A stretch of 64,000 nt of DNA from Nitrospira sp. Lineage in GTDB: Bacteria > Nitrospirota > Nitrospiria > Nitrospirales > Nitrospiraceae. The notes beneath the pieces are model-generated. The model ran no database searches. It was not told where the DNA came from and saw nothing but the letters and a program-made list of their open reading frames with translations. A program made the translations under genes and the position numbers. Location of the stretch: assembly GCA_018242725.1 (NCBI GenBank), contig JAFEBI010000001.1, positions 67,008 to 131,007 on the forward strand. The letters are read 5' to 3'. This document shows, in pieces, positions 1-64,000 of the stretch. Position 1 is the first letter of the stretch. The number at the start of each line of letters is the position of its first letter.

Positions 1-1
1 C

Positions 2-229
2 GAGAACACTGACTGGCAGCGCGAGCTCTCTATATCCCACTATACGATCGGTAGTATTGTCGAAGAACAAGGTCAACTAAAAAGTGCTCTTAGGGAGTTT
101 GAGGCTGACCTTATGATCTCTAGGCGGCTTTGCGCAGTAAATCCATCAAACACGAAATGGCAGGAAGATCTGACTCTCACAGAAGAAGCAGTAAAGCGGA
201 TCCGTGACAAGCTCGAAAGTCAAAGCTGA
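2..229 (+). CDS. C-terminal end of a TPR-repeat protein (partial)
   Basis: An open frame enters from the left edge and stops at TGA 227-229, giving about 75 residues. It begins with a DWQRELSISHYTIG-type motif and continues with EEQGQLKSALREFEADL and a closing NTKWQEDL segment. This spacing is typical of the degenerate tetratricopeptide repeats, with a DWQRDLSVS-like repeat signature, found at the C-termini of large bacterial NACHT/NB-ARC, TIR or CHAT-type proteins. Only the last one or two repeats are in the window, so the N-terminal effector or ATPase module cannot be seen. The TPR assignment rests on motif recognition. Confidence 0.6.
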   Translation, partial: ENTDWQRELSISHYTIGSIVEEQGQLKSALREFEADLMISRRLCAVNPSNTKWQEDLTLTEEAVKRIRDKLESQS

Positions 230-702
230 AAGAGAAAAGGTCCTTGCGGCATTAATTGTTCCTGTATAAGACTTCCAATAGTCAATTGGCTCCGAGATTT
301 TAAGGTCGGCAGAGAGACTTGCGCGACACGACCGCGAAGCGCAGAAGCCCGGAAATATGTTCAAAGCCACTGGTGCGAGCAACTAACTCGGTTGGTTAGC
401 CGGTTATACCCTGGTTCAACCCCGAGCTTGGTTATCCACACAGTGGTGGGTGCCATCCAATCTGCGATGGTTTTCCGTCTGAAATGCTCGCCATAAATTG
501 ACCCCTCGTACAACCGAGAGCGTGCATAGTTGCCAACCGCACGAAACTAGAGCCCCAGGCTTTTCCCATACCTCAGAGCAAGAGAGCCAGTTGGGAGTTT
601 CGGTCCGGCCTCCGGATAAAGGTTGCAACTCTTGGTGACCGATCAGAACTTGTGGTTATTCTGGGATCCTTACTCGAATTTTTATTTGCGCACCGTTTGA
701 GA
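230..702. other. Intergenic stretch without a convincing gene
   Basis: About 470 bases between the TPR protein and the methyltransferase. The open frames here are short, lack ribosome binding sites and resemble no family I know. A TTATCCACA motif, like half of a DnaA box, sits near 430, but it is single and so not evidence for an origin. Confidence 0.5.
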
Positions 703-732
703 TTGACAGGCAGAGGTAGGACAGCTTACGGT
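703..732 (+). promoter_or_regulatory. Possible promoter of the methyltransferase gene
   Basis: A perfect -35 hexamer TTGACA at 703-708 is followed after 18 bases by a weak -10 (TACGGT, 727-732). The GTG start of the next gene lies 7 bases further on, so a transcript would begin about at the start codon. The -10 matches consensus at only three of six positions. Confidence 0.3.
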
Positions 733-739
733 TGGCCGC

Positions 740-1591
740 GTGAGACGGCCGCGAGACACATCCAGTAACAATCTTCCCCTTACTCTCACGCCAAGCTACC
801 GACTCGCTGCAAGTGGACGGCAGAAGAGTGAAGACGAGCGGCTGAACCTTCTCGAACAACTCTTCGACCCACTTTCTCGGCAACGGCGTGCCTTGGTCCA
901 GCCAGGGTGGCGATGTCTCGAAGTGGGCGCAGGCCGTGGATCCATGGCCAAGTGGCTTGCCCAGCAAGTTGGTGAACATGGCCGGGTAATCGCCACCGAT
1001 GTCGACACCACCTACCTTCAACGCCTCACTATCCCAAACCTCGAAATACGCCGACACAACATTCTGAGCGATTCATTGGACGAGTTTGGCCCCGGCTCAT
1101 TTGATCTGGTCTGCGCACGCCTTGTGCTCTTCTGGCTTACAGGCAAACAAGAGAACGCTATTCGCCGTATGGTGGAGTGCTTGCGGCCAGGGGGATGGCT
1201 CATTGACGAGGATGGTGATTGGGGTCTGGTCGCCCCTGTAGACCCTGCGCATCCTCACTATGAACTGTATCACCGTGCCTGGAAGAACGGTGAGTGGTGG
1301 ACCGCACGAGGGTATGACCCACTATTTGGGCGGAAACTTCCGGTCCTGTTTGAGCGCTGTGGCCTGACTAATCTCCGCCATAAGGCGAGTGCGTCGGTTG
1401 TCAGGAGCGATAGCCCGTGGGGACTGTGGTGGCGACAAAGTTTGGATGGAATCCGTGCTTCCGAACAGGCCGATGGGAGTCTCACAGAAGAGCGTGACAA
1501 AGAGTATGAAGCGCTAACAGCCCCGCTGAACGACTCATCATGCTGGTTGATGACGGCCCCGATCCACGCCTGCTGGGGCCAACGAATCTGA
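740..1591 (+). CDS. Class I SAM-dependent methyltransferase
   Basis: A 283-residue protein with a GTG start. Motif I of the Rossmann-like methyltransferase fold is clear (LEVGAGRGSMAKWL, about residues 53-66), followed by an acidic strand end (VIATDVDTTYL) and a post-I segment (FDLVCARLVLFWL). The last 40 residues end in a typical methyltransferase C-terminal strand finishing in WGQRI. The substrate cannot be told from the sequence; members of this group act on small molecules. It stands alone, converging on the thioesterase gene. There is no Shine-Dalgarno sequence before the GTG and the putative promoter lies directly upstream, so the mRNA may be leaderless. Confidence 0.8.
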   Translation: MRRPRDTSSNNLPLTLTPSYRLAASGRQKSEDERLNLLEQLFDPLSRQRRALVQPGWRCLEVGAGRGSMAKWLAQQVGEHGRVIATDVDTTYLQRLTIPNLEIRRHNILSDSLDEFGPGSFDLVCARLVLFWLTGKQENAIRRMVECLRPGGWLIDEDGDWGLVAPVDPAHPHYELYHRAWKNGEWWTARGYDPLFGRKLPVLFERCGLTNLRHKASASVVRSDSPWGLWWRQSLDGIRASEQADGSLTEERDKEYEALTAPLNDSSCWLMTAPIHACWGQRI

Positions 1592-1680
1592 TGAGTGCCT
1601 CGCCGCTCCCACAAGACCGTCGAGACACAAATCCAGCTCTCGTGGACCAGACAGCAACCTATGAGAATGAATGATGAAAT

Positions 1681-2094
1681 TTATGAAGCGAGAGATTCAC
1701 TGGAAGGCGGTGCCAGCTGCAGCGCGGCGACCAAGCCTTTGTCCAGCCGTATAACTTTGCCGTTTCCATTCGTCGCCGCCAACCGAGCCGAGCCCTTTAC
1801 CACGATACGCCCACTCACCTTCTCACGGATGACATGTGAAAAGGTCAAGGCTGCTCGAGTCACATCTCCGACTTCCGTTTCGACAACCAGCGTCTCTCCA
1901 TACCGGCCAGGCGAGCAATAGTCCACCTCCGCCCGCACAACAACAAAGATAACACCCTGCTCCATTAGGGCAGCCACCGAATGTCCACGCATTTCAAGAT
2001 ATTCCGTCCGGGCCCGTTCAAAATATTTCAGGTAGTTGGCGTAGTACACGACTCCACCGCAGTCGGTATCTTCGTAGTACACACGAATTTCCAT
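1681..2094 (-). CDS. ybgC: YbgC/FadM-like acyl-CoA thioesterase
   Basis: A 137-residue hotdog-fold protein of the usual length for the 4-hydroxybenzoyl-CoA/YbgC family. The N-terminal signature, an acidic residue followed by VVYYANYLKYFERART, holds the catalytic Asp (YEDTDCGG, residues 7-14) and the helix that packs against the acyl-CoA. Family members hydrolyse short- or medium-chain acyl-CoA or acyl-ACP; in enterobacteria ybgC lies beside tol-pal, which is not the case here. The ATG at 2094 gives the expected N-terminus. It reads in the same direction as the upstream Csm6-like gene with about 60 bases between, so co-transcription is possible. Confidence 0.88.
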   Translation of the reverse strand: MEIRVYYEDTDCGGVVYYANYLKYFERARTEYLEMRGHSVAALMEQGVIFVVVRAEVDYCSPGRYGETLVVETEVGDVTRAALTFSHVIREKVSGRIVVKGSARLAATNGNGKVIRLDKGLVAALQLAPPSSESLAS

Positions 2095-2155
2095 GGTTAT
2101 AAATTAGCCGTGTCACGAGCCACGGGAAAAACCGCATTGGTCATTTGGTTTTATC

Positions 2156-3412
2156 TTAGAGACTCAGCACTGGAAACTTCGGCAGCGACGTCTCGTTGAC
2201 GCCTGACAATCTGACAACCACCTCGTACAGTTGCTGTACCCGCTCGGATTTGATCGGTTCGAACCCGTGCCCCAGCACAGCGTGATTTGCCGCATCAAGC
2301 AATGGCTTCATCTTGGGCCATTCCCGCAAGAACCCCTGCCCCAGCTGATCGCCCAACCCGGCCAGGACACGAAACTGCGCTTGGAGTGGCAGCTTGTACT
2401 TGCCGTCGATATCTTCGAGGTAGCAGGTCCGACAAACTTCTTGAAGAGCAACCGGCAGCTGTGCGGGCTGCGCATCCCAACTCTTGATCTTGTGTGATTT
2501 ATAGAGACGGACTTGAGCACAGACCTCAAGCGCCCGGACAAGCGACATCATGGCTGTTTCGGGATCATGGCGAGCATGGAGTCGCCTGCCGGTAGAGGCC
2601 AACAAGTCCAAGACCAGCGACTCCTTGACTTCTGCCGGATCGAGCACGAGTTTCTCAAGAAAACCGGCATTGACTTTGATCGGAGAGATGATGGCCTTTA
2701 ATCCAGGCGGCCCACCCCACAGCGACGCCATTTCCAGAGCCTTTGCAGCAGTCTTCAACTTCTCCCATGCTTGACGATACTGAAACCGCTCCCACAATTC
2801 ATAGCCTTCTACCAGATCTCCGAATGCCCGATAGAGCGGTTTCTGCCCGCCGCTGACCCGCAACTCCACATCGCGGAAGAGTTTCGCCGCACTATGAAAC
2901 AGTCCTCGGTTGAACAGCTCGCATCCTTCACGACGCGCCACCGCTGCCTGTTCATCCCAGGGATTACTTTGCTTCCAAAGAAAGAACTTCCCGTTCACTT
3001 CAACGCGGTCATCCTCTTGCCCCTCTTGAGCAGGACTCAACGCCACCACGCGAGAGGTCCAGGGCACGGCCACCAATGTAAGCGCACCCGCCATTGCGGG
3101 CGTGGCTCCACTCATGTCCACCACCAGTTCTCCTGGTTGGATGGCCCAGGTCCGAAACAGTTCCGGAAGTGAGGAAGCGAGCGTCTTGAAGGTCGAGGAA
3201 AACTCCGTCACATCTTCCAGCACGATCCAATCCCATCGCTTGGGCATCTGATCGATGTTCGGCTGGACAGCCGCCTCAACCAGCGACTTGCTGCCTTCCG
3301 GCAAGACAAAACACAAGGCCTCGGGTTTGAGCCGATTGATCGAATACACGGCAGCCGCGGCATCGTCGACCAATGCAACCACGAGTGCCTTGATGGGTTG
3401 ATCCTGCGCCAT
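2156..3412 (-). CDS. Stand-alone Csm6/Cas02710-like (TIGR02710) protein
   Basis: A 418-residue protein when started at the ATG at 3412; the frame stays open further upstream, but that stretch would run through gmhA and has non-coding character. The N-terminal 150 residues look like a CARF-type Rossmann domain: strand ALVVALVDD, then VVDMSGATPAMAGAL, corresponding to the DxTGGTK-like motif of TIGR02710 proteins. The C-terminal half is helical and ends in a HEPN-like segment, HAVLGHGFEPI. In relatives I recall this site as RNxxxxHGFEP with an R-x(4-6)-H RNase motif; by my alignment the Arg is Asn here. No CRISPR array or other cas gene is present in the window. Known relatives bind cyclic oligoadenylate and cleave RNA. 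Family assignment is from pattern memory. Confidence 0.65.
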   Translation of the reverse strand: MAQDQPIKALVVALVDDAAAAVYSINRLKPEALCFVLPEGSKSLVEAAVQPNIDQMPKRWDWIVLEDVTEFSSTFKTLASSLPELFRTWAIQPGELVVDMSGATPAMAGALTLVAVPWTSRVVALSPAQEGQEDDRVEVNGKFFLWKQSNPWDEQAAVARREGCELFNRGLFHSAAKLFRDVELRVSGGQKPLYRAFGDLVEGYELWERFQYRQAWEKLKTAAKALEMASLWGGPPGLKAIISPIKVNAGFLEKLVLDPAEVKESLVLDLLASTGRRLHARHDPETAMMSLVRALEVCAQVRLYKSHKIKSWDAQPAQLPVALQEVCRTCYLEDIDGKYKLPLQAQFRVLAGLGDQLGQGFLREWPKMKPLLDAANHAVLGHGFEPIKSERVQQLYEVVVRLSGVNETSLPKFPVLSL

Positions 3413-3421
3413 TGCGCGACG

Positions 3422-3450
3422 ACTATACCACTGCCCACATCCTGGTTCAA
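3422..3450 (-). promoter_or_regulatory. Predicted promoter of the Csm6-like gene
   Basis: On the minus strand TTGAAC (3450-3445) and TATAGT (3427-3422) are separated by exactly 17 bases, a strong sigma-70-type match. Transcription would start about 3 bases before the ATG at 3412, leaving no room for a ribosome binding site, and none is visible. Confidence 0.6.
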
Positions 3451-3484
3451 TTTGACACTGCGGAACGGACGAATGCCTCAAACC

Positions 3485-3513
3485 TTGACACCCTAAGCCC
3501 TCTTCCCTAGAAT
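3485..3513 (+). promoter_or_regulatory. Predicted promoter of gmhA
   Basis: A perfect TTGACA (3485-3490), a 17-base spacer and TAGAAT (3508-3513) form a near-consensus sigma-70 promoter. The ATG of gmhA is 7 bases after the -10 box, so the predicted transcription start coincides with the start codon. No Shine-Dalgarno sequence is seen. Confidence 0.7.
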
Positions 3514-3520
3514 CGCGCCC

Positions 3521-4099
3521 ATGCAAACAGTGGTATTGACGGCTTTCACAGACAGTGCCAACGTCAAACAGCAATTTGCGCGAGAGCATGTCGATCGCAT
3601 CGTGCAGGTAGCGAAGCTCATCGCGAACGCGTTCAACAACGGCAACAAAGTTCTGCTCTTCGGCAACGGCGGAAGCTCCACGGATGCCGCGCACATCGCC
3701 GCCGAATTCGTCGGACGATATCGGCGCGACCGAGTGCCTCTCCCCGCGATCGCCCTCGCGACGGACATCGCCGCTATTACGTGCATCGCCAATGACTATG
3801 GGTATGAAGAGCTCTTCGCCCGCCAAGTTCGAGCGCATGGTCGAACGGGTGATATTGCCGTCGGCATCAGTACCAGCGGGAACTCTCCCAATGTTCTGAA
3901 AGGTATCGCGGTGGCTCGTGAATGCGGACTCATCACGGTGGCTTGGACCGGCGGATCGGGAGGCAAGCTAGCCGGCCTTGTCGACTACCCGTTTATCGTG
4001 CCGTCCACCCTGACATCCCGGATCCAAGAAAGCCATATTACGCTCGGTCATGTCCTATGCGAGCTGATAGAGGATCATCTCCTTGGGAACACGCCCTGA
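3521..4099 (+). CDS. gmhA: Sedoheptulose 7-phosphate isomerase (GmhA)
   Basis: A 192-residue SIS-domain protein, the family's usual length. The glycine-rich loop LLFGNGGSSTDAAHIAAEFVGRY (residues 45-67) and the second substrate loop GISTSGNSPNVLKGI match phosphoheptose isomerases; the C-terminal helix with ESHITLGHVLCELIE carries the metal/active-site Glu and His. It converts sedoheptulose 7-phosphate to D-glycero-D-manno-heptose 7-phosphate, the first step of ADP-heptose synthesis for the LPS core. The next gene begins inside its 3' end, and rfaE2, a later step of the same pathway, lies 5 kb downstream. A near-consensus promoter ends 7 bases before the ATG. Confidence 0.93.
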   Translation: MQTVVLTAFTDSANVKQQFAREHVDRIVQVAKLIANAFNNGNKVLLFGNGGSSTDAAHIAAEFVGRYRRDRVPLPAIALATDIAAITCIANDYGYEELFARQVRAHGRTGDIAVGISTSGNSPNVLKGIAVARECGLITVAWTGGSGGKLAGLVDYPFIVPSTLTSRIQESHITLGHVLCELIEDHLLGNTP

Positions 4100-5072
4100 C
4101 CGGACAACTCCAACACGCCGTCCTGCCTTGATTGCTCCGATCAATGTATCGGACCTCAAGACCTATCCATTGAAGAAACGGTACAGCAAGGTTCTGGTCT
4201 CCGACTTTGCAACGCCTTGGAAACGTGGAGGTTCTTTCAAGACTTTCTGCGATGGCTTGCCTGACATCCTCGCGGTCAAGTCGTTGCGAGCCGTCACCCG
4301 AGCCATTGTCAAAGCCCATCGGAAACACCGCCCCGTCATCATCGGAATCGGTGCGCATGTCATTAAGGTGGGGCTTGCCCCAATCATCACGAATTTGATG
4401 GAACGGGGGATCGTCACTGCAGTGGCCATGAACGGCGCGGGGATTATTCATGACTTCGAACTGGCCCTCATGGGGCATACCTCCGAGGAAGTCGATACTG
4501 AAATCGATGAAGGTCGATTTGGTATGGCGGAGGAGACGGGACGGATCTTGAACGATGCCATCATCCGTGGCGCAACGGCAGGCCAGGGATTGGGGGAAGC
4601 CATCGGGAACTACATGAATCAGGCGGCGCATCAGTTCCCGAATCGCCGGACCAGCATTCTCGCCACCGGCGTTCGACTTGGGGTGCCGGTCACCGTCCAT
4701 GTTGCGGTCGGAACCGATATTATCCACATGCACCCCTCGGCTGATGGAGCCGCTATCGGGGCCACGTCGCTGCTCGACTTTCGGCGCCTGACAGCCGTGG
4801 TTGCCAAGATGGAAGGCGGGGTGTACCTCAACATCGGATCCGCCGTCATTCTGCCAGAAGTCTTTCTGAAAACGCTGTCGCTGGGGCGGAACCTCGGCCA
4901 TCCGATCTCGAACATTACCACCGCCAATATGGACTTCTTAGTCCATTACCGCCCTCAGACCAACGTCGTGCGACGTCCGACGCAGAAGAGTGGGCAGGGC
5001 TATTCGTTGACCGGCCATCATGAGATTATGTTGCCGTTACTCGCGGCAGCAGTGTTGGAGGAACTGGGATGA
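4083..5072 (+). CDS. Deoxyhypusine-synthase-like conserved protein
   Basis: Up to 329 residues from a TTG at 4083 that overlaps the end of gmhA; another in-frame TTG at 4128 is a shorter alternative that starts nearer the conserved part. Conserved-looking elements are PVIIGIGAHVIKVGLAP, AVAMNGAGIIHDFELAL and VTVHVAVGTDIIHMHP, which point to a Rossmann-type nucleotide-binding fold. I recall relatives described as deoxyhypusine synthase family members and placed beside heptose genes in other bacteria, but the true enzyme and its lysine chemistry are not demonstrated here. No function is assigned. Overlap with gmhA and a 4-base ATGA overlap with the next gene show that the three are one transcription unit. 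Confidence 0.6.
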   Translation: MGTRPDRTTPTRRPALIAPINVSDLKTYPLKKRYSKVLVSDFATPWKRGGSFKTFCDGLPDILAVKSLRAVTRAIVKAHRKHRPVIIGIGAHVIKVGLAPIITNLMERGIVTAVAMNGAGIIHDFELALMGHTSEEVDTEIDEGRFGMAEETGRILNDAIIRGATAGQGLGEAIGNYMNQAAHQFPNRRTSILATGVRLGVPVTVHVAVGTDIIHMHPSADGAAIGATSLLDFRRLTAVVAKMEGGVYLNIGSAVILPEVFLKTLSLGRNLGHPISNITTANMDFLVHYRPQTNVVRRPTQKSGQGYSLTGHHEIMLPLLAAAVLEELG

Positions 5073-5755
5073 AACCGGCCTCAACCGCTTCACCCACCTC
5101 AGGCCTCCCGTCTTCGGATGCATTACAGGCCTATTGGCAGCAGTTGAATACGCAATATTTTTCCGGCTCGCTCCCGCCGATTGCGATCCTCTGGAGTCGT
5201 CGCCTGACCTCCTCGGTCGGGATGTTCAGCAGTCGCGGAGGCCCACGAGCCGCCTTCACACATCGGAATTGCCGACAGATCCGCCTCTCACTTCTGCTGT
5301 TCGAACAACTGACTCACCGGACACCGTCGATCAAGCAGGAACTACGCAACACCCTCGCACATGAAATGATCCATCAATGGCAATTTGATATTCTGAAACG
5401 ACGACCTGATCATGGTCTCGCGTTTCTGCGGAAAATGAAACAGATCAATGGTTCGGGAGATGTTGCAGTCACGACGTACCACTCACTGGAGAAGGAAGTC
5501 ATTGCCTTGTCGAGATTCTCCTGGCAATGCCTCGACTGCGGGCGTCTCTATCGGCGGCAACGGAAAACGATCCAACCTCAACGACATCACTGCGGAGCCT
5601 GCCGAGGAACCTTGCAAGAACTCACCTCGGAACCAGCGCGGCACACGGATGATGGGCGCCCGTCCACTGGTCAGGCTTCCAAGTCGCGCGCGCGACCGCG
5701 ACCACCACAGAACCCCACAAGCTCACCGAAGCAATTGACGCTCGAACTGGCGTGA
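5069..5755 (+). CDS. SprT-like zinc metalloprotease domain protein
   Basis: A 228-residue protein. The SprT signature is present: HEMIHQWQ (about residues 98-105) followed by a third metal-ligand His in RRPDHGLAF. After it comes a C-terminal zinc ribbon with CLDCGRLY and, 20 residues later, CGACRGTL. The last 50 residues are basic and low complexity. Eukaryotic Spartan/SPRTN proteases of this fold cut DNA-protein crosslinks; bacterial SprT-like proteins are poorly studied, so a role in DNA repair is only an inference. The ATG overlaps the preceding stop (ATGA), so translation is probably coupled to the upstream gene. Confidence 0.8.
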   Translation: MKPASTASPTSGLPSSDALQAYWQQLNTQYFSGSLPPIAILWSRRLTSSVGMFSSRGGPRAAFTHRNCRQIRLSLLLFEQLTHRTPSIKQELRNTLAHEMIHQWQFDILKRRPDHGLAFLRKMKQINGSGDVAVTTYHSLEKEVIALSRFSWQCLDCGRLYRRQRKTIQPQRHHCGACRGTLQELTSEPARHTDDGRPSTGQASKSRARPRPPQNPTSSPKQLTLELA

Positions 5756-5786
5756 CCTGAAGGAAACATCAAGAAGGGACTCTCTA

Positions 5787-8700
5787 TTAGGCGGCTTCCT
5801 GACTCTCACCAGACCGATACCCCTCGCGTGCGGTCTTCATGCGCTTAAGAACGGTCGCCAAGGCCTCGACTGAAATCGGTTTGGAAAGATAGTCATCCAT
5901 CCCTGCATCCAGACATTGCTCACGGTCTCCCTGCATGGCGTTGGCAGTCAAGGCCACAATCAGTACGCGATGGGAAGTTACCGATTTCTGGTTACGGATT
6001 CCTGGTTTTGAGTCTGAAACTCGAAACTCCAAACTCGAAACTAATTCGGCCGCCTCCCGTTCCCGAATAAGACGTGTCGCGTCAAAGCCGTCCATCTCCG
6101 GCATTTGACAGTCCATGAAGATCACGTCATAACGTATCCGGGACAGCGCCTCAACCACCTCTCGCCCGTTGGCCACCACGTCGATACGATACCCCAATCG
6201 CTGGAAGAGGCGGACCGCCACTTTTTGATTGACGACGTTATCCTCAGCCAGAAGGATGCGAAGGTCGACATTGGCCTTCGTCTCAGCAAGAGTATGGCGA
6301 GTAATGAGGGGAACCGGTTGATTCGCCACCGCCACACCGGATGCGGCAGAGTACTGCGTCATGACGGCAACAAGACAATCGTGTAATTGTCGCTCACGAA
6401 TTGGCTTTGTCAGGTAAGCGGAAATTCCTGCTGCTTTCGCGGTTTTCGCATCTCCCCGTCGACCAAATGAGGTCAGCAGCACCAGTTGGCTCTCGGCCCC
6501 TCCCGCTCGTGCCCGTATGGTGCGCGCCAATTCGAGTCCATCCGTCGGCCCCATATCCACGTCCAACAGCACAAGGTCAAAAGCCGGTTGCCTGTGCGCC
6601 TGACTCAGGGCTATGAGCGCTTCGGGTCCGGTCGTGACGAGCGTCGGCTGCATCCCCCATTTTTTCGTCATCACCTCCATGATTTTTCGGTTGATGGCCT
6701 TGCTATCCACGATGAGAATGTGGAGACCGGCCAACAGGACGGAATTCTTCTCGACTACCTGGGAATCACCGACCTGTTTACGCAAATTCACTGTAAACCA
6801 GAAGCAGCTCCCGACGCCCACTTGGCTCGTCACTCCGATCGCTCCTCCCATCAACTCGATCAGGCGTTTGCAAATCGCAAGACCGAGACCGGTTCCGCCG
6901 TACTTCCTCGCCATGGATCCATCGGCCTGACTGAACGACTGGAATAGTCGGTCACGGGTCTCTTCGGAAATACCAATCCCCGTATCCGTGATCGCCACAC
7001 GAATCGTGGTCTCTTCTTTCGACTCAGCTTCAACGGTGACCTCCACCACCACATCTCCCTGGTCGGTAAACTTGATCGCATTTGCGGTCAAGTTCATGAT
7101 GATCTGACGGAGACGACCTGGGTCGCCCAGCAAGTGTCTCGGCACCTCGGCATGGAACAGGCAGGCCAAATTCAGTCCTTTTGAGGACGCGCGCTCCGCC
7201 ACGAGATCCAGCGATTCGTCAATCGCGAGGCGAAGATCGAACGCAATCGTCTCCAACTCCAGTTTCCCAGCCTCAATCTTTGAGAAGTCAAGGACATCGT
7301 TGATGATCGTCAACAGATGATCGCCACAGGTCCGCACCGTTTCAGCATATTCACGTTGCTCCTCCGTGAGTTGGGTGTCCAACAGAAGCCCGGTCATCCC
7401 GATCACCCCATTCATCGGCGTTCGGATTTCGTGACTCATGCTGGCAAGAAACAAAGACTTAGCCTCGGTTGCGGCTTTGGCTTCCCTCAACGCGCCGTCT
7501 AATTGGTGATTGATCTGCTCCATTTGCTGGGCATAGTTTTTCAACGACTGCTCCGCTTCTTTTCGTCCGGTGATATCCCGAATGAACGCACTAAAGATCG
7601 TGACACCCTCGATCGTCAACGGAGTCATGGCAAGTTCCATAGGGAATTCCCGACCATCTCGCCGAAGCCCGATCATTTCTACCAGTCGATGAGCGGTGGG
7701 CACATCCCGAGACTGAAGCAGGCGCTGAACGTATGCTCGATAGCCTGGACGCTGGGACAGCGGACAAAGCGTGTCGGCTGCATCTCTCCCAATAGCCTCC
7801 AGCGCAGACCACCCAAAGACCTGTTCCGCCTGGGCATTCCACTCCGTAATACCGCCGCTTTCATCCATGGTCATAACCGCATCGAGAGCCGTGTCGATGA
7901 TCAAGCTGGTGCGGGCCTCGTTCTGATGCAACGCGGCTTCCACTTCGGTCCGTTCGACGAAGAGGCCAATCTGACTTCCGGTCGTGCCCAACGCTCGTAA
8001 CAGATCCCTATCCTCCGCCTGAGCCTCTCGGCTGAAGAATTCCATCACGCCATAGACGTTGGCTCTGAGCCAAATCGGAAAAGCACAGGCTCCACGCAGC
8101 GCTCCCGGGTTCTCAAGAGACTCACGTGTAAAGAGAGAAGCTCCTGCAATATCCTCAATCCACAAGGGCTCGCCACGCGCCCAGCAACACCCCGGTAGAT
8201 CGGAACCAGGACCGTGATCCTGTTGCCGACTGTTGCGCACGAACTCCTGGACCACTGTGGAATCAACGGACCACCCATCCGCGCAGGTAAGCGATCGTCG
8301 ATCGTCCTGTACCCTCCAGAATACCCCGACCTGCCAATCCAGACTGACCGCGATCGCCTGCAAGAGGTCCGGGATGGCTTGCTCAACCGTAGAGGACGCC
8401 GCCAGCACTTTCGCCACCGCATGTTGGAGGGTTTGACGACGATCGGCACGCTTTTGCTCCGTCACATCTTGAAGCACACTCAGAACAGAACCAACTGACC
8501 CATTTGCAGCTGGAAGCGGAACGGTGATCATCTCGACCCATCGAATCTGACGGGACAATCCAACCAGTCTGCACCGTCCACGGGTTTCACGTCCCTCTCG
8601 AACAGCCTTGTGCAGGTCGTCGAGTTGCTGATGATCACCCGTATGGATAAAGTCTCGGAGATCTCGGCCGATGATTTCTTCTGAAAACCCGGCGCCAAAA

Positions 8701-8972
8701 AGAAAACAGCCGGCGGGGTTGATCTGGAGTACCCGACGATCAAGCCCTGACACCAGAATTCCCTGAGGCTCAGCTTCCAGGATACTCCTGAGTCTTTGCT
8801 CATTTTCTTGGAGCCGAGCTTTCTCATTTTCTGCCTGAAGTCGACGAGTCCGGTCCCGGTGCAATGCCTGCACGAGATAGACCATCAAGGGGACGACCAG
8901 CAGGAGATTGACAATGCCAATAGCCCAGAACATCGTTACGTCACCATCACTCATCGGCAAGACACCGGACAC
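5787..8972 (-). CDS. Hybrid sensor histidine kinase (PAS-GAF-PAS-HisKA-HATPase-REC-REC)
   Basis: A 1061-residue protein. One N-terminal membrane helix (about 12-35) leads into a short coiled coil, a PAS domain (about 55-175), a GAF domain (about 190-340), a second PAS (about 345-470), a HisKA domain with phospho-acceptor [10 protein letters not shown], and a HATPase_c domain with [18 protein letters not shown]. Two receivers follow. REC1 has a normal Asp site (LLDVDMGPTDG), but its acidic pair reads VDSKAINR instead of VDDNxxNR. REC2 is canonical (LLAEDNVVNQ, FMDCQMPEMDG) except for an insertion of about 25 residues before ALTANAMQGD. It is not linked to an obvious output gene; it lies between the gmhA and rfaE2 clusters on the other strand. 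Confidence 0.92.
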   Translation of the reverse strand: MSGVLPMSDGDVTMFWAIGIVNLLLVVPLMVYLVQALHRDRTRRLQAENEKARLQENEQRLRSILEAEPQGILVSGLDRRVLQINPAGCFLFGAGFSEEIIGRDLRDFIHTGDHQQLDDLHKAVREGRETRGRCRLVGLSRQIRWVEMITVPLPAANGSVGSVLSVLQDVTEQKRADRRQTLQHAVAKVLAASSTVEQAIPDLLQAIAVSLDWQVGVFWRVQDDRRSLTCADGWSVDSTVVQEFVRNSRQQDHGPGSDLPGCCWARGEPLWIEDIAGASLFTRESLENPGALRGACAFPIWLRANVYGVMEFFSREAQAEDRDLLRALGTTGSQIGLFVERTEVEAALHQNEARTSLIIDTALDAVMTMDESGGITEWNAQAEQVFGWSALEAIGRDAADTLCPLSQRPGYRAYVQRLLQSRDVPTAHRLVEMIGLRRDGREFPMELAMTPLTIEGVTIFSAFIRDITGRKEAEQSLKNYAQQMEQINHQLDGALREAKAATEAKSLFLASMSHEIRTPMNGVIGMTGLLLDTQLTEEQREYAETVRTCGDHLLTIINDVLDFSKIEAGKLELETIAFDLRLAIDESLDLVAERASSKGLNLACLFHAEVPRHLLGDPGRLRQIIMNLTANAIKFTDQGDVVVEVTVEAESKEETTIRVAITDTGIGISEETRDRLFQSFSQADGSMARKYGGTGLGLAICKRLIELMGGAIGVTSQVGVGSCFWFTVNLRKQVGDSQVVEKNSVLLAGLHILIVDSKAINRKIMEVMTKKWGMQPTLVTTGPEALIALSQAHRQPAFDLVLLDVDMGPTDGLELARTIRARAGGAESQLVLLTSFGRRGDAKTAKAAGISAYLTKPIRERQLHDCLVAVMTQYSAASGVAVANQPVPLITRHTLAETKANVDLRILLAEDNVVNQKVAVRLFQRLGYRIDVVANGREVVEALSRIRYDVIFMDCQMPEMDGFDATRLIREREAAELVSSLEFRVSDSKPGIRNQKSVTSHRVLIVALTANAMQGDREQCLDAGMDDYLSKPISVEALATVLKRMKTAREGYRSGESQEAA
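5973..6048. repeat. Repeat-like insertion inside the second receiver domain
   Basis: On the minus strand this codes for the extra segment SSLEFRVSDSKPGIRNQKS between the receiver's alpha-3 and beta-4 elements. The DNA contains the near-direct repeats GAAACTCGAAACTCCAAACTCGAAACT-like units (around 6016-6042), typical of simple repeat-derived inserts rather than domain sequence. The reading frame is kept. Confidence 0.5.
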
Positions 8973-9134
8973 ATCAATCCCTACGGCCAGACTGGTGCCA
9001 GCCCCTACACTCCGTTATGTGCCGTATCGGCTCGTTAGGTGAGAACTTGAGCCGATGACCACCGTCTGATCTGGCTCTCCGTGATCCGGGATCTCCCGAT
9101 GGCGATACCTTGCTCAAACGGGAGGAATCGCTCT

Positions 9135-9162
9135 TTCACTCGCACCGGCAGCCAGGTATGAT
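9135..9162 (+). promoter_or_regulatory. Predicted promoter of rfaE2
   Basis: TTCACT (9135-9140), a 16-base spacer and TATGAT (9157-9162). The ATG of rfaE2 lies 6 bases after the -10 box and is not preceded by a usable ribosome binding site, so a leaderless start is predicted. Confidence 0.45.
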
Positions 9163-9168
9163 GGGGCC

Positions 9169-9651
9169 ATGAGCTCCAAGGTCTTGCCACGAGAGGAACT
9201 CCTCCACGTTCTGGACATGAATCGGACGAATGGGAAACGCATTGTGTTCACCAATGGGTGTTTCGATCTGATGCACATCGGGCATACCCGATATCTCCAA
9301 GCCGCGAAAACATTGGGCGATGTCCTCGTTGTCGGAGTGAACAGTGATGCATCTGTTCGTCGTCTAGAGAAAGCTCCGGACCGGCCGATTGTTCCGGAAG
9401 CGCAGCGAGCCGAAGTGCTGGCGGCATTGGCCTGTGTCGATTATGTCGGGATTTTCGACGAACCGGACCCCCTTGAACTCATCACGGCTATCCAGCCGGA
9501 CATCCTGGTGAAAGGCGGAGATTGGCCCCTCGACCGGATCGTCGGTCGCAATGTGGTTGAAGCCCGTGGCGGCATTGTCAGGACAATCCCGCTGGTTCCC
9601 GGTCTATCAACCACGGAACTCCTTCAACGTATCCGCTCAACCACGACATAA
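9169..9651 (+). CDS. rfaE2: D-glycero-beta-D-manno-heptose 1-phosphate adenylyltransferase
   Basis: A 160-residue cytidylyltransferase-like protein matching the C-terminal half of E. coli HldE as a separate polypeptide. The nucleotidyltransferase signature FTNGCFDLMHIGHTRYL (residues 28-44), the loop VGVNSDASVRRLEK and the closing KGGDWPLDRIVG segment are all there. It joins ATP and D-glycero-beta-D-manno-heptose 1-phosphate to give ADP-heptose for the LPS inner core. The separate kinase domain (rfaE1) is not in the window. mfd starts 3 bases after its stop, so the two genes should share a transcript. Confidence 0.92.
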   Translation: MSSKVLPREELLHVLDMNRTNGKRIVFTNGCFDLMHIGHTRYLQAAKTLGDVLVVGVNSDASVRRLEKAPDRPIVPEAQRAEVLAALACVDYVGIFDEPDPLELITAIQPDILVKGGDWPLDRIVGRNVVEARGGIVRTIPLVPGLSTTELLQRIRSTTT

Positions 9652-9654
9652 TTC

Positions 9655-12600
9655 GTGTCTGATACCACTACTCACATACCTTCCTGGCTTGTCCCACTTC
9701 GATCGGCCCTCGATCACAAGCAGGCGCGTGTGTGCTTGCTCGGGGCGCATGGCCCGACTTCGGCTTGCGCCGTCACACTGCTGGACCGTCTCCGCCGTCT
9801 TTCTCACAACGACGCCGGCCCATGGGTCGTGCTCACCGCAAGTGACGAGTCTGCAGAACGAATGTTCAATGACTTGCACTTCTTCCATTCGCTCATGGGA
9901 CAACCTGTCGAAGGCCTCGCCTGGTTCCCGGAATGGGAGACCCTCCCCTATGAAGCGACGGCACCACATGTCGCGTTGATTGCGCACCGGATGACGACGC
10001 TTCATCGCCTGCTGATCAAGCCACCCACGATTCTCGTGACCTCCGTCGCTGCGGCCATGCATCGAGTGATCCCTCGTTCGATTTTTGAGGAGGCGGTGAT
10101 TGGTTTCAAGACAGGCGCAACTTTCGAACGGGAATCTTTGGTCACAAGCCTGCTCCGGATCGGGTACCGGCGGGTCTCCGTGGTGGAAATTCCAGGGGAA
10201 TTCAGTGTCCGCGGTGGGATCGTCGATATCTTCTCGACGGCCTATTCCAACCCGGTCCGTGTAGAATTTCTGGGAGATCAAGTCGAATCGATGCGGCTGT
10301 TCGACCCAGCAACCCAAACATCGATTGAAAAATTGAACGAGGGGTGGGTCTTACCCGCACGAGAATTTATCCGGCCTTCACAAGCCCAAGACGCGACCGC
10401 ACCGATTCCTCCCGATGCAGAATGGCGAAGTCCTGACCTCTACGAGGCGATGGACACGTTGTTCGACTATTTCGGTTCGGAGCCCTCACTCGCCCTGGAC
10501 CAACCGGAGAGCCTGAAAAAGTCCTGTGAGGCCGCATGGAGCAAAATCGACGACGGATACCTCCGTCATGTCGACCGTGACATTGCTCGTCCCTATCCCT
10601 CGCCTGAGCGCCTCTTCCTCACGTGGGACGGCATCCAGCAGCGGATTGCCACCTGCCCAATGATGGCACTGGAACCGCTGGCAGCTCCGGACTCATCCTG
10701 GGAGCCAACCTTTTCATGTTCCACCCAGCCTCCGGCCAGCATTGGGCTCGGGATCAGAGGCACCGCCTTCAGCCAAACCCTGAGCTTGCTTGAGAGCCTC
10801 CGCAACGAGCATCGGGTGGTCCTGGTTGCCCGAAGTCGAGGGCAAGTCGATCGCTTGCTCGCCCTCCTCCGCGAACATGATTTACCGGCCGAATCCTGGA
10901 ACTCTTCGACCTGGTTAAGCCAACGGACCGGTAGATTTCCGTTTTATGTCCTGCACGGCGATCTCTCGGTCGGGTTTTTGTCCGGAGAGCTCCGGCTCGC
11001 GCTCCTGACCGAAGAGGAACTCTTTGCAAAAGGCGCGCGCCATAAGCCTCAACCCAAGAGTCGAACCGCCACATTCCTGTCCTCGTTGGAAGACCTGAAC
11101 GTCGGTGATTACGTTGTGCACGTGCAACATGGCATCGCGAAGTATCGGGGTCTGAAACGCCTGTCGGTCCAAGACTTCGAGAGTGACTACTTGATTCTTG
11201 AGTTTGCAGGTGGCGATACCCTGTACGTTCCGCTTGACCGGTTGAATCAAGTGCAGCGATACAGCGGCGCCGAGAGTCATGTTCCTCGACTCGATCGATT
11301 GGGCGGCACCAGTTGGGCCAAAACGACCGCGCGAGTCAAGAAAGACATCGAAGAAATGGCCCAAGAACTCATCGACCTCTACGCCAATCGCGAGCTGGTG
11401 AAACGGAATGCCTATGGCGTGACCACAACCCTTTACCACGAATTCGAGGCTGCGTTTGAATACGAGGAGACTGCGGACCAGCTCAAAGCCATCGCAGACA
11501 TCAGCCGAGACCTAGAGTCAACCAAGCCCATGGACCGGCTGGTGTGTGGTGACGTGGGGTATGGAAAGACCGAGGTCGCCATGCGCGCCGCCTTCAAGGC
11601 GGTGGAGCATGATCGTCAGGTCGCGGTTCTGGTTCCCACGACATTGTTGGCCCACCAACATTATGAAAACTTCGCCGAACGCTTCGCGCCCTTTCCCATG
11701 CGAGTCGCGCTGCTCTCACGATTCCAATCGGCGAGAGAAACGAAAGCCATTCTGAAGGATGTCTCGACCGGAACCGTCGATGTCGTCATCGGCACTCACC
11801 GGCTGCTGCAGAAGGACGTGACGTTTCGCCATCTCGGCCTGGTCATCATCGACGAAGAACAGTGGTTCGGCGTCAAGCACAAGGAGCGGCTCAAGCAACT
11901 TCGGACACAGGTCGACGTCTTAACGTTGACCGCCACACCCATTCCACGCACCTTGCAAATGGCGATGTCGAGCGTCCGAGACCTCTCGATTATCGACACA
12001 CCCCCGGCTGGACGGCTGGCCATCAAAACAGAGGTGGTTCGGTTCAGCGACAAAGCCGTACGGGACGCCGTCCTGCGCGAGCTTGGACGAGGCGGACAGG
12101 TCTATTTTGTCCACAACCGTGTCGAAACGATGGAGCGGATCGGAGCCTGGCTGCATCAGCTGATTCCCGAAGCCAAAATGGTCATGGCGCACGGCCAAAT
12201 GGACGCCAAGCCGTTGGAAGCCGTGATGCTGAAGTTCGTGAAGCGCGAGGCCGATATTCTGATCGCCTCGGCCATCATTCAGTCCGGACTCGACGTTCCG
12301 ACCGCGAATACGATCATCGTAAACCGCGCCGATCTCTTTGGACTTGCGCAACTGTATCAGTTGCGTGGACGGGTCGGACGGGGAGGTGACCAGGCCTACG
12401 CTTATTTCCTCATTCCAGATGAAGGCACGTTGACCGGCGATGCGCAGAAACGATTGATCGCGATTCAACAGTTTACAGAGCTTGGATCGGGGTTCCGCAT
12501 CGCCGCGGCTGACATGGAGATCCGAGGCGCCGGTAATCTGTTGGGGAAGCAACAGTCCGGTCATATTGCCGCCATTGGACTGGACCTCTACATGCAAATG

Positions 12601-13125
12601 GTCGAACAGGCTGTTCAACGGTTGAAAGGGCATGTGATCGAGGAAGAACCGGACCCGACTCTGCAACTGCCCGTTTCAGCTTTTATCCCCGAGCCCTACG
12701 TCACGGACCCCCACCATCGGCTTTCCCTTTACAAACGGCTGACGGCTTGCACCCAAGTCGGCGAGCTCGCCCTCCTGCACGGGGAGATTCAGGATCGGTA
12801 CGGCCCCGCGCCAGAGCCGGTCGAGCGGTTGCTCGAAGTGATGCAACTCCGGACCCATGCGAAACGCCTCCGGTTGGCTTCGCTCGACGTACACGGCCAG
12901 GCGGTCACGATCGTGTTCCAACCGAAGGCGACGGTCCCTGAACCGGCCGTTCATCGCTTGATGGACCAGTTGAAGAAACGACTGAAGTTCCTCAGTCCCG
13001 TCTCTTTTGAAATCTCCATGCGCCAGAGCGACTGGCCTTCGCTGTTTTCGGAACTCAATGCAATCTTGCAAAGCCTCGACCTCTGTGATACCAAAACGAT
13101 CAGAACGGATACGACAGGTTCTTGA
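9655..13125 (+). CDS. mfd: Transcription-repair coupling factor Mfd
   Basis: An 1156-residue protein from a GTG start, the usual size for Mfd. In order: a UvrB-like N-terminal region without functional ATPase motifs (to about 340), the RNA-polymerase-interacting CarD-like domain (LNVGDYVVHVQHGIAKYRGL-like, about 480-550), helicase lobes with Walker A GDVGYGKTEVAMRAAFKA (about 632-649), Walker B DEEQWFGVKHKERLK, TLTATPIPRTLQMAM, and the RQGRVGR-type motif (QLRGRVGRGG), then the TRCF C-terminal domain. It removes RNA polymerase stalled at lesions and recruits UvrA. It follows rfaE2 almost without a gap and precedes two peptidyl-prolyl isomerase genes, an order I recall from other bacteria of this type. 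Confidence 0.97.
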   Translation: MSDTTTHIPSWLVPLRSALDHKQARVCLLGAHGPTSACAVTLLDRLRRLSHNDAGPWVVLTASDESAERMFNDLHFFHSLMGQPVEGLAWFPEWETLPYEATAPHVALIAHRMTTLHRLLIKPPTILVTSVAAAMHRVIPRSIFEEAVIGFKTGATFERESLVTSLLRIGYRRVSVVEIPGEFSVRGGIVDIFSTAYSNPVRVEFLGDQVESMRLFDPATQTSIEKLNEGWVLPAREFIRPSQAQDATAPIPPDAEWRSPDLYEAMDTLFDYFGSEPSLALDQPESLKKSCEAAWSKIDDGYLRHVDRDIARPYPSPERLFLTWDGIQQRIATCPMMALEPLAAPDSSWEPTFSCSTQPPASIGLGIRGTAFSQTLSLLESLRNEHRVVLVARSRGQVDRLLALLREHDLPAESWNSSTWLSQRTGRFPFYVLHGDLSVGFLSGELRLALLTEEELFAKGARHKPQPKSRTATFLSSLEDLNVGDYVVHVQHGIAKYRGLKRLSVQDFESDYLILEFAGGDTLYVPLDRLNQVQRYSGAESHVPRLDRLGGTSWAKTTARVKKDIEEMAQELIDLYANRELVKRNAYGVTTTLYHEFEAAFEYEETADQLKAIADISRDLESTKPMDRLVCGDVGYGKTEVAMRAAFKAVEHDRQVAVLVPTTLLAHQHYENFAERFAPFPMRVALLSRFQSARETKAILKDVSTGTVDVVIGTHRLLQKDVTFRHLGLVIIDEEQWFGVKHKERLKQLRTQVDVLTLTATPIPRTLQMAMSSVRDLSIIDTPPAGRLAIKTEVVRFSDKAVRDAVLRELGRGGQVYFVHNRVETMERIGAWLHQLIPEAKMVMAHGQMDAKPLEAVMLKFVKREADILIASAIIQSGLDVPTANTIIVNRADLFGLAQLYQLRGRVGRGGDQAYAYFLIPDEGTLTGDAQKRLIAIQQFTELGSGFRIAAADMEIRGAGNLLGKQQSGHIAAIGLDLYMQMVEQAVQRLKGHVIEEEPDPTLQLPVSAFIPEPYVTDPHHRLSLYKRLTACTQVGELALLHGEIQDRYGPAPEPVERLLEVMQLRTHAKRLRLASLDVHGQAVTIVFQPKATVPEPAVHRLMDQLKKRLKFLSPVSFEISMRQSDWPSLFSELNAILQSLDLCDTKTIRTDTTGS

Positions 13126-13150
13126 TCGAGACTCTCAGGTACCACCACGT

Positions 13151-14047
13151 ATGAAACACTTCCGGTTTCTGACCTTCTGTCGGACCTATCTCCTGCCTGG
13201 ACTGCTTGTCGGCGTGGTGGCCGGGTTCGGGCCTGTGGTCTCTGGCTGTGCCGATCGACAGGAGGAACCGGTCGTCGCGTTGGTGAACGGCCGGGCTATC
13301 ACCCAAACCGAATTCGATCTTCGATGGGGAGAGCTTTCACCTGCCACGCGTTCCCGTTATGAGAGGGACGGCGGCAAGCGGAAATTTCTGGATGAACTGA
13401 TTACCCGAGAGCTTCTGATGCAGGAGGGACGCCGCCGAGGCTTGGATCATAATGAGATCATCCGGGACAAGGCGCAACGATATAAGGAACAACTCATCCT
13501 CGACGAACTCCTGAAAGACAAGCTCCAATCCAAGGTCGAATTGACACAAGTCGAACTTGACGCCTACTACGAGAAGCACGCCGCAGAACTGCTGGACCCG
13601 TTGAAAGCCAGTATTTCAGTGATGCTTCTGCCTAATGTCTATGCCGCGAAGGACCTCGAAACACAAGTGAATCGAGGCGGGAACTTTGCCAAGTTCGCCC
13701 AAAGATACTCGCTGGACGACAAGACAAAGTCCAAAGGCGGCGATCTGGGCCCCTATAGAAAAGGGATGCTGCTTCCCGAGCTGGATACGGTCATTCATAC
13801 CCTCAAGCCTGGGATGGTCAGCGGTCCCATCAAGACCGAGCATGGATACTATCTTGTCATGCTGTCCCCTCTGGATGAAGCCATTATCCAAACCGACTTG
13901 GCGACAAAAGAACGTCTTCGGCAGGAGCTCCTGGCCGACAAGCGGCGCAAACGATTCGACGAAGTCATTGCCGATATTCGAACCAATGCAGCAGTTCGGT
14001 TTGCTGAAGCCGCTCGATATATCAACGAGGACACCGGCAAACGTTAG
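13151..14047 (+). CDS. Parvulin-type peptidyl-prolyl isomerase lipoprotein
   Basis: A 298-residue protein from the ATG at 13151, chosen because it puts a signal sequence at the N-terminus: basic residues, a hydrophobic stretch and a lipobox-like VVSGC. A SurA-like N-terminal helical region (VALVNGRAITQTEFDLR) is followed by a PpiC rotamase domain (about 170-270; GGDLGPYRKGMLLPELD, SGPIKTEHGYYLVML). It is probably a lipid-anchored periplasmic chaperone for outer-membrane or secreted proteins. It starts 25 bases after mfd and is followed by a second protein of the same fold, so an operon is likely. Confidence 0.88.
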   Translation: MKHFRFLTFCRTYLLPGLLVGVVAGFGPVVSGCADRQEEPVVALVNGRAITQTEFDLRWGELSPATRSRYERDGGKRKFLDELITRELLMQEGRRRGLDHNEIIRDKAQRYKEQLILDELLKDKLQSKVELTQVELDAYYEKHAAELLDPLKASISVMLLPNVYAAKDLETQVNRGGNFAKFAQRYSLDDKTKSKGGDLGPYRKGMLLPELDTVIHTLKPGMVSGPIKTEHGYYLVMLSPLDEAIIQTDLATKERLRQELLADKRRKRFDEVIADIRTNAAVRFAEAARYINEDTGKR

Positions 14048-14132
14048 TCCCTACCGATTTCCACGAACCCACTGCTTCGTGTAGAATTATCGAACGAGTG
14101 ACGAACGCGTTCCACCCCAGGGTGCAGGAACC

Positions 14133-15089
14133 ATGACCATCTCTTCGCAGAAATCCTGTTGGAAAACGAGACTGCTGTCGGTATTGACCCTCTTCGTATT
14201 TGCTGGCTGGTCCCCTCATCCGGCTCCAGCTCATCTACAGGATCGCATCGTCGCCATCGTCAATTCCGAGCTGATCATGCTGTCCGATGTCCAGCGTGAG
14301 TTTGAAGCGGAGCAAGAGCGACTCTCCCGTATACACCGTGGAACCGACCTCGCCCAACGGCTGAAGACCGCGGAATACATGGCCTTGACGAAGCTGATCG
14401 AGCGGAAATTGCAGCTCCAGGAAGCCAAGGCGAAGAAAGTGGAGGTGTCAGACATCGAGGTCAAACAAGCCATTGAGCAAATGAAGCGACAAGGCACTTC
14501 TCTCAACTCTACAAGCCCCGGCGACCTCCAGACCGTGCGCGATCAACTTGTGCTCATGCGAGTGGCCGATCAGCATATTCGCGGCAATATCATGGTCGGC
14601 GACGCTGAACTGAAGCGGTACTACCAAGAGCATCGCGACCGGTTTGCTCTGTCCGAAGAGTACGAATTAAGTCAAATTCTGATCCGCCCACGCTCCTCGG
14701 ATGGACTGGCCGATGCGCTGACCAAAGCGCGCCGCGCCATGGATGATCTGAAACGAGGTGAAAAATTCGAAGACGTCGCCAGGGAATACTCCGACGGCGA
14801 CAATGCCTTGCAGGGCGGACGGCTCGGCGTGGTTCGGCAGGGCGAGCTCATCCCCATCATTGATCAAGCCATCGTTCGCTTGGTACCCGGTGGGATCTCC
14901 GACATCATTGAGAGCCCCGAAGGAATCCAGATTCTCCGGATGGACGATCGAAAACCTAAACGGTTTCGGAAATACGAGGAAGTCCGGCGAGAACTTCAAG
15001 ACCTAGTCTATCAGCAGAAAAGTGAAGACATGTATCAAGCCTGGCTCGTCCAGCTCAAGAATAAGTCTTATATCGAGATAAAATTCTAA
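14133..15089 (+). CDS. surA: SurA-like periplasmic chaperone / peptidyl-prolyl isomerase
   Basis: A 318-residue protein with a cleavable signal peptide (hydrophobic LLSVLTLFVFAGW, then PAPAHLQ). The SurA N-domain begins with DRIVAIVNSELIMLSDVQREFE, as in SurA itself. There is a single parvulin domain (about 175-275; YELSQILIRPR, GGRLGVVRQGELIPIIDQAI), whereas E. coli SurA has two. It should help fold outer-membrane beta-barrel proteins. The ATG has a ribosome binding site (CAGGAACC), and TAGAAT at 14082-14087 could be its own -10 box within the gap after the preceding gene. Confidence 0.87.
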   Translation: MTISSQKSCWKTRLLSVLTLFVFAGWSPHPAPAHLQDRIVAIVNSELIMLSDVQREFEAEQERLSRIHRGTDLAQRLKTAEYMALTKLIERKLQLQEAKAKKVEVSDIEVKQAIEQMKRQGTSLNSTSPGDLQTVRDQLVLMRVADQHIRGNIMVGDAELKRYYQEHRDRFALSEEYELSQILIRPRSSDGLADALTKARRAMDDLKRGEKFEDVAREYSDGDNALQGGRLGVVRQGELIPIIDQAIVRLVPGGISDIIESPEGIQILRMDDRKPKRFRKYEEVRRELQDLVYQQKSEDMYQAWLVQLKNKSYIEIKF

Positions 15090-15227
15090 CTTTGCGATCA
15101 CACGCCCCTGCCCCCTCCTATCCTCTCCGGCAATCAACCTAGAGCACTAACGGACTACGGAAAAACTATTCGGACCAGATTCACATGCGCTGGTGTGGAA
15201 TGTCATAGCTTCGTTCCGGAACGAGTA

Positions 15228-15350
15228 CAGGATGCTCAAAAAGGCTGTCCAGCAAGGCCGCAACGAGCAAAGAAGCGAGTCGTACTCATGCCGTACGGTG
15301 AGCCTCTGAACGACGCGAGAACGACGCTGGCGGCCTTTTTCAGCATCCTG
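15228..15350. repeat. Palindromic intergenic repeat element (about 123 bp)
   Basis: The ends are inverted copies of each other: AGGATGCTCAAAAAGGC at the left and GCCTTTTTCAGCATCCT at the right, one mismatch apart. The interior holds further short complementary blocks (GCGAGTCGTAC, GTACGGTGAGCC). I recall closely similar elements scattered through Nitrospira genomes. It fills the space between surA and engB, which converge here, and its stem ends with A/T runs, so it could act as a terminator in both directions. It touches the engB stop codon. Confidence 0.7.
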
Positions 15351-15965
15351 TTAAACGTCACGCCGTCGGTCTGCCGCTTCGCGCAGAGATCCCCACAGCC
15401 GGTCTCTTCCCTCTCCCGTCAGGGACGAATAGGGAATCACAGCGTCTCCTTCCACAAGTCCTAAACTCTGATGGATCTGGCGCATGGTTCGCAGCCGCTC
15501 ATGTGCCTTCAGCTTGTCGACTTTGGTCACGACGACGACTGGATCATGCCCGATCGAGCGGAGCCAGGCCATGGTCTGCCTATCTTGGTCTGTCACGACG
15601 CGACTGTCCACCAACAGCACAACCCGAAGCAGCGCAGCTCGACCGAACAGATAGCTTTCCAGCAAGGGGGCCCACTGCTTGCGAACGGTTTTCGGCACGT
15701 TTGCAAATCCATAGCCCGGCAAATCGATGAGATAAAATTGCGAGAGATGAGGATCTGATGTCGAGATCTGAAACACATTCACAGCTTGTGTTTTCCCAGG
15801 TGTTCGGCTGACCTTGGCAAGGTCCCGACGATTCAATAACGAGTTGAGTAAGGACGATTTGCCCACATTGGACCGCCCAACAAAGGCAACCTCTTGTAGA
15901 TCACCGGGAGGAAACTGTTCTGGAGCGACACAACTTTTGATAAACTCGGCTGCGAAGATTTTCAT
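15351..15965 (-). CDS. engB: Ribosome-biogenesis GTP-binding protein EngB/YsxC
   Basis: A 204-residue TrmE-Era-EngA-EngB type GTPase. G1 is FVGRSNVGKSSLLNSLL (residues 28-44), G2 TPGKTQAVNVFQI, G3 DLPGYGFANVPK, G4 TKVDKLK, and G5 SSLTGEGRDRL near the end. Proteins of this family assist 50S ribosomal subunit assembly and are often essential. Its stop codon TAA (15353-15351) directly abuts the palindromic repeat, which may have supplied it. The start codon is only 16 bases from the divergent mtgA start, so the two promoters must overlap the opposite coding regions. Confidence 0.95.
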   Translation of the reverse strand: MKIFAAEFIKSCVAPEQFPPGDLQEVAFVGRSNVGKSSLLNSLLNRRDLAKVSRTPGKTQAVNVFQISTSDPHLSQFYLIDLPGYGFANVPKTVRKQWAPLLESYLFGRAALLRVVLLVDSRVVTDQDRQTMAWLRSIGHDPVVVVTKVDKLKAHERLRTMRQIHQSLGLVEGDAVIPYSSLTGEGRDRLWGSLREAADRRRDV

Positions 15966-15981
15966 GTCGTCAGGCTGATCA

Positions 15982-16791
15982 ATGGATACGAGCCGGAAAC
16001 CAAACCAGAGTCCCGTCTTTCTGCGTCACTACACATACGACCCTCCTCCGCTCAAGTCAACCGGTCGCGGTAGAATCCGGCGCGTCTTGCTGTGGAGCAC
16101 CCTCTTCATCGGACTTCCAATGGGTATTCTGGTGCTGAGCTGGTTCATAAGCTTGCCCGATGTGGAGCGACTCACACGAACCAACCCGACATCCACAGCC
16201 CTGATGGAAACTCGGCAGACTCAGGCACAGGAACAGGGGCGTCCCAGCAAACGGCAATGGATGTGGGTCCCGCTTTCTCGTATCTCTCCCCATCTTCGTC
16301 ATGCCGTGGTGGCCGCAGAAGATGCGTTGTTTTTCACTCACGAAGGATTCGACTGGGAAGGAATCAAAGACGCCGCCATGCACAACCTTGAAACCCGTGA
16401 ATTTAAGCGTGGCGGCAGCACAATTACGCAGCAACTGGCCAAAAATCTCTACTTGTCGTCAGAACGGTCTCTCTTTCGGAAAGCCAAGGAAGCACTGATT
16501 ACTCGGGACCTCGAGCAACAGCTCTCCAAGAAGCGTATTCTCGAGTTGTACCTCAACGTGGCCGAGTGGGGGTACGGCATCTACGGCGCAGAAGCCGCAG
16601 CGCGTCATCACTTCGGCAAACCCGCTCTCGAACTGACAACCGACGAAGCCGCCTGGCTGGCGGCCATCTTACCTTCGCCCCGCCGATACGATCCCCTCAG
16701 AAAAACGACCTTCTTAACGCGCCGTCACGAGCGTATTCTCCGATTGATTGATCGACAATCCGGAACCTCTACGTCGGTGGCGGAAGAATAG
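15982..16791 (+). CDS. mtgA: Monofunctional peptidoglycan transglycosylase
   Basis: A 269-residue glycosyltransferase family 51 protein without a penicillin-binding domain. A single membrane anchor lies at about 36-56 (LLWSTLFIGLPMGILVLSW). The catalytic signature is plain: AVVAAEDALFFTHEGFDWEGI with the catalytic Glu, then GGSTITQQLAKNLYLS and the second Glu in KKRILELYLNVAEWG. It polymerises lipid II into glycan strands. The ATG at 15982 leaves only 16 bases to engB; a later TTG at 16088 is a possible but less likely start because it would begin right at the membrane segment. Confidence 0.94.
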   Translation: MDTSRKPNQSPVFLRHYTYDPPPLKSTGRGRIRRVLLWSTLFIGLPMGILVLSWFISLPDVERLTRTNPTSTALMETRQTQAQEQGRPSKRQWMWVPLSRISPHLRHAVVAAEDALFFTHEGFDWEGIKDAAMHNLETREFKRGGSTITQQLAKNLYLSSERSLFRKAKEALITRDLEQQLSKKRILELYLNVAEWGYGIYGAEAAARHHFGKPALELTTDEAAWLAAILPSPRRYDPLRKTTFLTRRHERILRLIDRQSGTSTSVAEE

Positions 16792-16806
16792 AATTCCGAA
16801 CAGCCT

Positions 16807-17250
16807 TTACTCTGAGTACTCAGAAGAATCGCCGACCTGGCTGTGATCCTGTTCGCCGAAGATGGCCGATTCGTGGGTGTAGTGTTTGAATTCAAGCAGG
16901 TTATGCGACGGGTCTTCCAGAAAGAACGTCCGGTGCTCGATGCGAGTCTCGGGAAAACGCACCCGAGGTTGTTGGTAGAACGAAAGCCCCTTGGTTTTGG
17001 CCCGATCCGCCAACACCTGCCAGTCTTCCTGTGAAAGAAAGACCAGTCCGAAATGGCGCGGATAAATACCCTTCTGTTGCGAAGGTTGATCCGACACGAG
17101 ATGCGCGACAAGCTGGTGTCCAGCCAGACCGTGAGTCACCGCATGTTTCGATCGACGTCCGACCGTACAGCCAAGGCCCTCGACGTAGAACCGAAGCGTA
17201 GCTTCGAGATCGTAAATCGGAAAGGCGAGATGAAAGAGGCTGGTCGTCAT
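16807..17250 (-). CDS. VOC-family (glyoxalase/dioxygenase fold) protein
   Basis: A 147-residue protein from the ATG at 17250. Two beta-alpha-beta-beta-beta units of the vicinal oxygen chelate fold are visible: FHLAFPIYDLEATLRFYVEGLG at the N-terminus and RTFFLEDPSHNLLEFKHY near the C-terminus, with metal-ligand candidates His, His and Glu (FHLAF, PRHFGLVF, LLEFK). I recall very similar proteins of unknown substrate in proteobacteria, sometimes called dioxygenase-like. Its start overlaps the stop of the asparaginase gene by one base (TGATG), so it is translationally coupled. Confidence 0.8.
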   Translation of the reverse strand: MTTSLFHLAFPIYDLEATLRFYVEGLGCTVGRRSKHAVTHGLAGHQLVAHLVSDQPSQQKGIYPRHFGLVFLSQEDWQVLADRAKTKGLSFYQQPRVRFPETRIEHRTFFLEDPSHNLLEFKHYTHESAIFGEQDHSQVGDSSEYSE

Positions 17251-18131
17251 CAAAATCGGTCTCTCACGGTCGGTTCTCCTTTTCCGTCCCACCACCCAGC
17301 CGCCATGTTGGCGGTCACATGCACAATGGCGAATCGTCCCCTTGGGGTAAGAACCAGTGTACCAGCGGATCCGTTTACTCTTGCAACCAGCTTCTGCAAC
17401 ACCCATCGCGCTGCTCTTCTCGCTGTCTCTCCCTGTCCTAACCGATCACAGATTGTTTTCGCAACGGCCACACGCATGATGCTCTCACCCCACCCCGTCA
17501 TCGACACCGCACCGGTCTCATTGTCAGCATACACCCCGCAGCCGATGATCGGCGTATCCCCGACTCGCCCAGGCAGCATGAGATCAATCCCCCCAGTCGA
17601 GGCACCGGCAGCGACTGTCCCAGACTGGTCCAGCGCAACCGCGCCGACTGTTCCATGCCGATTTCCCTTCGTAGCCATTTGCTTGAGCATGGAACTGTAC
17701 AGCAACCTGCCCCTCGTAGCCTGACGCTTCTGAAGCTCTATCTTATGATGCTTGGCGAACTTGGTAGCCGGAGGGCCCACGAGCAAGACATGCGTCGTCT
17801 CCTCCACAACGAGGCGGGCGGCCGTAATCGGATGAACAATACCTTCGATAGAGGCAACCGCACCGGCGCGCAAGCATTCCCCTTCCATGATCGACGCATC
17901 CATTCGCCGAACTCCATCCAGCTGTCGATGAGCCCCGTTCCCCGCATTGAAGAGCCCGCTGCGCTCGAGAACTCGAACGGTCTGCTCCACGGCGACCAGT
18001 GCGGAACTTCCACGATCCAAGAGGTGATAGCCGACTTGCAATGCGCCACGCAGACACGCGGCTTGTGAGGAGGTCATGGTTCGGGAGCCGGCACCCCCGT
18101 GCGCGAGAATGATCGGTCTGATGGGTTTCAA
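17250..18131 (-). CDS. Isoaspartyl peptidase / L-asparaginase (Ntn hydrolase)
   Basis: A 293-residue type 2 asparaginase precursor. The N-terminal LAHGGAGSRTM segment and the autoprocessing site HGTVGAVALDQSG, with Thr as the new N-terminal nucleophile, are diagnostic; AAGASTGGIDLMLPGRVGDTPIIGCG forms the substrate-binding loop. The precursor should split itself into alpha and beta chains and hydrolyse isoaspartyl dipeptides or asparagine. The start is TTG at 18131, overlapping the stop of the upstream gene by four bases. It forms a tight three-gene unit with the unknown gene upstream and the VOC gene downstream. Confidence 0.88.
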   Translation of the reverse strand: MKPIRPIILAHGGAGSRTMTSSQAACLRGALQVGYHLLDRGSSALVAVEQTVRVLERSGLFNAGNGAHRQLDGVRRMDASIMEGECLRAGAVASIEGIVHPITAARLVVEETTHVLLVGPPATKFAKHHKIELQKRQATRGRLLYSSMLKQMATKGNRHGTVGAVALDQSGTVAAGASTGGIDLMLPGRVGDTPIIGCGVYADNETGAVSMTGWGESIMRVAVAKTICDRLGQGETARRAARWVLQKLVARVNGSAGTLVLTPRGRFAIVHVTANMAAGWWDGKGEPTVRDRF

Positions 18132-18694
18132 TTTAGGAGCAGATCCCGGGTCCTCTGGTAGGCAGGATTCTGCATGCGATCGAGGTCAGATCGCACAAAG
18201 CCCAGGCCGGTGACACAGAGCTCAAAGTTCTCCGATAATTTTTTGAACAACGGCAAGCTGGTTTCCGCATCCTCACGACCGATCTGCGCGACGATTCCAT
18301 ACGATCGCTTGCCGGTCTTCATATAGTCCACGAGGAAGTCCTTGTGATAGATGCGCCCAGCCGATTTGAGCCGTCGCAGATACTCTGGGAACAAACCAGC
18401 CATGAACAGCGTGAAATCCCCGATATGGCGGTGGACGTCCCGTTCACGATCCAGCGATTGCGCTTCCAGCATCACCTCCGACTCGAACAGCAGATCGACA
18501 ACTGAATCGACCGGCTGATTCTCCCGGTTTTTGATCTTATACAGCTGATCTGTATGGGTAAAATCGACAAGCATGTTGGAGACGTAGGATGTAACCTTCG
18601 TATCGGGCCAACCGAGATGTTCTGTAAAGCTCTTCTCGGTCAAGGCACCGAAGAGTTCCCGGAGCGGGTGTCGTGGAGGAACTGAAGCACTCAT
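18128..18694 (-). CDS. Conserved protein of unknown function
   Basis: A 188-residue, soluble, mostly helical protein with a good ribosome binding site (GGAGGGAAAG before ATG). No signal peptide or membrane segment is seen. Distinctive stretches are YVSNMLVDFTHTDQLYKIK, HRHIGDFTLFMAGLFPEYL and SYGIVAQIG. The HIGDFTLFMAGLFPE region recalls uncharacterised proteins I have seen in several phyla, but I cannot name a family. It is the first gene of the unit leading into the asparaginase and VOC genes. Function unknown. Confidence 0.75.
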   Translation of the reverse strand: MSASVPPRHPLRELFGALTEKSFTEHLGWPDTKVTSYVSNMLVDFTHTDQLYKIKNRENQPVDSVVDLLFESEVMLEAQSLDRERDVHRHIGDFTLFMAGLFPEYLRRLKSAGRIYHKDFLVDYMKTGKRSYGIVAQIGREDAETSLPLFKKLSENFELCVTGLGFVRSDLDRMQNPAYQRTRDLLLN

Positions 18695-18808
18695 CTTTCC
18701 CTCCTGGAAAGTCCGATGAGCCGCAACTTCAGTATAACAGATCTCAACGATGAACCGTTCAACCTTGGGAATAATATCGGAGCGCCGTCATCGAACCTTG
18801 AGCCCTGA

Positions 18809-19258
18809 CTAGCGCCTCTCCCTGCTATCCACCATAAAGGTCACCGGCCCATCATTCACCAAAGCCACCTTCATATGGGCAGCAAAGATTCCCGTTTCAA
18901 CCATCATTCCGCTCTCTCGCAGTCCAGTCGCGACCTGTTTATAGAGCCCCTTCGCCAGATCAGCAGGAGCCGCCTCGTCAAAACTCGGGCGGCGGCCATT
19001 GCTCGTCCGGCCCAAGAGGGTGAATTGAGAGACCAACAACACAGCGCCACCCACATCGGCCAGCGATCGATTCATCTTCCCCTGTTCGTCGGAGAAAATG
19101 CGGAGGGTCCCGATCTTGTCGACCGCGTAGCGTACATCGGACTCGTCATCACCCTTCGCAACACCCAGCAATACCATCAAGCCTTGCTGGATCTGCCCAA
19201 CGATGTGCCCATCGACCTCAACCGAAGCACTGGTGACACGCTGCAGAACTGCCTTCAT
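18809..19258 (-). CDS. dtd: D-aminoacyl-tRNA deacylase
   Basis: A 149-residue protein of exactly the DTD length. It begins [17 protein letters not shown], has the catalytic [10 protein letters not shown] segment and ends with the cross-subunit motif [11 protein letters not shown], which corresponds to the NxGPVT Gly-cisPro motif. It frees tRNA from wrongly attached D-amino acids (and glycine from tRNA-Ala). It starts 3 bases after the ogt stop and belongs to the murJ-ogt-dtd unit. Confidence 0.96.
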
Positions 19259-19261
19259 CGA

Positions 19262-19786
19262 TTAGGCCCGGCCTCGCTGGAGTTGAATCAAGGTTCCTTC
19301 AAGGGAGAGTAACTTGCGCTTCATGGGTAGCCCTCCTGAGAACCCTCCAAGCGTGGTATCTTGCGCGACGATCCTGTGACAAGGAATCACGATCGGTATC
19401 GGGTTCGCACCGACCGCGTTGCCGACCGCACGGGCATACTGTGGTCCACCCACACGCGCGGCAACCCACTGATACGAACGCAACTTGCCGTACGGCACAC
19501 GAAGAAGCACCCGCCAGACCTGCCGCTGGAACACCGTCCCGTGCGACAAATCAAGCGGCACGTCAAAGATGTGTCGCTTGCCTGCAAGATAGTCGAGGAG
19601 TTGACGGCGAGCCACATCCAGTCGTGCGGACTCACCTCGCTGCAGTGGCCCGTGTGACTGCGCCCTGAGGTCAGTCTCCACCGCCCGCTCTGACCGTTTC
19701 GGCAAGACGATGGCTTGAATTCCTTTTGAAGACTCCGCAATCCCCATCCACCCCCAGGGCGACCTGAACATCATCACCTTGCGCAT
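19262..19786 (-). CDS. ogt: Methylated-DNA--protein-cysteine methyltransferase
   Basis: A 174-residue protein from ATG 19786 (an upstream extension to 19894 would overlap murJ). The helix-turn-helix region GTVFQRQVWRVLLRVPYGK and the active-site motif IPIVIPCHRIVA (normally PCHRV) with the acceptor Cys are intact, followed by GGFSGGLPMKRKLLSLEG. It repairs O6-alkylguanine by transferring the alkyl group to Cys. It is squeezed between murJ (13 bases upstream) and dtd (3 bases downstream), so the three genes are probably co-transcribed from the murJ promoter. Confidence 0.94.
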   Translation of the reverse strand: MRKVMMFRSPWGWMGIAESSKGIQAIVLPKRSERAVETDLRAQSHGPLQRGESARLDVARRQLLDYLAGKRHIFDVPLDLSHGTVFQRQVWRVLLRVPYGKLRSYQWVAARVGGPQYARAVGNAVGANPIPIVIPCHRIVAQDTTLGGFSGGLPMKRKLLSLEGTLIQLQRGRA

Positions 19787-19799
19787 AGACCACTCCTCA

Positions 19800-21413
19800 C
19801 TATTTCGCGAAACGCCCGAGCTTTCTGCGCACGATCCCCCACAGGACCCCCAATTCCTCAGAACGAAATACGGCATGAACGCCCAGATATCCACCTACAC
19901 TGAGTCCAATGCCGAGAAACAGCATCGCCGATTTCGTGATCCACTCGTTGGGGTGAGCCCAAATCTGTGCTTCGGCAACCCACCAGCAAGCCGCTATGAT
20001 CGGCACACAGCCAATCACCACTCGGCCAACCGAACGAAACACTGGGGACCAGTCGACACCACCTAATCTCCGATTGAGCACCGCCACGAGAATACCCCCA
20101 TTGACCATCGCCGCTAGGGCCGTGGCGAGGGCAAGCCCGGCGGCTCCCAGGCGTGACATCAAGACCAACGAGAACAGAATGTTGGCCACCACCGCAATAG
20201 TCGCCGAGATCACAGGCGTCGTCGTGTCTTTCAGCGAATAGAATGCCGAAACGATGATGCGCACTCCGCCGAACGCCCATAAACCGACGGAATAGCAGAG
20301 TACCGCTACAGCCGTTTCAGCAGTATCCTGCGCCGTAAATGTGCCGTGTTCAAATACCAGATGCACGATCGGAGTCCGTAACAGGATGAGCCCCACCATG
20401 GCCGGCAACATGATGAAGATGATCATGCGTAGTCCAAACCCAAGCGTCGTGCGCAGTTCATCCAGCGCACCTCGCGCCGCTTGCGCCGATAAGGTCGGCA
20501 AGATTGCCGTGACCAACGCCACGCCAAAGATGCCCAGGGGGAATTGGATCAACCTCATCCCGTAGAACAAATAGGTTGGTCCACCAGCAAAGAACGATCC
20601 CAGTATCGTACTCACAGTAATATTGATCTGGGTCACCGATAGTCCGAGCAATGATGGAATCATCAGTCGGCCGATCTTTCGTACACCGGGGTGGCCGGGG
20701 TTAAACTTGAACCCGAACAACATCCCACGCGACTTGAGGCCCGGCAGCTGCATGGCAAATTGTGCGGCACCACCGGCCACGACACCGATCGCAACTCCGA
20801 TAATGGGTTCCGGCATGGTGGGCGCAAGAAACACCGCACATCCGATAATGAACAGATTAAAAAAGACGGGTGAAAACGCCGGAGCCGCAAAGGCCCGTAA
20901 TGAGTTGAGCACGCCCATAGCCAGAGCCGCCAAGCTGATAAAAATGAGATAGGGGAACATGATGCGGGTCAGGGTCGTGGTCATTTCGAGCCGGGTTGGA
21001 TCCTCATGAAATCCCGGCGCCAAAAGCCACACAATGCCCGCCGAACCAAGAATCCCGATGAGCGTAATGCCCGTCACGATCGTCAGCAGTGTCGTGAAGG
21101 CGGCGCTCGCCAACTCCCACGCATCCTGCTTCGATTTGAGGGTGTGATATTCGGTGAAAACGGGAATAAACGCAGCGGACATAGAGCCTTCGGCAAAGAG
21201 CTCCCGGAGCAGATTCGGGATACGATAGGCGACAAAAAATGCATCCGCAGCCGGAGTCGCACCAAAGAGTCGTGCGATGAGCATGTCTCGGATAAACCCA
21301 AGGATGCGGCTTGAAAAGGTGGCGACACTGATGATGCCCGCTGATTTGATGACGGCCTGATTCTCGTCCTGATGCTTCGGTAGGGCAGTGGAGGAAGCGG
21401 TCGGCTCTGACAT
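19800..21413 (-). CDS. murJ: Lipid II flippase MurJ/MviN
   Basis: A 537-residue polytopic membrane protein of the MOP superfamily, with about 14 predicted helices. The N-terminal core SRILGFIRDMLIARLFGA, the FFVAYRIPNLLRELFAEGSM segment and the periodic Arg and Gly residues in helices match MurJ. It moves lipid II across the inner membrane for peptidoglycan synthesis. The first 20 residues are a cytosolic tail. The ATG at 21413 has no ribosome binding site, but a TAGAAT -10 box lies 7 bases ahead of it. ogt and dtd follow. Confidence 0.94.
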   Translation of the reverse strand: MSEPTASSTALPKHQDENQAVIKSAGIISVATFSSRILGFIRDMLIARLFGATPAADAFFVAYRIPNLLRELFAEGSMSAAFIPVFTEYHTLKSKQDAWELASAAFTTLLTIVTGITLIGILGSAGIVWLLAPGFHEDPTRLEMTTTLTRIMFPYLIFISLAALAMGVLNSLRAFAAPAFSPVFFNLFIIGCAVFLAPTMPEPIIGVAIGVVAGGAAQFAMQLPGLKSRGMLFGFKFNPGHPGVRKIGRLMIPSLLGLSVTQINITVSTILGSFFAGGPTYLFYGMRLIQFPLGIFGVALVTAILPTLSAQAARGALDELRTTLGFGLRMIIFIMLPAMVGLILLRTPIVHLVFEHGTFTAQDTAETAVAVLCYSVGLWAFGGVRIIVSAFYSLKDTTTPVISATIAVVANILFSLVLMSRLGAAGLALATALAAMVNGGILVAVLNRRLGGVDWSPVFRSVGRVVIGCVPIIAACWWVAEAQIWAHPNEWITKSAMLFLGIGLSVGGYLGVHAVFRSEELGVLWGIVRRKLGRFAK

Positions 21414-21420
21414 GAACCGG

Positions 21421-21449
21421 ATTCTAGCGGAACAATCGCGGGGCGTCTA
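21421..21449 (-). promoter_or_regulatory. Predicted promoter of murJ-ogt-dtd
   Basis: On the minus strand TAGACG (21449-21444), a 17-base spacer and TAGAAT (21426-21421). The murJ ATG is 7 bases from the -10 box, the same geometry as at gmhA, so a leaderless mRNA is predicted. Confidence 0.55.
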
Positions 21450-21580
21450 TGGAAGGTGAGCGTCGTCTGATCCGCCAGTCGCTTGAAGCGTGGCACCTTG
21501 CCGTCATGACCGTCCACACAAGCGAACGATAAACTCCTGACGCATGCCGGACATCGCGCCAGGAGTCTTCGAGCAGTCGT

Positions 21581-22096
21581 TTATGCAGCCAGTCGAATGG
21601 GTGGCCGACTGGTCATACTCGTGGGATGCGTGTCTGTATCGCGCAACACTTCGACCTTGGCCTGGGCTTTCATCTCCAGCGTCCCGTTGAATACCACACC
21701 CTCCTCCATCGAGAGCACCGGCGTGGTCAGGCTGCCGTCAACAACCGCCGGTGCGCATAACACGATCTGGCTGGTCGCCTCAATGTCTCCCGTGATACGC
21801 CCGTGGCAGACGACCGCTCCCGCCGTCACCTTGGCCTTAATCACTGCCTGAGGACCAACGAGCAACCCGCCGTCGGTGTGGATTTCTCCATCCAACGCCC
21901 CATCGATTCGTACCGTCCCTGAATAGGTGATGACACCCTTGAACGCGACATCTTTGCCGACAAACGCGACTTCATCCGGCAATATCGGACCGTTGTGTTT
22001 TGGTAAAGAGCTCCGGCGATCCTCTACCCACCGCTCTTGTTCGCGCTCCTGCCCCCGCTCCACATCGCCCCCCACCGCCTCCTCATGTTTCCACAT
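21581..22096 (-). CDS. Bactofilin-family polymer-forming cytoskeletal protein
   Basis: A 171-residue protein. A charged 40-residue N-terminal tail is followed by a beta-helix core of repeating short strands with the pattern VRIDGALDGEIHTDGGLLVGPQAVIKAKV, VVCHGRITGDIEA, IVLCAPAVVDGSL, which is the DUF583/bactofilin signature. Bactofilins self-assemble into filaments on the inner membrane and guide local cell-wall or polar processes. A strong ribosome binding site (GGAGGAGG) precedes the ATG. It is a single gene, between the divergent-looking spacers of murJ and the TPM operon. Confidence 0.88.
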   Translation of the reverse strand: MWKHEEAVGGDVERGQEREQERWVEDRRSSLPKHNGPILPDEVAFVGKDVAFKGVITYSGTVRIDGALDGEIHTDGGLLVGPQAVIKAKVTAGAVVCHGRITGDIEATSQIVLCAPAVVDGSLTTPVLSMEEGVVFNGTLEMKAQAKVEVLRDTDTHPTSMTSRPPIRLAA

Positions 22097-22211
22097 CGTA
22101 TGCCTCCTCCTTGTCGAGATTGGTCTGGCCGGACGAGCAGCCCCGCCGAGTCTCTTCTCTATCGGCTGATCGTGATGTTTTATTGAATGGCAAGAAATAG
22201 GGATGAACCGC

Positions 22212-22874
22212 TTACGACTCTATGACTAATTCATTCGACAATTCATCGGGATTGTCGCCGGAACGGCTTGGGGACACCTCAGCAAGCAATGTGCCGCACA
22301 CCTGGATCCCTTGGCATAACCCGCCGACGAGATCTCCCCTTGTCAACCGACTGCCAGCCGCCTCCACGACTGAGGACCAACGCTCCGATGGAACTCGCTG
22401 TGCAATAGATTGATCCGCCAACACATAGATCTGATGTTCCAACAACGAGACCATGATCAACACTCCGGTGTGCTCACGTGTCTGCGAAACCGCATGTTGC
22501 CTGAACGCTCGTTCGGCCCGAAGTCGCACTTTATGGTGCAGTCGATCCGTCGGCGTCAGGAAGCGAATACACGGGACCATAGTCCCCAGCCAGGCACCGA
22601 CGCCGTATGCCGAAACGGCCGCCAAGACGAGCCATGCCGCGTTGGAACCATGCCATCCCCAAGGAAGCCAGAATAGTTCCGTGGTCAGCATGAGCGTCAG
22701 GACCACGAAGGAGAGCAACAACCCTAAGCGATGCTGGGCATCACGGTAGAGTCCGGACCGACTGACGATCATGGGAACGATTTCTGCGTTGGTATGCTGC
22801 TCTGCCGCATGCACCGCCAGTCTGATCCGCTCACGCTCCTCCGCCGTCAGCTCAAGTTGCTCACCAGTTTCCAC
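22212..22874 (-). CDS. TPM-domain membrane protein (second of pair)
   Basis: 220 residues from GTG 22874. The TPM domain of the YgcG/Rv-type family occupies the C-terminal two thirds: helix ERERIRLAVHAAEQHTNAEIVPMIVSRS at the start and a strand-helix ISQ-like pattern HTGVLIMVSLLEHQIYVLADQSI later, split by two membrane helices (LLLSFVVLTLMLTTELFWL and AAWLVLAAVSAYGVGAWL). Its start lies 14 bases inside the end of the upstream TPM gene, and its GGAGG ribosome binding site falls in the Gly-codon tail of that gene. TPM proteins are found with LemA; roles in envelope stress or respiratory-complex repair have been proposed elsewhere, not shown here. Confidence 0.82.
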   Translation of the reverse strand: METGEQLELTAEERERIRLAVHAAEQHTNAEIVPMIVSRSGLYRDAQHRLGLLLSFVVLTLMLTTELFWLPWGWHGSNAAWLVLAAVSAYGVGAWLGTMVPCIRFLTPTDRLHHKVRLRAERAFRQHAVSQTREHTGVLIMVSLLEHQIYVLADQSIAQRVPSERWSSVVEAAGSRLTRGDLVGGLCQGIQVCGTLLAEVSPSRSGDNPDELSNELVIES

Positions 22875-23754
22875 TGGCACCCCCTCCCCCAAAATCGCCT
22901 CCGCCACCACTGAACCCTCCTCCGCCACCGAACGATCCTCCACCCCATCCGCCACTGCGGCTGCTGTACCAGATCCAATCATCCAGCCCACGGGATCGAG
23001 TGGTCCGCCCTCCCGTCCCCGCTGCACCAAAAAGCAGCAGCAGGACCACCGTCGCACCACCCGCAAGCAGTGCCGGCCCTACCCAAGGCGCAAGAAGCGT
23101 TGCGATTCCTGCTCCCGCAACCGGGCCGATGACGCGATGCACATTTGTGAACAGGAATCCGACAAAGAGACCGGCAATGACCGCCACCACAACCTGCTCG
23201 ACGACAGCACTCTCTTGCCGAGAGGAAACGTTCTCGGTGGCCTGGTAGGTTCCGTCAATGGTCTTCAAAATTGCATCGGTTCCTTCTAGGATCCCGCCAG
23301 ACATATCCCCGGCTCGAAACCGAGGAACGATCTCATTTCTGATGATCTGTGCCGATCGAATGTCGGTTAAGACACCTTCCAACCCATACCCGACTTCGAT
23401 GCGCACCTTGCGTTCTTTGATCGCCACCAGCAACAGAACTCCGTTGTCCGTCCCTTTTCGACCGAGCTTCCAGGCGGTGGCCACGCGATGCGTGAATTCC
23501 TCAAGAGACTCGCCCTCGAGGGAAGGGATGGTCAGGACGGCGACTTGATTGCCGGACTGCCCTTCATGCGCAGTCAGACGAGCCGTGAGCGACTCCACGG
23601 TTGACTGTGGCAAGACATGAGCGAGATCGACGATCCGTCCGGTCAAGGGAGGGACATCGAGTGCGGAGACCGGAGAGGCTGAGATAATGGCAAAGACAAC
23701 GGCGATTCCGACAAGGACCGTCTGCAGCAATCGAGTCGCATCCCTCTGCTCCAC
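22861..23754 (-). CDS. TPM-domain protein with glycine-rich tail
   Basis: A 297-residue protein with a signal sequence (TVLVGIAVVFAIISASPVSA) and a periplasmic TPM domain (about 35-155): LTGRIVDLAHVLPQ, GNQVAVLTIPSLEGESLEEF, GVLLLVAIKERKVRIEVGYGLEG. One or two membrane helices follow (about 190-235), then an Arg-rich linker and a tail of about 30 residues made almost only of Gly, Ser and Phe (GGGSFGGGGGFSGGGG). This architecture, with the same Gly-rich end, is the usual partner of LemA. It sits between lemA and the second TPM gene in one operon. Confidence 0.9.
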   Translation of the reverse strand: MEQRDATRLLQTVLVGIAVVFAIISASPVSALDVPPLTGRIVDLAHVLPQSTVESLTARLTAHEGQSGNQVAVLTIPSLEGESLEEFTHRVATAWKLGRKGTDNGVLLLVAIKERKVRIEVGYGLEGVLTDIRSAQIIRNEIVPRFRAGDMSGGILEGTDAILKTIDGTYQATENVSSRQESAVVEQVVVAVIAGLFVGFLFTNVHRVIGPVAGAGIATLLAPWVGPALLAGGATVVLLLLFGAAGTGGRTTRSRGLDDWIWYSSRSGGWGGGSFGGGGGFSGGGGDFGGGGASGNW

Positions 23755-23780
23755 GACTGTCCCCTCGGCATGAATCCGCG

Positions 23781-24383
23781 TTAGAATTTCACTTCCGGCG
23801 GTTTCGCCACGGCTGTTTCGTCGGCCACCGTAAAGTTGGGCTTCTCTTCCAAATGCAAGAGGAACTTCGCGGTCAGGTTCGTTGGGAAATATCGAACCAT
23901 CTTGTTGTAGTCCGCCACTCGATCGATATATCGCTTGCGGGCCACGGTAATTCGATTTTCTGTCCCTTCCAGCTGACTCTGAAGGTCTCTGAAGTTTTGA
24001 TCGGCCTTGAGGTTGGGATAGTTTTCGGCGATCGCGATCAGTCGTCCCAACGCCGAGGCCAACCCCGCTTGCGCCTGTTGAAACGCCTGGAACGCAGCCG
24101 GATCTTTCAGCACCTCCGGCGTCACTTGCATTCCGGTTGCTTTGGCCCTGGCGTTGACAACCCCTTCCAGTGTCTCTTTTTCATGGGCGGCGTACCCTTT
24201 GACCGTTGCCACGAGATTGGGAATGAGGTCTGCGCGGCGCTGGTATTGATTGATCACCTCACTCCACGCAGCCTTTGTATCTTCATCCAAGCCTTGCAGA
24301 TCATTGTACCCACACCCAGACACGGTCAATGCCGTGACCATCACTATTGTGATTGTCATCGTTTGCCACCAACGATGTCCCAT
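23781..24383 (-). CDS. lemA: LemA-family lipoprotein
   Basis: 200 residues from ATG 24383, which has an excellent ribosome binding site (GAAGGAGGGAAC). A short signal with lipobox TVSGCGYN anchors the protein to a membrane; the upstream open frame would hide this signal. The LemA core follows: EVINQYQRRADLIPNLVATVKGYAAHEKETLE and LGRLIAIAENYPNLKADQNFRDLQSQLEGTENRI, a long helical bundle. It heads the lemA-TPM-TPM operon; LemA and TPM proteins co-occur widely, with no agreed biochemical function. Confidence 0.93.
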   Translation of the reverse strand: MGHRWWQTMTITIVMVTALTVSGCGYNDLQGLDEDTKAAWSEVINQYQRRADLIPNLVATVKGYAAHEKETLEGVVNARAKATGMQVTPEVLKDPAAFQAFQQAQAGLASALGRLIAIAENYPNLKADQNFRDLQSQLEGTENRITVARKRYIDRVADYNKMVRYFPTNLTAKFLLHLEEKPNFTVADETAVAKPPEVKF

Positions 24384-24538
24384 TGTTCCCTCCTTCAACG
24401 ACGCCCTTAGTGCGCTGCCCCCGAATCTGGCTTGCATGCTACCACGAGGAATAATCATGAAGATATGTCGGTCAAGGGCCCTACGCCGAGCAGAGCGGTA
24501 ATGGATCACACGGAAAATGAAGGTAGTGGATCGAACAG

Positions 24539-25078
24539 CTACTCGGCAAGTAATGACTGGGGAGTTTCTGATGGGCTCAATGCGGTGTATCCCGAACGTG
24601 TTTGGATAAAGGCGGTCAAGCGTTTATCCTCTTGCGCTCTGCGTAGGAACTTGAATGCAATCCCGCGGGTACTGACGGAGCGAACAATGGCTGCCGCCTC
24701 GACCGGCGGCTCATCCTGGGCAAGGCTGATCTCGAGGTAAAAAATATCATCAACCCGCACAGGGGTCTTGCTCCGGATAATACAGCCCCCTACTGACATA
24801 TCCAAGACGGTGCCCTCCCCACGTACTCGTCCTCCGGAAAAGGAGAGAGAGAGCCTGACCGGAATACGCATGTGTTCCCGACGCTCAGTGAGCGGTGAGA
24901 CGCTCGTGAGACTCATGCGACGAGCGAGAAACCGGTGGTCACACCGTTGACACTGGAAGGGTGCCATCCACAGCAGCGAGGCAACAACTTCACGCAGCGA
25001 CTGCGCCCGCACACGAACTGCACCGTCCTGTTGACATTGAGGACACATGATCTGTCGCCCCATGATACTCACTGGCAT
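24539..25078 (-). CDS. Zinc-ribbon PilZ-domain protein
   Basis: A 179-residue protein. The N-terminus carries two Cys pairs, CPQCQQDG and CQRCDHRF (residues 12-50), suggesting a zinc ribbon. A PilZ domain follows (about 65-160) with the c-di-GMP-binding RxxxR (RREHMRIP) and DxSxxG (DMSVGGC) motifs complete. It should bind c-di-GMP; the output is unknown. It stands alone on the minus strand between lemA and the fumarate reductase genes. The diguanylate cyclase at 28.9-30.1 kb is a possible source of signal. Confidence 0.88.
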   Translation of the reverse strand: MPVSIMGRQIMCPQCQQDGAVRVRAQSLREVVASLLWMAPFQCQRCDHRFLARRMSLTSVSPLTERREHMRIPVRLSLSFSGGRVRGEGTVLDMSVGGCIIRSKTPVRVDDIFYLEISLAQDEPPVEAAAIVRSVSTRGIAFKFLRRAQEDKRLTAFIQTRSGYTALSPSETPQSLLAE

Positions 25079-25226
25079 ACGCCATCCTGACCGAAGGCCT
25101 TGATCGCACTATAAAGGCCTTTCCTCCACAGTCAAGCTCATTGCCTTCCAGCGCCATCAGCTTCCGTCAGTGTGTTCCGCCGATAGAGTCCCGGCATGAA
25201 CCGTCTTGAAGTAGGCGAGGGTTCTG

Positions 25227-26015
25227 CTATGAAGATTCCGCGTGGGGGGACTCCGGCTCACTGGGACGGCCGGATTCGACGATGCCAGCACGGAGATATT
25301 CATGATTGAGATTGGCAATGAAACGGGCACTGATGTGTTTGGGACAAACGGCCTCGCACTCATACTGATTGCTGCAGGACCCGAACCCTTCTCGGTCCAT
25401 CGCCTCAAGCATGGCACTCACACGGCGTTCTCGCTCCGGCCTTCCTTGTGGAAGGGTTGCCATGTGGGAGACCTTGGCCGCGACAAACAGCATGGCTGAG
25501 GCATTCTTACAGGCTGCGACACAGGCCCCACACCCAATACAGGAAGCCGCATCCATCGCAGCCTCGGCTTGGTCCTTCCCGATCAATAGGACGTTCCCGT
25601 CCACGGCTCCACCGGTATTGACCGAGATATACCCACCCGCTTGCATGATGCGGTCCAGCCCTCTGCGATCCACCACCAAGTCTTTCAAGATCGGGAAGGC
25701 TTTGGCTCGCCATGGCTCAATCGTAATGTCGGCCCCATCACAAAACCGCCTCATGTACAGCTGACAGGTCGTGATACCCTGGTCCGGGCCATGGGGAATA
25801 CCATTGATGACCAGTGAGCAACTCCCACAAATCCCTTCCCGACAATCCTGCTCGAACGCCACCGGCTCTTCACCCTTGCCGAGCAGTCTCTGGTTGACGC
25901 CATCAAGCATTTCTAGGAACGACATGCCGGGGCTCACCTCGTGCGCCTCGTACGTGACGAACCGACCCGGCTCGTGCGGGCCTTCCTGGCGCCAAATCTT
26001 CAGAGTGAATTTCAT
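25227..26015 (-). CDS. frdB: Succinate dehydrogenase/fumarate reductase iron-sulfur subunit
   Basis: A 262-residue protein with the plant-type [2Fe-2S] motif [19 protein letters not shown] plus a distal Cys (TTCQLY), then two ferredoxin-like clusters [13 protein letters not shown] and [16 protein letters not shown]. It passes electrons between the flavoprotein and the quinone-binding membrane subunit. The type resembles the 'b558' SdhCAB/FrdCAB group of Bacteroidetes and epsilon-proteobacteria. It is the last gene of sdhC-frdA-frdB, 54 bases behind frdA. In a reverse TCA-cycle organism it would work as fumarate reductase; that direction is inference. Confidence 0.94.
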
Positions 26016-26069
26016 GATGGCCCTTCGCCTCTTTCCCGCACGCGATTCGCTCGCCGTTCCTCTCGCCGA

Positions 26070-27983
26070 CTACTGATAGCTTCGCATGGTCGGAGGGACG
26101 AATTCGAACGCCAGCGGTTCCTTATGCAAAACCGGCACAGCTTGATCCCGATACTCCCATGCCGCCACATAGGCAAAGCGAGCATCATCGCGCCGTGGCT
26201 CACCATCCTCTGTTTGATATTCCTCGCGAAAATGCGCGCCACATGACTCCTGACGATGGAGGGCGTCGTGACAGAGCAATTCGGCGAATTCGAGATAGTC
26301 CGCTACCCGTCCCGCATACTCCAACTCCTGGTTGAAGGAATCTCCTGACCCGGTGACCATCACATCCCGCCAAAACTCCTCACGAAGCTTGGGAATCGCT
26401 TGCAACGCTGAGGTGAGCCCCCCTTCGGTGCGTGACATACCGCAATGATTCCACAAGAGCGTCCCCAGCTCTCGATGAAACATGGCCGCGGTCCGATGTC
26501 CCTTCACCGTAAGCAGCCGGTTGATCCGAGTCTCAACCAGCTGAATCGCCCCACGAGCCTCCGCATGATCCTCCGGAATAGGGAGGAGGTTTGCCGTCGC
26601 CAGGTAATGGCCAATGGTATAAGGAAGGATGAAATAGCCATCGGCCAATCCTTGCATTAATGAGCTGGCACCCAACCGGTTAGCACCATGGTCAGCAAAG
26701 TTTGCCTCACCGATGACGAAGAGTCCCGGGACCGTGCTCATCAAATTGTAATCCACCCAGAGTCCTCCCATCGTATAGTGCGGCGCCGGGTAAATCCGCA
26801 TGGGAGCTTGATAGGCATCCTCTCCTGTGATGCGATGGTACATGTCGAAGAGATTTCCATAACGCTCGCGGACCACGTCTAGCCCTTGTTGCTCGATGAC
26901 GTCCGAAAAATCCAGATACACACCCTGGCCGCCTGTCCCGACACCGCGCCCTTCGTCGCACACAACTTTGACTGCCCGTGAGGCAATATCTCGCGGAGCA
27001 AGATTCCCGAACCGGGGGTATCGCCGCTCGAGAAAATAATCTCGTTCTATTGAAGGAATATCCCCGGGCAACCGATGATCCGGTGACACCTTCGGCACCC
27101 ATAATCGGCCATCGTTCCTGAGCGACTCGGACATCAGGGTCAACTTGGCCTGATGCGCACCACCCGGTGGAATGGCCGTCGGATGAATCTGGGTAAAACA
27201 TGGATTGGCGAACGCGGCTCCATGCTTCCATGCTCGGTAGGTGGCCGTCACGTTGCATCCGCTCGCATTGGTGGAGAGATAGTACACATTACTGTACCCA
27301 CCCGTGGCCAATACCACGGCGTGGGCCGTGTGCGCGCTGATCCGTCCGGTGACCAAATCTCGAGCCACAATGCCCCGAGCCTGACCATCGACCAAAATGA
27401 GATCGAGCAGTTCCGTGCGCGGGTGCATCGTGACCTGACCACGTTCGATCTGCCAACAGAGTGCCGAATAGGCGCCTAATAGGAGCTGTTGCCCCGTCTG
27501 CCCCCGACAGTAGAACGTCCGGGAGACTTGAACGCCTCCAAACGACCGGTTCGCCAATTGACCGCCATACTCTCGGGCAAAGGGGATACCAAGCGCCACA
27601 CATTGGTCGATGATCTGTGTACTGACCTGGGCAAGCCGGTACACATTGGCCTCTCGGGAGCGGAAATCACCGCCTTTGATCGTGTCATAAAACAATCGCC
27701 CGACACTATCTCCGTCGTCCTGGTAGTTCTTCGCCGCATTAATTCCCCCCTGCGCGGCAATGCTGTGAGCCCGGCGCGGGCTATCGTGGAAACAGAAGCA
27801 CTCCACGTGATACCCGAGCTGTCCCAGGGTCGACGCCGCACTTGCGCCGGCCAGACCGGTACCCACAACGATCACGGTGAGCTTTCGCTTGTTGTTGGGG
27901 CTGACCAACTTTTCGCTGAATCGGTGCCGATCCCATTTACTTTCCAAAGGTCCGGACGGAATTTTTGAATTCAGCCTCGTCAT
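26070..27983 (-). CDS. frdA: Succinate dehydrogenase/fumarate reductase flavoprotein
   Basis: A 637-residue flavoprotein. FAD-binding N-terminus [19 protein letters not shown] (about 37-55), the covalent-FAD region [20 protein letters not shown], the substrate loop PTAIPPGG and the capping-domain segment [15 protein letters not shown] with the catalytic Arg region are intact; [11 protein letters not shown] and [19 protein letters not shown] close the FAD site. It catalyses succinate/fumarate interconversion. Its ATG overlaps the sdhC stop by one base (TGATG). The long first 30 residues before the FAD motif fit this subgroup. Confidence 0.95.
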
Positions 27984-28660
27984 CAGCGTACGATCCTCAA
28001 AAAGACGGCAAGAACGATCGCAACGTTTCCTAGGACCACGATCAGCCCGATCACAGGTCCGAACGCTTTCAGCAACCGACTCAGCCCCGCGTGCTCAAAT
28101 CCCATCGTCTGTACGCTACTGGATATCGCATGGGTCAGATGGAGGCCGAGCCCCACCTGCCCTGCAAGATAGATAATGACCATGAAGGGATTTTGGAAAG
28201 CATGCACCACCTTGCCGTAGACATCCCGATGGCCTTCCGCATCAAGGTGATCAGAGAACGCAGGATCAATGACTCCGGCCGTGAGATGAAGGAGGTGGAA
28301 GCCGAGAAATACCAACAGGGTCATTCCAGAGATCGCCATGGTGCGGGAAGCGATCGACGCCTGTCGATAGCGGTGGATCAGGTACCCAACGGGACGTGCA
28401 CGACGATTTCGCACACTCAGCTGGACTGCGAGTCCAATGTGAAACACCGCCATACACAGTAACCCGATGCGGGCCGTCCAGAGCAAGATCGGCATATCAC
28501 GGAGAAAGGCGGCATACCTATTCAGCGCGTGGGCTCCTTGGAACAGCTGAAGATTCCCCAGCATATGAAACACGACGAATACCACAAGCCCTAGCCCGGT
28601 CAGGGCAATGACCATCTTCTTACCGGCTGAAGATTGGAAATGACTGAAGAGGCGTATCAT
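27983..28660 (-). CDS. sdhC: Succinate dehydrogenase cytochrome b subunit
   Basis: A 225-residue membrane protein with five predicted helices, of the single-polypeptide b558 type (TIGR02046-like). Heme-ligand His candidates lie in [36 protein letters not shown] and [10 protein letters not shown]. It anchors FrdA/FrdB and exchanges electrons with the quinone pool. ATG 28660 is preferred; a TTG one codon upstream (28663) is equally possible. A perfect TATAAT lies 8 bases before the ATG and no ribosome binding site is visible. Confidence 0.92.
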
Positions 28661-28668
28661 CAAGAGCC

Positions 28669-28674
28669 ATTATA
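28669..28674 (-). promoter_or_regulatory. Predicted -10 box of sdhC-frdA-frdB
   Basis: A perfect TATAAT on the minus strand, 8 bases before the ATG at 28660 (5 before the TTG at 28663). No clear -35 hexamer is found at 16-18 bases. The position implies a leaderless or nearly leaderless mRNA. Confidence 0.4.
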
Positions 28675-28885
28675 CAATGAACGACGCGTGCAGGATCGCT
28701 TTGTCTGTCCACCTCACATCACACATCCTTAGTTCAAACGGCTCGCTACGCTTGACCATCTTTCGACGACTACACTCCAAGCCATATGAGACACTTCCTT
28801 GCTCCATGGAACTGGATAAGGCGATGACGAAGAGCACGGGCATCGACGCCGATGTCATCGGCATCATTCTTCATACATTCACGGC

Positions 28886-30136
28886 TTATCTGATGTGGGC
28901 AGACGTCGACTCGCGAGGGGTGACTCGGCGGACCTGAAGTTCAAGCTGTTCGGAAGGATTAAGCCCCGGGACCAGCACATCCATCGCCATGACGCAGTTG
29001 CGGCCGCTTTCCTTCGCGGCGTACAGCGCTCTATCTGCTTGATCGATCAACTCCAGTGGAGCTTGGGCGCCAAATGCACTGGATGACACGCCGATACTCA
29101 CCGTCAGTGTCATGCCGGATACCATTCGCACACGGTTACCAGCTTCCGCGGCGACACGAGCTCGAAGACGTTCCGCCAAAACCGTCGCCTCGCCCAAGAT
29201 CGTTCGTGGGAACATCAGACAGAACTCTTCGCCTCCATAACGTCCGACCATATCCGTCAGCCGCAATCCAGACTGAAGGCAATCCGCGACAGCTTGGATC
29301 GCTTGATCCCCGACGGCATGCCCAAATCCATCGTTCACGCGCTTAAAATTGTCAATGTCGACCATGAGACAGCAGAGTTCACTCCCTTGTCCACGCCCCT
29401 CGGCAAACGCCGCCTCAAACTGGGCATAAAATGCGCGCCGATTGAGGCATCCTGTCAAGGCGTCACGTGAGGCCAGACGCACCAGCTCGCCATTTTGTCG
29501 TAGGACTTCGGTCTGTGCGGCCTCCAGGCTTGCGACTGTCCGCATCAGTGCCTCATTGAATTCCGTCAGCTGCCGGTTCGCCTGCTGAAGCGCCATGGTC
29601 CGCTCATCGACGAGCTTGCTCAACTCACTCACCTGGCCTGCAACCGTTCTCGCGAGGTCCCATTTCCGACACAGCGCAGTCGCGAGCTGCAACACCTCGA
29701 TGCTATTGAACGGCTTCTGGAGGATCAGCAACTTATCAGTTCGCCCAATTCGGTCTCTGATCTCATCCCACGGTTGGTCGGAATAGGCGGTACAGATCAC
29801 GACTTGTAACGCAGCATCTGCTCCCCAGAGACGCTCGATGGTCTCCAGCCCGTCCCAACCGGGCGGCATCCGCATATCCACAAAAGCCACCGCATATGGC
29901 TTCCCCTCTTTAACCGCCGTTTCAACTATGGTCAGCGCGGTAGCCCCTTGCTCTGCGCAAGTGACCGTAAACTGATCGTTGTTCGAAGCAGGATTGGACT
30001 CGCCGAATAAAGAGCTCCGTGCCTGCTCCAGAGCCTCCGATCCCATATACGGCCGTAGAATTTTCAGGAAATCATGGTGAATCGACACATTGTCGTCCAC
30101 GACCAGAATGCGCCGATTGATCTCGTCCCCTGTCAC
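28886..30136 (-). CDS. Response regulator diguanylate cyclase (REC-GGDEF)
   Basis: 416 residues from GTG 30136, chosen for its GGAGGAG ribosome binding site; the frame extends 18 codons further upstream into the previous gene. A receiver (RRILVVDDNVSIHHDF; phospho-Asp in [12 protein letters not shown]; Lys in LQKPFNSIEV) is followed by a coiled coil and a GGDEF domain with active-site GGEEF (GRYGGEEFCLMFP). The inhibitory site RLTD lies five residues before it. It should make c-di-GMP from two GTP when phosphorylated. It is the last gene of the five-gene signalling operon and its only recognisable output. Confidence 0.93.
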   Translation of the reverse strand: MTGDEINRRILVVDDNVSIHHDFLKILRPYMGSEALEQARSSLFGESNPASNNDQFTVTCAEQGATALTIVETAVKEGKPYAVAFVDMRMPPGWDGLETIERLWGADAALQVVICTAYSDQPWDEIRDRIGRTDKLLILQKPFNSIEVLQLATALCRKWDLARTVAGQVSELSKLVDERTMALQQANRQLTEFNEALMRTVASLEAAQTEVLRQNGELVRLASRDALTGCLNRRAFYAQFEAAFAEGRGQGSELCCLMVDIDNFKRVNDGFGHAVGDQAIQAVADCLQSGLRLTDMVGRYGGEEFCLMFPRTILGEATVLAERLRARVAAEAGNRVRMVSGMTLTVSIGVSSSAFGAQAPLELIDQADRALYAAKESGRNCVMAMDVLVPGLNPSEQLELQVRRVTPRESTSAHIR

Positions 30137-30171
30137 TCCACACTCCTCCGACAACTCTCGATCATGATGCC

Positions 30172-31431
30172 TTAACTCGCTTCGGCGCACAGCAGCTGAG
30201 CAGTTGGTTTCCTAAGCCGCATCATGCACCAAAATATCGAGCCTCGTCCGGGAATACTCTCAACCCCCGCTGTTCCGCCCATCATCTCAGCTAACTGCTT
30301 CACCATCGCCAAGCCGAGTCCGGGCCCGCCGAACTTGCGTGTGGTGCTGCCATCGGCTTGCGTGAAGGGTGTAAAGAGATTGGCTTGGCTCGCCGGTTCC
30401 ACACCAATTCCTGTATCCTGCACCTCCAGACACAACTCCGTCTGCTCAACGTCATCATCAACCACCGTCATGGAAACGGTCACCTGGCCTTGCGCGGTAA
30501 ATTTAATTGCGTTTCCAATGAGGTTCATGAGGATCTGGCGAATGCGTACCGGATCGCCAACATACTCGTGGCCGACGGCTTCGGATAGGATGGCCGTTAA
30601 CTGAAGCCCCTTGTTTCTCGCCTGCACCGAGAAGAGTTCCTGCGTGTCCGTCACAAGTTGACGAAGATCGAAGGAGATCTGCGCAAGCTTCAGCTTTCCG
30701 CCTCCAATTTTTGAAATATCCAGAATGTCATCGATGATCTGAATGAGTGTCTGACTGGACTTCTGCAACGTTTGCAGATACCGCCGCTGCTTGTCATTCA
30801 GTGGCGTTTGCATCAAGAGTTCGCTCATACCCAGAATCCCATTCATCGGCGTGTGAATTTCATGGCTCATGTTGGCCAAGAACTGTGACTTGGCAACATT
30901 GGCAGCCTCGGCGGCCTGCAGACGCTGGTGCGCCTGACGGGCCAAGTTCCACTTTGTCGTGAGCGACATTGCCAGTTGAGAGACTTCAACGCTGGAAAAA
31001 GGCTTTTGCAGGATCAGCAGGCGATCGTCAGGACCGACTCGCTCGATGATCTCTTCCCAAGAATGATCGCTGTACGCCGTGCAGATCACCGCCTGAATCT
31101 CTGGATCGACCGCCCAGAAATGTTCGATCGTCTCCAACCCGTCCCAGCCGGGAGGCATGCGCATATCCACAAACACCACGGCATAGGGTCGATCTTCCTG
31201 GAGCGCCTTCTGAACCAAGGCCAACGCAGCTTGCCCCTGATCTACGCAATCCAACTCGAACCGGATCAGCGGCTTCGGGCGTGGAGTGCCGCCAAAAACG
31301 GCTGCACGGATTTCGTCCAGATTGTGCGCCTCGTTCTCCGGCTGAAGAATTTTTCGAAAGTCATCGTGGATGAGCACATTGTCATCGATGACCAAAATCC
31401 GTCTATTTTCAGGATGTTTCATCAGCCTCAT
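30172..31431 (-). CDS. Receiver-histidine kinase (REC-HisKA-HATPase)
   Basis: A 419-residue cytosolic protein. The N-terminal receiver ([43 protein letters not shown]) belongs to the same type as its neighbours. A coiled coil leads to a HisKA domain whose H-box reads [11 protein letters not shown] (Arg replaced by His) and a HATPase_c domain with N, G1 (DTGIGVEP) and an altered G2 box [10 protein letters not shown] (Thr replaced by Pro). The kinase may still be active. ATG 31431 is used; ATG 31422 is an alternative. Genes lie 36 bases apart on both sides. Confidence 0.88.
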
Positions 31432-31467
31432 CGTCGCTCGAGCAAATCAGATGAACGGTCTTGTTCG

Positions 31468-33351
31468 TTAGGCAGCCCGCGACTCACCCGTCGGCAACCA
31501 CTGCTGCACCACATTGCGAATCTCTTTCAGACCCGCCGGCTTCGAGAGGAACCCATCCATGCCCGCAGCAAGGCAAGCCGCTTGATAGCTGCTGACAGCG
31601 TGGCCGGACAGCGCGATTACCGGAACGGGCTTTCCGTCGGATCCGGTCAATCGACATCTTCTAATTTCCCTACAGGCAGTTAATCCATCCATTTCAGGCA
31701 TCTCACAGTCCATGAGCACCAAGTCGTATTGGACACGCCTCATCGCCTCCAGCGCCTCCTTGCCCGTACTCACCACATCGGCTGACTCACCACAGAGATC
31801 CAGCATGCGTACGAAGACCTCTTGATTCGTTGAATTGTCCTCAGCCAGCAGAATACGTGCGCGGGGTCGTGGCTTTGAGGAGAGGCCACCGGGAGACTTC
31901 GTCACCTGCGTAAAACGTGTAACGGGCATGGCAGGTTGATCGGATGGCTGGTTCTCAACGACACTCAGGTCCTGAGCGCTCTGTTTCTGAAGGCGAACCG
32001 TAAACCAGAATGTTGAGCCTTGTCCTGGTGTGCTTGTAAGCCCAATATCACCGCCCATCAATCGGACAAGACGTTGCACGATGGCAAGTCCCAAACCCGT
32101 CCCTCCGTATCGCCGCGTGATCGAGGCATCCGCCTGGATAAAGGAGTCGAAGATGGTGTGCTGCGCCTCAAACGGAATGCCAATTCCGGTATCACACACC
32201 GTCATTTTGAAGAGGGCGCTATCAAGACGATCCTCGACACGGTCAATATGGATCAGGACACTACCACGCTCCGTAAACTTGACGGCATTACCTACGAGGT
32301 TCACCAGAATCTGCCTCAGTCTGACACCGTCTCCCCGCCATATGGCGGGGAGTTCGGGATCGATCTGGCATTCTAAGCTAACCCCCTTCCTTCGCGAAGG
32401 CTCATGAAACAGACCTATGACTCCCCGCACCGTTGCCACCAGGTCGAGCTTCGCGATGTGGAGGTCGAGCTTGCCTTCCTCCATCTTGGACAGATCAAGG
32501 ATGTCATTGATGATCTCAACCAGCTGTTCGCCGTTACTATGGATGGTCTGAACAAAGTACCGCTGCTGGTCGTTCAAGGGAGTCGAGAGCAACAGTTCAT
32601 TCATGCCGAGCATCCCGTTCATGGGAGTTCGGATTTCATGACTCATATGCGCCAAAAACTGCGACTTGGCCTGGTTAGCATTGTCCGCATCCACTTTGGC
32701 CTTTTTCAATGCCTCCACCGTTTTCTGCAGTTCGCTATTGCGCTGTTGAAGCTCGACCGTCCGTTCGGCCACCTGTTGTTCGAGGCGCTGGTTGGTCCCG
32801 AGAAGTTCCCGGTTGCGGGCATTGACCTGTGCAACGAGGTCTTCAATCTGTAACCGAACATCACGCCCCAACTCCCACTTGCGCGTCAATGCGGCGGCAA
32901 TCTGCTGGACCTCGATCGCGTCGAACGGTTTGCGCAAGATCAGCAAACGATCGCTCATACCCAACCGTGCCGCAATTTCTGCCCACGAATGGTCCGAATA
33001 GGCTGTGCAGATCACAACCTGAATGCGACCATCGACCTCCCAAAGTCGCTCTATCGTTTCCAGGCCATCCCATCCCGTCGGCATCCGCATATCGACGAAT
33101 GCCACGGCATAGGGGCGCCCCTCCTGCCTCGCCATCTGCACCAATGCGAGAGCCGCCTGTCCCTGAACCGCGTAATCCAACTCGAAGCAATCCAGCGCTT
33201 CCACAAGCGGCGCCCCACCAAACAAATCCTTGCGCGCGTGATTCAGATCTTTGTCTTCCGGTTGAGACTGAAGAATCCGCCGAAAATCTTCATGGATCGA
33301 CTGATTGTCGTCGACGATCAAGACTCGAGGATTCGTGCTGTGGTTATCCAT
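31468..33351 (-). CDS. Hybrid histidine kinase (REC-HisKA-HATPase-REC)
   Basis: A 627-residue cytosolic protein. The N-terminal receiver ([38 protein letters not shown]) is of the operon's shared type. A long coiled coil (about 165-235) precedes a canonical HisKA domain ([15 protein letters not shown]), a HATPase_c domain ([29 protein letters not shown]) and a second, conventional receiver ([34 protein letters not shown]). Signal reception must be by phosphotransfer into the first receiver because there is no sensory or membrane domain. Confidence 0.92.
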
Positions 33352-33390
33352 ATGAATGAATACCGGCTCCCCATCGAGAGCGTCTCCCCT

Positions 33391-34266
33391 TCACGGTTGA
33401 TCGCTTCCTTCGGTCTCTTGTCTTCGGCTGGCCAAGAACTCATGCATATCCTTGATCAAGGAGAGCAGATCCTGTGCGCAATGCCCAAGAGTCGACGCAT
33501 GCTGACGCTGGACAGGATTCAGAGGGCTATCGAGCAACAGGGTGACTTTCGCTACTAACTCATTCATCGGTGTCAGAATCTCATGACTCATGATCGCGAG
33601 AAACTCTTCCTTCTGGCGAAGCATTGCCTCGACCGGTTCCTCTGAATCAGCAGAGTCGGATCCGGTTATTCGACTGGCAATTTGCTCCTGAAGTCGTTGA
33701 TTGATTGCGCGTACGTCGGTCGTCCGTTGACTCACATTCTCGGCCAACCCCTCAATCTGTTGCTTCACCGCGCGAGCCAGATTCCATTTCTTGGTCAAGG
33801 CATTGGCCATTTGGACGACCTCGACACTGTTGAACGGTTTCATGAGAATGAGCAACTTGTCGGTATCACCGATACGACGACTGACGTCTTCCCATGGATG
33901 GTCAGAATAGGCCGAACAGATGACGATGTGGATTTCTGGATCGACATACCAAAGATGCTCGACGGTCTCGAGCCCGTCCCAGCCAGGAGGCATACGCATA
34001 TCCACGAAGGCCATCGCATAGGGCATCCCGCTCTGACGAGCCGTCTGAACAAGCCCGAATCCCTCGCGGCCTTGAGTGGCAAACTCCAGTTCATACGACA
34101 CATGCGTGGGAAGGGTCGGGGTCTCCCCAAACAGGGCCGCCCGTGCGTGGTCCAGTGCTCCCGATTCTATCGGCGGGGACAAGATTTTCCTGAAGTCCTC
34201 GTGAATACTGACATTGTCGTCGATGACGAGAATCCGACGGTTGATGACATCTCCATTGACGGTCAT
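33391..34266 (-). CDS. Receiver protein with DHp-like helix pair and no ATPase domain
   Basis: A 291-residue protein. The receiver ([42 protein letters not shown]) fills the first 150 residues, followed by a coiled coil. A HisKA-type H-box (IMSHEILTPMNE) and dimerisation helices come next. The protein then ends without any HATPase_c domain, and the reading frame is not interrupted by an obvious mutation. It could be a phosphotransfer protein in the manner of a histidine phosphotransferase, or a decayed kinase. ATG overlaps the stop of the upstream kinase (ATGA), so the two are coupled. Confidence 0.82.
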   Translation of the reverse strand: MTVNGDVINRRILVIDDNVSIHEDFRKILSPPIESGALDHARAALFGETPTLPTHVSYELEFATQGREGFGLVQTARQSGMPYAMAFVDMRMPPGWDGLETVEHLWYVDPEIHIVICSAYSDHPWEDVSRRIGDTDKLLILMKPFNSVEVVQMANALTKKWNLARAVKQQIEGLAENVSQRTTDVRAINQRLQEQIASRITGSDSADSEEPVEAMLRQKEEFLAIMSHEILTPMNELVAKVTLLLDSPLNPVQRQHASTLGHCAQDLLSLIKDMHEFLASRRQETEGSDQP

Positions 34267-36173
34267 GCCGCCGCCTCAACAAGGACCAACGGCAGATCCA
34301 ATGTGAACGTCGCACCCTGTCCTTCACCGGCACTTTGCACCTGCAAGGCGCCGCCAAGATTCTTTGCCACAATGGCGGAACTATGCAATCCAAGCCCATG
34401 GCCGGCTTTTCGTGTGGTAAAACCCTGCGCAAAGAGTTTGGAGAGGTTCTCTGCCTTGATTCCCCCGCCCGTGTCGATCACTTCCAATCGTGCGAAGGCG
34501 CTGCCGGTCGGCACGCCAATCCGCAACGTAAGACAGCGCGTGCTCTTCGGGTACTCGACCATGGCGTTCTTGGCATTCGTGATGAGATTCACTAGTACCT
34601 GTAATACCTGATGCCGATCCGTCATAATCGTTGAGATGGGACGATATTCCCGCACCACTTGGATGTGATACTTCTCCGGCTCAGGCATCGCCATGACCAG
34701 GGCCTGTTCCATCATGTCTTCGACCGAGACAGGCTCCCGAATACTCCCCGCACGTGCAATATCTTGCTGCGACATGATTACTTGCTTGATGTGATCAACT
34801 TTTTTAACCAGCGAGTCGAGCTCCAGTTGGATGGTCTGATGGCTTCCACTAAGCGACTCAGCGACCAACCCCAGATAAGAAGGAATCTGCTTCCCCTTTG
34901 GATCAGCCGTCAGAAAGGATTGCAGATTGTCCTGATGCTCGTTGAACAGCGCCGCGATGCGGCAGACATCGCCCACCATCGGTTTCTTGAGCGTCTTGAG
35001 CAAGGTATCCGTCGAGACGTTGATGCTGTTGAGTACATTGCCGACATTGTGAAGCACACTCGACGCAACATCAGCCATACCCGCTTGGCGCGAGGCATTC
35101 ATCAACTGTTGATACAATTTTTCCTTTTCGGCTTCGGCTTTTTTTCGGTGATCCATCTCGATGTGCAGATTGGTATTCGTCACCTCGAGTTCCTGGTTCT
35201 TTTGGAGAATCTGAACACGGGAGACCTCCAGCTCATTGTTGGCCTCCTTGAGTTGTGAATTAGCTCGATCCAGTTCAGTGACGTCGTGAAATGAGACGAG
35301 AGCGCCTCGCACCGTAGACCCATCATCCATGATTGGGACTGTCGTCACGATGAACTTTTGAAAGGCTCCCCCCACCCCGTGCAAGACGAGTGGAATATTG
35401 TCTTGCGGTTGCTTATCCATAATCGCCCTGGTCCAGGGATAAACGGTCGGAGATTCACCGGACGCTGCAACCTTCCAGTCAATCGCGCCAAGGTCGGTGC
35501 CGATCAGTGCGGTCAAGGGCTTCCCTACCGAACGACTGAATGTTTCATTGGTCAGAACGATCAGGTCCCGGGTGTCGATCATCACCACACCCTGAGTGAG
35601 TGCATCGAGTGCGGCTTTGACTCGCGTTGGAACAATGCCGGATGGGTCTAATTGTCGAAGGGTGCGTTTCATAAAGACAAGATAGCCAATAAACCCCATC
35701 ACACTGACGAAGGTGAGGAAACGCATCCATGGATCGTTCAGAAATCGCTCCATCTCCGACACCTCGGCCTTGCGAAACGCGATTTGAAGTACCCCCCACG
35801 ACTGGTCTCCGGCAAAGATCGGAACTTGGATAAATTCCAGTGATGATGCACCACCGGATGGTGGTACCCAGATGTGGATGTGGTCACCAATCTGCGCAAG
35901 AACCTTTCCGCCTTGAAGAACCAGGGCCAACGAACGGATCTCAGGATTCCGCTGGACAAACCGTGCCATCGACAGTTTGATGGTTTCAATCTGCTGATGC
36001 TCCGCCAACGCAGAGTATTGAACTGCCAAGGCTTCAGCCACGTCGCGACGATATTCAAAATCTTGGCGATCGTGGTTAGGGACTAGATCAACCAAGGCAT
36101 CACCCGCCAGCATGACGCTGAGCGTCAGACTCGTGAGACCAAAGCTGATCCAGACCAAAGGACTCACATTCAT
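34263..36173 (-). CDS. Membrane sensor histidine kinase with HNVGN-type H-box
   Basis: A 636-residue protein. Helix 1 (about 6-28) and helix 2 (about 172-192) enclose a periplasmic sensor of about 145 residues. A PAS domain (about 205-320) and a coiled coil follow. The dimerisation helix has the sequence SSVLHNVGNVLNSIN instead of the SHEIRTP form. HATPase_c is intact (NLITNAKNAM; DTGGGI; HGLGLHSSAIVAKNLGG). It has no receiver. As first gene of the operon, and the only one with a membrane sensor, it is the likely phosphate source for the four receiver proteins behind it. The ligand is unknown. Confidence 0.9.
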   Translation of the reverse strand: MNVSPLVWISFGLTSLTLSVMLAGDALVDLVPNHDRQDFEYRRDVAEALAVQYSALAEHQQIETIKLSMARFVQRNPEIRSLALVLQGGKVLAQIGDHIHIWVPPSGGASSLEFIQVPIFAGDQSWGVLQIAFRKAEVSEMERFLNDPWMRFLTFVSVMGFIGYLVFMKRTLRQLDPSGIVPTRVKAALDALTQGVVMIDTRDLIVLTNETFSRSVGKPLTALIGTDLGAIDWKVAASGESPTVYPWTRAIMDKQPQDNIPLVLHGVGGAFQKFIVTTVPIMDDGSTVRGALVSFHDVTELDRANSQLKEANNELEVSRVQILQKNQELEVTNTNLHIEMDHRKKAEAEKEKLYQQLMNASRQAGMADVASSVLHNVGNVLNSINVSTDTLLKTLKKPMVGDVCRIAALFNEHQDNLQSFLTADPKGKQIPSYLGLVAESLSGSHQTIQLELDSLVKKVDHIKQVIMSQQDIARAGSIREPVSVEDMMEQALVMAMPEPEKYHIQVVREYRPISTIMTDRHQVLQVLVNLITNAKNAMVEYPKSTRCLTLRIGVPTGSAFARLEVIDTGGGIKAENLSKLFAQGFTTRKAGHGLGLHSSAIVAKNLGGALQVQSAGEGQGATFTLDLPLVLVEAAA

Positions 36174-36630
36174 GATAGACCCACCCTTTATGAGCGTCTC
36201 CGGTTCTTACTCGGCTTCTAGCATGAAGAAGTTAAGACCCGGTCCATACCGCAGAATGGCTGTTCTCTCGGTCTCTCGATGACCGGATCCCCCCCCCTCC
36301 AGACCTTCCATTTGTCTTTGAGCTATGGTGATCAGAACCGGATAGATCGGCATAAACCACGAATGCGTCGAAGAGGAAACACCAGCATAGATCTGCGCGT
36401 GCCAATCTTTCCTGGTATTAGGGGTATGAAAACCCTCTTTGCTCCACTCCAGAACCTCTCAGCTCAAGCAATTTCCACTTGGACCATCTGTTCCCTTAGT
36501 GAATTCTTGATAACCCTTTGTTCATCATGACAAAATTAATCTTTTATTCACACTTCACGGACTGTGAAATACACAGTTGTGCCTTTTTTGATACAGATCG
36601 ACATTTTATTGATTTAATACTTTACATTTA
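36174..36630. other. Intergenic control region between the signalling operon and lpxC
   Basis: About 460 bases with no supported gene. The part from about 36530 on is strikingly AT-rich compared with its surroundings and leads to the lpxC promoter. The divergent sensor-kinase operon must also start here. Confidence 0.6.
36554..36577. promoter_or_regulatory. Two overlapping perfect dyads, possible operator
   Basis: TTCAC-N5-GTGAA (36554-36568) overlaps ACTGTG-N5-CACAGT (36561-36577). Both arms match perfectly. They lie about 55-75 bases upstream of the predicted lpxC -35 box, where an activator or repressor of either divergent transcript could bind. The binding protein is unknown. Confidence 0.35.
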
Positions 36631-36658
36631 AAATCATGATGTTATGATAATTTCAATA
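36631..36658 (+). promoter_or_regulatory. Predicted lpxC promoter
   Basis: TTTACA (36631-36636), 16-base spacer, TATGAT (36653-36658) in AT-rich DNA. A start near 36665 would give a 5' leader of about 65 bases with a normal GGGAGGA ribosome binding site. Confidence 0.5.
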
Positions 36659-36730
36659 TGGCACCTTAATTGCTCATATCTTCTTCGGAGAGTGGTGCCT
36701 TCGGAATGAAGTTCTAACGAGGGAGGACTT

Positions 36731-37660
36731 GTGCGGAATCAACAAACCTTAGCATCAATGGTCACTTGTTCCGGCGTAGGACTACACTCAGGACAATCCG
36801 CGTCCATCACGCTGCGACCCGCGCCGCCGAATACCGGCATCGTTTTCGTTAACCGCAGTTCAGACGTTGATGCGTATCTACCCGTTTCTATTGAGCATAA
36901 AATCCCAACCGAGTTGTGCACCGCCATTAAGGGAAATGGGTTTCAGGTTCAAACCATTGAGCATTTACTAGCGGCTCTGTCGGGCATGGATATCGATAAC
37001 GCCTTCATTGAAGTGACGGCCACTGAGGTCCCGGTCATGGATGGAAGCGCTGCACCCTTTGTCAGACTCATTCAGTCTGCCGGTATCGTGCCGCAAGAGC
37101 GAAAACAGTCGTTTCTCAAGATTATGGCCCCGATTGAAATCACAGACGGGTCAAAGCGGGTGCGGATCGAGCCATCTCCTACCCCCCGTATTACCTATTC
37201 AATTCACTATGACCACCCGCTGATCAAGACACAGTCTTATGACTATGATTGTTCGGTCGGAACATTTGAGAATGAGATTGCGGAAGCCCGCACATTTGGA
37301 TTTCTCCAAGAAGTTCAAGCCTTATGGGCTCGTGGGCTCGGAAAAGGCGGGACACTCGATAATACGGTCGTTCTCTCTGGCGACGGCATCGTGAATCAAT
37401 CCGGGCTTCGGTTCGACGATGAGTTTGTCCGTCACAAGATCCTGGATCTGATCGGTGATTTTTCGCTCTTGGGGATGCCTTTCATCGGGCACATCGTCGC
37501 AGACCGTTCAGGGCATGCACTCCATACCCGGCTCGTCCAGCAAATCCTGTCCCAGCCAGACAAGTGGGTGCTTCTGAACGCTGAGTCTTCAGAAGTGGCA
37601 GTTCATTCAAATCCGTACAGCATTCCACGTCAACCAGCCGTGGCTCTTCAGGCTTCGTAG
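36731..37660 (+). CDS. lpxC: UDP-3-O-acyl-N-acetylglucosamine deacetylase LpxC
   Basis: A 309-residue zinc enzyme from a GTG start with ribosome binding site GGGAGGA. N-terminal SGVGLHSGQSASITLRPAP, the zinc-ligand region QTIEHLLAALSGM, the active-site VPVMDGSAAPF, and the second metal site RHKILDLIGDFSLLG with His and Asp are all present, and a final conserved His (HTRLVQQI-like region). It performs the first committed step of lipid A synthesis. It has its own promoter in the AT-rich region and is followed by a hairpin. Confidence 0.97.
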   Translation: MRNQQTLASMVTCSGVGLHSGQSASITLRPAPPNTGIVFVNRSSDVDAYLPVSIEHKIPTELCTAIKGNGFQVQTIEHLLAALSGMDIDNAFIEVTATEVPVMDGSAAPFVRLIQSAGIVPQERKQSFLKIMAPIEITDGSKRVRIEPSPTPRITYSIHYDHPLIKTQSYDYDCSVGTFENEIAEARTFGFLQEVQALWARGLGKGGTLDNTVVLSGDGIVNQSGLRFDDEFVRHKILDLIGDFSLLGMPFIGHIVADRSGHALHTRLVQQILSQPDKWVLLNAESSEVAVHSNPYSIPRQPAVALQAS

Positions 37661-37743
37661 CTCACAGGCACTCTTCTTACTGTCTTAGTGAGTTGCTGTC
37701 TTTCGGTAGGACGCACGACACAATTGACATCATCGTAGGATGG

Positions 37744-37777
37744 TACGCCGAGGGTGAGGAACCTCCCCCCCGGCGTA
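37744..37777 (+). terminator. Hairpin after lpxC
   Basis: TACGCCG (37744-37750) and CGGCGTA (37771-37777) form a perfect 7-base stem. An inner GAGG-AA-CCTC helix with complementary G/C blocks extends it into a long hairpin. No T run follows, so it may end transcription inefficiently or with Rho. Confidence 0.4.
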
Positions 37778-37793
37778 TCACATCACATTGGGG

Positions 37794-37853
37794 TTACTTC
37801 TTCTTCTTCTTTGCTGCCTTCTTCGTTGCCAAGAGTCTCACCCCCCTTCGCAT
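37794..37853 (-). CDS. Tiny lysine-rich open frame (19 residues)
   Basis: ATG 37853 to TAA 37794 codes for 19 residues ending ATKKAAKKKKK. The upstream region has a G-rich stretch but no clean ribosome binding site, and a GTG four codons in is an alternative start. It could be a small basic peptide, or the leftover tail of a histone-H1-like protein, whose ends look like this. It lies just downstream of the HARE-HTH gene on the same strand. Weakly supported. Confidence 0.25.
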   Translation of the reverse strand: MRRGVRLLATKKAAKKKKK

Positions 37854-37882
37854 TATCAGGTTTGGCCCATGAACAACAACCG

Positions 37883-38398
37883 CTAGACGGCTTGAATCAA
37901 CATATCATCTAAAGCTTCGAATGTATTGGGACCCACCTTCCTAAAGCGTTTGTCGCGCTTGAGCGATGTGGCAATCGACGTCAATGGGGTTTTCCCTTTG
38001 ATCTGCAACCCACCCTCGATCAACCGCTGAACAAGCTCTTTTGCATGCATGGCGCGATTGGATTCCCGGAGTATTTCATAGGCGGCCTGAGGAACGCTCT
38101 TCCCTACATATTTACTCCGTCCAAGGAGAATTTCTCGTGACTGATCAGTCACGTCCATAAGAGGAACCGGTCGAATTCCCTTAGAATCATCCGTGGTAAT
38201 GATTTGGTTAGAAAGACTGGCAAGCTTGGCCTTGTCGGCCTCGACACGATAGAGCGTTTCAGCAAGCTCGAGGTACTTCTTGATGGTGGCAATCTCATCA
38301 TCGAGCCGGCGACGCTTCTTTTCGAGTTCCTGATACCGGCTTTTATAGGCGTTGATCCGTTGTTCCAGACCAACGAGAATATCTGTTAACTCCTCCAC
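37883..38398 (-). CDS. Coiled-coil protein with HARE-HTH domain
   Basis: A 171-residue protein from GTG 38398 with a GAGGAG ribosome binding site 5 bases away. The first 65 residues are a charged coiled coil (LEQRINAYKSRYQELEKKRR). The C-terminal 70 residues match the HARE-HTH winged helix (SVPQAAYEILRESNRAMHA, IKGKTPLTSIATSLKRD, FRKVGPNTFEAL), a domain found in HB1/ASXL proteins, RNA polymerase delta subunits and restriction systems. It probably binds DNA or transcription complexes; no partner gene is adjacent. Confidence 0.82.
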   Translation of the reverse strand: MEELTDILVGLEQRINAYKSRYQELEKKRRRLDDEIATIKKYLELAETLYRVEADKAKLASLSNQIITTDDSKGIRPVPLMDVTDQSREILLGRSKYVGKSVPQAAYEILRESNRAMHAKELVQRLIEGGLQIKGKTPLTSIATSLKRDKRFRKVGPNTFEALDDMLIQAV

Positions 38399-38566
38399 AA
38401 GCTCCTCACTTAAAGCATGCTTGCTTTATATCATTGCTTAGAAACCATGTCAAGTTTCACTATTTGAATAATACATTGCCTATTCAGTTCTGTCTCTTGC
38501 AAGCAAGTAATCCTTTGATAGTTGATGATCATAAGGCTTGCCTTGACAAGAGTAGCATGATTTTTG

Positions 38567-38594
38567 TTGGCTGCAAGTCCGGTCGTGTTACAAT
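38567..38594 (+). promoter_or_regulatory. Possible promoter of suhB
   Basis: TTGGCT (38567-38572), 16-base spacer and TACAAT (38589-38594). A GTG in the suhB frame lies 5 bases further at 38600, again implying a leaderless mRNA. A separate perfect TTGACA at 38543 lacks a -10 partner at the right distance. Confidence 0.35.
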
Positions 38595-38599
38595 CGGGC

Positions 38600-39415
38600 G
38601 TGCCAAGTCCTCACAAATCACCCTCACATGATGTCCTGCTCCAAACTGCGGTCGAGGCGAGTCAAGCAGCTGGGGCTCTGTTGCTGCACTATGCCGCGAC
38701 CGGCTTTCAAATCGAATACAAGAATCCCATCAATCTGGTCACCGACGCCGACCGAGCCGCCGAACAGTGCGTGATCGATCATCTAAAGACTCGCTTTCCC
38801 GATCATCATTTTCTGGCCGAAGAGCGAGGTCGTGATGATGACGGATCCTCCCCCTATCGATGGATTATCGACCCACTTGATGGGACCACGAATTTTGCGC
38901 ATGGCTATCCCACGTATTGCGTCTCCATTGGTCTTGAATACGAGGGGCGCTGTATCCTCGGTGTCGTCTTTGACCCTTCACGGAACGAGCTGTTCACGGC
39001 TATCGAACATCGTGGAGCGCACGCAAACGGTCGACCCATCCATGTATCCGACACAAAGACGCTCGACAGCAGCCTCTTAGTCACCGGTTTCGCCTACGAT
39101 ATCCGAGAAACTAAACGGAATAACCTCGATCATTTTGTGAAATTCGCGTTGAAGGCTCAGGGGATCAGACGAACGGGGTCGGCGGCCTTAGACCTGTGCT
39201 ACGTGGCGGCAGGGTGGTTTGACGGATTCTGGGAAGTGAGACTCAGCCCATGGGATATGGCTGCCGGCTCAGTCATCGCTCGTGAAGCCGGCGGGCGTTT
39301 GACTGATTTTAGTGGAAAAGACCTCTCCATCTATGGGCAAGAACTCGTGGCGAGCAATGGACAGATCCACGAGGCGATGCTCACCGTCTTGAATCAAGTA
39401 TCGCCCCAGCCATAA
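38600..39415 (+). CDS. suhB: Inositol-1-monophosphatase family protein
   Basis: 271 residues from GTG 38600; the open frame reaches back to a TTG at 38564, which would add 12 residues not typical of the family. Metal-binding motifs are complete: NLVTDADRAAEQ, the Glu in HHFLAEERG, WIIDPLDGTTNFAHG and, near the end, SPWDMAAGSVIAREAGG. These enzymes remove phosphate from inositol 1-phosphate and related sugars; bacterial SuhB also takes part in rRNA antitermination. There is no ribosome binding site before GTG 38600, which fits the close -10 box. Confidence 0.92.
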   Translation: MPSPHKSPSHDVLLQTAVEASQAAGALLLHYAATGFQIEYKNPINLVTDADRAAEQCVIDHLKTRFPDHHFLAEERGRDDDGSSPYRWIIDPLDGTTNFAHGYPTYCVSIGLEYEGRCILGVVFDPSRNELFTAIEHRGAHANGRPIHVSDTKTLDSSLLVTGFAYDIRETKRNNLDHFVKFALKAQGIRRTGSAALDLCYVAAGWFDGFWEVRLSPWDMAAGSVIAREAGGRLTDFSGKDLSIYGQELVASNGQIHEAMLTVLNQVSPQP

Positions 39416-39510
39416 CATCAGAAGGAATCCACACCGCCGTCGGTCGCACGAATATACAATTCGACAGAGGATGAGGTATGCTGTCGGTCGATTGACCGAT
39501 AAAGGACCTC

Positions 39511-39792
39511 ATGGCTCGCTTCATTCCTCCGTCCGAACAGCCAAATACGCCAGCTTCCAGTGACAATCCAAGCAGCCAGGCCTGGGAGGTAGAGTTACTC
39601 CGCGTACTCGTCAGCCGCAAAGGCACACAGGTTGAAGCCCAGTGGGCCATCCACCCGCAGCTGAAGCAAGACCTACTGCCCGCTGAATGGCAAGAAGTGG
39701 TGGATCTCATGGCGAAGGCGACCGACATCGTCGGTGAACGATTCTCCAAAGCTCTAGCTGATGTCGACCCCATTCGCCCTGGCAATGCCTGA
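39511..39792 (+). CDS. Small conserved-looking protein of unknown function
   Basis: A 93-residue soluble protein with ribosome binding site AAAGGAC before ATG. The N-terminal 25 residues are polar and low complexity; the rest (WEVELLRVLVSRK, QLKQDLLPAEWQEVVDLMAKATDIVGERFSKAL) is helical. I have no family name for it. It lies between suhB and the AhpD-like gene on the same strand and codon use fits its neighbours, so it is likely real. Confidence 0.6.
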   Translation: MARFIPPSEQPNTPASSDNPSSQAWEVELLRVLVSRKGTQVEAQWAIHPQLKQDLLPAEWQEVVDLMAKATDIVGERFSKALADVDPIRPGNA

Positions 39793-39845
39793 CCGCTCCG
39801 CCGCTTGCTTTTTCTCTTCACATCCAATCGCCTGAGGAGGTCCTC

Positions 39846-40178
39846 ATGGACTCATATTATCATTCGCATGATTTGGAAAAGTTTGCCGAGATCGGGAAAG
39901 GCAACAAGGAACTGTGGAGTAAGTTCAAGAGTTACTACGACGCCGTCTTTGCCGAAGGTGCGCTAACTGAACGGGAGAAGGCGCTTATTGCCCTGGCCGT
40001 CGCTCACACCGTGCAATGTCCCTACTGCATTGATGCCTACACACAGGCATTATTGGAAAAGGGATCCAATGTTGAAGAGATGACCGAAGCCGTACACGTC
40101 GCCTGCGCCATTCGTGGTGGAGCCTCACTGGTTCATGGCGTGCAGATGCGCAATGTAGCGGAGAAGTTGTCGATGTAG
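39846..40178 (+). CDS. Carboxymuconolactone decarboxylase / AhpD-like protein
   Basis: A 110-residue protein of the AhpD-like fold with the redox/structural motif CPYCIDAYTQALLEKG (Cys-x-x-Cys). The N-terminal AEIGKGNKELWSKFKSYYDAVFAEGALTEREK resembles the subgroup that I recall as arsenosugar-biosynthesis-associated peroxidase-like proteins; no arsenosugar genes are seen nearby, so that label is tentative. A strong ribosome binding site (GAGGAGGTCC) precedes the ATG. It probably acts as a thiol peroxidase or disulfide reductase in the cytoplasm. Confidence 0.85.
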   Translation: MDSYYHSHDLEKFAEIGKGNKELWSKFKSYYDAVFAEGALTEREKALIALAVAHTVQCPYCIDAYTQALLEKGSNVEEMTEAVHVACAIRGGASLVHGVQMRNVAEKLSM

Positions 40179-40235
40179 GAGGCTGTTGATTGACTCGGGA
40201 TAGGCATGTCAAAGGCATAAAATCTTTAGGCCTTA

Positions 40236-40268
40236 CCGTTCGTGATGAGCTTGTCGAACCATGAACGG
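40236..40268. repeat. Short palindromic repeat, copy 1
   Basis: A 33-base unit with ends CCGTTC and GAACGG in inverted orientation and a core GTGATGAGCTTGTCGAA. It belongs to the same family as the copies at 42946, 43076 and 45033. It lies downstream of the TIR-FGE gene. Confidence 0.65.
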
Positions 40269-40422
40269 AACCTCACGTTCTCCCACAAATATGTTCCGAT
40301 TCAGCCTAAAAACCTGTCCTGAGATTGCCGAAGAACTTATGCTTCGCCCAACTCATCATGAACGGATGGATACAGAGATTTTAACAGCCTGGAGAAAAGG
40401 GAACATGGTCAAAGCGCAAAGG

Positions 40423-42891
40423 TTATTTCGTAATGTCCCGGACACAGCGGAACCCAAGAAAGTCATGCCGTGCTGTGGCTGAACGCCTATACCTGATTGC
40501 AGATCGCATCCTGCCAGAGGCATCGCCCCAAGCCCCCCCACGGACTACCCGATGTTGCCCGCTGGAAGGCCCCTTTGGATTACTCATCGAACGCTGCTCG
40601 TACCGATAATAGTTCTCGTCATACCAGTCGGCTGTCCACTCCCAGACATTACCAGCCATGTCGTACGCACCATAGGGACTCCTCCCATCTTTATACGACC
40701 CCACGTTGGTGAGCACCTCATAGTTGTTGAAATCGGAACCGCGGTCATAATTCGCCAGTTGATGGTTAGGTGCCACATTTCCCCAAGGATATAAACGTTG
40801 ATCGGTTCCACGCGCTGCTTTCTCCCACTCAGCTTCGGTAGGTAGACGTTTTCCTGCCCATGAGCAATAGGCGGTAGCATCGTACCAGTCGACTCCAATA
40901 ATTGGCTTTTCCCCATGCCGCTCAAGAACTTGTTTAGACCAGTACGCTGATGCAACCCGGTTCGTCTTCTGTAAGAATATGGCGTACCGGGTAGTCGTCA
41001 CTTCATATTGATCCAAATAGTAGGCATCGAGTTCTACCGAGTGGCTCGGCTTTTCGGCTTCTTGAGCACTCTTGTCATCTTCTTTCGATCCCATCATGAA
41101 CTTTCCCGCCGGCACAAGCACCATCGTCGCGCCGTCTTCCCCTGTAGTTGTTGAAAGATAGAACTTACTATCTTCTAATGAATGAAATGATTCAGATTCA
41201 CCTGTCTGTTTTGGAAGCGTCAGTGCCTCAGTTTCTGTGGCTTTCTTTGCAGGTTGTGCAGCGCGCCTCATGACATCCACGAATTTCTCTTCCCCCTGCA
41301 CTTTAGTATCAGCAACAGCATGTGCTTCCTGGTTCATAACAGGTTTTGCTGGCGTTACTTTCACAGTCAACTTATCAGACGGCTTAGGCTGTGGGGCTGG
41401 CGTGATTACCTCACTCCGAGTGGTCGGCGGTTGCACTGGAGGCTGATATTGCGCCACCTCTCTTGGCCCAGGCGAAGGACTCTGCAAAAAAATCATGAAA
41501 TAGACCAGCGTTCCCATCACAACGAGCAGACCAAGTCCAATGAGGCGGTATGGAAAGGGGGCGGATGGTTGCCCCATTTCTGTCAATTCGTTCAAGCGGT
41601 CTGCGCCAACTGGTGTAAACTCTGAATCAACTTCTGACCGCTCAGTAGCTCCCGCAAACAAGGGAGACCCTACCGATGAGTCTTGTGACATAGCCCCACT
41701 CATAGCTGTAGTCAACTGCTGTTCATGTCGCTCTGGCTCTTCGCCCACCTCAGCAGCCTCAGGGAGCGTCGCACGGTTTACGCTGATCAGGTATGTCTTA
41801 GGACTACCGTGCTGGCCAATCACGGTGATTTCTACTTCGGTACTCGATCCGGCAGGACCTAGAGAAATAGCACAGTCTTGACCCGAACGACTTCCCTCTC
41901 CATTGACCGTCAGACTGGAATTGTCATCCTGAGGCATTGGCGTCACGGCGACGCTGGTCACGCTGTCACCGACGTTCACCGTATAGGCTGTCCGGCTTGC
42001 ACTAAATGGAGGCGACAGCGTGCCAGGCGAGACGCTTAAATTCTGCAAGTTATTGTTCCCGCTAAGAGCGGCACGAGACACGTTCACCGTGTAGGTCTTT
42101 TGTGTACCACCAGGTGCGGTCACCCAGATAGCCACACTGGTGGTTGTCCCTGGCCCACTCAGATGAATGGTTGTTTGACCAGTAGCGATACCGGATCCAG
42201 CGTATACATCACCTGACAATACGGCGTTCGGATCCGACTTGGTTGCCGAGATACTCACATCCGCCACATTACTACCGACATTCAGCGTGTAATTGAGGAT
42301 GTTGGCTGAGAAAACAGGAGACAATGAACCTTGTGAAACGGTCAATGCCGATAGGTTTTTGTTCACCCCATGGACAACACGAACCTGTTCTCCATCGTCT
42401 GCTGCCTTTGACCGGGTCGATAATTCAGAGGTCAGGCTCGCTGCTGGCTCATGCAGCAGGTGGGGCACCGGAGGTGGGTGAACAACCGGGGTCACTGGAG
42501 CGCCAATGACCCCCATCAGATCGTCGAGAAATTGCGCGAAGCCCGCATGCTCCTGCTCCGGTTGCCAATCTATTAAATAAGCAACTTGCAGATGTTCAAA
42601 TTCGAGTGGAATTTCCACCTCGTCCAGTAGCATTACTGGGATCAAGACATTTCGACGCAATCCTCTCTTCGCTTCATTCTTGACGAATTGGGACTTCACT
42701 GAGTTCTTGGTCCATACGACCACTACCGACTTAGCCGTCTTTAAGGCCTTCTCGATAACCTCTTCATACGACTGGCCTGCGGGAATACGCACATCCCACC
42801 AGACAGACCAGCCCTTCCTCTCAAGGACATGAGCCAAAAGTTTGACGAGTGGTTTGTCTTCCCTGGCGTAACTGATGAAGATATCACTCAT
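40423..42891 (-). CDS. TIR / cadherin-like / FGE-type fusion protein
   Basis: An 822-residue, apparently unique architecture. A TIR domain (1-140; DIFISYAREDKPLVKLL; candidate catalytic Glu73 in FVKNEAKRG) is followed by two cadherin-like beta-sandwich repeats (about 173-375; LSPVFSANILNYTLNVGSN and LSPPFSASRTAYTVNVGDS), a linker, one membrane helix (about 455-480; LIGLGLLVVMGTLVYFMIF) and a Pro-rich stretch. A formylglycine-generating-enzyme-like (SUMF1/EgtB/PvdO) domain ends it (about 585-820; MVLVPAGKFMMGS, WEKAARGTDQRLYPWGN, GNVWEWTADWYDE, GFRCVRD). The FGE part lacks the catalytic Cys in the RMRSAIRYRR segment. TIR domains can be NADases. No ribosome binding site is seen. Confidence 0.85.
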   Translation of the reverse strand: MSDIFISYAREDKPLVKLLAHVLERKGWSVWWDVRIPAGQSYEEVIEKALKTAKSVVVVWTKNSVKSQFVKNEAKRGLRRNVLIPVMLLDEVEIPLEFEHLQVAYLIDWQPEQEHAGFAQFLDDLMGVIGAPVTPVVHPPPVPHLLHEPAASLTSELSTRSKAADDGEQVRVVHGVNKNLSALTVSQGSLSPVFSANILNYTLNVGSNVADVSISATKSDPNAVLSGDVYAGSGIATGQTTIHLSGPGTTTSVAIWVTAPGGTQKTYTVNVSRAALSGNNNLQNLSVSPGTLSPPFSASRTAYTVNVGDSVTSVAVTPMPQDDNSSLTVNGEGSRSGQDCAISLGPAGSSTEVEITVIGQHGSPKTYLISVNRATLPEAAEVGEEPERHEQQLTTAMSGAMSQDSSVGSPLFAGATERSEVDSEFTPVGADRLNELTEMGQPSAPFPYRLIGLGLLVVMGTLVYFMIFLQSPSPGPREVAQYQPPVQPPTTRSEVITPAPQPKPSDKLTVKVTPAKPVMNQEAHAVADTKVQGEEKFVDVMRRAAQPAKKATETEALTLPKQTGESESFHSLEDSKFYLSTTTGEDGATMVLVPAGKFMMGSKEDDKSAQEAEKPSHSVELDAYYLDQYEVTTTRYAIFLQKTNRVASAYWSKQVLERHGEKPIIGVDWYDATAYCSWAGKRLPTEAEWEKAARGTDQRLYPWGNVAPNHQLANYDRGSDFNNYEVLTNVGSYKDGRSPYGAYDMAGNVWEWTADWYDENYYRYEQRSMSNPKGPSSGQHRVVRGGAWGDASGRMRSAIRYRRSATARHDFLGFRCVRDITK

Positions 42892-42945
42892 GGGTGAATC
42901 AAAAACGGATCGGTTTCAGTTGAAAAGTCGGCGACCGACTGCCAC

Positions 42946-42988
42946 AGAAGCCCGTTCGTGGTGAGCTTGTCGAATCATGAATGGGCTT
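42946..42988. repeat. Short palindromic repeat, copy 2
   Basis: GAAGCCC...GGGCTTC form a 7-base outer stem around CCGTTCGTGGTGAGCTTGTCGAATCATGAATGG, which differs from copy 1 at only a few positions. It lies just upstream of the TIR-FGE gene. Confidence 0.7.
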
Positions 42989-43075
42989 CCTGCCCGCTCC
43001 CTAGGAGCAAGAAGGGCCCAAGTGTAGCGCCTATACGTATGGCTGTCTAGAAGGTTCTTGAAGGCTTGGGAAGGT

Positions 43076-43112
43076 GCTTCGACAAGCCCGTCCTGAGCCT
43101 GCACACGAACGG
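43076..43112. repeat. Short palindromic repeat, copy 3 (inverted)
   Basis: GCTTCGACAAGC at the left and CACACGAACGG at the right match the family in the opposite orientation, with an inner CCTGAGCCTG block shared with copy 4. It lies just downstream of the radical SAM gene. Confidence 0.6.
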
Positions 43113-43139
43113 ATTATAGAAGAGGATTTCGGATAACAG

Positions 43140-44990
43140 TTAGAGATACGGATTTTCCGGAATCGCCAACGTGAAGTACTTGCCGCGTTCTTCGTACAAG
43201 ATTCGTTGACTCGTAAGCTCATTGAGGATTGAGAGCAGGACTGCATCGTTGCAATCGGCTCGCCCCCTCACAGCAGTCCTGATCTGTTCCGTACTCTTCG
43301 CAGCTTCATTGCAAATCTCAATCACCAACGCCGCTAGCTCTTCATATCGTCGACGAGTCGGCTGCTCCGGATTGCGCCCATCGTAGATCGTGACGTAGCT
43401 CGGCGCTTTGGAGTAATACAGAAATGGCTTATCTCCTGACCGATGCATCCGCTGCCAATTTTCAATTGCGGCAACCAGCTCTTGATACAGATGCGGATCG
43501 ACTGGCCAACTATCGAGTTCGTACTCGAAATCATAGGCGATCTTGTTCAAATCCACCTGCCGTGCGTCATACACATATTCGTAGGCCATTCCTGCTCCGG
43601 TGATACGGATACTGTACTCATGAGGCCTGGTGAAGTAGGGACTGAAGCGTTGGAGCCAGAACCTTCCGGTCGCTTCCGGTGGCTGCAGATGGAGCAGTGA
43701 CGGGATCAGGTCAAGCTGACGCTGGTAATCCTCATTGGTCTCGCCGGGGAAACCGAGCAAGATGTTCCACGATACCATCACGTGATAGTACTGGCTCCAC
43801 TTCAGGCAGACGATGTTCTGCATCGGTGTGGCACCCTTGTCCATCGCACGAAGCTGATTGAGGCTCAAACTCTCCAACCCCGGTTGCATGCATTTTACCC
43901 CGCCGGCGGCGAGTGTCTTGATCTGCCGCTTCTGCAAATTGCTCTTGGTCTCGATGAACACATCCAGGTCGCAATGATCCGCTGCCAACTTGCCGAAGAG
44001 ATTGTCGATATAGCCCATATCGATAATGTTATCGACTAGTCGGAATCGGACGGCGTCGTAGCGCTGGGAGAGATCGGCAATCTCACAAAGAACCTGGTCC
44101 GGCTGCTTGGCTCGGAACTTCATACTTTGAGCATTCAGCCCACAAAACGTACAGTGATGTTTTTCACCCCACCAACAACCACGTGAGCCTTCATACAGGA
44201 GAACACGATCCAACCCCTGCGCCGTCTGGCCAAGCTCTGCAAGCAGCTGATAGTAGTCGTCATAATCAGGCGGACCAGTCTTCGCAAAATCTGAAAAGAG
44301 CGAGGTGCTGGGCGCGAACATGATCTTCTCGTCTTGGCGGTAAGCCACGCCATTCGGATAGTCTTCTGTCTTACCGGCCAGAATCTGGCGGACCAACGCA
44401 AGAAAGCTCGCTTCACCCTCGCCGACGACGACATAATCAATAAACGGGAACGCTCGGAAATACTCATAACCCATCTCGCCATCGAAGTTCGCTCCACCGA
44501 AGACGATCGTGATATGGGGGTACAGATCTTTGATCAACTTGGCCAGCGTGAGGCTTGCGACATTTTGGTCAAAGGTCGAGGTAAAGCCGACCAGCTTGTA
44601 TTGGCCCCAATCAATCGACCGTAGCGCCCAGGTCAAAAACTGAGGAGCAATACGCGTGGCCATTTCTTCGAAATAGCCAACCGGCTTACCACACTCTTTC
44701 GCCGCCTGCTCAAAAACCGGCTTAAAGACCTGTGGGTACTCTGCCCGCTTCGGGTTGTCTTTGAACAGAAGAGAGGAGAACAGCCACTCACCGAAGAGCG
44801 CCCGCTTCTCACAAATGGATTCATGCAACTCCACGCCGATCAGGTGGGCAAACCGGACGTTTAAGTGGTGACAGTCGACGGGAATTCCGTTGGACTTAAG
44901 CAGCGCGGAGAGTGTGCCGAGTTGAATCGATGGATACTTGGCGTAGCTGAACGGCATGTTGACGAGCGCCACTTGAGTTTCTTCGCTCAT
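43140..44990 (-). CDS. RiPP maturation-type B12-binding radical SAM enzyme
   Basis: 616 residues from ATG 44990 (ribosome binding site GAGGCAG). A cobalamin-binding-like N-terminal domain (VALVNMPFSYAKYPSIQLG, FTSTFDQN, VFGGANFDG, VVVGEGEASF; about 1-230) is followed by a radical SAM domain with the cluster motif GCWWGEKHHCTFCGL, i.e. Cys-x7-Cys-x2-Cys, not the common CxxxCxxC. This spacing and the WWG wording match the TIGR03975 'RiPP maturation radical SAM protein 1' / C-methyltransferase family. No precursor peptide gene was found near it. It should act on a peptide, perhaps encoded elsewhere. Confidence 0.83.
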   Translation of the reverse strand: MSEETQVALVNMPFSYAKYPSIQLGTLSALLKSNGIPVDCHHLNVRFAHLIGVELHESICEKRALFGEWLFSSLLFKDNPKRAEYPQVFKPVFEQAAKECGKPVGYFEEMATRIAPQFLTWALRSIDWGQYKLVGFTSTFDQNVASLTLAKLIKDLYPHITIVFGGANFDGEMGYEYFRAFPFIDYVVVGEGEASFLALVRQILAGKTEDYPNGVAYRQDEKIMFAPSTSLFSDFAKTGPPDYDDYYQLLAELGQTAQGLDRVLLYEGSRGCWWGEKHHCTFCGLNAQSMKFRAKQPDQVLCEIADLSQRYDAVRFRLVDNIIDMGYIDNLFGKLAADHCDLDVFIETKSNLQKRQIKTLAAGGVKCMQPGLESLSLNQLRAMDKGATPMQNIVCLKWSQYYHVMVSWNILLGFPGETNEDYQRQLDLIPSLLHLQPPEATGRFWLQRFSPYFTRPHEYSIRITGAGMAYEYVYDARQVDLNKIAYDFEYELDSWPVDPHLYQELVAAIENWQRMHRSGDKPFLYYSKAPSYVTIYDGRNPEQPTRRRYEELAALVIEICNEAAKSTEQIRTAVRGRADCNDAVLLSILNELTSQRILYEERGKYFTLAIPENPYL

Positions 44991-45032
44991 CGTCTGCCTC
45001 GTGGGATTACGCCGCTCAACTCTTGTCAAAAA

Positions 45033-45089
45033 CCGTTCGCCCTGAGCCTGTCCTGAGTTCATCGAAGGGGCTCACCACGACACGAACGG
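45033..45089. repeat. Short palindromic repeat, copy 4 (compound)
   Basis: Ends CCGTTCGCC and GACACGAACGG are inverted, with CCTGAGCCTGTCCTGAGTTCATCG- and GGGGCTCACCAC-like blocks between. It resembles two family members fused head to head. It lies between the radical SAM gene and the PCD gene, just beyond the start of the former. Confidence 0.6.
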
Positions 45090-45107
45090 AAGTTTTTCCG
45101 ATCACGT

Positions 45108-45458
45108 CTAACTTGCTGTAGTTCTAAACGGCTCAAACTCTCGATCGGCTTTTGCTGCGAGGTAGAAGTCGCTCTCGGTGAGACCGTTGACCTTGTGCGT
45201 CCAGATCTCCACCTTCACCTTTCCCCAGGCAAGATAGAGATCAGGATGATGCCCTTCGGCCTCGGCAATCGCCCCAACCTTGTTCACAAACGAGAGGCCC
45301 TGAGCAAAATCGGGAAATGTATAAAGCCGTTCCAGATGTCCCTGTCCGTTGAGTGCCCACCCTCGGCCGAGTTCTTGTAGTAACGCCTGCGCACGATCGT
45401 TCGGCACCGGCGGCACACCACCACGACAAGGCACACATTTATTGTCTGCGAGACTCAT
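45108..45458 (-). CDS. 4a-hydroxytetrahydrobiopterin dehydratase (PCD/DCoH)
   Basis: A 116-residue protein with the PCD fold. Residues EAEGHHPDLYLAWGKVKVEIWTH contain the paired active-site His (GHHPD), and the end KVNGLTESDFYLAAKAD matches the family. It regenerates the quinonoid form of pterin cofactors after aromatic amino-acid hydroxylation, although in organisms without such hydroxylases its role is unclear. A very good ribosome binding site (AAGGAGGACGCT) precedes the ATG. Confidence 0.93.
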   Translation of the reverse strand: MSLADNKCVPCRGGVPPVPNDRAQALLQELGRGWALNGQGHLERLYTFPDFAQGLSFVNKVGAIAEAEGHHPDLYLAWGKVKVEIWTHKVNGLTESDFYLAAKADREFEPFRTTAS

Positions 45459-46399
45459 AGCGTCCTCCTTGCCACACGATCAATGCGATATTGTAAAGTG
45501 CCTTTCAGGAGATAAACAAGATTGGGAGACGAAGAGGCAACTAGCTACTCAGCCTCGTCCGATGCTGACGAATATTCAACGCAATGTGGAGCGGTTTCTG
45601 TAGAAATTTGTCAACCTGTTTTAGCATGGGATGGTGCGCGCCATCGTTGAACCGAGGCCGCTCTTCATAGCAGAGCCTCAATATGATCAGCGCCGGCTTC
45701 TCGAACTCCAGCGCATAGGTCCCTCCATTGCGTGGTTGTGTTGGGTCAGTAATTCACTAGCCACCAAGTTCGTGGAGACTCTGACGAGTTTCCGGCGGCG
45801 CCTGATCCCCTTGACCGTTTGTGGTTTCTTGGGTTTTTTTTCAGCCACCACGCAATGGTGGGACAGCTCCCCGAAAAACAAAACGCCGGTCCGAGTGTTA
45901 TCGTGTGCGTGGATCAGCTATGTGACTGGTGAAGATTTTAAGAAAGTTACGGGCGACCTTGCACTGAGGTGGGAGGTCGCCCGTGACTTGGCGCTTAGGA
46001 CGCCGACAGTATCTTGTTTTGTCGCGGCCCAGAAGACCCACGCGATAGTTGGGATCCTCAGTTTCTAACCTGAGAAGATCTCGTCACTCCCAGGCGATTG
46101 CGTGATTGCTGCCTCCCGAAGCTTTCTCCGCTCAATGGCTTTTGAGCCTTCTCGTGAAGGACACCCTGTGCCTTGCTGGCACGGCCAGCGAAGAAGTCGG
46201 TCAACAGAACAGATGAGAAACCCACCCCGGTATCGGTGGGCCTGATGGGCCAGGTGGCGTTGTGTCGTCCATCTCCACCCTCCTCTCACACTGAAGTCGT
46301 CGAGAGACCTGGATGGCAGCTGCGCAGTCTACCCGATCTCTCGAACTTCGATTGATAGATGAGCCGCAATTTCTTCACTACTCCTATTAGGAAACCTTG
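45459..46399. other. Gene-poor stretch
   Basis: About 940 bases without a gene I can support. Open frames up to 145 codons occur (for example 45631-46068, plus strand), but they lack ribosome binding sites and family resemblance. A perfect 11-base inverted repeat (ACGGGCGACCT at 45949-45959 and AGGTCGCCCGT at 45974-45984) marks a hairpin in it. The stretch ends in a decayed gene, so it looks like a graveyard of lost sequence. Confidence 0.5.
45949..45984. repeat. Perfect inverted repeat (hairpin) in gene-poor DNA
   Basis: Two 11-base arms around a 14-base loop. No U-run follows in either direction, so it is not a standard terminator. It may be a remnant of a larger element or structured RNA. 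Confidence 0.45.
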
Positions 46400-46593
46400 T
46401 CAAGAGGGCTGTCTTGATTTTTGAGCCCCGACATGCAACACATAGCCAACGACGACCGAGACCAGATCGTTGAGCGGGAAATACCACTGTACTCAGTGTG
46501 GGAAAAGACACCGTAGCATCCACAGTTCGGAAGGTCGAGACCATGAATGAGGGTGACGATGAGCCCTATGGTATAGAATCCATTCATGGCCAT
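46400..46593 (-). pseudogene. Decayed MauE/DoxX-like membrane protein fragment
   Basis: From ATG 46593 the translation reads MNGFYTIGLIVTLIHGL, then DLPNCGCYGVF, which is the central signature of MauE/DoxX-type quinone-linked membrane proteins (usually IPCGCFG or LPNCGCFGVF). The reading frame then loses similarity. Another frame of the same strand continues with PLNDLVSVVVGYVLHVGAQ, the expected last membrane helix, up to TGA 46400. So at least one frameshift and loss of the N-terminal half are implied. No intact copy is in the window. Confidence 0.5.
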
Positions 46594-46645
46594 GACCGAC
46601 CGTCCATCACGGCACGTGACCCGTCACCTGCTGCCTCGGCCGCCG

Positions 46646-47464
46646 CTACACAATCCTGAGCTTCGTGAAATCTACACCCTCCGGCTCGGATGGTGTCTTG
46701 ATCTTCATGTCCTCCAATACATTCACGATACGATCCGCGACTATGAGATTGCGATACCATTTGCGATTGGCTGGAACGATATACCAGGGGGCGCAGTCGG
46801 TACTGGTCGCTGAGATGACATCTTCAAACGCCGTGAGATAATTCTCCCACAACTTCCGCTCTTCCAGATCGCCCGAGTTCCACTTCCAGCGCTTCTCGGG
46901 ATCAGCAATGCGGGCTTCTAACCGTTCCTTTTGTTCCTTTTTTGAGATATGCAGAAAAAACTTGAGAACAGCCGTTCCGTTTTCAGTCAATAGCTCTTCG
47001 AATTCCTTGATTTGGTCGAAGCGCCGCTTGACGACTTTGTCGGAGACCCAACCATGCACTCGCGTAATCAACACATCTTCGTAATGGGAGCGATTAAAGA
47101 TCCCGATGTAGCCCTTGGGAGGGACTTCCCGATGCACACGCCAGAGAAAATCATGAGACAATTCATCCTTGGACGGCGTCTTGAACGCCACCACTTTGCA
47201 ACCTTGTGGATTGACACCGGACATCACACTTTTGATCGTCCCATCCTTTCCGCTCGTATCCATTCCCTGCAGCACAATGAGGAGGGATCGAGTGGCGTTG
47301 GCATACAACCGTTCTTGTAGTCCATCGAGCCTGGCGATGAGCTTGGCTGTTTCGGCTTTCGCCTTCGCTTTCCCTTGATCGTTCTTTTTATACTCTCCGG
47401 TGTCATCCGGATCATAGTGCCCCAATGACAGTTTGCGGCCTCCTTTTATACCATATCGCTTCAA
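46646..47464 (-). CDS. ppk2: Polyphosphate kinase 2 family protein
   Basis: 272 residues from TTG 47464, picked because AAAGGAGG lies 4-5 bases before it; a GTG nine codons upstream (47491) has no such site. The PPK2 core is complete: Walker A-like LQGMDTSGKDGTIKSVM, FKTPSKDELSHDFLWRVH, the lid FNRSHYEDVLITRVHGW, and KFFLHISKKEQKERL. PPK2 enzymes transfer phosphate between polyphosphate and nucleotides; class I (NDP) and class III (NMP) cannot be told apart with confidence here. It is the last known gene before the gap holding the MauE fragment. Confidence 0.93.
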   Translation of the reverse strand: MKRYGIKGGRKLSLGHYDPDDTGEYKKNDQGKAKAKAETAKLIARLDGLQERLYANATRSLLIVLQGMDTSGKDGTIKSVMSGVNPQGCKVVAFKTPSKDELSHDFLWRVHREVPPKGYIGIFNRSHYEDVLITRVHGWVSDKVVKRRFDQIKEFEELLTENGTAVLKFFLHISKKEQKERLEARIADPEKRWKWNSGDLEERKLWENYLTAFEDVISATSTDCAPWYIVPANRKWYRNLIVADRIVNVLEDMKIKTPSEPEGVDFTKLRIV

Positions 47465-47557
47465 AGGCCCCTCCTTTGTGGTAGTGATCACAGAGTCGTA
47501 GCCTGAGCGTTCAAATAGGATAAGCTGGTTACCAACCAGAACCGTGCAAGGCTTGGG

Positions 47558-48487
47558 CTACTTGGGAACACTCTGTGCGCAACGGAAACCGACGTTCGGA
47601 TCTTGTTCAGTCGGATCGCCTTTGGTGCGAAAAGATGAGCGAAGCCGATACGGAGTGTTGATGTATGACCCACCCCGCTGGACTTTTGCCGTCCCTTCGC
47701 TGGGGCCACGAGGATTGATGGCAGGGTTATTGATAAAGCTGGAATAAAAATCTTCCGCGTACCAGTCCATCACCCATTCGTAGAGATTACCGGCTAAGTC
47801 CTGGACCCCGTACGGGCTCTGCCCCATGTGGTGATCGCCGATCACCGACACCGTCTCGGCACCACCTTCCTTAAGCCCATAGGCGGCATGCACCGGCGTC
47901 GGTGGATCATTTCCCCATGGATACAGCCGCTCATCCGTCCCACGCGCCGCCTTTTCCCACTCCGCCTCAGAAGGGAGCCGTTTCCCGACCCAGAGACAGT
48001 ACCCCATGGCATCCATCCAGCTCACCCAGCGCACCGGACGATCGGCATGAACCACCGGAGTCTCTTTATCAGAAAATCCCCACGGGGGCTCACTCTGGAT
48101 CGCCTCGACATACTTGGCGAATCGTGCATTCGTTACTTCAAACTTATCGATGTAGAACGTATTCAGATACACCCGGTGCACAGGAGCTTCGTCTTCATCT
48201 CCCCTGTCGCTTCCCATGATAAACTCGCCAGCCGGCACCAACATCATCGGTGCGCCATCTTTCCCATGGTGTTCAGGAAAGGAGACGGCAGGTCTGGGTG
48301 CAGAAGCCTTTCCCTTGTCTCCTGGTTTGGTTTCGCCGTTGGCACCATTGAGGTCTTGTGATTTCCCTTGGACGAAAAGCACGTCGGGTTTCACTGCCCG
48401 ACTTTCGGCCGTCGTCGCGAGCCCATTAGGCAGAAAGAAAAAACCCCAACCAGCGAGAACCACGGTAAGAATTCGTAGTGCGTCCAT
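47558..48487 (-). CDS. Secreted FGE-type (SUMF1/EgtB/PvdO) protein
   Basis: 309 residues from ATG 48487 with a GGGGAAGGA ribosome binding site. The signal peptide is clear (LRILTVVLAGWGFFFLPNGLA). After a polar linker the FGE-sulfatase domain runs to the end (about 90-309): MMLVPAGEFIMGSDRGDEDEAP, YIDKFEVTNARF, WEKAARGTDERLYPWGND, GNLYEWVMDWY and VQRGGSYINTPYRLRSSFRT. Like the TIR fusion it lacks the redox Cys pair of true formylglycine enzymes. The role of such secreted domains is unknown; some are regulators or oxidases. It shares direction with ppk2. Confidence 0.88.
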   Translation of the reverse strand: MDALRILTVVLAGWGFFFLPNGLATTAESRAVKPDVLFVQGKSQDLNGANGETKPGDKGKASAPRPAVSFPEHHGKDGAPMMLVPAGEFIMGSDRGDEDEAPVHRVYLNTFYIDKFEVTNARFAKYVEAIQSEPPWGFSDKETPVVHADRPVRWVSWMDAMGYCLWVGKRLPSEAEWEKAARGTDERLYPWGNDPPTPVHAAYGLKEGGAETVSVIGDHHMGQSPYGVQDLAGNLYEWVMDWYAEDFYSSFINNPAINPRGPSEGTAKVQRGGSYINTPYRLRSSFRTKGDPTEQDPNVGFRCAQSVPK

Positions 48488-48630
48488 TCCTTCCCCTCGC
48501 GGAGTAAGGTACCCAAAAGTCACCTAGAAATCCAGTCGCCCAGTGGTCTGTGGCCATCGGACCAATCCTGCCACAGAAGATTCCAAGAGAGTTGCACTTG
48601 TCGATCGTCCGGTGTAGCGTAGGCTCCAGC

Positions 48631-49077
48631 ATGCCTGGTTCGACGTTTTCCATCCAGAACAACTGTTCCCATTTTGTCCTGTGGTCTCTGGTCATCACGC
48701 TCGTGATGACCCTCTCTGGATGTGGCGGCCCCTGGCGCGATGTCTATCTCAAGAAAGGGGTCGGCCGGCTGACTCAAGAGGATATCCGTGAACGACTAGG
48801 CCCCCCACATACTGCCAAAACCCCTGCGCTCGGCGGAGACAGCCTCTGGACCTATCGCTTCCCGCTCAGCGAGCAGGACTTGACCTCATGGAGGTCCTCC
48901 GTGCTCGGTGATGCTTCCAATTCAATCACGAGCATGATGGGCAAAGGGACAGAGACCGCCAAACCAACACTCTATTGTTACCGCTATGCATTGACCTTCT
49001 CAGAAGACAAGACTCTCAAGACCTGGAACCGAGAGGAATGCGTTCCTGGTACCCGCAAGACACTGACTGCCAAATAG
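48631..49077 (+). CDS. Small lipoprotein, SmpA/BamE-like
   Basis: 148 residues from ATG 48631; the frame opens further upstream but only this start places a signal (FVLWSLVITLVMTLSGC) at the N-terminus, with lipobox LSGC. The mature part GVGRLTQEDIRERLGPPHTAKTPALGGDSLWTYRF follows the pattern of SmpA/OmlA (BamE) domains, in which a helix and a short sheet end in a W-Y element. The similarity is loose. It may be an outer-membrane accessory protein. It is 9 bases upstream of the MscS-like gene and probably co-transcribed. Confidence 0.7.
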   Translation: MPGSTFSIQNNCSHFVLWSLVITLVMTLSGCGGPWRDVYLKKGVGRLTQEDIRERLGPPHTAKTPALGGDSLWTYRFPLSEQDLTSWRSSVLGDASNSITSMMGKGTETAKPTLYCYRYALTFSEDKTLKTWNREECVPGTRKTLTAK

Positions 49078-49086
49078 AGGATACCC

Positions 49087-49935
49087 GTGCCTCAGAACCA
49101 ATGGTTCTCCATCGATAGTGTGGTGGCGCTGGACATCTTGAAATCGCTGGTCCTGCTGTTGACCTTGATCGTCGCTCGAACGCTCATTGTACGGTGGATC
49201 GCCGGGAATCCGACACTTTCGATGGAATCGAAACGTCGATGGGTCGTCACGACGAGAAACTCCGTCGTCTTCACCTTTCTCATCGGCCTAGTCATGATCT
49301 GGGCGCATGAACTACAGGCATTTGCGGTATCACTGGTCGCGTTGGCTGCCGCCATGGTCCTGGCGACCAAAGAGATGATTCTCTGTTGGAGCGGCGCGGC
49401 ACTTCGGATGGGCGGCAAAGCCTATGCCGTCGGCGATCGAATTCAGATCGCAGGCCACCGCGGAGTCGTGTTGGACCACGACATGTTCACCACGAAGCTC
49501 TTGGAGATCGGCCCAGGGCAGTCCGCTCACCTCTACACCGGACGCGTCACCGTGTTCCCCAACAGCTTGCTCTTCACGAATCCCTTGATCAAAGAAAATC
49601 CTGAGCAGGAATATGGGTTGTATACGGTGGTCGTACCGATCAAGAATGATGACGATTGGCAGCGATCGGAACGCCTGCTCCTAGAGGCGGCGAAAATCGA
49701 ATGTGCGCCGTTCATGGAAGAAGCCGTACGGCAAATGAAACTCTTAGAACAGGCCAATCTGCTCGAGGCACCTTCCCCGGAACCTCGCATCACTATCCAA
49801 CTGCAGGAATCCGGGAAAATCCATCTGGTGCTCCGATTTCCGGCACCGGATCGAGGGCGCTCCCGCATTGAGCAGGCCATCCTCCGTCGCTATCTTCTCC
49901 ACATGAACGATCACGGGCCTGGGCCTCGGGCCTAA
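49087..49935 (+). CDS. MscS-family mechanosensitive channel-like protein
   Basis: 282 residues from GTG 49087 (ribosome binding site AGAGGAT). Three membrane helices (about 10-32, 55-77 and 80-105) lead to the MscS beta domain: a helix ALAAAMVLATKEMI resembling the pore-lining TM3 and then MGGKAYAVGDRIQIAGHRGVVLDHDMFTTKLLEI, VFPNSLLFTNPLIKENP. The C-terminal cytoplasmic domain is short. Such channels open under membrane tension on osmotic downshock. It may be co-transcribed with the lipoprotein gene before it. Confidence 0.87.
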   Translation: MPQNQWFSIDSVVALDILKSLVLLLTLIVARTLIVRWIAGNPTLSMESKRRWVVTTRNSVVFTFLIGLVMIWAHELQAFAVSLVALAAAMVLATKEMILCWSGAALRMGGKAYAVGDRIQIAGHRGVVLDHDMFTTKLLEIGPGQSAHLYTGRVTVFPNSLLFTNPLIKENPEQEYGLYTVVVPIKNDDDWQRSERLLLEAAKIECAPFMEEAVRQMKLLEQANLLEAPSPEPRITIQLQESGKIHLVLRFPAPDRGRSRIEQAILRRYLLHMNDHGPGPRA

Positions 49936-49941
49936 AAGAAA

Positions 49942-49963
49942 AGGGCCATCTTGCGATGGCCCT
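49942..49963 (-). terminator. Rho-independent terminator between convergent genes
   Basis: AGGGCCATC-TTGC-GATGGCCCT is a perfect 9-base stem with a 4-base loop. On the minus strand it is followed by TTTTCTTTT, so it ends the cytochrome c peroxidase transcript well; the plus-strand side has only a weak CTCCCTTCC tail. Confidence 0.85.
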
Positions 49964-49995
49964 CCCTTCCGCTTCACCTTCATAGACAGTTCGCG

Positions 49996-51078
49996 TTACT
50001 TTGGATACGACTTCGGCGAGGCAGCATGCTGCCATCCCTCGCCATTGAGCGACTTGAGCATCGCTACCAAATCCTGTTGCTCCTCATCCGTCATTTCCAA
50101 TGGGATGATTGTATTGTCTTGATGTGGATTCTTCACACCACCCTGGTTGTAGAACTTCACAACCTCTTCCAAAGTCTTAAACCGCCCGTCATGCATATAG
50201 GGAGCGGTTCGCGCAATTTCGCGCAAGGTCGGGGTCTTAAAGGCCCCGATATCCTCGGGATTCTTCGTCTCCATGTATCGCCCCAGATCGACTTTATTGT
50301 CGTTCCAGCCGATTCCCAAATTATGGAACTTCTCGTCCGTGAAATTGAATCCGGAATGGCAACGCGTACAACGAGCTTTCCCGCGGAACAGTTCAAGTCC
50401 ACGCTTCGCAGAATCGCTCAAGGCATTTTGATCTCCGCCGATGTCGTATTTGTCCACCGCACTGTTTCCAGACAACACCGTCCGCTGGAAGCTGGCCACC
50501 GCTCGACCGACATCCTGAATCGTGATCTCCCCACCGAAGACATCTTGAAAGAGCTTGCGATAGCCAGGCATCTTCTTCATCTTGGCGACCATTTCGTCAT
50601 GGTTGGCAAACCCGTGCTCAATGGGATTCACAAATGGTCCGATGGACTGATCTTCCAACGTCGCCGCTCGACCATCCCAGAACTGTGCTTTGCTGTAGAC
50701 CCGATTGAACGACACCGGCGCACTTCGCCCACCCTTGAAGCCCTTGATTCCGGTCGACACCGGCATGCCATCCGCGAAGCCCTTCTTCGCCATATGGCAA
50801 CTGGCGCAAGCGATCGTATTGTCCCTGGACATGCGCTTATCGAAGAAGATCGCTCGTCCTAATTCAATCTTCTCCTTCGTAAGCGGATTATCAGCCGGCA
50901 CATACGTATTCGGATCCTCTAGCCCCGCGATCGTCGGCAGGGTCACCTGTTCTGCCGCAAACGCCTTGTGCCCCGGTCCTTCCTCACCAATCACAGGGAC
51001 AAGCAGCATGGCCATCACCAGCCCACATGCCAACACCCCTGCCAATAGTCCGCTCCTTGCTATCGTCTTCTGTGCCAT
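49996..51078 (-). CDS. Di-heme cytochrome c peroxidase
   Basis: 360 residues from ATG 51078 with ribosome binding site GGAGGAGG. A signal sequence (GLLAGVLACGLVMAMLLVPVIG) directs it to the periplasm. The CcpA/MauG fold is shown by two heme-binding motifs, CASCH (high-potential site region, with LGRAIFFDKRMSRDNTIACASCH-like context) and CTRCH, and by MHDGRFKTLEEVVKFYNQGG near the end. It reduces hydrogen peroxide to water with electrons from cytochrome c. No partner gene is adjacent. A strong terminator follows. Confidence 0.94.
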   Translation of the reverse strand: MAQKTIARSGLLAGVLACGLVMAMLLVPVIGEEGPGHKAFAAEQVTLPTIAGLEDPNTYVPADNPLTKEKIELGRAIFFDKRMSRDNTIACASCHMAKKGFADGMPVSTGIKGFKGGRSAPVSFNRVYSKAQFWDGRAATLEDQSIGPFVNPIEHGFANHDEMVAKMKKMPGYRKLFQDVFGGEITIQDVGRAVASFQRTVLSGNSAVDKYDIGGDQNALSDSAKRGLELFRGKARCTRCHSGFNFTDEKFHNLGIGWNDNKVDLGRYMETKNPEDIGAFKTPTLREIARTAPYMHDGRFKTLEEVVKFYNQGGVKNPHQDNTIIPLEMTDEEQQDLVAMLKSLNGEGWQHAASPKSYPK

Positions 51079-51544
51079 TACATCCTCCTCCCTGCACACG
51101 TTGATGTGTGTTGATGCCCATCCCTGGCTCACTCACTCCATCGCGCTCGTTGTGGTTCACTGTTCTCGAGAGTCATCGAGATCGCCGTGAGTGCTTAACC
51201 GATTTGCAGCTGGGGCTTGTCATACCATGACTTGTCCTACCGACTCAATCGGTTGCTCTTGAATAGAACCATCTCTCCTCACAGCGGTTGATGATCCCAT
51301 GTGCCCAGAATGTCCCACGGACCAGAAGATTGAGAAATCCATACCTGACCGACAGATTGGTCTCGCCTGGCTTCGAGGCTATACCGGCCACAAGTTGTTC
51401 CAGTCCTACGGGAAGCCGTCAGGGCCTTAAAGATCCCGGCCTCAGCATGGTAGCCGAAGAGCCAGCTTCGACCGACGCTTCGTTCTGCTTGTTGCCTCGG
51501 AGTGCATTTGTTAGGATGCGGCAAATTGACTGGAGCACCTTCCG
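51079..51544. other. Intergenic stretch before xthA
   Basis: About 465 bases with no strong gene. One 43-codon frame with a CxxC motif is listed separately. A MEEPASTD-like 86-codon frame overlapping it has no ribosome binding site. Confidence 0.45.
51299..51430 (+). CDS. Possible 43-residue Cys-containing small protein
   Basis: ATG 51299 to TAA 51430. The product starts MCPECPTDQKIEKS and ends LFQSYGKPSGP; the CPEC pair could be a metal or redox site. The start lacks a ribosome binding site and the frame is too short for statistics. Listed as a candidate only. Confidence 0.2.
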   Translation: MCPECPTDQKIEKSIPDRQIGLAWLRGYTGHKLFQSYGKPSGP

Positions 51545-52318
51545 ATGAAAATCGCGACGTTCAATGCAAATTCCTTACGCAAACGCCTGCCGATCGTGCT
51601 CGCATGGCTTGAACAGCACAAGCCGGATGTCCTTTGTCTCCAAGAAACCAAAGTTCAAGATAGTGAGTTTCCGTTACTGGCATTGGCACCCAGTGGATAT
51701 GCCATTACCTTTCGCGGCATGAAATCTTATAACGGCGTCGCAATCCTCAGCCGTCATAAGCCGGAGGCGGTCTTTTACGGATTCGATGATGGCGGGGAGC
51801 CGGATGACTCCCGTTTACTGAGAGTCATCATTCATGGGATTCCCATCGTGAACACCTACGTGCCGCAGGGATTTGAAATTGATTCCCCGAAATATACCTA
51901 TAAGCTAGGTTGGTATGAGCGCCTGCGGAACTACTTTACCAAACATCTTTCGCCACAAACTCCGGCCATCTGGTGTGGTGATATGAATGTGGCTCCTCGA
52001 CCCATGGATGTTCATAGCCCGGAGAAACATCTCAATCATGTGTGCTATCACGAGGCAGCCCGCACGGCGTATGAACAGACTGTTGCCTGGGGATTCGAGG
52101 ATGTCTTTGTGAAACTCTACCCGACTCGGCAACAGTACACATTTTGGGACTACCGTGCGCCCAGCTCACTGGCAGCCAACAAAGGTTGGCGCATCGATCA
52201 TATGATGGCGACCGCACCGCTGGCTGATAAATGTGTGAAGGCGGATGTGGATGTCGAGCCGCGACGAGCGAAAGAACCTTCCGACCATACATTTTTATGG
52301 GCAGAGTTTTCGATCTGA
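51545..52318 (+). CDS. xthA: Exodeoxyribonuclease III
   Basis: A 257-residue endonuclease/exonuclease/phosphatase-fold enzyme. N-terminal MKIATFNANSLRKRLPIVLAWL, the metal-binding CLQETKVQD, GDMNVAPRPMDVHSPE, and the catalytic end RIDHMMATAPL and SDHTFLWAEFSI are all canonical. It cleaves at abasic sites and removes damaged 3' ends in base excision repair. GGAG about 11 bases upstream may serve as the ribosome binding site. Confidence 0.96.
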   Translation: MKIATFNANSLRKRLPIVLAWLEQHKPDVLCLQETKVQDSEFPLLALAPSGYAITFRGMKSYNGVAILSRHKPEAVFYGFDDGGEPDDSRLLRVIIHGIPIVNTYVPQGFEIDSPKYTYKLGWYERLRNYFTKHLSPQTPAIWCGDMNVAPRPMDVHSPEKHLNHVCYHEAARTAYEQTVAWGFEDVFVKLYPTRQQYTFWDYRAPSSLAANKGWRIDHMMATAPLADKCVKADVDVEPRRAKEPSDHTFLWAEFSI

Positions 52319-52393
52319 TCGCTCACGCGACACCCACTCCATCCGAACTCCCCATCCCACTGTTACGCGGTAAGGCGGAATGGAGAGTCCTCT

Positions 52394-52549
52394 CTACGCG
52401 GCCTTTGCTCGCAGGTGGTTATTGCGATTCAACTCGATCAATGGGTCAATGATCAAGCCGCAATTCAGACAACGAAGAATGACGGTACTGGAAGACACCG
52501 CTGGTTGGCGCTCTTGAATCATCAAGCCTTTGCATTTTTGACAGGTCAT
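52394..52549 (-). CDS. Small zinc-ribbon protein (51 residues)
   Basis: A clear gene too short for standard cut-offs: ATG 52549 to TAG 52394 with an excellent AGGAGG ribosome binding site 5-6 bases before it. The product begins MTCQKCKGLMIQE and contains CLNCGLIIDP later, giving two Cys-x-x-Cys knuckles of a zinc ribbon, and ends basic (RNNHLRAKAA). Such tiny zinc-ribbon proteins are repeated in many environmental genomes and have unknown function. Confidence 0.75.
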   Translation of the reverse strand: MTCQKCKGLMIQERQPAVSSSTVILRCLNCGLIIDPLIELNRNNHLRAKAA

Positions 52550-52858
52550 GAAGTCCCTCCTCCTGATAATGATGACCCGTCTTTCTTAACACTGAAACAT
52601 TAACGTCTTGTTAACGGTCAGTTAAAACTATCTAATATTCTTTCCGGGCTCTTTCGCTGAAGCAGGAAATCCTTCTCTGTTTTCAAAATCTTGTACGGAA
52701 TCATGAACGGCTTATCCATACATATCATCGGAAGACTTGTCGTGCTCTCTCATCCTGCTCACCACGAATGTCCTGACAGGACACAGCACGCGGCCTCTTT
52801 GCGGAGACTACTTAAATAAGCCTATATCAATGCCGACCCATGAAGCAGCAAGGATAAA
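52550..52858. other. Intergenic stretch, nothing convincing
   Basis: About 300 bases; contains direct GTTAAC-type repeats near 52600-52625 and a degraded stretch (ATCATGAACGG, CACCACGAATG) that may be a worn copy of the short palindromic repeat family. No gene. Confidence 0.4.
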
Positions 52859-54157
52859 ATGACGGACCACTCTTTCACTATCGCCATCGTGGGTGCAGGC
52901 GCGGCAGGCTTGACCGGCGCGATCGCCGCAGCACAAACTCTCGCGCAAGAAAAAATCGACGGGAGCGTTCTCCTCCTGGATGGCGCGAAACACATTGGAG
53001 CGAAGATTCTCGTCTCGGGCGGGGGACGGTGTAACGTGACTCACAATGTCGTGACACCGAAAGATTTTTTCGGGAATCGCAACATTATCCGGAACGTGCT
53101 GGCGGCTTTTCCAGTTGAGCGAACAATCTCCTGGTTCACCTCCCTAGGCGTTGAGTTGAAGCACGAACCGACCGGCAAGCTCTTTCCCACGACTGACAAG
53201 GCACGCACCGTGCTTCAGGCATTGATCGATGGCGCTCGACACGCCGGGGTGACGATTTGTCCGGACCACCGCGTAAACGCAATTTCTCGGACCAACACAG
53301 GGTTTCTCGTACAACACAACCATGGCAGTGCATATGCCTCCCGCGTCATGCTTGCCACCGGCGGTCAATCGTTGCCAAGAAGCGGGAGTGACGGATTCGG
53401 GTTTCATCTGGCACACAGGCTTGGGCATCAGATCAATCCGACCGCACCAGCCTTAGTTCCACTGGTACTTGACCGCTCCATGTTTCAAGCTACCCTCTCA
53501 GGCCTCTCCCATGATGTGGAACTCACGACACTGGTGGATAAGCGAGAAGTGGACCGTCGCACGGGAAGTCTCCTCTGGACCCATGTCGGAATTAGTGGTC
53601 CCGTGGTCCTAGACGCCAGCCGTTTCTGGACCTTGGCAACGAAACAAGGAACCGTCGTCGAAATGTACGGCAACTTTGTTCCCGGGCAGTCGGCTGATGA
53701 GCTTCGAGCGTGGTTCGTTGCCCAGGCGGCTCAGCATCCCAGACGCTCATTGGTTCGAACGCTGTCATACCTGATCCCGGATCGCTTTGCCGAATCTCTC
53801 TGTCGTCATCTGTCTTGTGAGCCACAGACAGCAATGGCCCAAGTCCCACGCCTCAACCGAGATCGGTTGCTGCATGCGCTCACACGATTTCACTTTCCCA
53901 TTATTAGCGACCGTGGGTGGAACGTGGCGGAAGTCACCACAGGCGGGGTACCATTGGAGGAGATCAACTATCGAACGATGGAATCAAAGCTAGTTCCAAG
54001 GCTCTATCTTCTTGGGGAAATGCTCGATTGTGACGGCAGAATCGGAGGATTCAATTTTCAATGGGCCTGGACCACAGGGTGGCTGGCTGGAGAATCAGCC
54101 GTTAGGAGCCTTCTCAAGGGGAAGGCTCCCGCTCACTCAGCCTCTCTACTCGAATGA
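52859..54157 (+). CDS. HI0933/BaiN-type flavoprotein
   Basis: A 432-residue FAD-dependent oxidoreductase of the HI0933 family. FAD motif AIVGAGAAGLTGAIAAA at the N-terminus, GGGRCNVTHNV, LATGGQSLPRSGSDGFGFHLAHRLGH, TTGGVPLEEIN and the terminal EMLDCDGRIGGFNFQWAWTTGWLAG are all as expected. The substrate is unknown for most family members; some reduce bile-acid intermediates. An AGGA motif four bases from the ATG is a weak ribosome binding site. Confidence 0.9.
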   Translation: MTDHSFTIAIVGAGAAGLTGAIAAAQTLAQEKIDGSVLLLDGAKHIGAKILVSGGGRCNVTHNVVTPKDFFGNRNIIRNVLAAFPVERTISWFTSLGVELKHEPTGKLFPTTDKARTVLQALIDGARHAGVTICPDHRVNAISRTNTGFLVQHNHGSAYASRVMLATGGQSLPRSGSDGFGFHLAHRLGHQINPTAPALVPLVLDRSMFQATLSGLSHDVELTTLVDKREVDRRTGSLLWTHVGISGPVVLDASRFWTLATKQGTVVEMYGNFVPGQSADELRAWFVAQAAQHPRRSLVRTLSYLIPDRFAESLCRHLSCEPQTAMAQVPRLNRDRLLHALTRFHFPIISDRGWNVAEVTTGGVPLEEINYRTMESKLVPRLYLLGEMLDCDGRIGGFNFQWAWTTGWLAGESAVRSLLKGKAPAHSASLLE

Positions 54158-54197
54158 GATGTCTACGTTTGCGAGCCCGCGTCATCCAAGGCAACAT

Positions 54198-55022
54198 TCA
54201 CCACGAGCCCGCTTCCGCCTCCGAACAAGCCTTCGCTCTCGGAAGAGGGTGATACGAAATCTCTCCGTCCTCTCGGGTGGGCTCGTTCGAAGGCAACAGC
54301 ATGACTTGAAGCATTTCGTCGGAGAAGCCGTCATTGCGGGTCCGTAAGACCCCCTCGCGATTCAACATTTTGACCGCATTCGTGCGTGAAACAATCGGGG
54401 GATACTCTCTGAATTGCTCTGCGGCGACATAGGGAACCTGGATGGTGACAGGACGCCGTTTCGCATAAATAAAGTCCCGCAGATTGTCGTCGATAGGAGT
54501 CTTAAGGGTAACGACCACGGAACTCTCCGCCGGCAAGGTCGTAATCGAGATCACATACAAGGGCTTCACATCGGGAGGTGCTTCCTTGTTACCGGTAACC
54601 ATCAAGGTGGGAGCGGCCGTCAATTGCGTCGCCTGATTGATGGCTGGAGACCGCACACCGACGCGGAAGCTCGTCAGATCACGATTGGACACATTTTCAA
54701 GCAGGAGCTTGATGAGCACCCAGCCCTGAGGATCAAGCGCCTTCGCCCGTCCATTCGGAATCGACTGCTCCTCCCGCCGGATGCTGCAGTCTGAAACGAG
54801 ATTACGTCGTTCAAAGAAATACAGTGTATTCATCCCCTGTGGCTGAACCCCCCGTTCATAGGTATAGAACGACACCCCAACATGGATCATCGTCGGCCTA
54901 AACCAGGCCACGACCGTCGGAAGCACGAAGGGGACAAAGGCAGCAATGAGGCCGAGGATGGCGACCTTGCTGAGGACACTTTGCCGCCAAAACCAGGCCC
55001 AGCCCTTTTTCAAACTATCCAT
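54198..55022 (-). CDS. Membrane-anchored protein of unknown function
   Basis: 274 residues from ATG 55022; a TTG eight codons earlier is an alternative. A single membrane helix (about 17-42, VAILGLIAAFVPFVLPTVVAWF) is followed by a soluble beta-rich domain: IKLLLENVSNRDLTSFRVGVRSP and SSVVVTLKTPIDDN suggest an immunoglobulin-like sandwich. I recognise no family. It converges on the flavoprotein gene. Probably faces the periplasm. Confidence 0.65.
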   Translation of the reverse strand: MDSLKKGWAWFWRQSVLSKVAILGLIAAFVPFVLPTVVAWFRPTMIHVGVSFYTYERGVQPQGMNTLYFFERRNLVSDCSIRREEQSIPNGRAKALDPQGWVLIKLLLENVSNRDLTSFRVGVRSPAINQATQLTAAPTLMVTGNKEAPPDVKPLYVISITTLPAESSVVVTLKTPIDDNLRDFIYAKRRPVTIQVPYVAAEQFREYPPIVSRTNAVKMLNREGVLRTRNDGFSDEMLQVMLLPSNEPTREDGEISYHPLPRAKACSEAEAGSW

Positions 55023-55161
55023 GCAAAGCTCATTCGATTGCTTCAACCTGACCGGTCGTAAAGATACGCTCTTGAGGGAGCTCCCGACAAGGGCAAGACT
55101 TCACCTTGACCGTCGGCAGTCTCTTTCGCCATGCTAGCAGTTTGTACACCGAGGAGAGCCA

Positions 55162-55380
55162 ATGCCGGATGGAATCCAGGAAGATACGGTCGAAAAGAAT
55201 CATCGCTTCACGTTGCGCTGGAAAGTGATGCTGGCCTTGAGTGCCCTCTTTATCGCACTCGGCACTTGCGTCGACTGGTCCCCATCTCAGGATGACAGTC
55301 TGCCGGACACGTCCTCTTTCCTGGTCATCCTAGGGGTCCTTCTCGGCTGTGCAGGACTTGTGACTGCGACTCGGCGGTGA
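55162..55380 (+). CDS. Small membrane protein of unknown function
   Basis: 72 residues with ribosome binding site GAGGAGAG. A 20-residue polar start is followed by two predicted helices, VMLALSALFIALGTCV and FLVILGVLLGCAGLVTA, joined by an acidic loop. No family is recognised. Confidence 0.6.
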   Translation: MPDGIQEDTVEKNHRFTLRWKVMLALSALFIALGTCVDWSPSQDDSLPDTSSFLVILGVLLGCAGLVTATRR

Positions 55381-55443
55381 TGGACGCGCCCATACGAGGA
55401 GAAGGCTGGCCCGATCTATCGGACGTGATCACACAAAGCCTAT

Positions 55444-55734
55444 TTATCGATTTCCTCCCTGGAGTTGAACTGCGCTGACGCCATAAGGGCTGAAGAAGGC
55501 CAGCACCTTGTCACCCACCTTGAACTGAGCTCCGAGTTGAGTCTGTTGGGTAAGATTCAGGATGTGAAGTTGCCCTTTGTCGTCCCGAATCACCATGGTT
55601 CCGGGAATCCCCGTCGTCAGAGAAATCACTTCCCCTTGGACCGGGGGAAGAGAAAAAACGGAACTAGGCCAACTAACCATCGTCACAGCCAAAAGCACCA
55701 GACTGCCCGCTATTCGGAATACAAGCTTCTCCAT
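55444..55734 (-). CDS. Small secreted protein with OB-like core
   Basis: 96 residues from ATG 55734, with ribosome binding site AGGAG; the frame extends upstream but only this start reveals a signal peptide (FRIAGSLVLLAVTMVSWPSSVFS). The mature part is a short beta-barrel-like pattern: VQGEVISLTTGIPGTMVIRDDKGQ, LTQQTQLGAQFKVGDKVLAFF. It resembles small periplasmic DUF-type proteins with an OB fold. Function unknown. Confidence 0.65.
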   Translation of the reverse strand: MEKLVFRIAGSLVLLAVTMVSWPSSVFSLPPVQGEVISLTTGIPGTMVIRDDKGQLHILNLTQQTQLGAQFKVGDKVLAFFSPYGVSAVQLQGGNR

Positions 55735-56216
55735 GACAACGTCTCCTCTCGACTCATGTGCTCGCGATTTGTCCCACACGAGGATTATAATCATTGATAG
55801 ATTCTCTTCCCATTCGATGGCGTCCATCATTCTACCAAGATACAGGACCTCTAGGCCCATCTTGCTTATTCCCAGAAAACAATCGATTGATCGACTTACT
55901 GCATACACTTTCGGCGGGATTTCATCTCAGAGAGCCATTCTATGTTCCATACGTCATTCTTTCCACTTCCGCCAATTCGGATAACGAATAAGGCCTCTTT
56001 CATCACATCAGGCTTGCCATCGATCATCGAAACAGTGCACTATCCATTCTCTCGGGCTTCAAAATCCAGTGAAGCAGAGGGACTTGCGGAGAAGAGCTGT
56101 TTGCTTAAACCCACATCCCCCTCCTTTGAGGTAAATATTTCGAGGAAGGTGCTCAGCTACTCTCCCTGCTACCACCGCATTACCAACCTAATAGGCATTG
56201 ATGACAGAGAGCGTCC
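55735..56216. other. Intergenic stretch without a supported gene
   Basis: About 480 bases. A 92-codon plus-strand frame (55942-56220) overlaps the next start as ATGA, but it has no recognisable domain and an unusual composition; I do not call it. Confidence 0.45.
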
Positions 56217-56867
56217 ATGAGTCATAGAGCAGATCCCATGCGACAGCATAGTCGGTTTCCAGTGAGCTGGCCCGTGCTGTATGGAGATGGGACATTTGCC
56301 GCAGAAGGGACTGTCCTCGATCTGACTACTCGTGGCTGGCGAGTCACCGGATCAATACCAGTCGTAGCGGGCATGCAACTAACCCTGAGGGTGTCAGTCC
56401 CTGACAGGTCCACCCCATTGTGCATTCATCGTGCAATTGTGCTGTGGGTAAAGGACCATGAGTTTGCCATTGAAGCAAATGAGGTCGCTCCGGATGATCA
56501 GACGTGGGTTACCGAGTTCCTTCGGCACAAACTCGGACTCATGTGGATGTCGCAAACCACTGACCAAGAGCCTTCATCTCAGATCAGAACAACACAATCC
56601 CGTAGTGAATCCTTTCCTCCTCAGCCTTCTCTTCCATCCCTGGAAGATATCCTCCGCCGGGTCGCTGCAGCCGATCTCGCTTCAACCATGATGACGACGA
56701 AAACATATCGGAACAGCAGTTCGGGCTTTCCCCAGAGTGAGATGAACATGCCCATCGACGACCTGCCTGAGAAAATCTGGTGTGAAGCACGCTCTATTGT
56801 TCGGCGCATGCTCGCCATCAAGACTGGTCGTGGCCAAACCGGTCGGAATCCCGTCCCGGAGAATTAG
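56217..56867 (+). CDS. PilZ-domain protein
   Basis: A 216-residue protein. The PilZ domain fills the first 110 residues, with RxxxR (RQHSRFP) and a DLTTRG form of the DxSxxG motif; Thr instead of Ser is tolerated in the family. The rest is polar with a Ser/Thr/Pro-rich linker and a basic end. It should bind c-di-GMP. It is the second PilZ protein in the window. GAGAG upstream is a modest ribosome binding site. Confidence 0.8.
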   Translation: MSHRADPMRQHSRFPVSWPVLYGDGTFAAEGTVLDLTTRGWRVTGSIPVVAGMQLTLRVSVPDRSTPLCIHRAIVLWVKDHEFAIEANEVAPDDQTWVTEFLRHKLGLMWMSQTTDQEPSSQIRTTQSRSESFPPQPSLPSLEDILRRVAAADLASTMMTTKTYRNSSSGFPQSEMNMPIDDLPEKIWCEARSIVRRMLAIKTGRGQTGRNPVPEN

Positions 56868-57033
56868 CCCTTCCTGCTCCAAAACCTGAAAACCTGGGTC
56901 TCATGACAACACCTTCCCAGGGGAAGAACCGGAATATTCTAAAGAGCTAACCGTTGCTCCACGAAGAAATCATCTGACGTCTGCTCATTCAACAAAATGC
57001 CATCCTGATTGCCCGACTTCACCATGATGGCAA

Positions 57034-57390
57034 CTAGAAATCTTCAAATAAACGAAGCTGATTCGGTCGTCCGATTCCTCTCATCCATGCTGGTACTCGT
57101 GGCGGTTTCTTTGGCGCTAGAGAAGGTGGGCCGCTTGCCAGCAAGGCTTGCGCCGTGATCCATGCTCCAATTAGTTCGAAGTGGGCCAGATCCTTTTCCC
57201 TGAGATTTGAGCTCCACTCCGAACTCACTCGCTTGCTCACTCCCACCGGCCGACTCAAGTACCGTAGCTGAAAGAACCATTCTCCAGACCAACTGGTGCC
57301 GACTTGATGCACAACGGCAATGACGCCGAGTCGTTCGCCGGTTGTCTGCCTAAGATAGACACCAAGAGCAATCTCATCACGAGATATCAT
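57034..57390 (-). CDS. Small protein of unknown function
   Basis: A 118-residue soluble protein. Pattern GEWFFQLRYLSRP and LREKDLAHFELIGAWITAQALL recalls uncharacterised Nitrospira proteins of similar length that I cannot name. It ends PNQLRLFEDF. The ATG lies directly behind a perfect dyad (57392-57406). No ribosome binding site is clear. Confidence 0.5.
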   Translation of the reverse strand: MISRDEIALGVYLRQTTGERLGVIAVVHQVGTSWSGEWFFQLRYLSRPVGVSKRVSSEWSSNLREKDLAHFELIGAWITAQALLASGPPSLAPKKPPRVPAWMRGIGRPNQLRLFEDF

Positions 57391-57391
57391 G

Positions 57392-57406
57392 GTAACCGAT
57401 GGTTAC
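57392..57406. promoter_or_regulatory. Perfect dyad abutting a start codon
   Basis: GTAACC-GAT-GGTTAC, one base before the ATG of the small protein gene on the minus strand. It could be an operator covering the start site or a structure that hides the start in the mRNA. Confidence 0.3.
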
Positions 57407-57432
57407 ATCAGTAACGACCTACAGTCAATCAA

Positions 57433-57460
57433 TTGAAACCAGTAGGTCAATTATTATAAT
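57433..57460 (+). promoter_or_regulatory. Predicted promoter facing the TupA-like gene
   Basis: TTGAAA (57433-57438), 16-base spacer, TATAAT (57455-57460). Transcription would begin near 57467, about 380 bases before the TupA-like gene, leaving a long leader that holds the inverted repeat at 57725. Confidence 0.4.
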
Positions 57461-57724
57461 TTGTCATCTACTGGACCGACCTCAACAGTGCGCATTCGCG
57501 GTAAGCCTTTGCCACACCTTTCCCTGGTCCACCAGCTTTCACTGTCTTCTAGGCGATACATATCTGCATCCTGATCCATACACATCCTGCACAAGAGCAC
57601 AGCAACATTCATCCCCCTCCTATCCATCTCGATGAGGGCTAAGTGATACAACCATATTGAAATAGTGGATTTATTGGATCTAGAAACATAGTCGGGCCTG
57701 CGAATCTGAAACGGAGGCACCGCC

Positions 57725-57763
57725 TTTGCCTATACTCACGGGTAACCAATCTGTATAGGCAAA
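57725..57763. repeat. Perfect 11-base inverted repeat upstream of TupA-like gene
   Basis: TTTGCCTATAC (57725-57735) and GTATAGGCAAA (57753-57763) around a 17-base spacer. It could be a transcription-factor site or a leader hairpin; a perfect TTGACA follows at 57771-57776 without a convincing -10. Confidence 0.55.
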
Positions 57764-57845
57764 CGAGGGCTTGACATCGGTTCGAGATTGCCGCCCATAC
57801 AAGCAGACGACCTGCGGCAGCATATTTCAGGAAGGACTAGAGGGA

Positions 57846-58802
57846 ATGAGCCATTTTACCTCCATAACATGGGCCACCAGCTTTCACGACCGGTTGCGAG
57901 GCACATGGGCCCATCAACTCTATAACGGTATCCGAAAAGCAAAGCGTAGTCTGCTGCGCCAATCCGAAGGGGAGGCTATTCTCCTGGCGCGATATCATCG
58001 CGTGCATGGCAAACCCCTCAACATGAATGCCCCGAAGACATTTACCGAAAAACTATTCTGGAGAATGGTTTCCTGGAATCAAGACGTTCATCCTATCTTT
58101 ACACGACTGACCGATAAGTATTCCGTGAGAACGCACGTGGCAGCAACAATAGGAGATGAGTACTTGATCAAGCTCTTATGGTATGGCGCAACTCCTCAGA
58201 CCATCCCATTTGAGCAACTTCCAGCGCACTACGTCATGAAGCCAAGCCATTCAAGCCAGCAGGTTCTCATCGTTAACAAGCAGGCTGAACGAACCGACCT
58301 CATCAACCGCGCATCAGTCTGGCTGGACAGCAATTACTATTGGAACGCACGAGAGTATCAATACTACCACATCAAACCGCGAGTCATGATTGAGGAATGC
58401 CTTGAGAATCCAGACGGGAGTCTTCCCCTTGACTATAAATTCTGGTGTTTCAATGGAGTGCCGGAGCTCATTCAAGTAATCACCCATACACGAGACATGA
58501 GCTCATTCTTTGACAAGACATGGACTCTCCTGACCCTCACCAACAAAGAGGGGCGTTCACAACAGCCGATCCCAAAGCCAGCGAACCTTGAAGAGATGAT
58601 CAGCATTGCATCGAAGCTGTCGGTTGGTTTCGGATTTGTCCGTGTCGATCTATACAATGTCAACGGAAGAGTCTATTTCGGCGAATTGACCTTTACCCCT
58701 ACCTCTGGACACATGAAACTGCAACCGGACAGCTGGGATACCGTGTTAGGAGAAAAGTGGGATTTATCACTGGAACATCGACCACCAGCTACCAGAGAAT
58801 GA
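57846..58802 (+). CDS. TupA-like ATP-grasp protein
   Basis: 318 residues from ATG 57846; the open frame goes back to 57771, but the upstream residues are unlike the family. Features of the TupA-like ATPgrasp family, often in polysaccharide clusters and annotated as glycosyltransferases, are: PKTFTEKLFWRMV, LTDKYSVRTHVA, YVMKPSHSSQQVLIV, and the metal-binding end DYKFWCFNG, FVRVDLYNVNGRVYFGELTFTP. They may amidate or glycosylate cell-surface polymers such as teichuronopeptide; the substrate here is unknown. It stands alone, with an inverted repeat upstream. Confidence 0.85.
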   Translation: MSHFTSITWATSFHDRLRGTWAHQLYNGIRKAKRSLLRQSEGEAILLARYHRVHGKPLNMNAPKTFTEKLFWRMVSWNQDVHPIFTRLTDKYSVRTHVAATIGDEYLIKLLWYGATPQTIPFEQLPAHYVMKPSHSSQQVLIVNKQAERTDLINRASVWLDSNYYWNAREYQYYHIKPRVMIEECLENPDGSLPLDYKFWCFNGVPELIQVITHTRDMSSFFDKTWTLLTLTNKEGRSQQPIPKPANLEEMISIASKLSVGFGFVRVDLYNVNGRVYFGELTFTPTSGHMKLQPDSWDTVLGEKWDLSLEHRPPATRE

Positions 58803-58899
58803 GTGGCTGGCTATCTCGCACTCGACTAGTTCTGATGACACTCCATCCGATGGGCCCCGACAAAACTGAGAGATGGGAGGAACGAGGGCATAATCCGTA

Positions 58900-58977
58900 T
58901 GGGGTGGATGACGGGTTTCGAACCCGCGACCTCCGGATCCACAATCCGGCGCTCTAACCAACTGAGCTACACCCACC
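58900..58977 (-). tRNA. tRNA-His (GUG)
   Basis: A full cloverleaf on the minus strand: acceptor stem with the extra G(-1) typical of tRNA-His paired to C73, D-arm, anticodon loop TTGTGGA (GUG), 5-base variable loop AGGTC and T-loop TTCGAAA. CCA is encoded. The acceptor, T and anticodon stems pair fully apart from single G-T wobbles. Confidence 0.97.
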
Positions 58978-59039
58978 ATACAGGTTGGAAGAACCGCAAT
59001 ATTAACAAAGGGCCGACTGCTACCGCAACCCGACTCCTG

Positions 59040-59753
59040 CTAGCCACGTGCATCAAATGCCGCTTGCATCTCCGACAAAATAGCGCCGACGGTCGCAGCA
59101 GGATCTGCCGCATCACGAATCGGTCGACCGATCACCAGATAGTCCGCTCCAGCGACGATGGTTTGCGTGGGCGTCGTCGCGCGAGCATGGTCATCGACCC
59201 CTTTGCCGGCCGGACGGACACCCGGCGTCACGATCGTGAAATGCGGCCCGACTGTCTGACGGAGTGCCGTAGCTTCTTCACCGGACGCGACCACACCGTC
59301 GCAGCCGACCTCTGAAGCCAATAATGCCCTGGCGGTCACAAGGTCTTGGACCGTCCGCTGAATCCCCATCTCTCGCAAATCGTTGCCGTCGAAATTCGTC
59401 AACACGGTCACAGCCAGCAGCTTGAGCGATGAGCCCTCTCGTCCCTGCACAGCGGCGGTCAGAGCCTTGCGATTGGCATGAACGGTCAAGAACTCGACTC
59501 CCATCGCGGCTACCCGGCTCGTCGCGCGACGGACCGTTTCTTCAATGTCGAGGAATTTCAGGTCAAGAAACACCCGCATGCCTCGCTCCACGATCCGCTT
59601 TACCATCTCAGGTCCCGCCGCCGTGTAAAGCTCAAGTCCTATCTTGACAAATGTCAGATGCCCATGGAGTCGGTCCAGGAGCCGATCAGCTTCCACTGCC
59701 GAGGGAACATCCAGCGCAAACATCAGCCGATCGCGTGCCACGATCTTCGTCAT
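59040..59753 (-). CDS. pyrF: Orotidine 5'-phosphate decarboxylase
   Basis: A 237-residue TIM-barrel enzyme. MFALDVPSAVEADRLLDRL, KIGLELYTAAGPEMV, the catalytic DLKFLDIEETV (Asp-x-Lys-x-x-Asp form), and VVASGEEATALR and LVIGRPIRDAADPAATV match PyrF. It makes UMP from OMP, the last step of pyrimidine synthesis. The ATG at 59753 is preceded by AAGAAGGGG. It lies opposite rpsT and downstream of tRNA-His. Confidence 0.96.
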   Translation of the reverse strand: MTKIVARDRLMFALDVPSAVEADRLLDRLHGHLTFVKIGLELYTAAGPEMVKRIVERGMRVFLDLKFLDIEETVRRATSRVAAMGVEFLTVHANRKALTAAVQGREGSSLKLLAVTVLTNFDGNDLREMGIQRTVQDLVTARALLASEVGCDGVVASGEEATALRQTVGPHFTIVTPGVRPAGKGVDDHARATTPTQTIVAGADYLVIGRPIRDAADPAATVGAILSEMQAAFDARG

Positions 59754-59782
59754 CTTCCGTGCCCCTTCTTCAAAACTGATTC

Positions 59783-59810
59783 TTGACGGTCCGCAAGACC
59801 CTATGATAAA
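59783..59810 (+). promoter_or_regulatory. Possible rpsT promoter
   Basis: TTGACG (59783-59788), 16-base spacer, GATAAA (59805-59810). The -10 matches consensus at four of six positions. It gives a leader of about 25 bases with an AGGAG ribosome binding site. Confidence 0.4.
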
Positions 59811-59841
59811 AGTTTCTTTCTTTACTTATTAGGAGTAATCA

Positions 59842-60114
59842 ATGCCCCGAATTCACAAATCGACGATTCGACGAGCACGCCAAGCCGAGCGACGCCATGA
59901 GCGAAATCGCGCTACCGTCAATACCGTGAGAACGCTCATCAAGAAAGTCCAATCCGCAGTGGCCGGGAAAAAAGTTGACGAGGCGAAGACCAGCTTGCTG
60001 GAAGCCACGTCGGCGATTGGGAAAGCTGTTTCCAAAGGTGTGCTTCATCGCAATACCGCCTCTCGACGCATTTCACGGTTGGCCCATCGCGTCAACGCAC
60101 TGTCCGGCTCTTAA
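59842..60114 (+). CDS. rpsT: 30S ribosomal protein S20
   Basis: A 90-residue basic helical protein. MPRIHKSTIRRARQAERRHERN, VRTLIKKVQSAV and the ending NTASRRISRLAHRVNAL match S20 throughout. It binds 16S rRNA at the bottom of the small subunit. It has a clear ribosome binding site (AGGAG) and a candidate promoter. Its last 23 bases overlap the end of convergent holA. Confidence 0.97.
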   Translation: MPRIHKSTIRRARQAERRHERNRATVNTVRTLIKKVQSAVAGKKVDEAKTSLLEATSAIGKAVSKGVLHRNTASRRISRLAHRVNALSGS

Positions 60115-61198
60115 TCGTTCGCACGTTCGAGACGGTCCGTGTCCCGCTTCGCTTCGTTGAAGTCTGTGAGGAAGGCGCTGCATGGATTCGTTTACGGGCT
60201 GACTCCTCACAGAGCGTGAGAAGTACTCGCTCCAAGATCATCTTCGGGCGAGCACCGCTTCCCCCCTTGAGCCGTCCATCAGCATCCAAAAAGAGCCGGA
60301 TCGCCAGGACGAGGTGAGACTCAGAAAATTGACTCAAAAATGCCCGGACCTTCCCCGGGTCCATTCGCAAACTTCTTGCGGCCTCCCCTTCACGTCCTCC
60401 TTGAGCCAAGGCGTCTTTCACCTTCCAAATCCGGCGATATTGCCACGCGAGTGACCCGAGGATCCGAAGCGGCGCTTCCCCGGCTTCCAGGTTCCGCGCC
60501 AGGATCGACAGCGCCCGCCCTTGGCGACCTTCGGCAATGGCTAGTGCTAGATCAAACACCGACGCACCTGGTTCCATGCCACGGAGCTGGTACACATCAG
60601 CAGCAGTGACGGCACGATCAGACGGCACATACGAGGCTAATTTTTCCAACTCTCGTCGTACACTATACAGCGAGGCACTGCAGACCTCCTGCAGTAATTG
60701 AGCGGCTGCTTCCTCTAAGCGAAGACCGACGCGTTCTGCCTCGCGGCTGATCCAGGCGGGTAATTGGGCATCCCGAAGTGGGGAACAATCGACCACAATC
60801 GCCGATCGGGCGAGGGCTTGGGAGAATTTCAGTCGACCGTCCATCTTCGAGCTGACAAAGACCACGGTGGTAGATTCAACAGGATTGTTCACACACTGGA
60901 GCAGAGGCTCGCTTTCTCGCGCATTCAGTTTCTCCGCGGCTTTCACCACAACCAAGCGGCGCGCTGCAAAAACCGGGACAACGGCAATGCTGTTCCGAAT
61001 ATCGACCCCACTCGCTTCATCGCCATAGAATTGCTCATAGTTGAATGCGTCCCCTTCAACGCCGAGCACCGCTTGCGTGAGGACGCTCAGGGCAGCGTCT
61101 CTCAGTAAATCCTCTTCCCCCACCACGAGATACAGACATCCGGGTCCCTGCTGTTTCAGAGACGACTCTAGTTGTAGATGATTCAAGGCTGAGGCCAT
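60092..61198 (-). CDS. holA: DNA polymerase III subunit delta
   Basis: A 368-residue clamp-loader wrench protein. LYLVVGEEDLLRDAALSVL at the N-terminus, FAARRLVVVKAAEKLN, and the later RELEKLASYV and ILGSLAWQYRRIWKVKDAL match HolA. It opens the beta clamp during loading. The C-terminal 25 residues are Arg/Ser/Thr-rich and overlap rpsT's 3' end. It starts 20 bases after lptE, in the usual leuS-lptE-holA order. Confidence 0.93.
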   Translation of the reverse strand: MASALNHLQLESSLKQQGPGCLYLVVGEEDLLRDAALSVLTQAVLGVEGDAFNYEQFYGDEASGVDIRNSIAVVPVFAARRLVVVKAAEKLNARESEPLLQCVNNPVESTTVVFVSSKMDGRLKFSQALARSAIVVDCSPLRDAQLPAWISREAERVGLRLEEAAAQLLQEVCSASLYSVRRELEKLASYVPSDRAVTAADVYQLRGMEPGASVFDLALAIAEGRQGRALSILARNLEAGEAPLRILGSLAWQYRRIWKVKDALAQGGREGEAARSLRMDPGKVRAFLSQFSESHLVLAIRLFLDADGRLKGGSGARPKMILERVLLTLCEESARKRIHAAPSSQTSTKRSGTRTVSNVRTIKSRTVR

Positions 61199-61218
61199 CG
61201 GTGTTTACTGTTCTGAGG

Positions 61219-61848
61219 CTATTGCGGCGAAGAAGCCGGCACGGGATCCTGCTTCGTCAATGCCCCGGTCTCTACCTGTAACAGAAATCGTGATGCCAAA
61301 TCAGCAGCCAGGATGCGCCCTGCCTGTTCCATCGCCCGATTCTGAAGTGTACGGTTGAACTGAAGATCCGACGTAACGAAGAACTCTGATCCGCCCTTGG
61401 CAAGTTGCGTCCAAACAACTTTGCCCGAACGAACCTCTTCCACCCGAACCAGCACGACAACCTCGGCACGACTTTCCAAGGTCGCCGTCTGTGAAAAACT
61501 GAGCGTCGGCACGGACACGGACAGAATTTGTCCGCTCAACACGAGATCCGCCGACTCAGACTCAGAAACGACTTTCGCCCCACTGCCGCTGGAAAATTCG
61601 TCACGGAAGTAATTGGTATAACGCGCTTCTAAATTGGGCTCAAAACTATTATTGATCAACGTCTTGATAGCAAGTCGGGGAGATGGCTTCGTGGGCGTAG
61701 AAGCGGGAGCGCCACCGATAGTCGGACCGGCCCCGCCCACCCGAAACTGATAGCCGCATCCGGCAAGCATCGACGCGATGAGTCCTGAGACGAGAGTACT
61801 GCGAAGAAAAACGAACGGGCTCCTTCTCGCTTGATTCCTAATTGCCAT
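61219..61848 (-). CDS. lptE: LPS-assembly lipoprotein LptE
   Basis: 209 residues from ATG 61848; an ATG six codons upstream is possible. A signal with lipobox MLAGC (GLIASMLAGCGYQF) is followed by the LptE fold: RLAIKTLINNSFEPNLEARYTNYFRDEF and a C-terminal helix. LptE plugs the LptD barrel and places LPS in the outer leaflet. It is flanked by leuS and holA on the same strand as in many Gram-negative bacteria, which supports the call despite weak sequence conservation in the family. Confidence 0.85.
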   Translation of the reverse strand: MAIRNQARRSPFVFLRSTLVSGLIASMLAGCGYQFRVGGAGPTIGGAPASTPTKPSPRLAIKTLINNSFEPNLEARYTNYFRDEFSSGSGAKVVSESESADLVLSGQILSVSVPTLSFSQTATLESRAEVVVLVRVEEVRSGKVVWTQLAKGGSEFFVTSDLQFNRTLQNRAMEQAGRILAADLASRFLLQVETGALTKQDPVPASSPQ

Positions 61849-61870
61849 GGATTCAGTACCCAGCACTCCT

Positions 61871-64000
61871 CTAGACCACGAAGTTCAGTAACTTCTTCTC
61901 GACGTAGATCACCTTCTTCGGCTCTTTTCCTTGGAGCCATTCCGCCGCTTCCGCACGGGCCAGCCGTTCAACCTCTTCACGCGAAACCTCAAGCGCCACC
62001 TCGAGCTTTGCTCTGAGCTTTCCGTTAATCTGAATCGGAATCGTCACACGTTCGCTGACCGTCAAGGCTGGATCAAACCCCGGCCAGGGCTGATGGGAAA
62101 CGCTGGACTGATGCCCAAGGAGCCCCCAAAGTTCCTCTGCCACATGCGGCGCAAAGGGCGAGAGTACCAGCACAAATGGTTCGATCACCGCGCGAGGCCG
62201 CTCGGACGCCTTCGTCATCTCATTCGTAAAGATCATCATCTGCGAAATCGCCGTATTGAACCGAAGCGCCTCAATATCTTCCGTCACCTTCTTGATCGTC
62301 TGATGCAGCAACCGTTGGTGCGCGGGGCTCGGCCCTGTTGAGACGATGGCCGGCGAGAGCTGCCCTTGTTCATCAACCATCATCCGCCAAACTCGCTCCA
62401 AAAACCGGGTGACGCCTTCGACGCCTCTAGTACTCCAGGGTTTCATCGCCTCCAGTGGTCCCATGAACATTTCATAGAGCCGGACGGCGTCAGCGCCGAA
62501 TTGGTCGATCATGTCATCTGGGTTGACGACATTGCCGCGGGATTTCGACATCTTCTGATTGTCTTCTCCCAACACAATGCCTTGGTGCACCAATTTCATA
62601 AAAGGCTCAGGCGTACTCACCACCCCGATATCAAACAACACCTTGTGCCAAAATCGCGAGTACAGGAGATGCAGCACGGCATGCTCGCTACCCCCGATAT
62701 ACAAGTCCACCGGCATCCAGTAACGTTCTTTCGCCGGATCGACCAACTTGGTGGAATTCTTGGGATCGATGAATCGCAGATAGTACCAGCAAGAACCGGC
62801 CCATTGCGGCATCGTGTTTGTCTCACGTCGGGCCGGCTGACCGGTGGCGAGGTCGGTCGTGGCCAACCAGGATTCTAAGTTCGCGAGCGGGCTTTCACCG
62901 GTACCTGATGGCTTAAAATTGCTCGTCTCCGGTAAGACCAGAGGAAGCTGCTGTTCCGGAATTGGGCGTACTTCACCATCAACCCACATGATTGGAAAGG
63001 GTTCGCCCCAATAGCGTTGTCGAGCGAAGAGCCAGTCACGCAGTTTGTAGTTGACCGCTTTGGTGCCCTTCCCCTGCTTTGCAAGCCACTCCGTCACTTT
63101 GGGAATAGCCTCTGAGGGGAGCAGCCCGTTGATCGAGAAGCTGCCGTCGCTGGTCGCCGAATTGACGACGGTGCCACGCCCAGTGTCGGTGAATGCCGCC
63201 TCCTGAACATGGCCGCCGGCAATGACCTCGCGAATCGGGAGCTGATATTGTCGTGCAAAGGCCCAGTCGCGCTCATCATGCGCCGGCACAGCCATAATGG
63301 CGCCGGTCCCGTAACTCATCAGCACATAGTCGGCGATCCAGATCGGCAATCGCTCTTGATTCACGGGATTCACGGCATAGCCGCCGGTGAAGACCCCGGT
63401 CTTCTCCTTCTCAAGCTCTTGCCGTTGCAGATCGCTCTTTCTCGCCGCCGTCTCACGGTACGCGTGAACCGCCGCTTTCTGTTCTTCACTCGTCACGACA
63501 TCGACCAGCGGATGTTCCGGCGCCAGCACCATATAGGTCGCCCCGAACAGAGTATCGGGTCTGGTGGTGAATACGCGGATTGCGCCCGTTCGATCGGCAA
63601 GGGCGAAGTCCACCTCCACACCGATTGAGCGTCCGATCCAATTCTTTTGCATCTCAAGCGTACTGGCAGGCCAGTCAACCAGCTTCAAGTCTTCCAGCAA
63701 TCGATCGGCGTAGGCGGTGATCTTCAGCACCCACTGCCGCATCGGCTTACGGATCACATCGAACCCGCCGACTTCGCTCTTGCCGTCGATGATTTCTTCG
63801 TTCGCCAACACCGTCCCAAGCTGTGGGCACCAATTCACCGGCACTTCCGCCACGTAGGCCAATCCCCGCTCGAAGAGCTTGAGGAAAATCCACTGCGTCC
63901 AGCGATAGTATCCGGGATCCGTCGTACTAAGCTCGCGTTCCCAGTCATACGAGAGCCCCACGCGCTTCATCTGCCGCTTGAACGTGGCGATGTTGTCCGC
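61871..64000 (-). CDS. leuS: Leucyl-tRNA synthetase (partial, runs off right edge)
   Basis: 710 residues of a class I synthetase, missing its N-terminal 150 or so residues including the HIGH motif. The editing (CP1) domain is present with [22 protein letters not shown]. Then come the catalytic segment [18 protein letters not shown], the [15 protein letters not shown] motif and the anticodon-binding domain, ending NFVV. It charges tRNA-Leu. Its stop lies 22 bases before lptE, showing the leuS-lptE-holA unit. Confidence 0.98.

Follow-up and report, generated by a model that had tools for sequence, protein, structure and literature searches.

Gene organisation of the locus

The window (the whole 64-kb stretch of DNA analysed here) encodes on its minus strand a Csm6-like protein of 418 residues, which lies between a thioesterase gene and a divergent gmhA-like gene. 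The features of the locus are listed below, with the evidence for each in brackets.

2156..3412, minus strand: gene for the Csm6-like CARF-HEPN protein, 418 aa, both canonical sites lost (profiles, alignment, fold)
2954..3400, minus strand: CARF domain, residues 5–153, with a remodelled pocket (structural matches at about 7–153; TIGR02710)
3092..3118, minus strand: former CARF motif II, residues 99–107, DMSGATPAM (alignment and profile mapping)
2744..2935, minus strand: Csm6 6H domain, residues 160–223 (PF22205)
2204..2617, minus strand: HEPN domain, residues 266–403, catalytic Arg lost (PF09670)
2267..2290, minus strand: former RNase motif, A375-N376 to H382, equivalent to R415-N416 to H422 of Thermus Csm6 (alignment and profile mapping)
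1681..2094, minus strand: 4HBT (YbgC-like) thioesterase gene, 61 bp downstream, the conserved partner (PF03061)
3521..4099, plus strand: SIS-domain (GmhA-like) isomerase gene, the divergent conserved neighbour (PF13580)
3422..3450, minus strand: weak promoter-like sequence TTGAAC-17-TATAGT, 9 of 12, facing the CARF-HEPN gene
3485..3513, plus strand: promoter-like sequence TTGACA-17-TAGAAT, 11 of 12, facing gmhA and not the CARF-HEPN gene

A longer in-frame open reading frame extends to 3838, inside gmhA. In 43 of 44 aligned rows a start codon occupies exactly the alignment column of the ATG at 3412; the sole exception is a paralogue that is off by one residue. An earlier sequence-only reading had given the gene a near-consensus promoter. 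A promoter-like site does face it, but this is the weaker one, which leaves just 9 bases to the ATG, and the site that is close to consensus faces gmhA.

The thioesterase gene is found downstream on the same strand at 129 of 156 loci, in 86 of them at a distance of −1 to 200 bp; some genomes enter this count twice, and among the 27 loci where no thioesterase follows, the downstream flank is shorter than 450 bases in 8. The gap is 2–24 bp in members of families f2 and f3, and in N. moscoviensis the TAA of the gene directly abuts the ATG of the thioesterase. At some loci the link is broken or distant (up to 4.3 kb). The CARF-HEPN gene is probably expressed together with the thioesterase, and the two would be co-transcribed. 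At six loci (L183, L090, L102, L086, L170 and L150) a gap of 440–540 bp holds an open reading frame of roughly 110–137 codons, apparently inserted into the tight gene pair, which we take to resemble a four-helix-bundle (S23/IVP-type) protein.

Divergently upstream, most loci with enough flank have the GmhA-like SIS gene and a gene resembling deoxyhypusine synthase, gmhA being present at 63 of 66 such loci from named records. Throughout the order the latter gene is found next to the GmhA-like one; in the window, at 4083–5072 on the plus strand, its match to PF01916 (deoxyhypusine synthase) is below the cut-off, at 23.8 bits.

Domain identity and predicted structure

By sequence and fold, the window protein belongs with the CARF-HEPN proteins of the Csm6/TIGR02710 kind and spans their full length. 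Profile searches identify the Csm6 HEPN domain (PF09670, E 3.2e-19, 69.6 bits against a cut-off of 27) and the Csm6 6H domain (PF22205, E 2.8e-12, 47 bits against 27.6), while TIGR02710 matches the whole protein (120 bits against a curated cut-off of 83.9). Several PADLOC CARF-HEPN profiles also match, among them PDLC01812 (CARF1--CARF_HEPN), which scores 805 bits across all 418 positions. Profiles are needed to detect the relationship: a phmmer search of the PDB with the single window protein gave chance matches only.

An AlphaFold2 model was built on 24 orthologues (pLDDT 89.5, pTM 0.75), and has an intact CARF fold at about residues 7–153. Thermus Csm6 ranks first when this model is searched with Foldseek (E 3.1e-14) and with VIA-align (Z 21.5, 372 aligned residues, rmsd 8.3). 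A profile made from changed and intact members of the family aligns with Thermus Csm6 from the CARF domain through the HEPN domain (E 3.4e-18), and at the sites checked its numbering is that of the window protein. In its whole CARF-6H-HEPN architecture and fold the protein is like Csm6 of Thermus thermophilus (5FSH, 8JBB, 8JH1); it differs in that R415, K137, T81 and G58-T59-S60 of that protein are replaced and that there is no CRISPR context. These matches bear out the proposal, made from the letters of the sequence, of a stand-alone relative of Csm6/Cas02710. The window protein is a homologue of Csm6 and, by its residues, would not be a functional Csm6.

The lineage is already known in the sense that NCBIfam and PADLOC profiles cover it, where it is still labelled as a CRISPR effector. 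PDLC01812 is named by its domains and belongs to a defence library, and the tool output does not mention dead sites. The CARF classification of Makarova et al. from 2020 may list this lineage. Our literature search found no apparent paper on a Csm6 that is dead as both sensor and nuclease and is a near-core gene.

Loss of the HEPN RNase site

The motif RNxSxLAHG of the relatives aligns without gaps with A375-N376-H-A-V-L-G-H382 of the window protein, so that the catalytic Arg has become Ala375. The profile alignment with Thermus Csm6 gives the same correspondence, R415-N416-H422 with A375-N376-H382. The sequence-only reading was right that the HEPN Arg is lost, but its change of Arg to Asn was off by one residue: Asn376 is the conserved neighbouring Asn, and is kept, as is His382. 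An intact Arg at a shifted position is ruled out by the gap-free register of RN...LAHG with AN...LGHG together with the Thermus columns. The protein thus has no R-X4-6-H motif.

Conservation was followed in an alignment of 92 proteins, of which 71 belong to the clade of the window protein and 21 do not (15 copies, and six rows of the sister family f20, two of these being fragments from one genome). Sequences that duplicate the window protein or another locus (L001, L054–L058) were left out beforehand; the alignment is also without the fragments from G003, G015:C52, G023, G027, G029:C90, G034, G076, G245 and G265, and without many full-length orthologues listed without a locus. Arg is found in none of the 71 clade rows (Ala in 66, Ser in 2, Val in 2, Thr in 1), and is kept in 20 out of 20 of the other rows that have the region. 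It is also absent from the named records, where the best 80 of 154 matches have Ala 77 times, Val twice and Ser once. The loss is therefore common to the orthologues. The named records include N. moscoviensis and N. defluvii, and overlap the 71-row set; the best 80 of the 154 matches in the contig scan are filled by Nitrospira records, and the changed copies are thus sampled within the phylum.

The D286, R290 and Y292 columns, which are near-invariant in intact HEPN domains, are replaced in the clade too. We infer that the window protein has lost its RNase activity. Because His382 is kept in 66 of the 71 clade rows and Asn376 in 46 (it drifts elsewhere to His, Ser, Asp, Gln, Gly or Tyr), some chemistry or structural role may persist at the former site. 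The five rows without the His (Gln, Gln, Asn, Tyr, Tyr) come from two genera of family f3, g9 and g11: L043, L049 and L100 have Q, N and Q, and L052 and L101 both have Y. Judged by these residues, the site has decayed further there.

Loss of the CARF pocket residues

The residues of the CARF domain that respond to cyclic oligoadenylate (cOA) have been lost as well, a second half of the change that the sequence-only reading did not contain. In the profile alignment, K137 of Thermus Csm6 corresponds to P105 of the window protein, T81 to P38, and G58-T59-S60 to V15-D16-D17; the cA4-binding residues of CARF motifs I and II (G58-T59-S60 and K137) are thus not retained. Where the window protein has DMSGATPAM, the R-bearing copies show DxTGGTKxM. 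The Lys is missing from all 71 clade rows (Pro in 52, Ala in 13, Ser in 3, Val in 2, Thr in 1) and is present in all 20 of the other rows that have the region. There is again no Lys among the best 80 of the 154 matches to named records (P63, A13, S5).

The effect of these residues in Thermus Csm6 is described in PMC10897365: K137A abolishes both cA4 binding and RNA degradation, T81A weakens cA4 binding about 100-fold with RNA still degraded, and in T59A/S60A RNA degradation is lost. On sequence grounds the window protein would no longer bind cOA, and it is unlikely to have kept a pocket for cyclic oligoadenylate. The clade has invariant residues of its own, namely W60, D61, W62, K263, Q346 and G381, the first three of which sit in a CARF strand of the model, and the SGAT-P/A loop of the former motif II is itself conserved.

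Phylogeny, distribution and selection

Both losses have a single origin. When the motif columns are removed before the tree is calculated, all 71 changed sequences fall into one clade (SH-aLRT 100) with one change of state; the tree was made by a 'quick' method with SH-aLRT support only, has long branches outside the clade, and omits the fragments L070 and L071. Adjoining the changed clade is f20 (L066–L071), an intact TIGR02710-like family from another class of the same phylum, which is nearest in the tree and has 37–39% identity to the window protein. It keeps SVGG/SIGG, GGTK (one CGTK) and RNxSxLAHG; the exception, in the first motif only, is L068 and L069, which have SVGE/SVSE. Unlike the window gene, f20 loci had no thioesterase or gmhA neighbours that we could find.

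Within the order, the gene is near-core and usually single-copy. Protein matches were found in 48 of 59 relatives, in 95 of 98 genomes of the order in the phylum sample, and in 204 of 235 genomes of the order overall (a slight overstatement, because in a few genomes, G361 and G362 among them, the match is only as weak as those of paralogues), including 141 of the 153 good ones. The other 12 good genomes had no match to the protein, and the gene is therefore not essential. TIGR02710 (NCBIfam) matches above the cut-off occur in 44 of the 59 relatives, with one copy in the window's own genome. A few genomes (G009, G251, G281, G178 and G297) have an intact second copy alongside the changed one. 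None of the phages or viral contigs searched carried a copy, and the plasmid search returned 13 records, every one below 60% identity (best listed 27%).

The gene is under strong purifying selection. Values of dN/dS against the window gene are 0.04–0.11 in 12 pairs and 0.07–0.17 in 7 further pairs (19 in total), similar to gmhA (0.05–0.13) and mostly lower than the thioesterase (0.14–0.19). The frames are full-length across families, at 46–91% identity. A pseudogene is ruled out by the dN/dS range of 0.04–0.17.

CRISPR and cyclase context

That the gene lacks a CRISPR partner, as first supposed from the window, holds for the genome as well with respect to Cas10 and Cas1. The 64-kb window has no short-spaced direct-repeat family (at least 22 bp, within 150 bp), and whole-genome scans of the window's own genome (96% completeness, 34 contigs) gave no match to Cas10 or Cas1. 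In surveying other genomes, a strong Cas10 match was taken as E <1e-15. Weaker matches, with E of about 1e-4 to 1e-6, were disregarded because the same model also matches in E. coli, perhaps, we assume, by way of GGDEF proteins.

Strong Cas10 matches are present in 6 of 98 genomes of the order (G251, G178, G281, G052, G056 and G297), and in none of these six is the changed gene within 20 kb of Cas10. The window gene, likewise, is not linked to a type III (Cas10) locus. Among the R-bearing copies outside f20, 9 of 15 have a Cas10 gene no more than 20 kb away, as compared by hand from match coordinates; five of the 15 failed or could not be judged (Cas10 on another contig or absent), and L080 is about 130 kb away. 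No contig with an intact f20 gene has a Cas10 match, and in 4 of the 5 genomes of this family a strong Cas10 match is found elsewhere. From these comparisons we suggest a path from a CRISPR-linked effector, through a stand-alone intact protein, to a stand-alone protein that is doubly dead.

In the window's own genome, outside the window, G000:C2:41517-42014 gives an SMODS-type (CD-NTase-like) match of 52.8 bits, and is possibly a CBASS locus. Such matches are sporadic, occurring in 9 of the 59 relatives, this genome among them.

Possible functions

It is well supported that this Csm6-like protein is dead and repurposed. Our preferred explanation, to which we give a probability of about 0.72, is that a CRISPR effector was exapted early in the Nitrospirales and became a binding or adaptor protein that is dimeric, non-catalytic and blind to cOA. 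In the Nitrospirales stem (judged by named records), a stand-alone CARF-HEPN effector would have lost its cOA pocket and its HEPN RNase site. The changed gene would have settled at a fixed chromosomal place before the 4HBT thioesterase gene, and have been retained since as a near-core, usually single-copy gene. The CARF/6H/HEPN architecture would persist as a non-catalytic scaffold, presumably dimeric, serving as a binding or adaptor module and sharing a transcript with the thioesterase. As a guess on which we would not rely, the thioesterase or its acyl product could be the partner; RNA or another small ligand are further guesses.

Catalytically dead HEPN domains, as discussed in PMC3710099, offer a parallel: they have lost active-site residues and retained the fold, and are kept for proposed nucleic-acid or substrate binding. 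The window protein likewise keeps the fold and has lost the catalytic Arg under purifying selection. The same review holds that HEPN domains entirely without conserved charged or polar residues are probably nucleic-acid binders, which fits the window protein only partly, as it keeps the His, and the clade often the Asn. The Cas02710 HEPN family is entered as conserved ('Yes') in the table of that paper, whereas the window clade has lost the Arg.

As an alternative, the CARF pocket could have been remodelled for a different endogenous ligand (a nucleotide or acyl metabolite), with the dead HEPN dimer signalling to a partner, which would make the protein a one-component receptor. The intact CARF fold, the invariant W60-D61-W62 strand and the conserved SGAT-P/A loop agree with this, but their conservation could equally be structural, and both ligand and partner are hypothetical; we regard it as possible but doubtful. 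It seems improbable that the protein is a type III CRISPR effector exapted in the Nitrospirales ancestor as a housekeeping regulator, with a CARF pocket rebuilt for an endogenous ligand and a dead HEPN dimer that governs the co-encoded thioesterase and so acyl or envelope metabolism. Were it so, an immune signalling protein would have joined the core physiology of nitrite-oxidising and comammox bacteria. The sequence-only reading had instead favoured a cyclic-oligonucleotide binder, a receptor or sponge, which might damp type III or CBASS signalling. Such a role could draw on the CARF domain, the Csm6-like fold, the Cas10 genes of six genomes of the order and the SMODS-type cyclases of some relatives. 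We consider it very unlikely, because the window protein has lost the residues with which Thermus Csm6 binds and responds to cA4, and most carriers have no Cas10 match: the critical Lys is absent from every aligned orthologue, the equivalents of T81 and G58-T59-S60 are changed, and the gene is conserved where no Cas10 is found and is never near one in the six genomes that have it.

There is little to be said for an RNase that is still active through a rearranged His/Asn site, constitutively or under some other regulation. The frequent retention of the His and Asn would suit it, and an Arg-less family is on record, PMC3710099 listing HEPN-T Parep with the words 'Lacks R but H is conserved'; against this, the His is lost in two f3 genera, R290, D286 and Y292 are gone, and the Asn drifts. 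Least credible of all is a decaying leftover that has survived by chance from a type III system since lost. The lost motifs and the many carriers without a Cas10 match are what it would explain, but it is contradicted by selection: the low dN/dS, the full-length frames at widely differing identities and the fixed synteny.

CARF-HEPN proteins are usually treated as effectors activated by infection. Here the sensor and nuclease residues have been lost in a single clade, and the gene for the doubly dead protein has become near-core among nitrifiers that are widespread as a group. Nature thus provides a clean example of how a CRISPR effector can be exapted. TIGR02710 or PADLOC matches in Nitrospira genomes are not evidence of type III immunity. 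The intact sister family f20 offers a comparison for what the Csm6 scaffold does without cOA or RNase activity. The same genus includes a genome, G009, that lacks a Cas10 match and carries an intact TIGR02710 copy, L053 (G009:C2:6198-7415), which by its sequence is apparently a stand-alone, competent effector.

Follow-up and report, generated by a model that had tools for sequence, protein, structure and literature searches.

A Nitrospira operon that places one membrane kinase ahead of four insertion-bearing receivers: a probable signal-distribution system with a predicted c-di-GMP output

Introduction

When a single sensor kinase gene is followed by four genes that all begin with the same type of receiver, does the kinase distribute phosphate among the receivers, or do the proteins hand it on in series? 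This question is raised by a five-gene operon in the window, that is, the whole stretch of 64,000 nucleotides of Nitrospira sp. DNA analysed here. Distribution rather than a serial relay is the best-supported answer. With a probability of roughly 0.6, the locus constitutes a signal-distribution operon in which the kinase encoded by gene 1 would phosphorylate all four receivers, and thereby drive the diguanylate cyclase of gene 5 and the receiver-controlled kinases of genes 3 and 4.

The module types of the operon are all known; a literature search for this layout or for the HNVGN motif described below, with most subscription journals outside its coverage, retrieved no description. The operon is a natural and well-preserved example of a receiver that was copied four times, joined to varied outputs and kept behind one kinase with a constant docking face. 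It is therefore relevant to the question of how two-component networks can branch and still avoid cross-talk. In a genus that is important for nitrification, the sensor and the cyclase may control the level of c-di-GMP and with it, possibly, attachment and the growth of flocs or biofilms.

Results

Organization of the operon

The five genes lie on the minus strand (Table 1) and are separated by gaps of -4, 39, 36 and 35 bases. The layout and spacing given in a preliminary description of this DNA were borne out, with identical coordinates and gaps and with the domains checked by Pfam. The start of gene 5 is placed at the GTG codon at 30136, as a longer mechanical reading frame reaching 30190 would overlap gene 4. 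In the window, the operon is flanked by sdhC and lpxC. A promoter and terminator scan stayed near the shuffled expectation and gave nothing usable within the operon.

Table 1. Position of the operon genes, their main domains and a neighbouring gene in the window
Feature	Position	Strand	Description	Basis
Gene 1	34263..36173	-	636 aa; membrane sensor histidine kinase; orthologues 63-92% identical	
Gene 2	33391..34266	-	291 aa; REC* + DHp (HisKA)	Pfam
Gene 3	31468..33351	-	627 aa; REC*-DHp-CA-REC hybrid kinase	Pfam
Gene 4	30172..31431	-	419 aa; REC*-DHp-CA kinase	Pfam
Gene 5	28886..30136	-	416 aa; REC*-GGDEF diguanylate cyclase; GTG start	
HNVGN box of gene 1	35037..35051	-	His375	Orthologue alignment
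REC* of gene 2	33772..34242	-		Receiver alignment, profile search
Orphan DHp of gene 2	33436..33615	-	SHEILTP with conserved phospho-His	Pfam, orthologue alignment
REC* of gene 3	32863..33330	-		Receiver alignment, profile search
Second receiver of gene 3	31507..31854	-	Ordinary receiver	Pfam
REC* of gene 4	30937..31407	-		Receiver alignment, profile search
REC* of gene 5	29648..30118	-		Receiver alignment, profile search
PilZ-domain protein	24539..25078	-	Neighbour, non-member	Genomic context

The REC* receivers and their origin

The N-terminal receiver type common to genes 2 to 5 is named REC* here. The four copies of the operon share 55-61% pairwise identity, and a REC* profile search of the genome recovered them with more than 300 bits each, the next best match reaching 22 bits. 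Pfam detects 111 receivers in the whole genome; since the profile matches only these four of about 111, their similarity lies far beyond chance resemblance. With the Pfam REC model, for which the cut-off is 30.2, the N-terminal receivers of genes 2, 4 and 5 score 31-33 bits. These low scores are attributable to the wide spacing between the acidic pair and the phospho-acceptor aspartate, which is 73 residues in REC* and, by our own estimate, about 28 residues less in ordinary receivers. The aspartate, the lysine and the Thr/Ser residue of the phospho-acceptor site are conserved in all four slots in the orthologue alignments. Within each slot, REC* and the output lie a nearly fixed number of residues apart, namely 66, 78, 28 and 65 in genes 2, 3, 4 and 5, respectively, as expected if the signal travels along a helix. 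A single heptad register common to all outputs was considered and is not seen in the spacing comparison.

In a tree of 162 REC* sequences and in a more careful tree of 63, each operon position forms its own clade across Nitrospira species (bootstrap values of 100, 100, 97 and 100 for genes 2, 3, 4 and 5), and the four positions together form one clade (96/86.5). Outside this clade lie the REC* of other Nitrospirales, Nitrospinota, Burkholderiales, Verrucomicrobia, Planctomycetes and Acidobacteria, as sampled by a collection scan that covers the best 80 matches and represents more distant receivers less fully. The topology, with per-position clades inside a common clade, supports tandem duplication as the probable source of the four REC* and would place the duplications before the divergence of these Nitrospira species; judging from the trees, the copies are inherited in place since then. 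The genome profile search and the two trees thus support the proposal of one duplicated receiver type fitted with different outputs, and the four receivers are closer to each other than to any other receiver of the genome.

Gene 1 and the HNVGN kinases

Pfam assigns a PAS and a HATPase_c domain, and no receiver, to gene 1. The Pfam HisKA model PF00512 does not match the protein, which sets it apart from classical HisKA kinases. Two hydrophobic maxima, at about residues 5-25 and 148-168, flank an extracytoplasmic domain of approximately 115 residues. Judged by its sequence, the DHp is atypical, with HNVGN as its H-box; the box is invariant in 22 aligned orthologues and is also carried by the REC*-linked kinases of other phyla. 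AlphaFold modelled the products of genes 1 and 2 with moderate confidence (mean pLDDT of 68.5 and 73.0), and the gene 1 model contains a long low-confidence stretch, residues 360-476, around and after the helix with the histidine. In the PDB, these models match ordinary receivers and generic kinases best.

Gene 1 has orthologues in 30 Nitrospira genomes, every one of which also carries REC*. In five other phyla, an HNVGN kinase gene directly precedes a REC* gene, often with a 4-base overlap of the stop and start codons. The two proteins therefore look like a dedicated pair in terms of gene order and co-occurrence. Nor is this type of receiver confined to the operon, for it is found beside HNVGN kinases in five or more other phyla. 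Four positions of helix alpha-1, assigned by homology with RR468, correspond to those that contact the kinase and set kinase specificity in well-studied pairs. The residues there are I-D-F-I, with hardly an exception, in each REC* group, other phyla included, and in none of 22 ordinary receivers compared from this genome. This pattern supports the recognition of all four REC* by one class of kinase; because the same docking face occurs in the REC* of other phyla, it would speak for recognition by the class, not for fan-out in this particular operon.

A second HNVGN kinase is encoded on contig 23 of the same genome (G000:C23). It is 44% identical to gene 1 over the full length, no receiver gene adjoins it, and it may use the REC* of the operon too. 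The orphan kinase is present also in G006, a genome that lacks REC*, and hence is not tied to these receivers. The single sensor of the preliminary description consequently holds for the operon but not for the cell.

Gene 2, a receiver-DHp protein that lacks a CA domain

In gene 2, Pfam detects a receiver and HisKA but no HATPase, and the orthologues likewise have no CA domain. Orthologues retain the phosphorylatable histidine of the DHp in 31 of 32 cases, among them operons devoid of genes 3 and 4, which implies that it is not merely served by these two kinases. Mean conservation is 0.81 in the DHp versus 0.65 in the linker. Gene 2 thus has a trait expected of a histidine phosphotransferase, namely a conserved histidine in a protein devoid of a CA domain. 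A threonine that often contributes to phosphatase activity has been exchanged in 7 of the 32 orthologues, arguing against phosphatase activity as the general role. We infer that gene 2 most likely serves as a partner in histidine phosphotransfer or phosphate buffering. Spo0B and ChpT are DHp phosphotransferases with no CA domain or a pseudo-CA domain, in which the DHp bears the phospho-histidine and cannot use ATP. The same is proposed for the DHp of gene 2, which differs from both in its attached receiver and in having no CA remnant. This receiver-DHp protein is an oddity that is open to direct test.

Genes 3 and 4, receiver-controlled kinases

According to Pfam, gene 4 comprises a receiver, HisKA and HATPase, and gene 3 the same series followed by a second receiver. 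Both have the anatomy of Rec-controlled kinases, in which a receiver lies N-terminal to a full DHp-CA core in one chain. The H, N, G1, F and G2 boxes are conserved across orthologues with few exceptions; the gene 4 copy of the window reads GGPGLGL where most orthologues have GGTGLGL. The autokinase activity of both proteins would be switched by phosphorylation of the receiver. The spacing between REC* and the kinase core is constant within each of the two slots, which have no heptad register in common. The core of gene 4 is 57% and 54% identical to those of two other kinases of the genome versus 49% to that of gene 3, while a common clade of the two cores is not rejected (AU test, p 0.23). On the basis of these identities, the two cores may come from different sources.

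Gene 5, the predicted c-di-GMP output

Gene 5 combines a receiver with a GGDEF domain in the Pfam search. The features of a REC-GGDEF diguanylate cyclase, namely a GG(D/E)EF active site, an RxxD I-site and a receiver with an intact phospho-acceptor site, are all present, the active site as an intact GGEEF and the I-site as RLTD. Across orthologues, too, the GGDEF motifs remain intact with few exceptions. The c-di-GMP output anticipated in the preliminary description is thereby supported at the level of predicted domains and motifs. With the PleD model of NCBIfam (NF007135), gene 5 scores 170.5 bits against a cut-off of 474 and is not assigned to PleD.

Distribution in Nitrospira

REC* is present in 37 of 79 genomes of the genus, and the locus mostly sits between lpxC and sdhC; the lpxC and sdhCAB-PilZ-LemA flanks are the same in most loci. 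The full five-gene set occurs in 13 of the loci examined, including that of the window. Reduced versions comprise the kinase with gene 2 and the GGDEF gene (L049, L056, L059, L061, L062), the kinase with genes 2 and 4 and no GGDEF gene (L065-L067), the kinase with genes 2, 4 and 5 (L072), and the kinase with the GGDEF gene (L073). One genome carries the operon twice (L045/L054), and gene 4 is broken at L053. The operon is thus conserved in the genus, and its genes are linked in relatives too.

In genomes that lack the operon, lpxC directly adjoins sdhC (L161, L164, L167), and at one site only a GGDEF remnant is left (L165, genome G082). The empty sites and the remnant point to loss of the operon after an ancestral presence. 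The site of G039 (L172) has two REC* genes but no gene 1, so the receivers can persist without this kinase. A link to complete ammonia oxidation was considered and rejected, as genomes with both amoA and REC*, with either one and with neither all exist; a search for amoA in the genome of the window found none.

Discussion

In the mechanism that we propose, gene 1 would detect a signal and autophosphorylate at the histidine of the HNVGN box. The phosphate would then pass to REC*, the one receiver type that gene 1 would recognise, in any of four copies that an old duplication left with the same docking face and with different outputs. Phosphorylated REC* would turn on c-di-GMP synthesis in gene 5, and in genes 3 and 4 it would switch the kinase activity, in the manner of LvrB, towards receivers elsewhere. 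In gene 2, it would control a DHp that lacks a CA domain and serves in histidine phosphotransfer or phosphate buffering. We infer the fan-out to four REC*, the direction of phosphate flow, the role of gene 2, the downstream partners and the signal. The second HNVGN kinase of the genome and the REC* genes that stand without gene 1 in G039 weigh against the model.

One competitor is a true multi-step relay, in which a single REC* receives phosphate from gene 1 and genes 2 to 4 then act in series, with the kinase and second receiver of gene 3 and the DHp of gene 2 as a substitute for Hpt, until the GGDEF protein is reached. The second receiver of gene 3 fits such a scheme, as does the phospho-histidine that gene 2 keeps in spite of having no CA domain. 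We nevertheless regard a relay as unlikely. The loci L056, L059 and L062 have genes 1 and 2 and the GGDEF gene but neither gene 3 nor gene 4, and L065-L067 have genes 1, 2 and 4 but no GGDEF gene; the existence of such operons implies that no fixed chain is required. Moreover, the REC* of the GGDEF protein is of the same type as the others, which would allow direct transfer. The term phosphorelay, which the preliminary description applied to the operon, is not established, given that no Hpt is present and that gene 2 stays conserved in operons lacking genes 3 and 4.

Alternatively, the branches might be unlinked: gene 1 would serve only gene 2, to which it is translationally coupled, or only gene 5, the rest would depend on different kinases, for example the orphan HNVGN kinase, and the cluster would be a by-product of tandem duplication. 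The second HNVGN kinase, the separate clade of each REC* and the genomes with a partial gene set are compatible with this arrangement, but the I-D-F-I docking residues are unchanged in all four slots and the orphan kinase occurs also in the REC*-free G006, which makes it improbable. The frequent losses, the roughly half of the genus that has no REC*, the remnant at L165 and the broken gene 4 at L053 could even suggest a decaying cluster with no coherent function, in which gene 2 is a truncated kinase. This is very hard to reconcile with the motifs of the window copy, which are essentially all intact, or with gene 2, whose orthologues share the CA-less form with a DHp better conserved than the linker and an almost invariant histidine.

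A wider extension of the distribution model is tentative and rather doubtful at present. HNVGN kinases and the insertion-bearing REC* could form a separate, widespread class with a private docking interface made of extra segments in both partners, of which the Nitrospira operon would be a one-to-four distributor and gene 2 an allosterically gated histidine phosphotransferase.

Among known systems, LvrA-LvrB-LvrC of Leptospira is comparable in that an upstream kinase activates a kinase with an N-terminal receiver (PMC13269768), and its domain order is that of gene 4 and of the first part of gene 3. LvrB provides a solved precedent for a Rec-controlled kinase that becomes active when its Rec is phosphorylated (PMC13269768). 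The Leptospira system, however, has one Rec-controlled kinase and an anti-sigma-factor output, whereas the operon has four paralogous insertion-bearing receivers, a GGDEF output and a DHp protein with no CA domain. HnoX-HnoK-HnoB-HnoD of Shewanella and Vibrio also ties one kinase to c-di-GMP metabolism and to more than one output partner (PMC8846402), but with a phosphodiesterase output, a separate haem-protein sensor and no receiver-controlled kinases described there. Gene 5 resembles the PleD/WspR class in joining a receiver to a GGDEF domain with an I-site, and differs from it in the REC* receiver with an insertion of about 28 residues.

A gene for a PilZ-domain protein is set apart from the operon by sdhCAB in the window. 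In five other loci, it follows the REC*-GGDEF gene with no sdhCAB in between, in two of them at a distance of 68 bp. The gene was considered as a sixth member of the operon and rejected, as 77 of the 79 genomes have a homologue, whether or not they carry the operon, and it is thus a core gene. The PilZ protein is a candidate c-di-GMP receptor.

Kinases and receivers beyond the operon

Genome G000, to which the window belongs, encodes a second sensor kinase with the HNVGN box, which is 44% identical to gene 1, the operon's membrane sensor kinase, over the full length and has no adjoining receiver gene. A homologue was also found in genome G006, which lacks REC*, the insertion-bearing receiver that begins operon genes 2–5. 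In another genome, G039 (L172, L173), the operon site retains REC*-HK-REC and REC*-GGDEF in the absence of genes 1 and 2; far from this site, G039 encodes a paralogue of the HNVGN kinase that has a REC*-HK-REC of its own. This arrangement constitutes a natural test of receiver sharing. In other Nitrospirales, a stand-alone REC* of 187 residues is found among several genes for kinases related to the HNVGN kinase (L081–L083, L085, L088–L090, L092, L095, L097, L098, L103, L109, L113); many kinases thus accompany one or few receivers, the reverse of the ratio in the operon.

Neighbouring genes

At five loci (L059, L062, L063, L074, L084), the REC*-GGDEF gene is followed by the PilZ gene without intervening sdhCAB, as if sdhCAB had been gained by insertion, or lost, between the two. 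In G006, a long open frame whose final part resembles sdhB occupies the expected site of sdhCA, and may represent a real fusion, a chance open frame or an assembly artefact. The window also encodes a TIR_2 protein of uncommon domain composition, possibly with a role in defence or signalling.

Coordinates of the features discussed
Feature	Description	Location
PilZ-domain gene	behind sdhCAB	window 24539-25078
TIR_2 protein	822 aa; TIR_2, cadherin-like and FGE-sulfatase domains	window 40423-42891
Second HNVGN sensor kinase		G000 contig 23, 15257-17161 (= L159 10249-12174)
Open frame	2511 aa	L160 1-7536 (G006)
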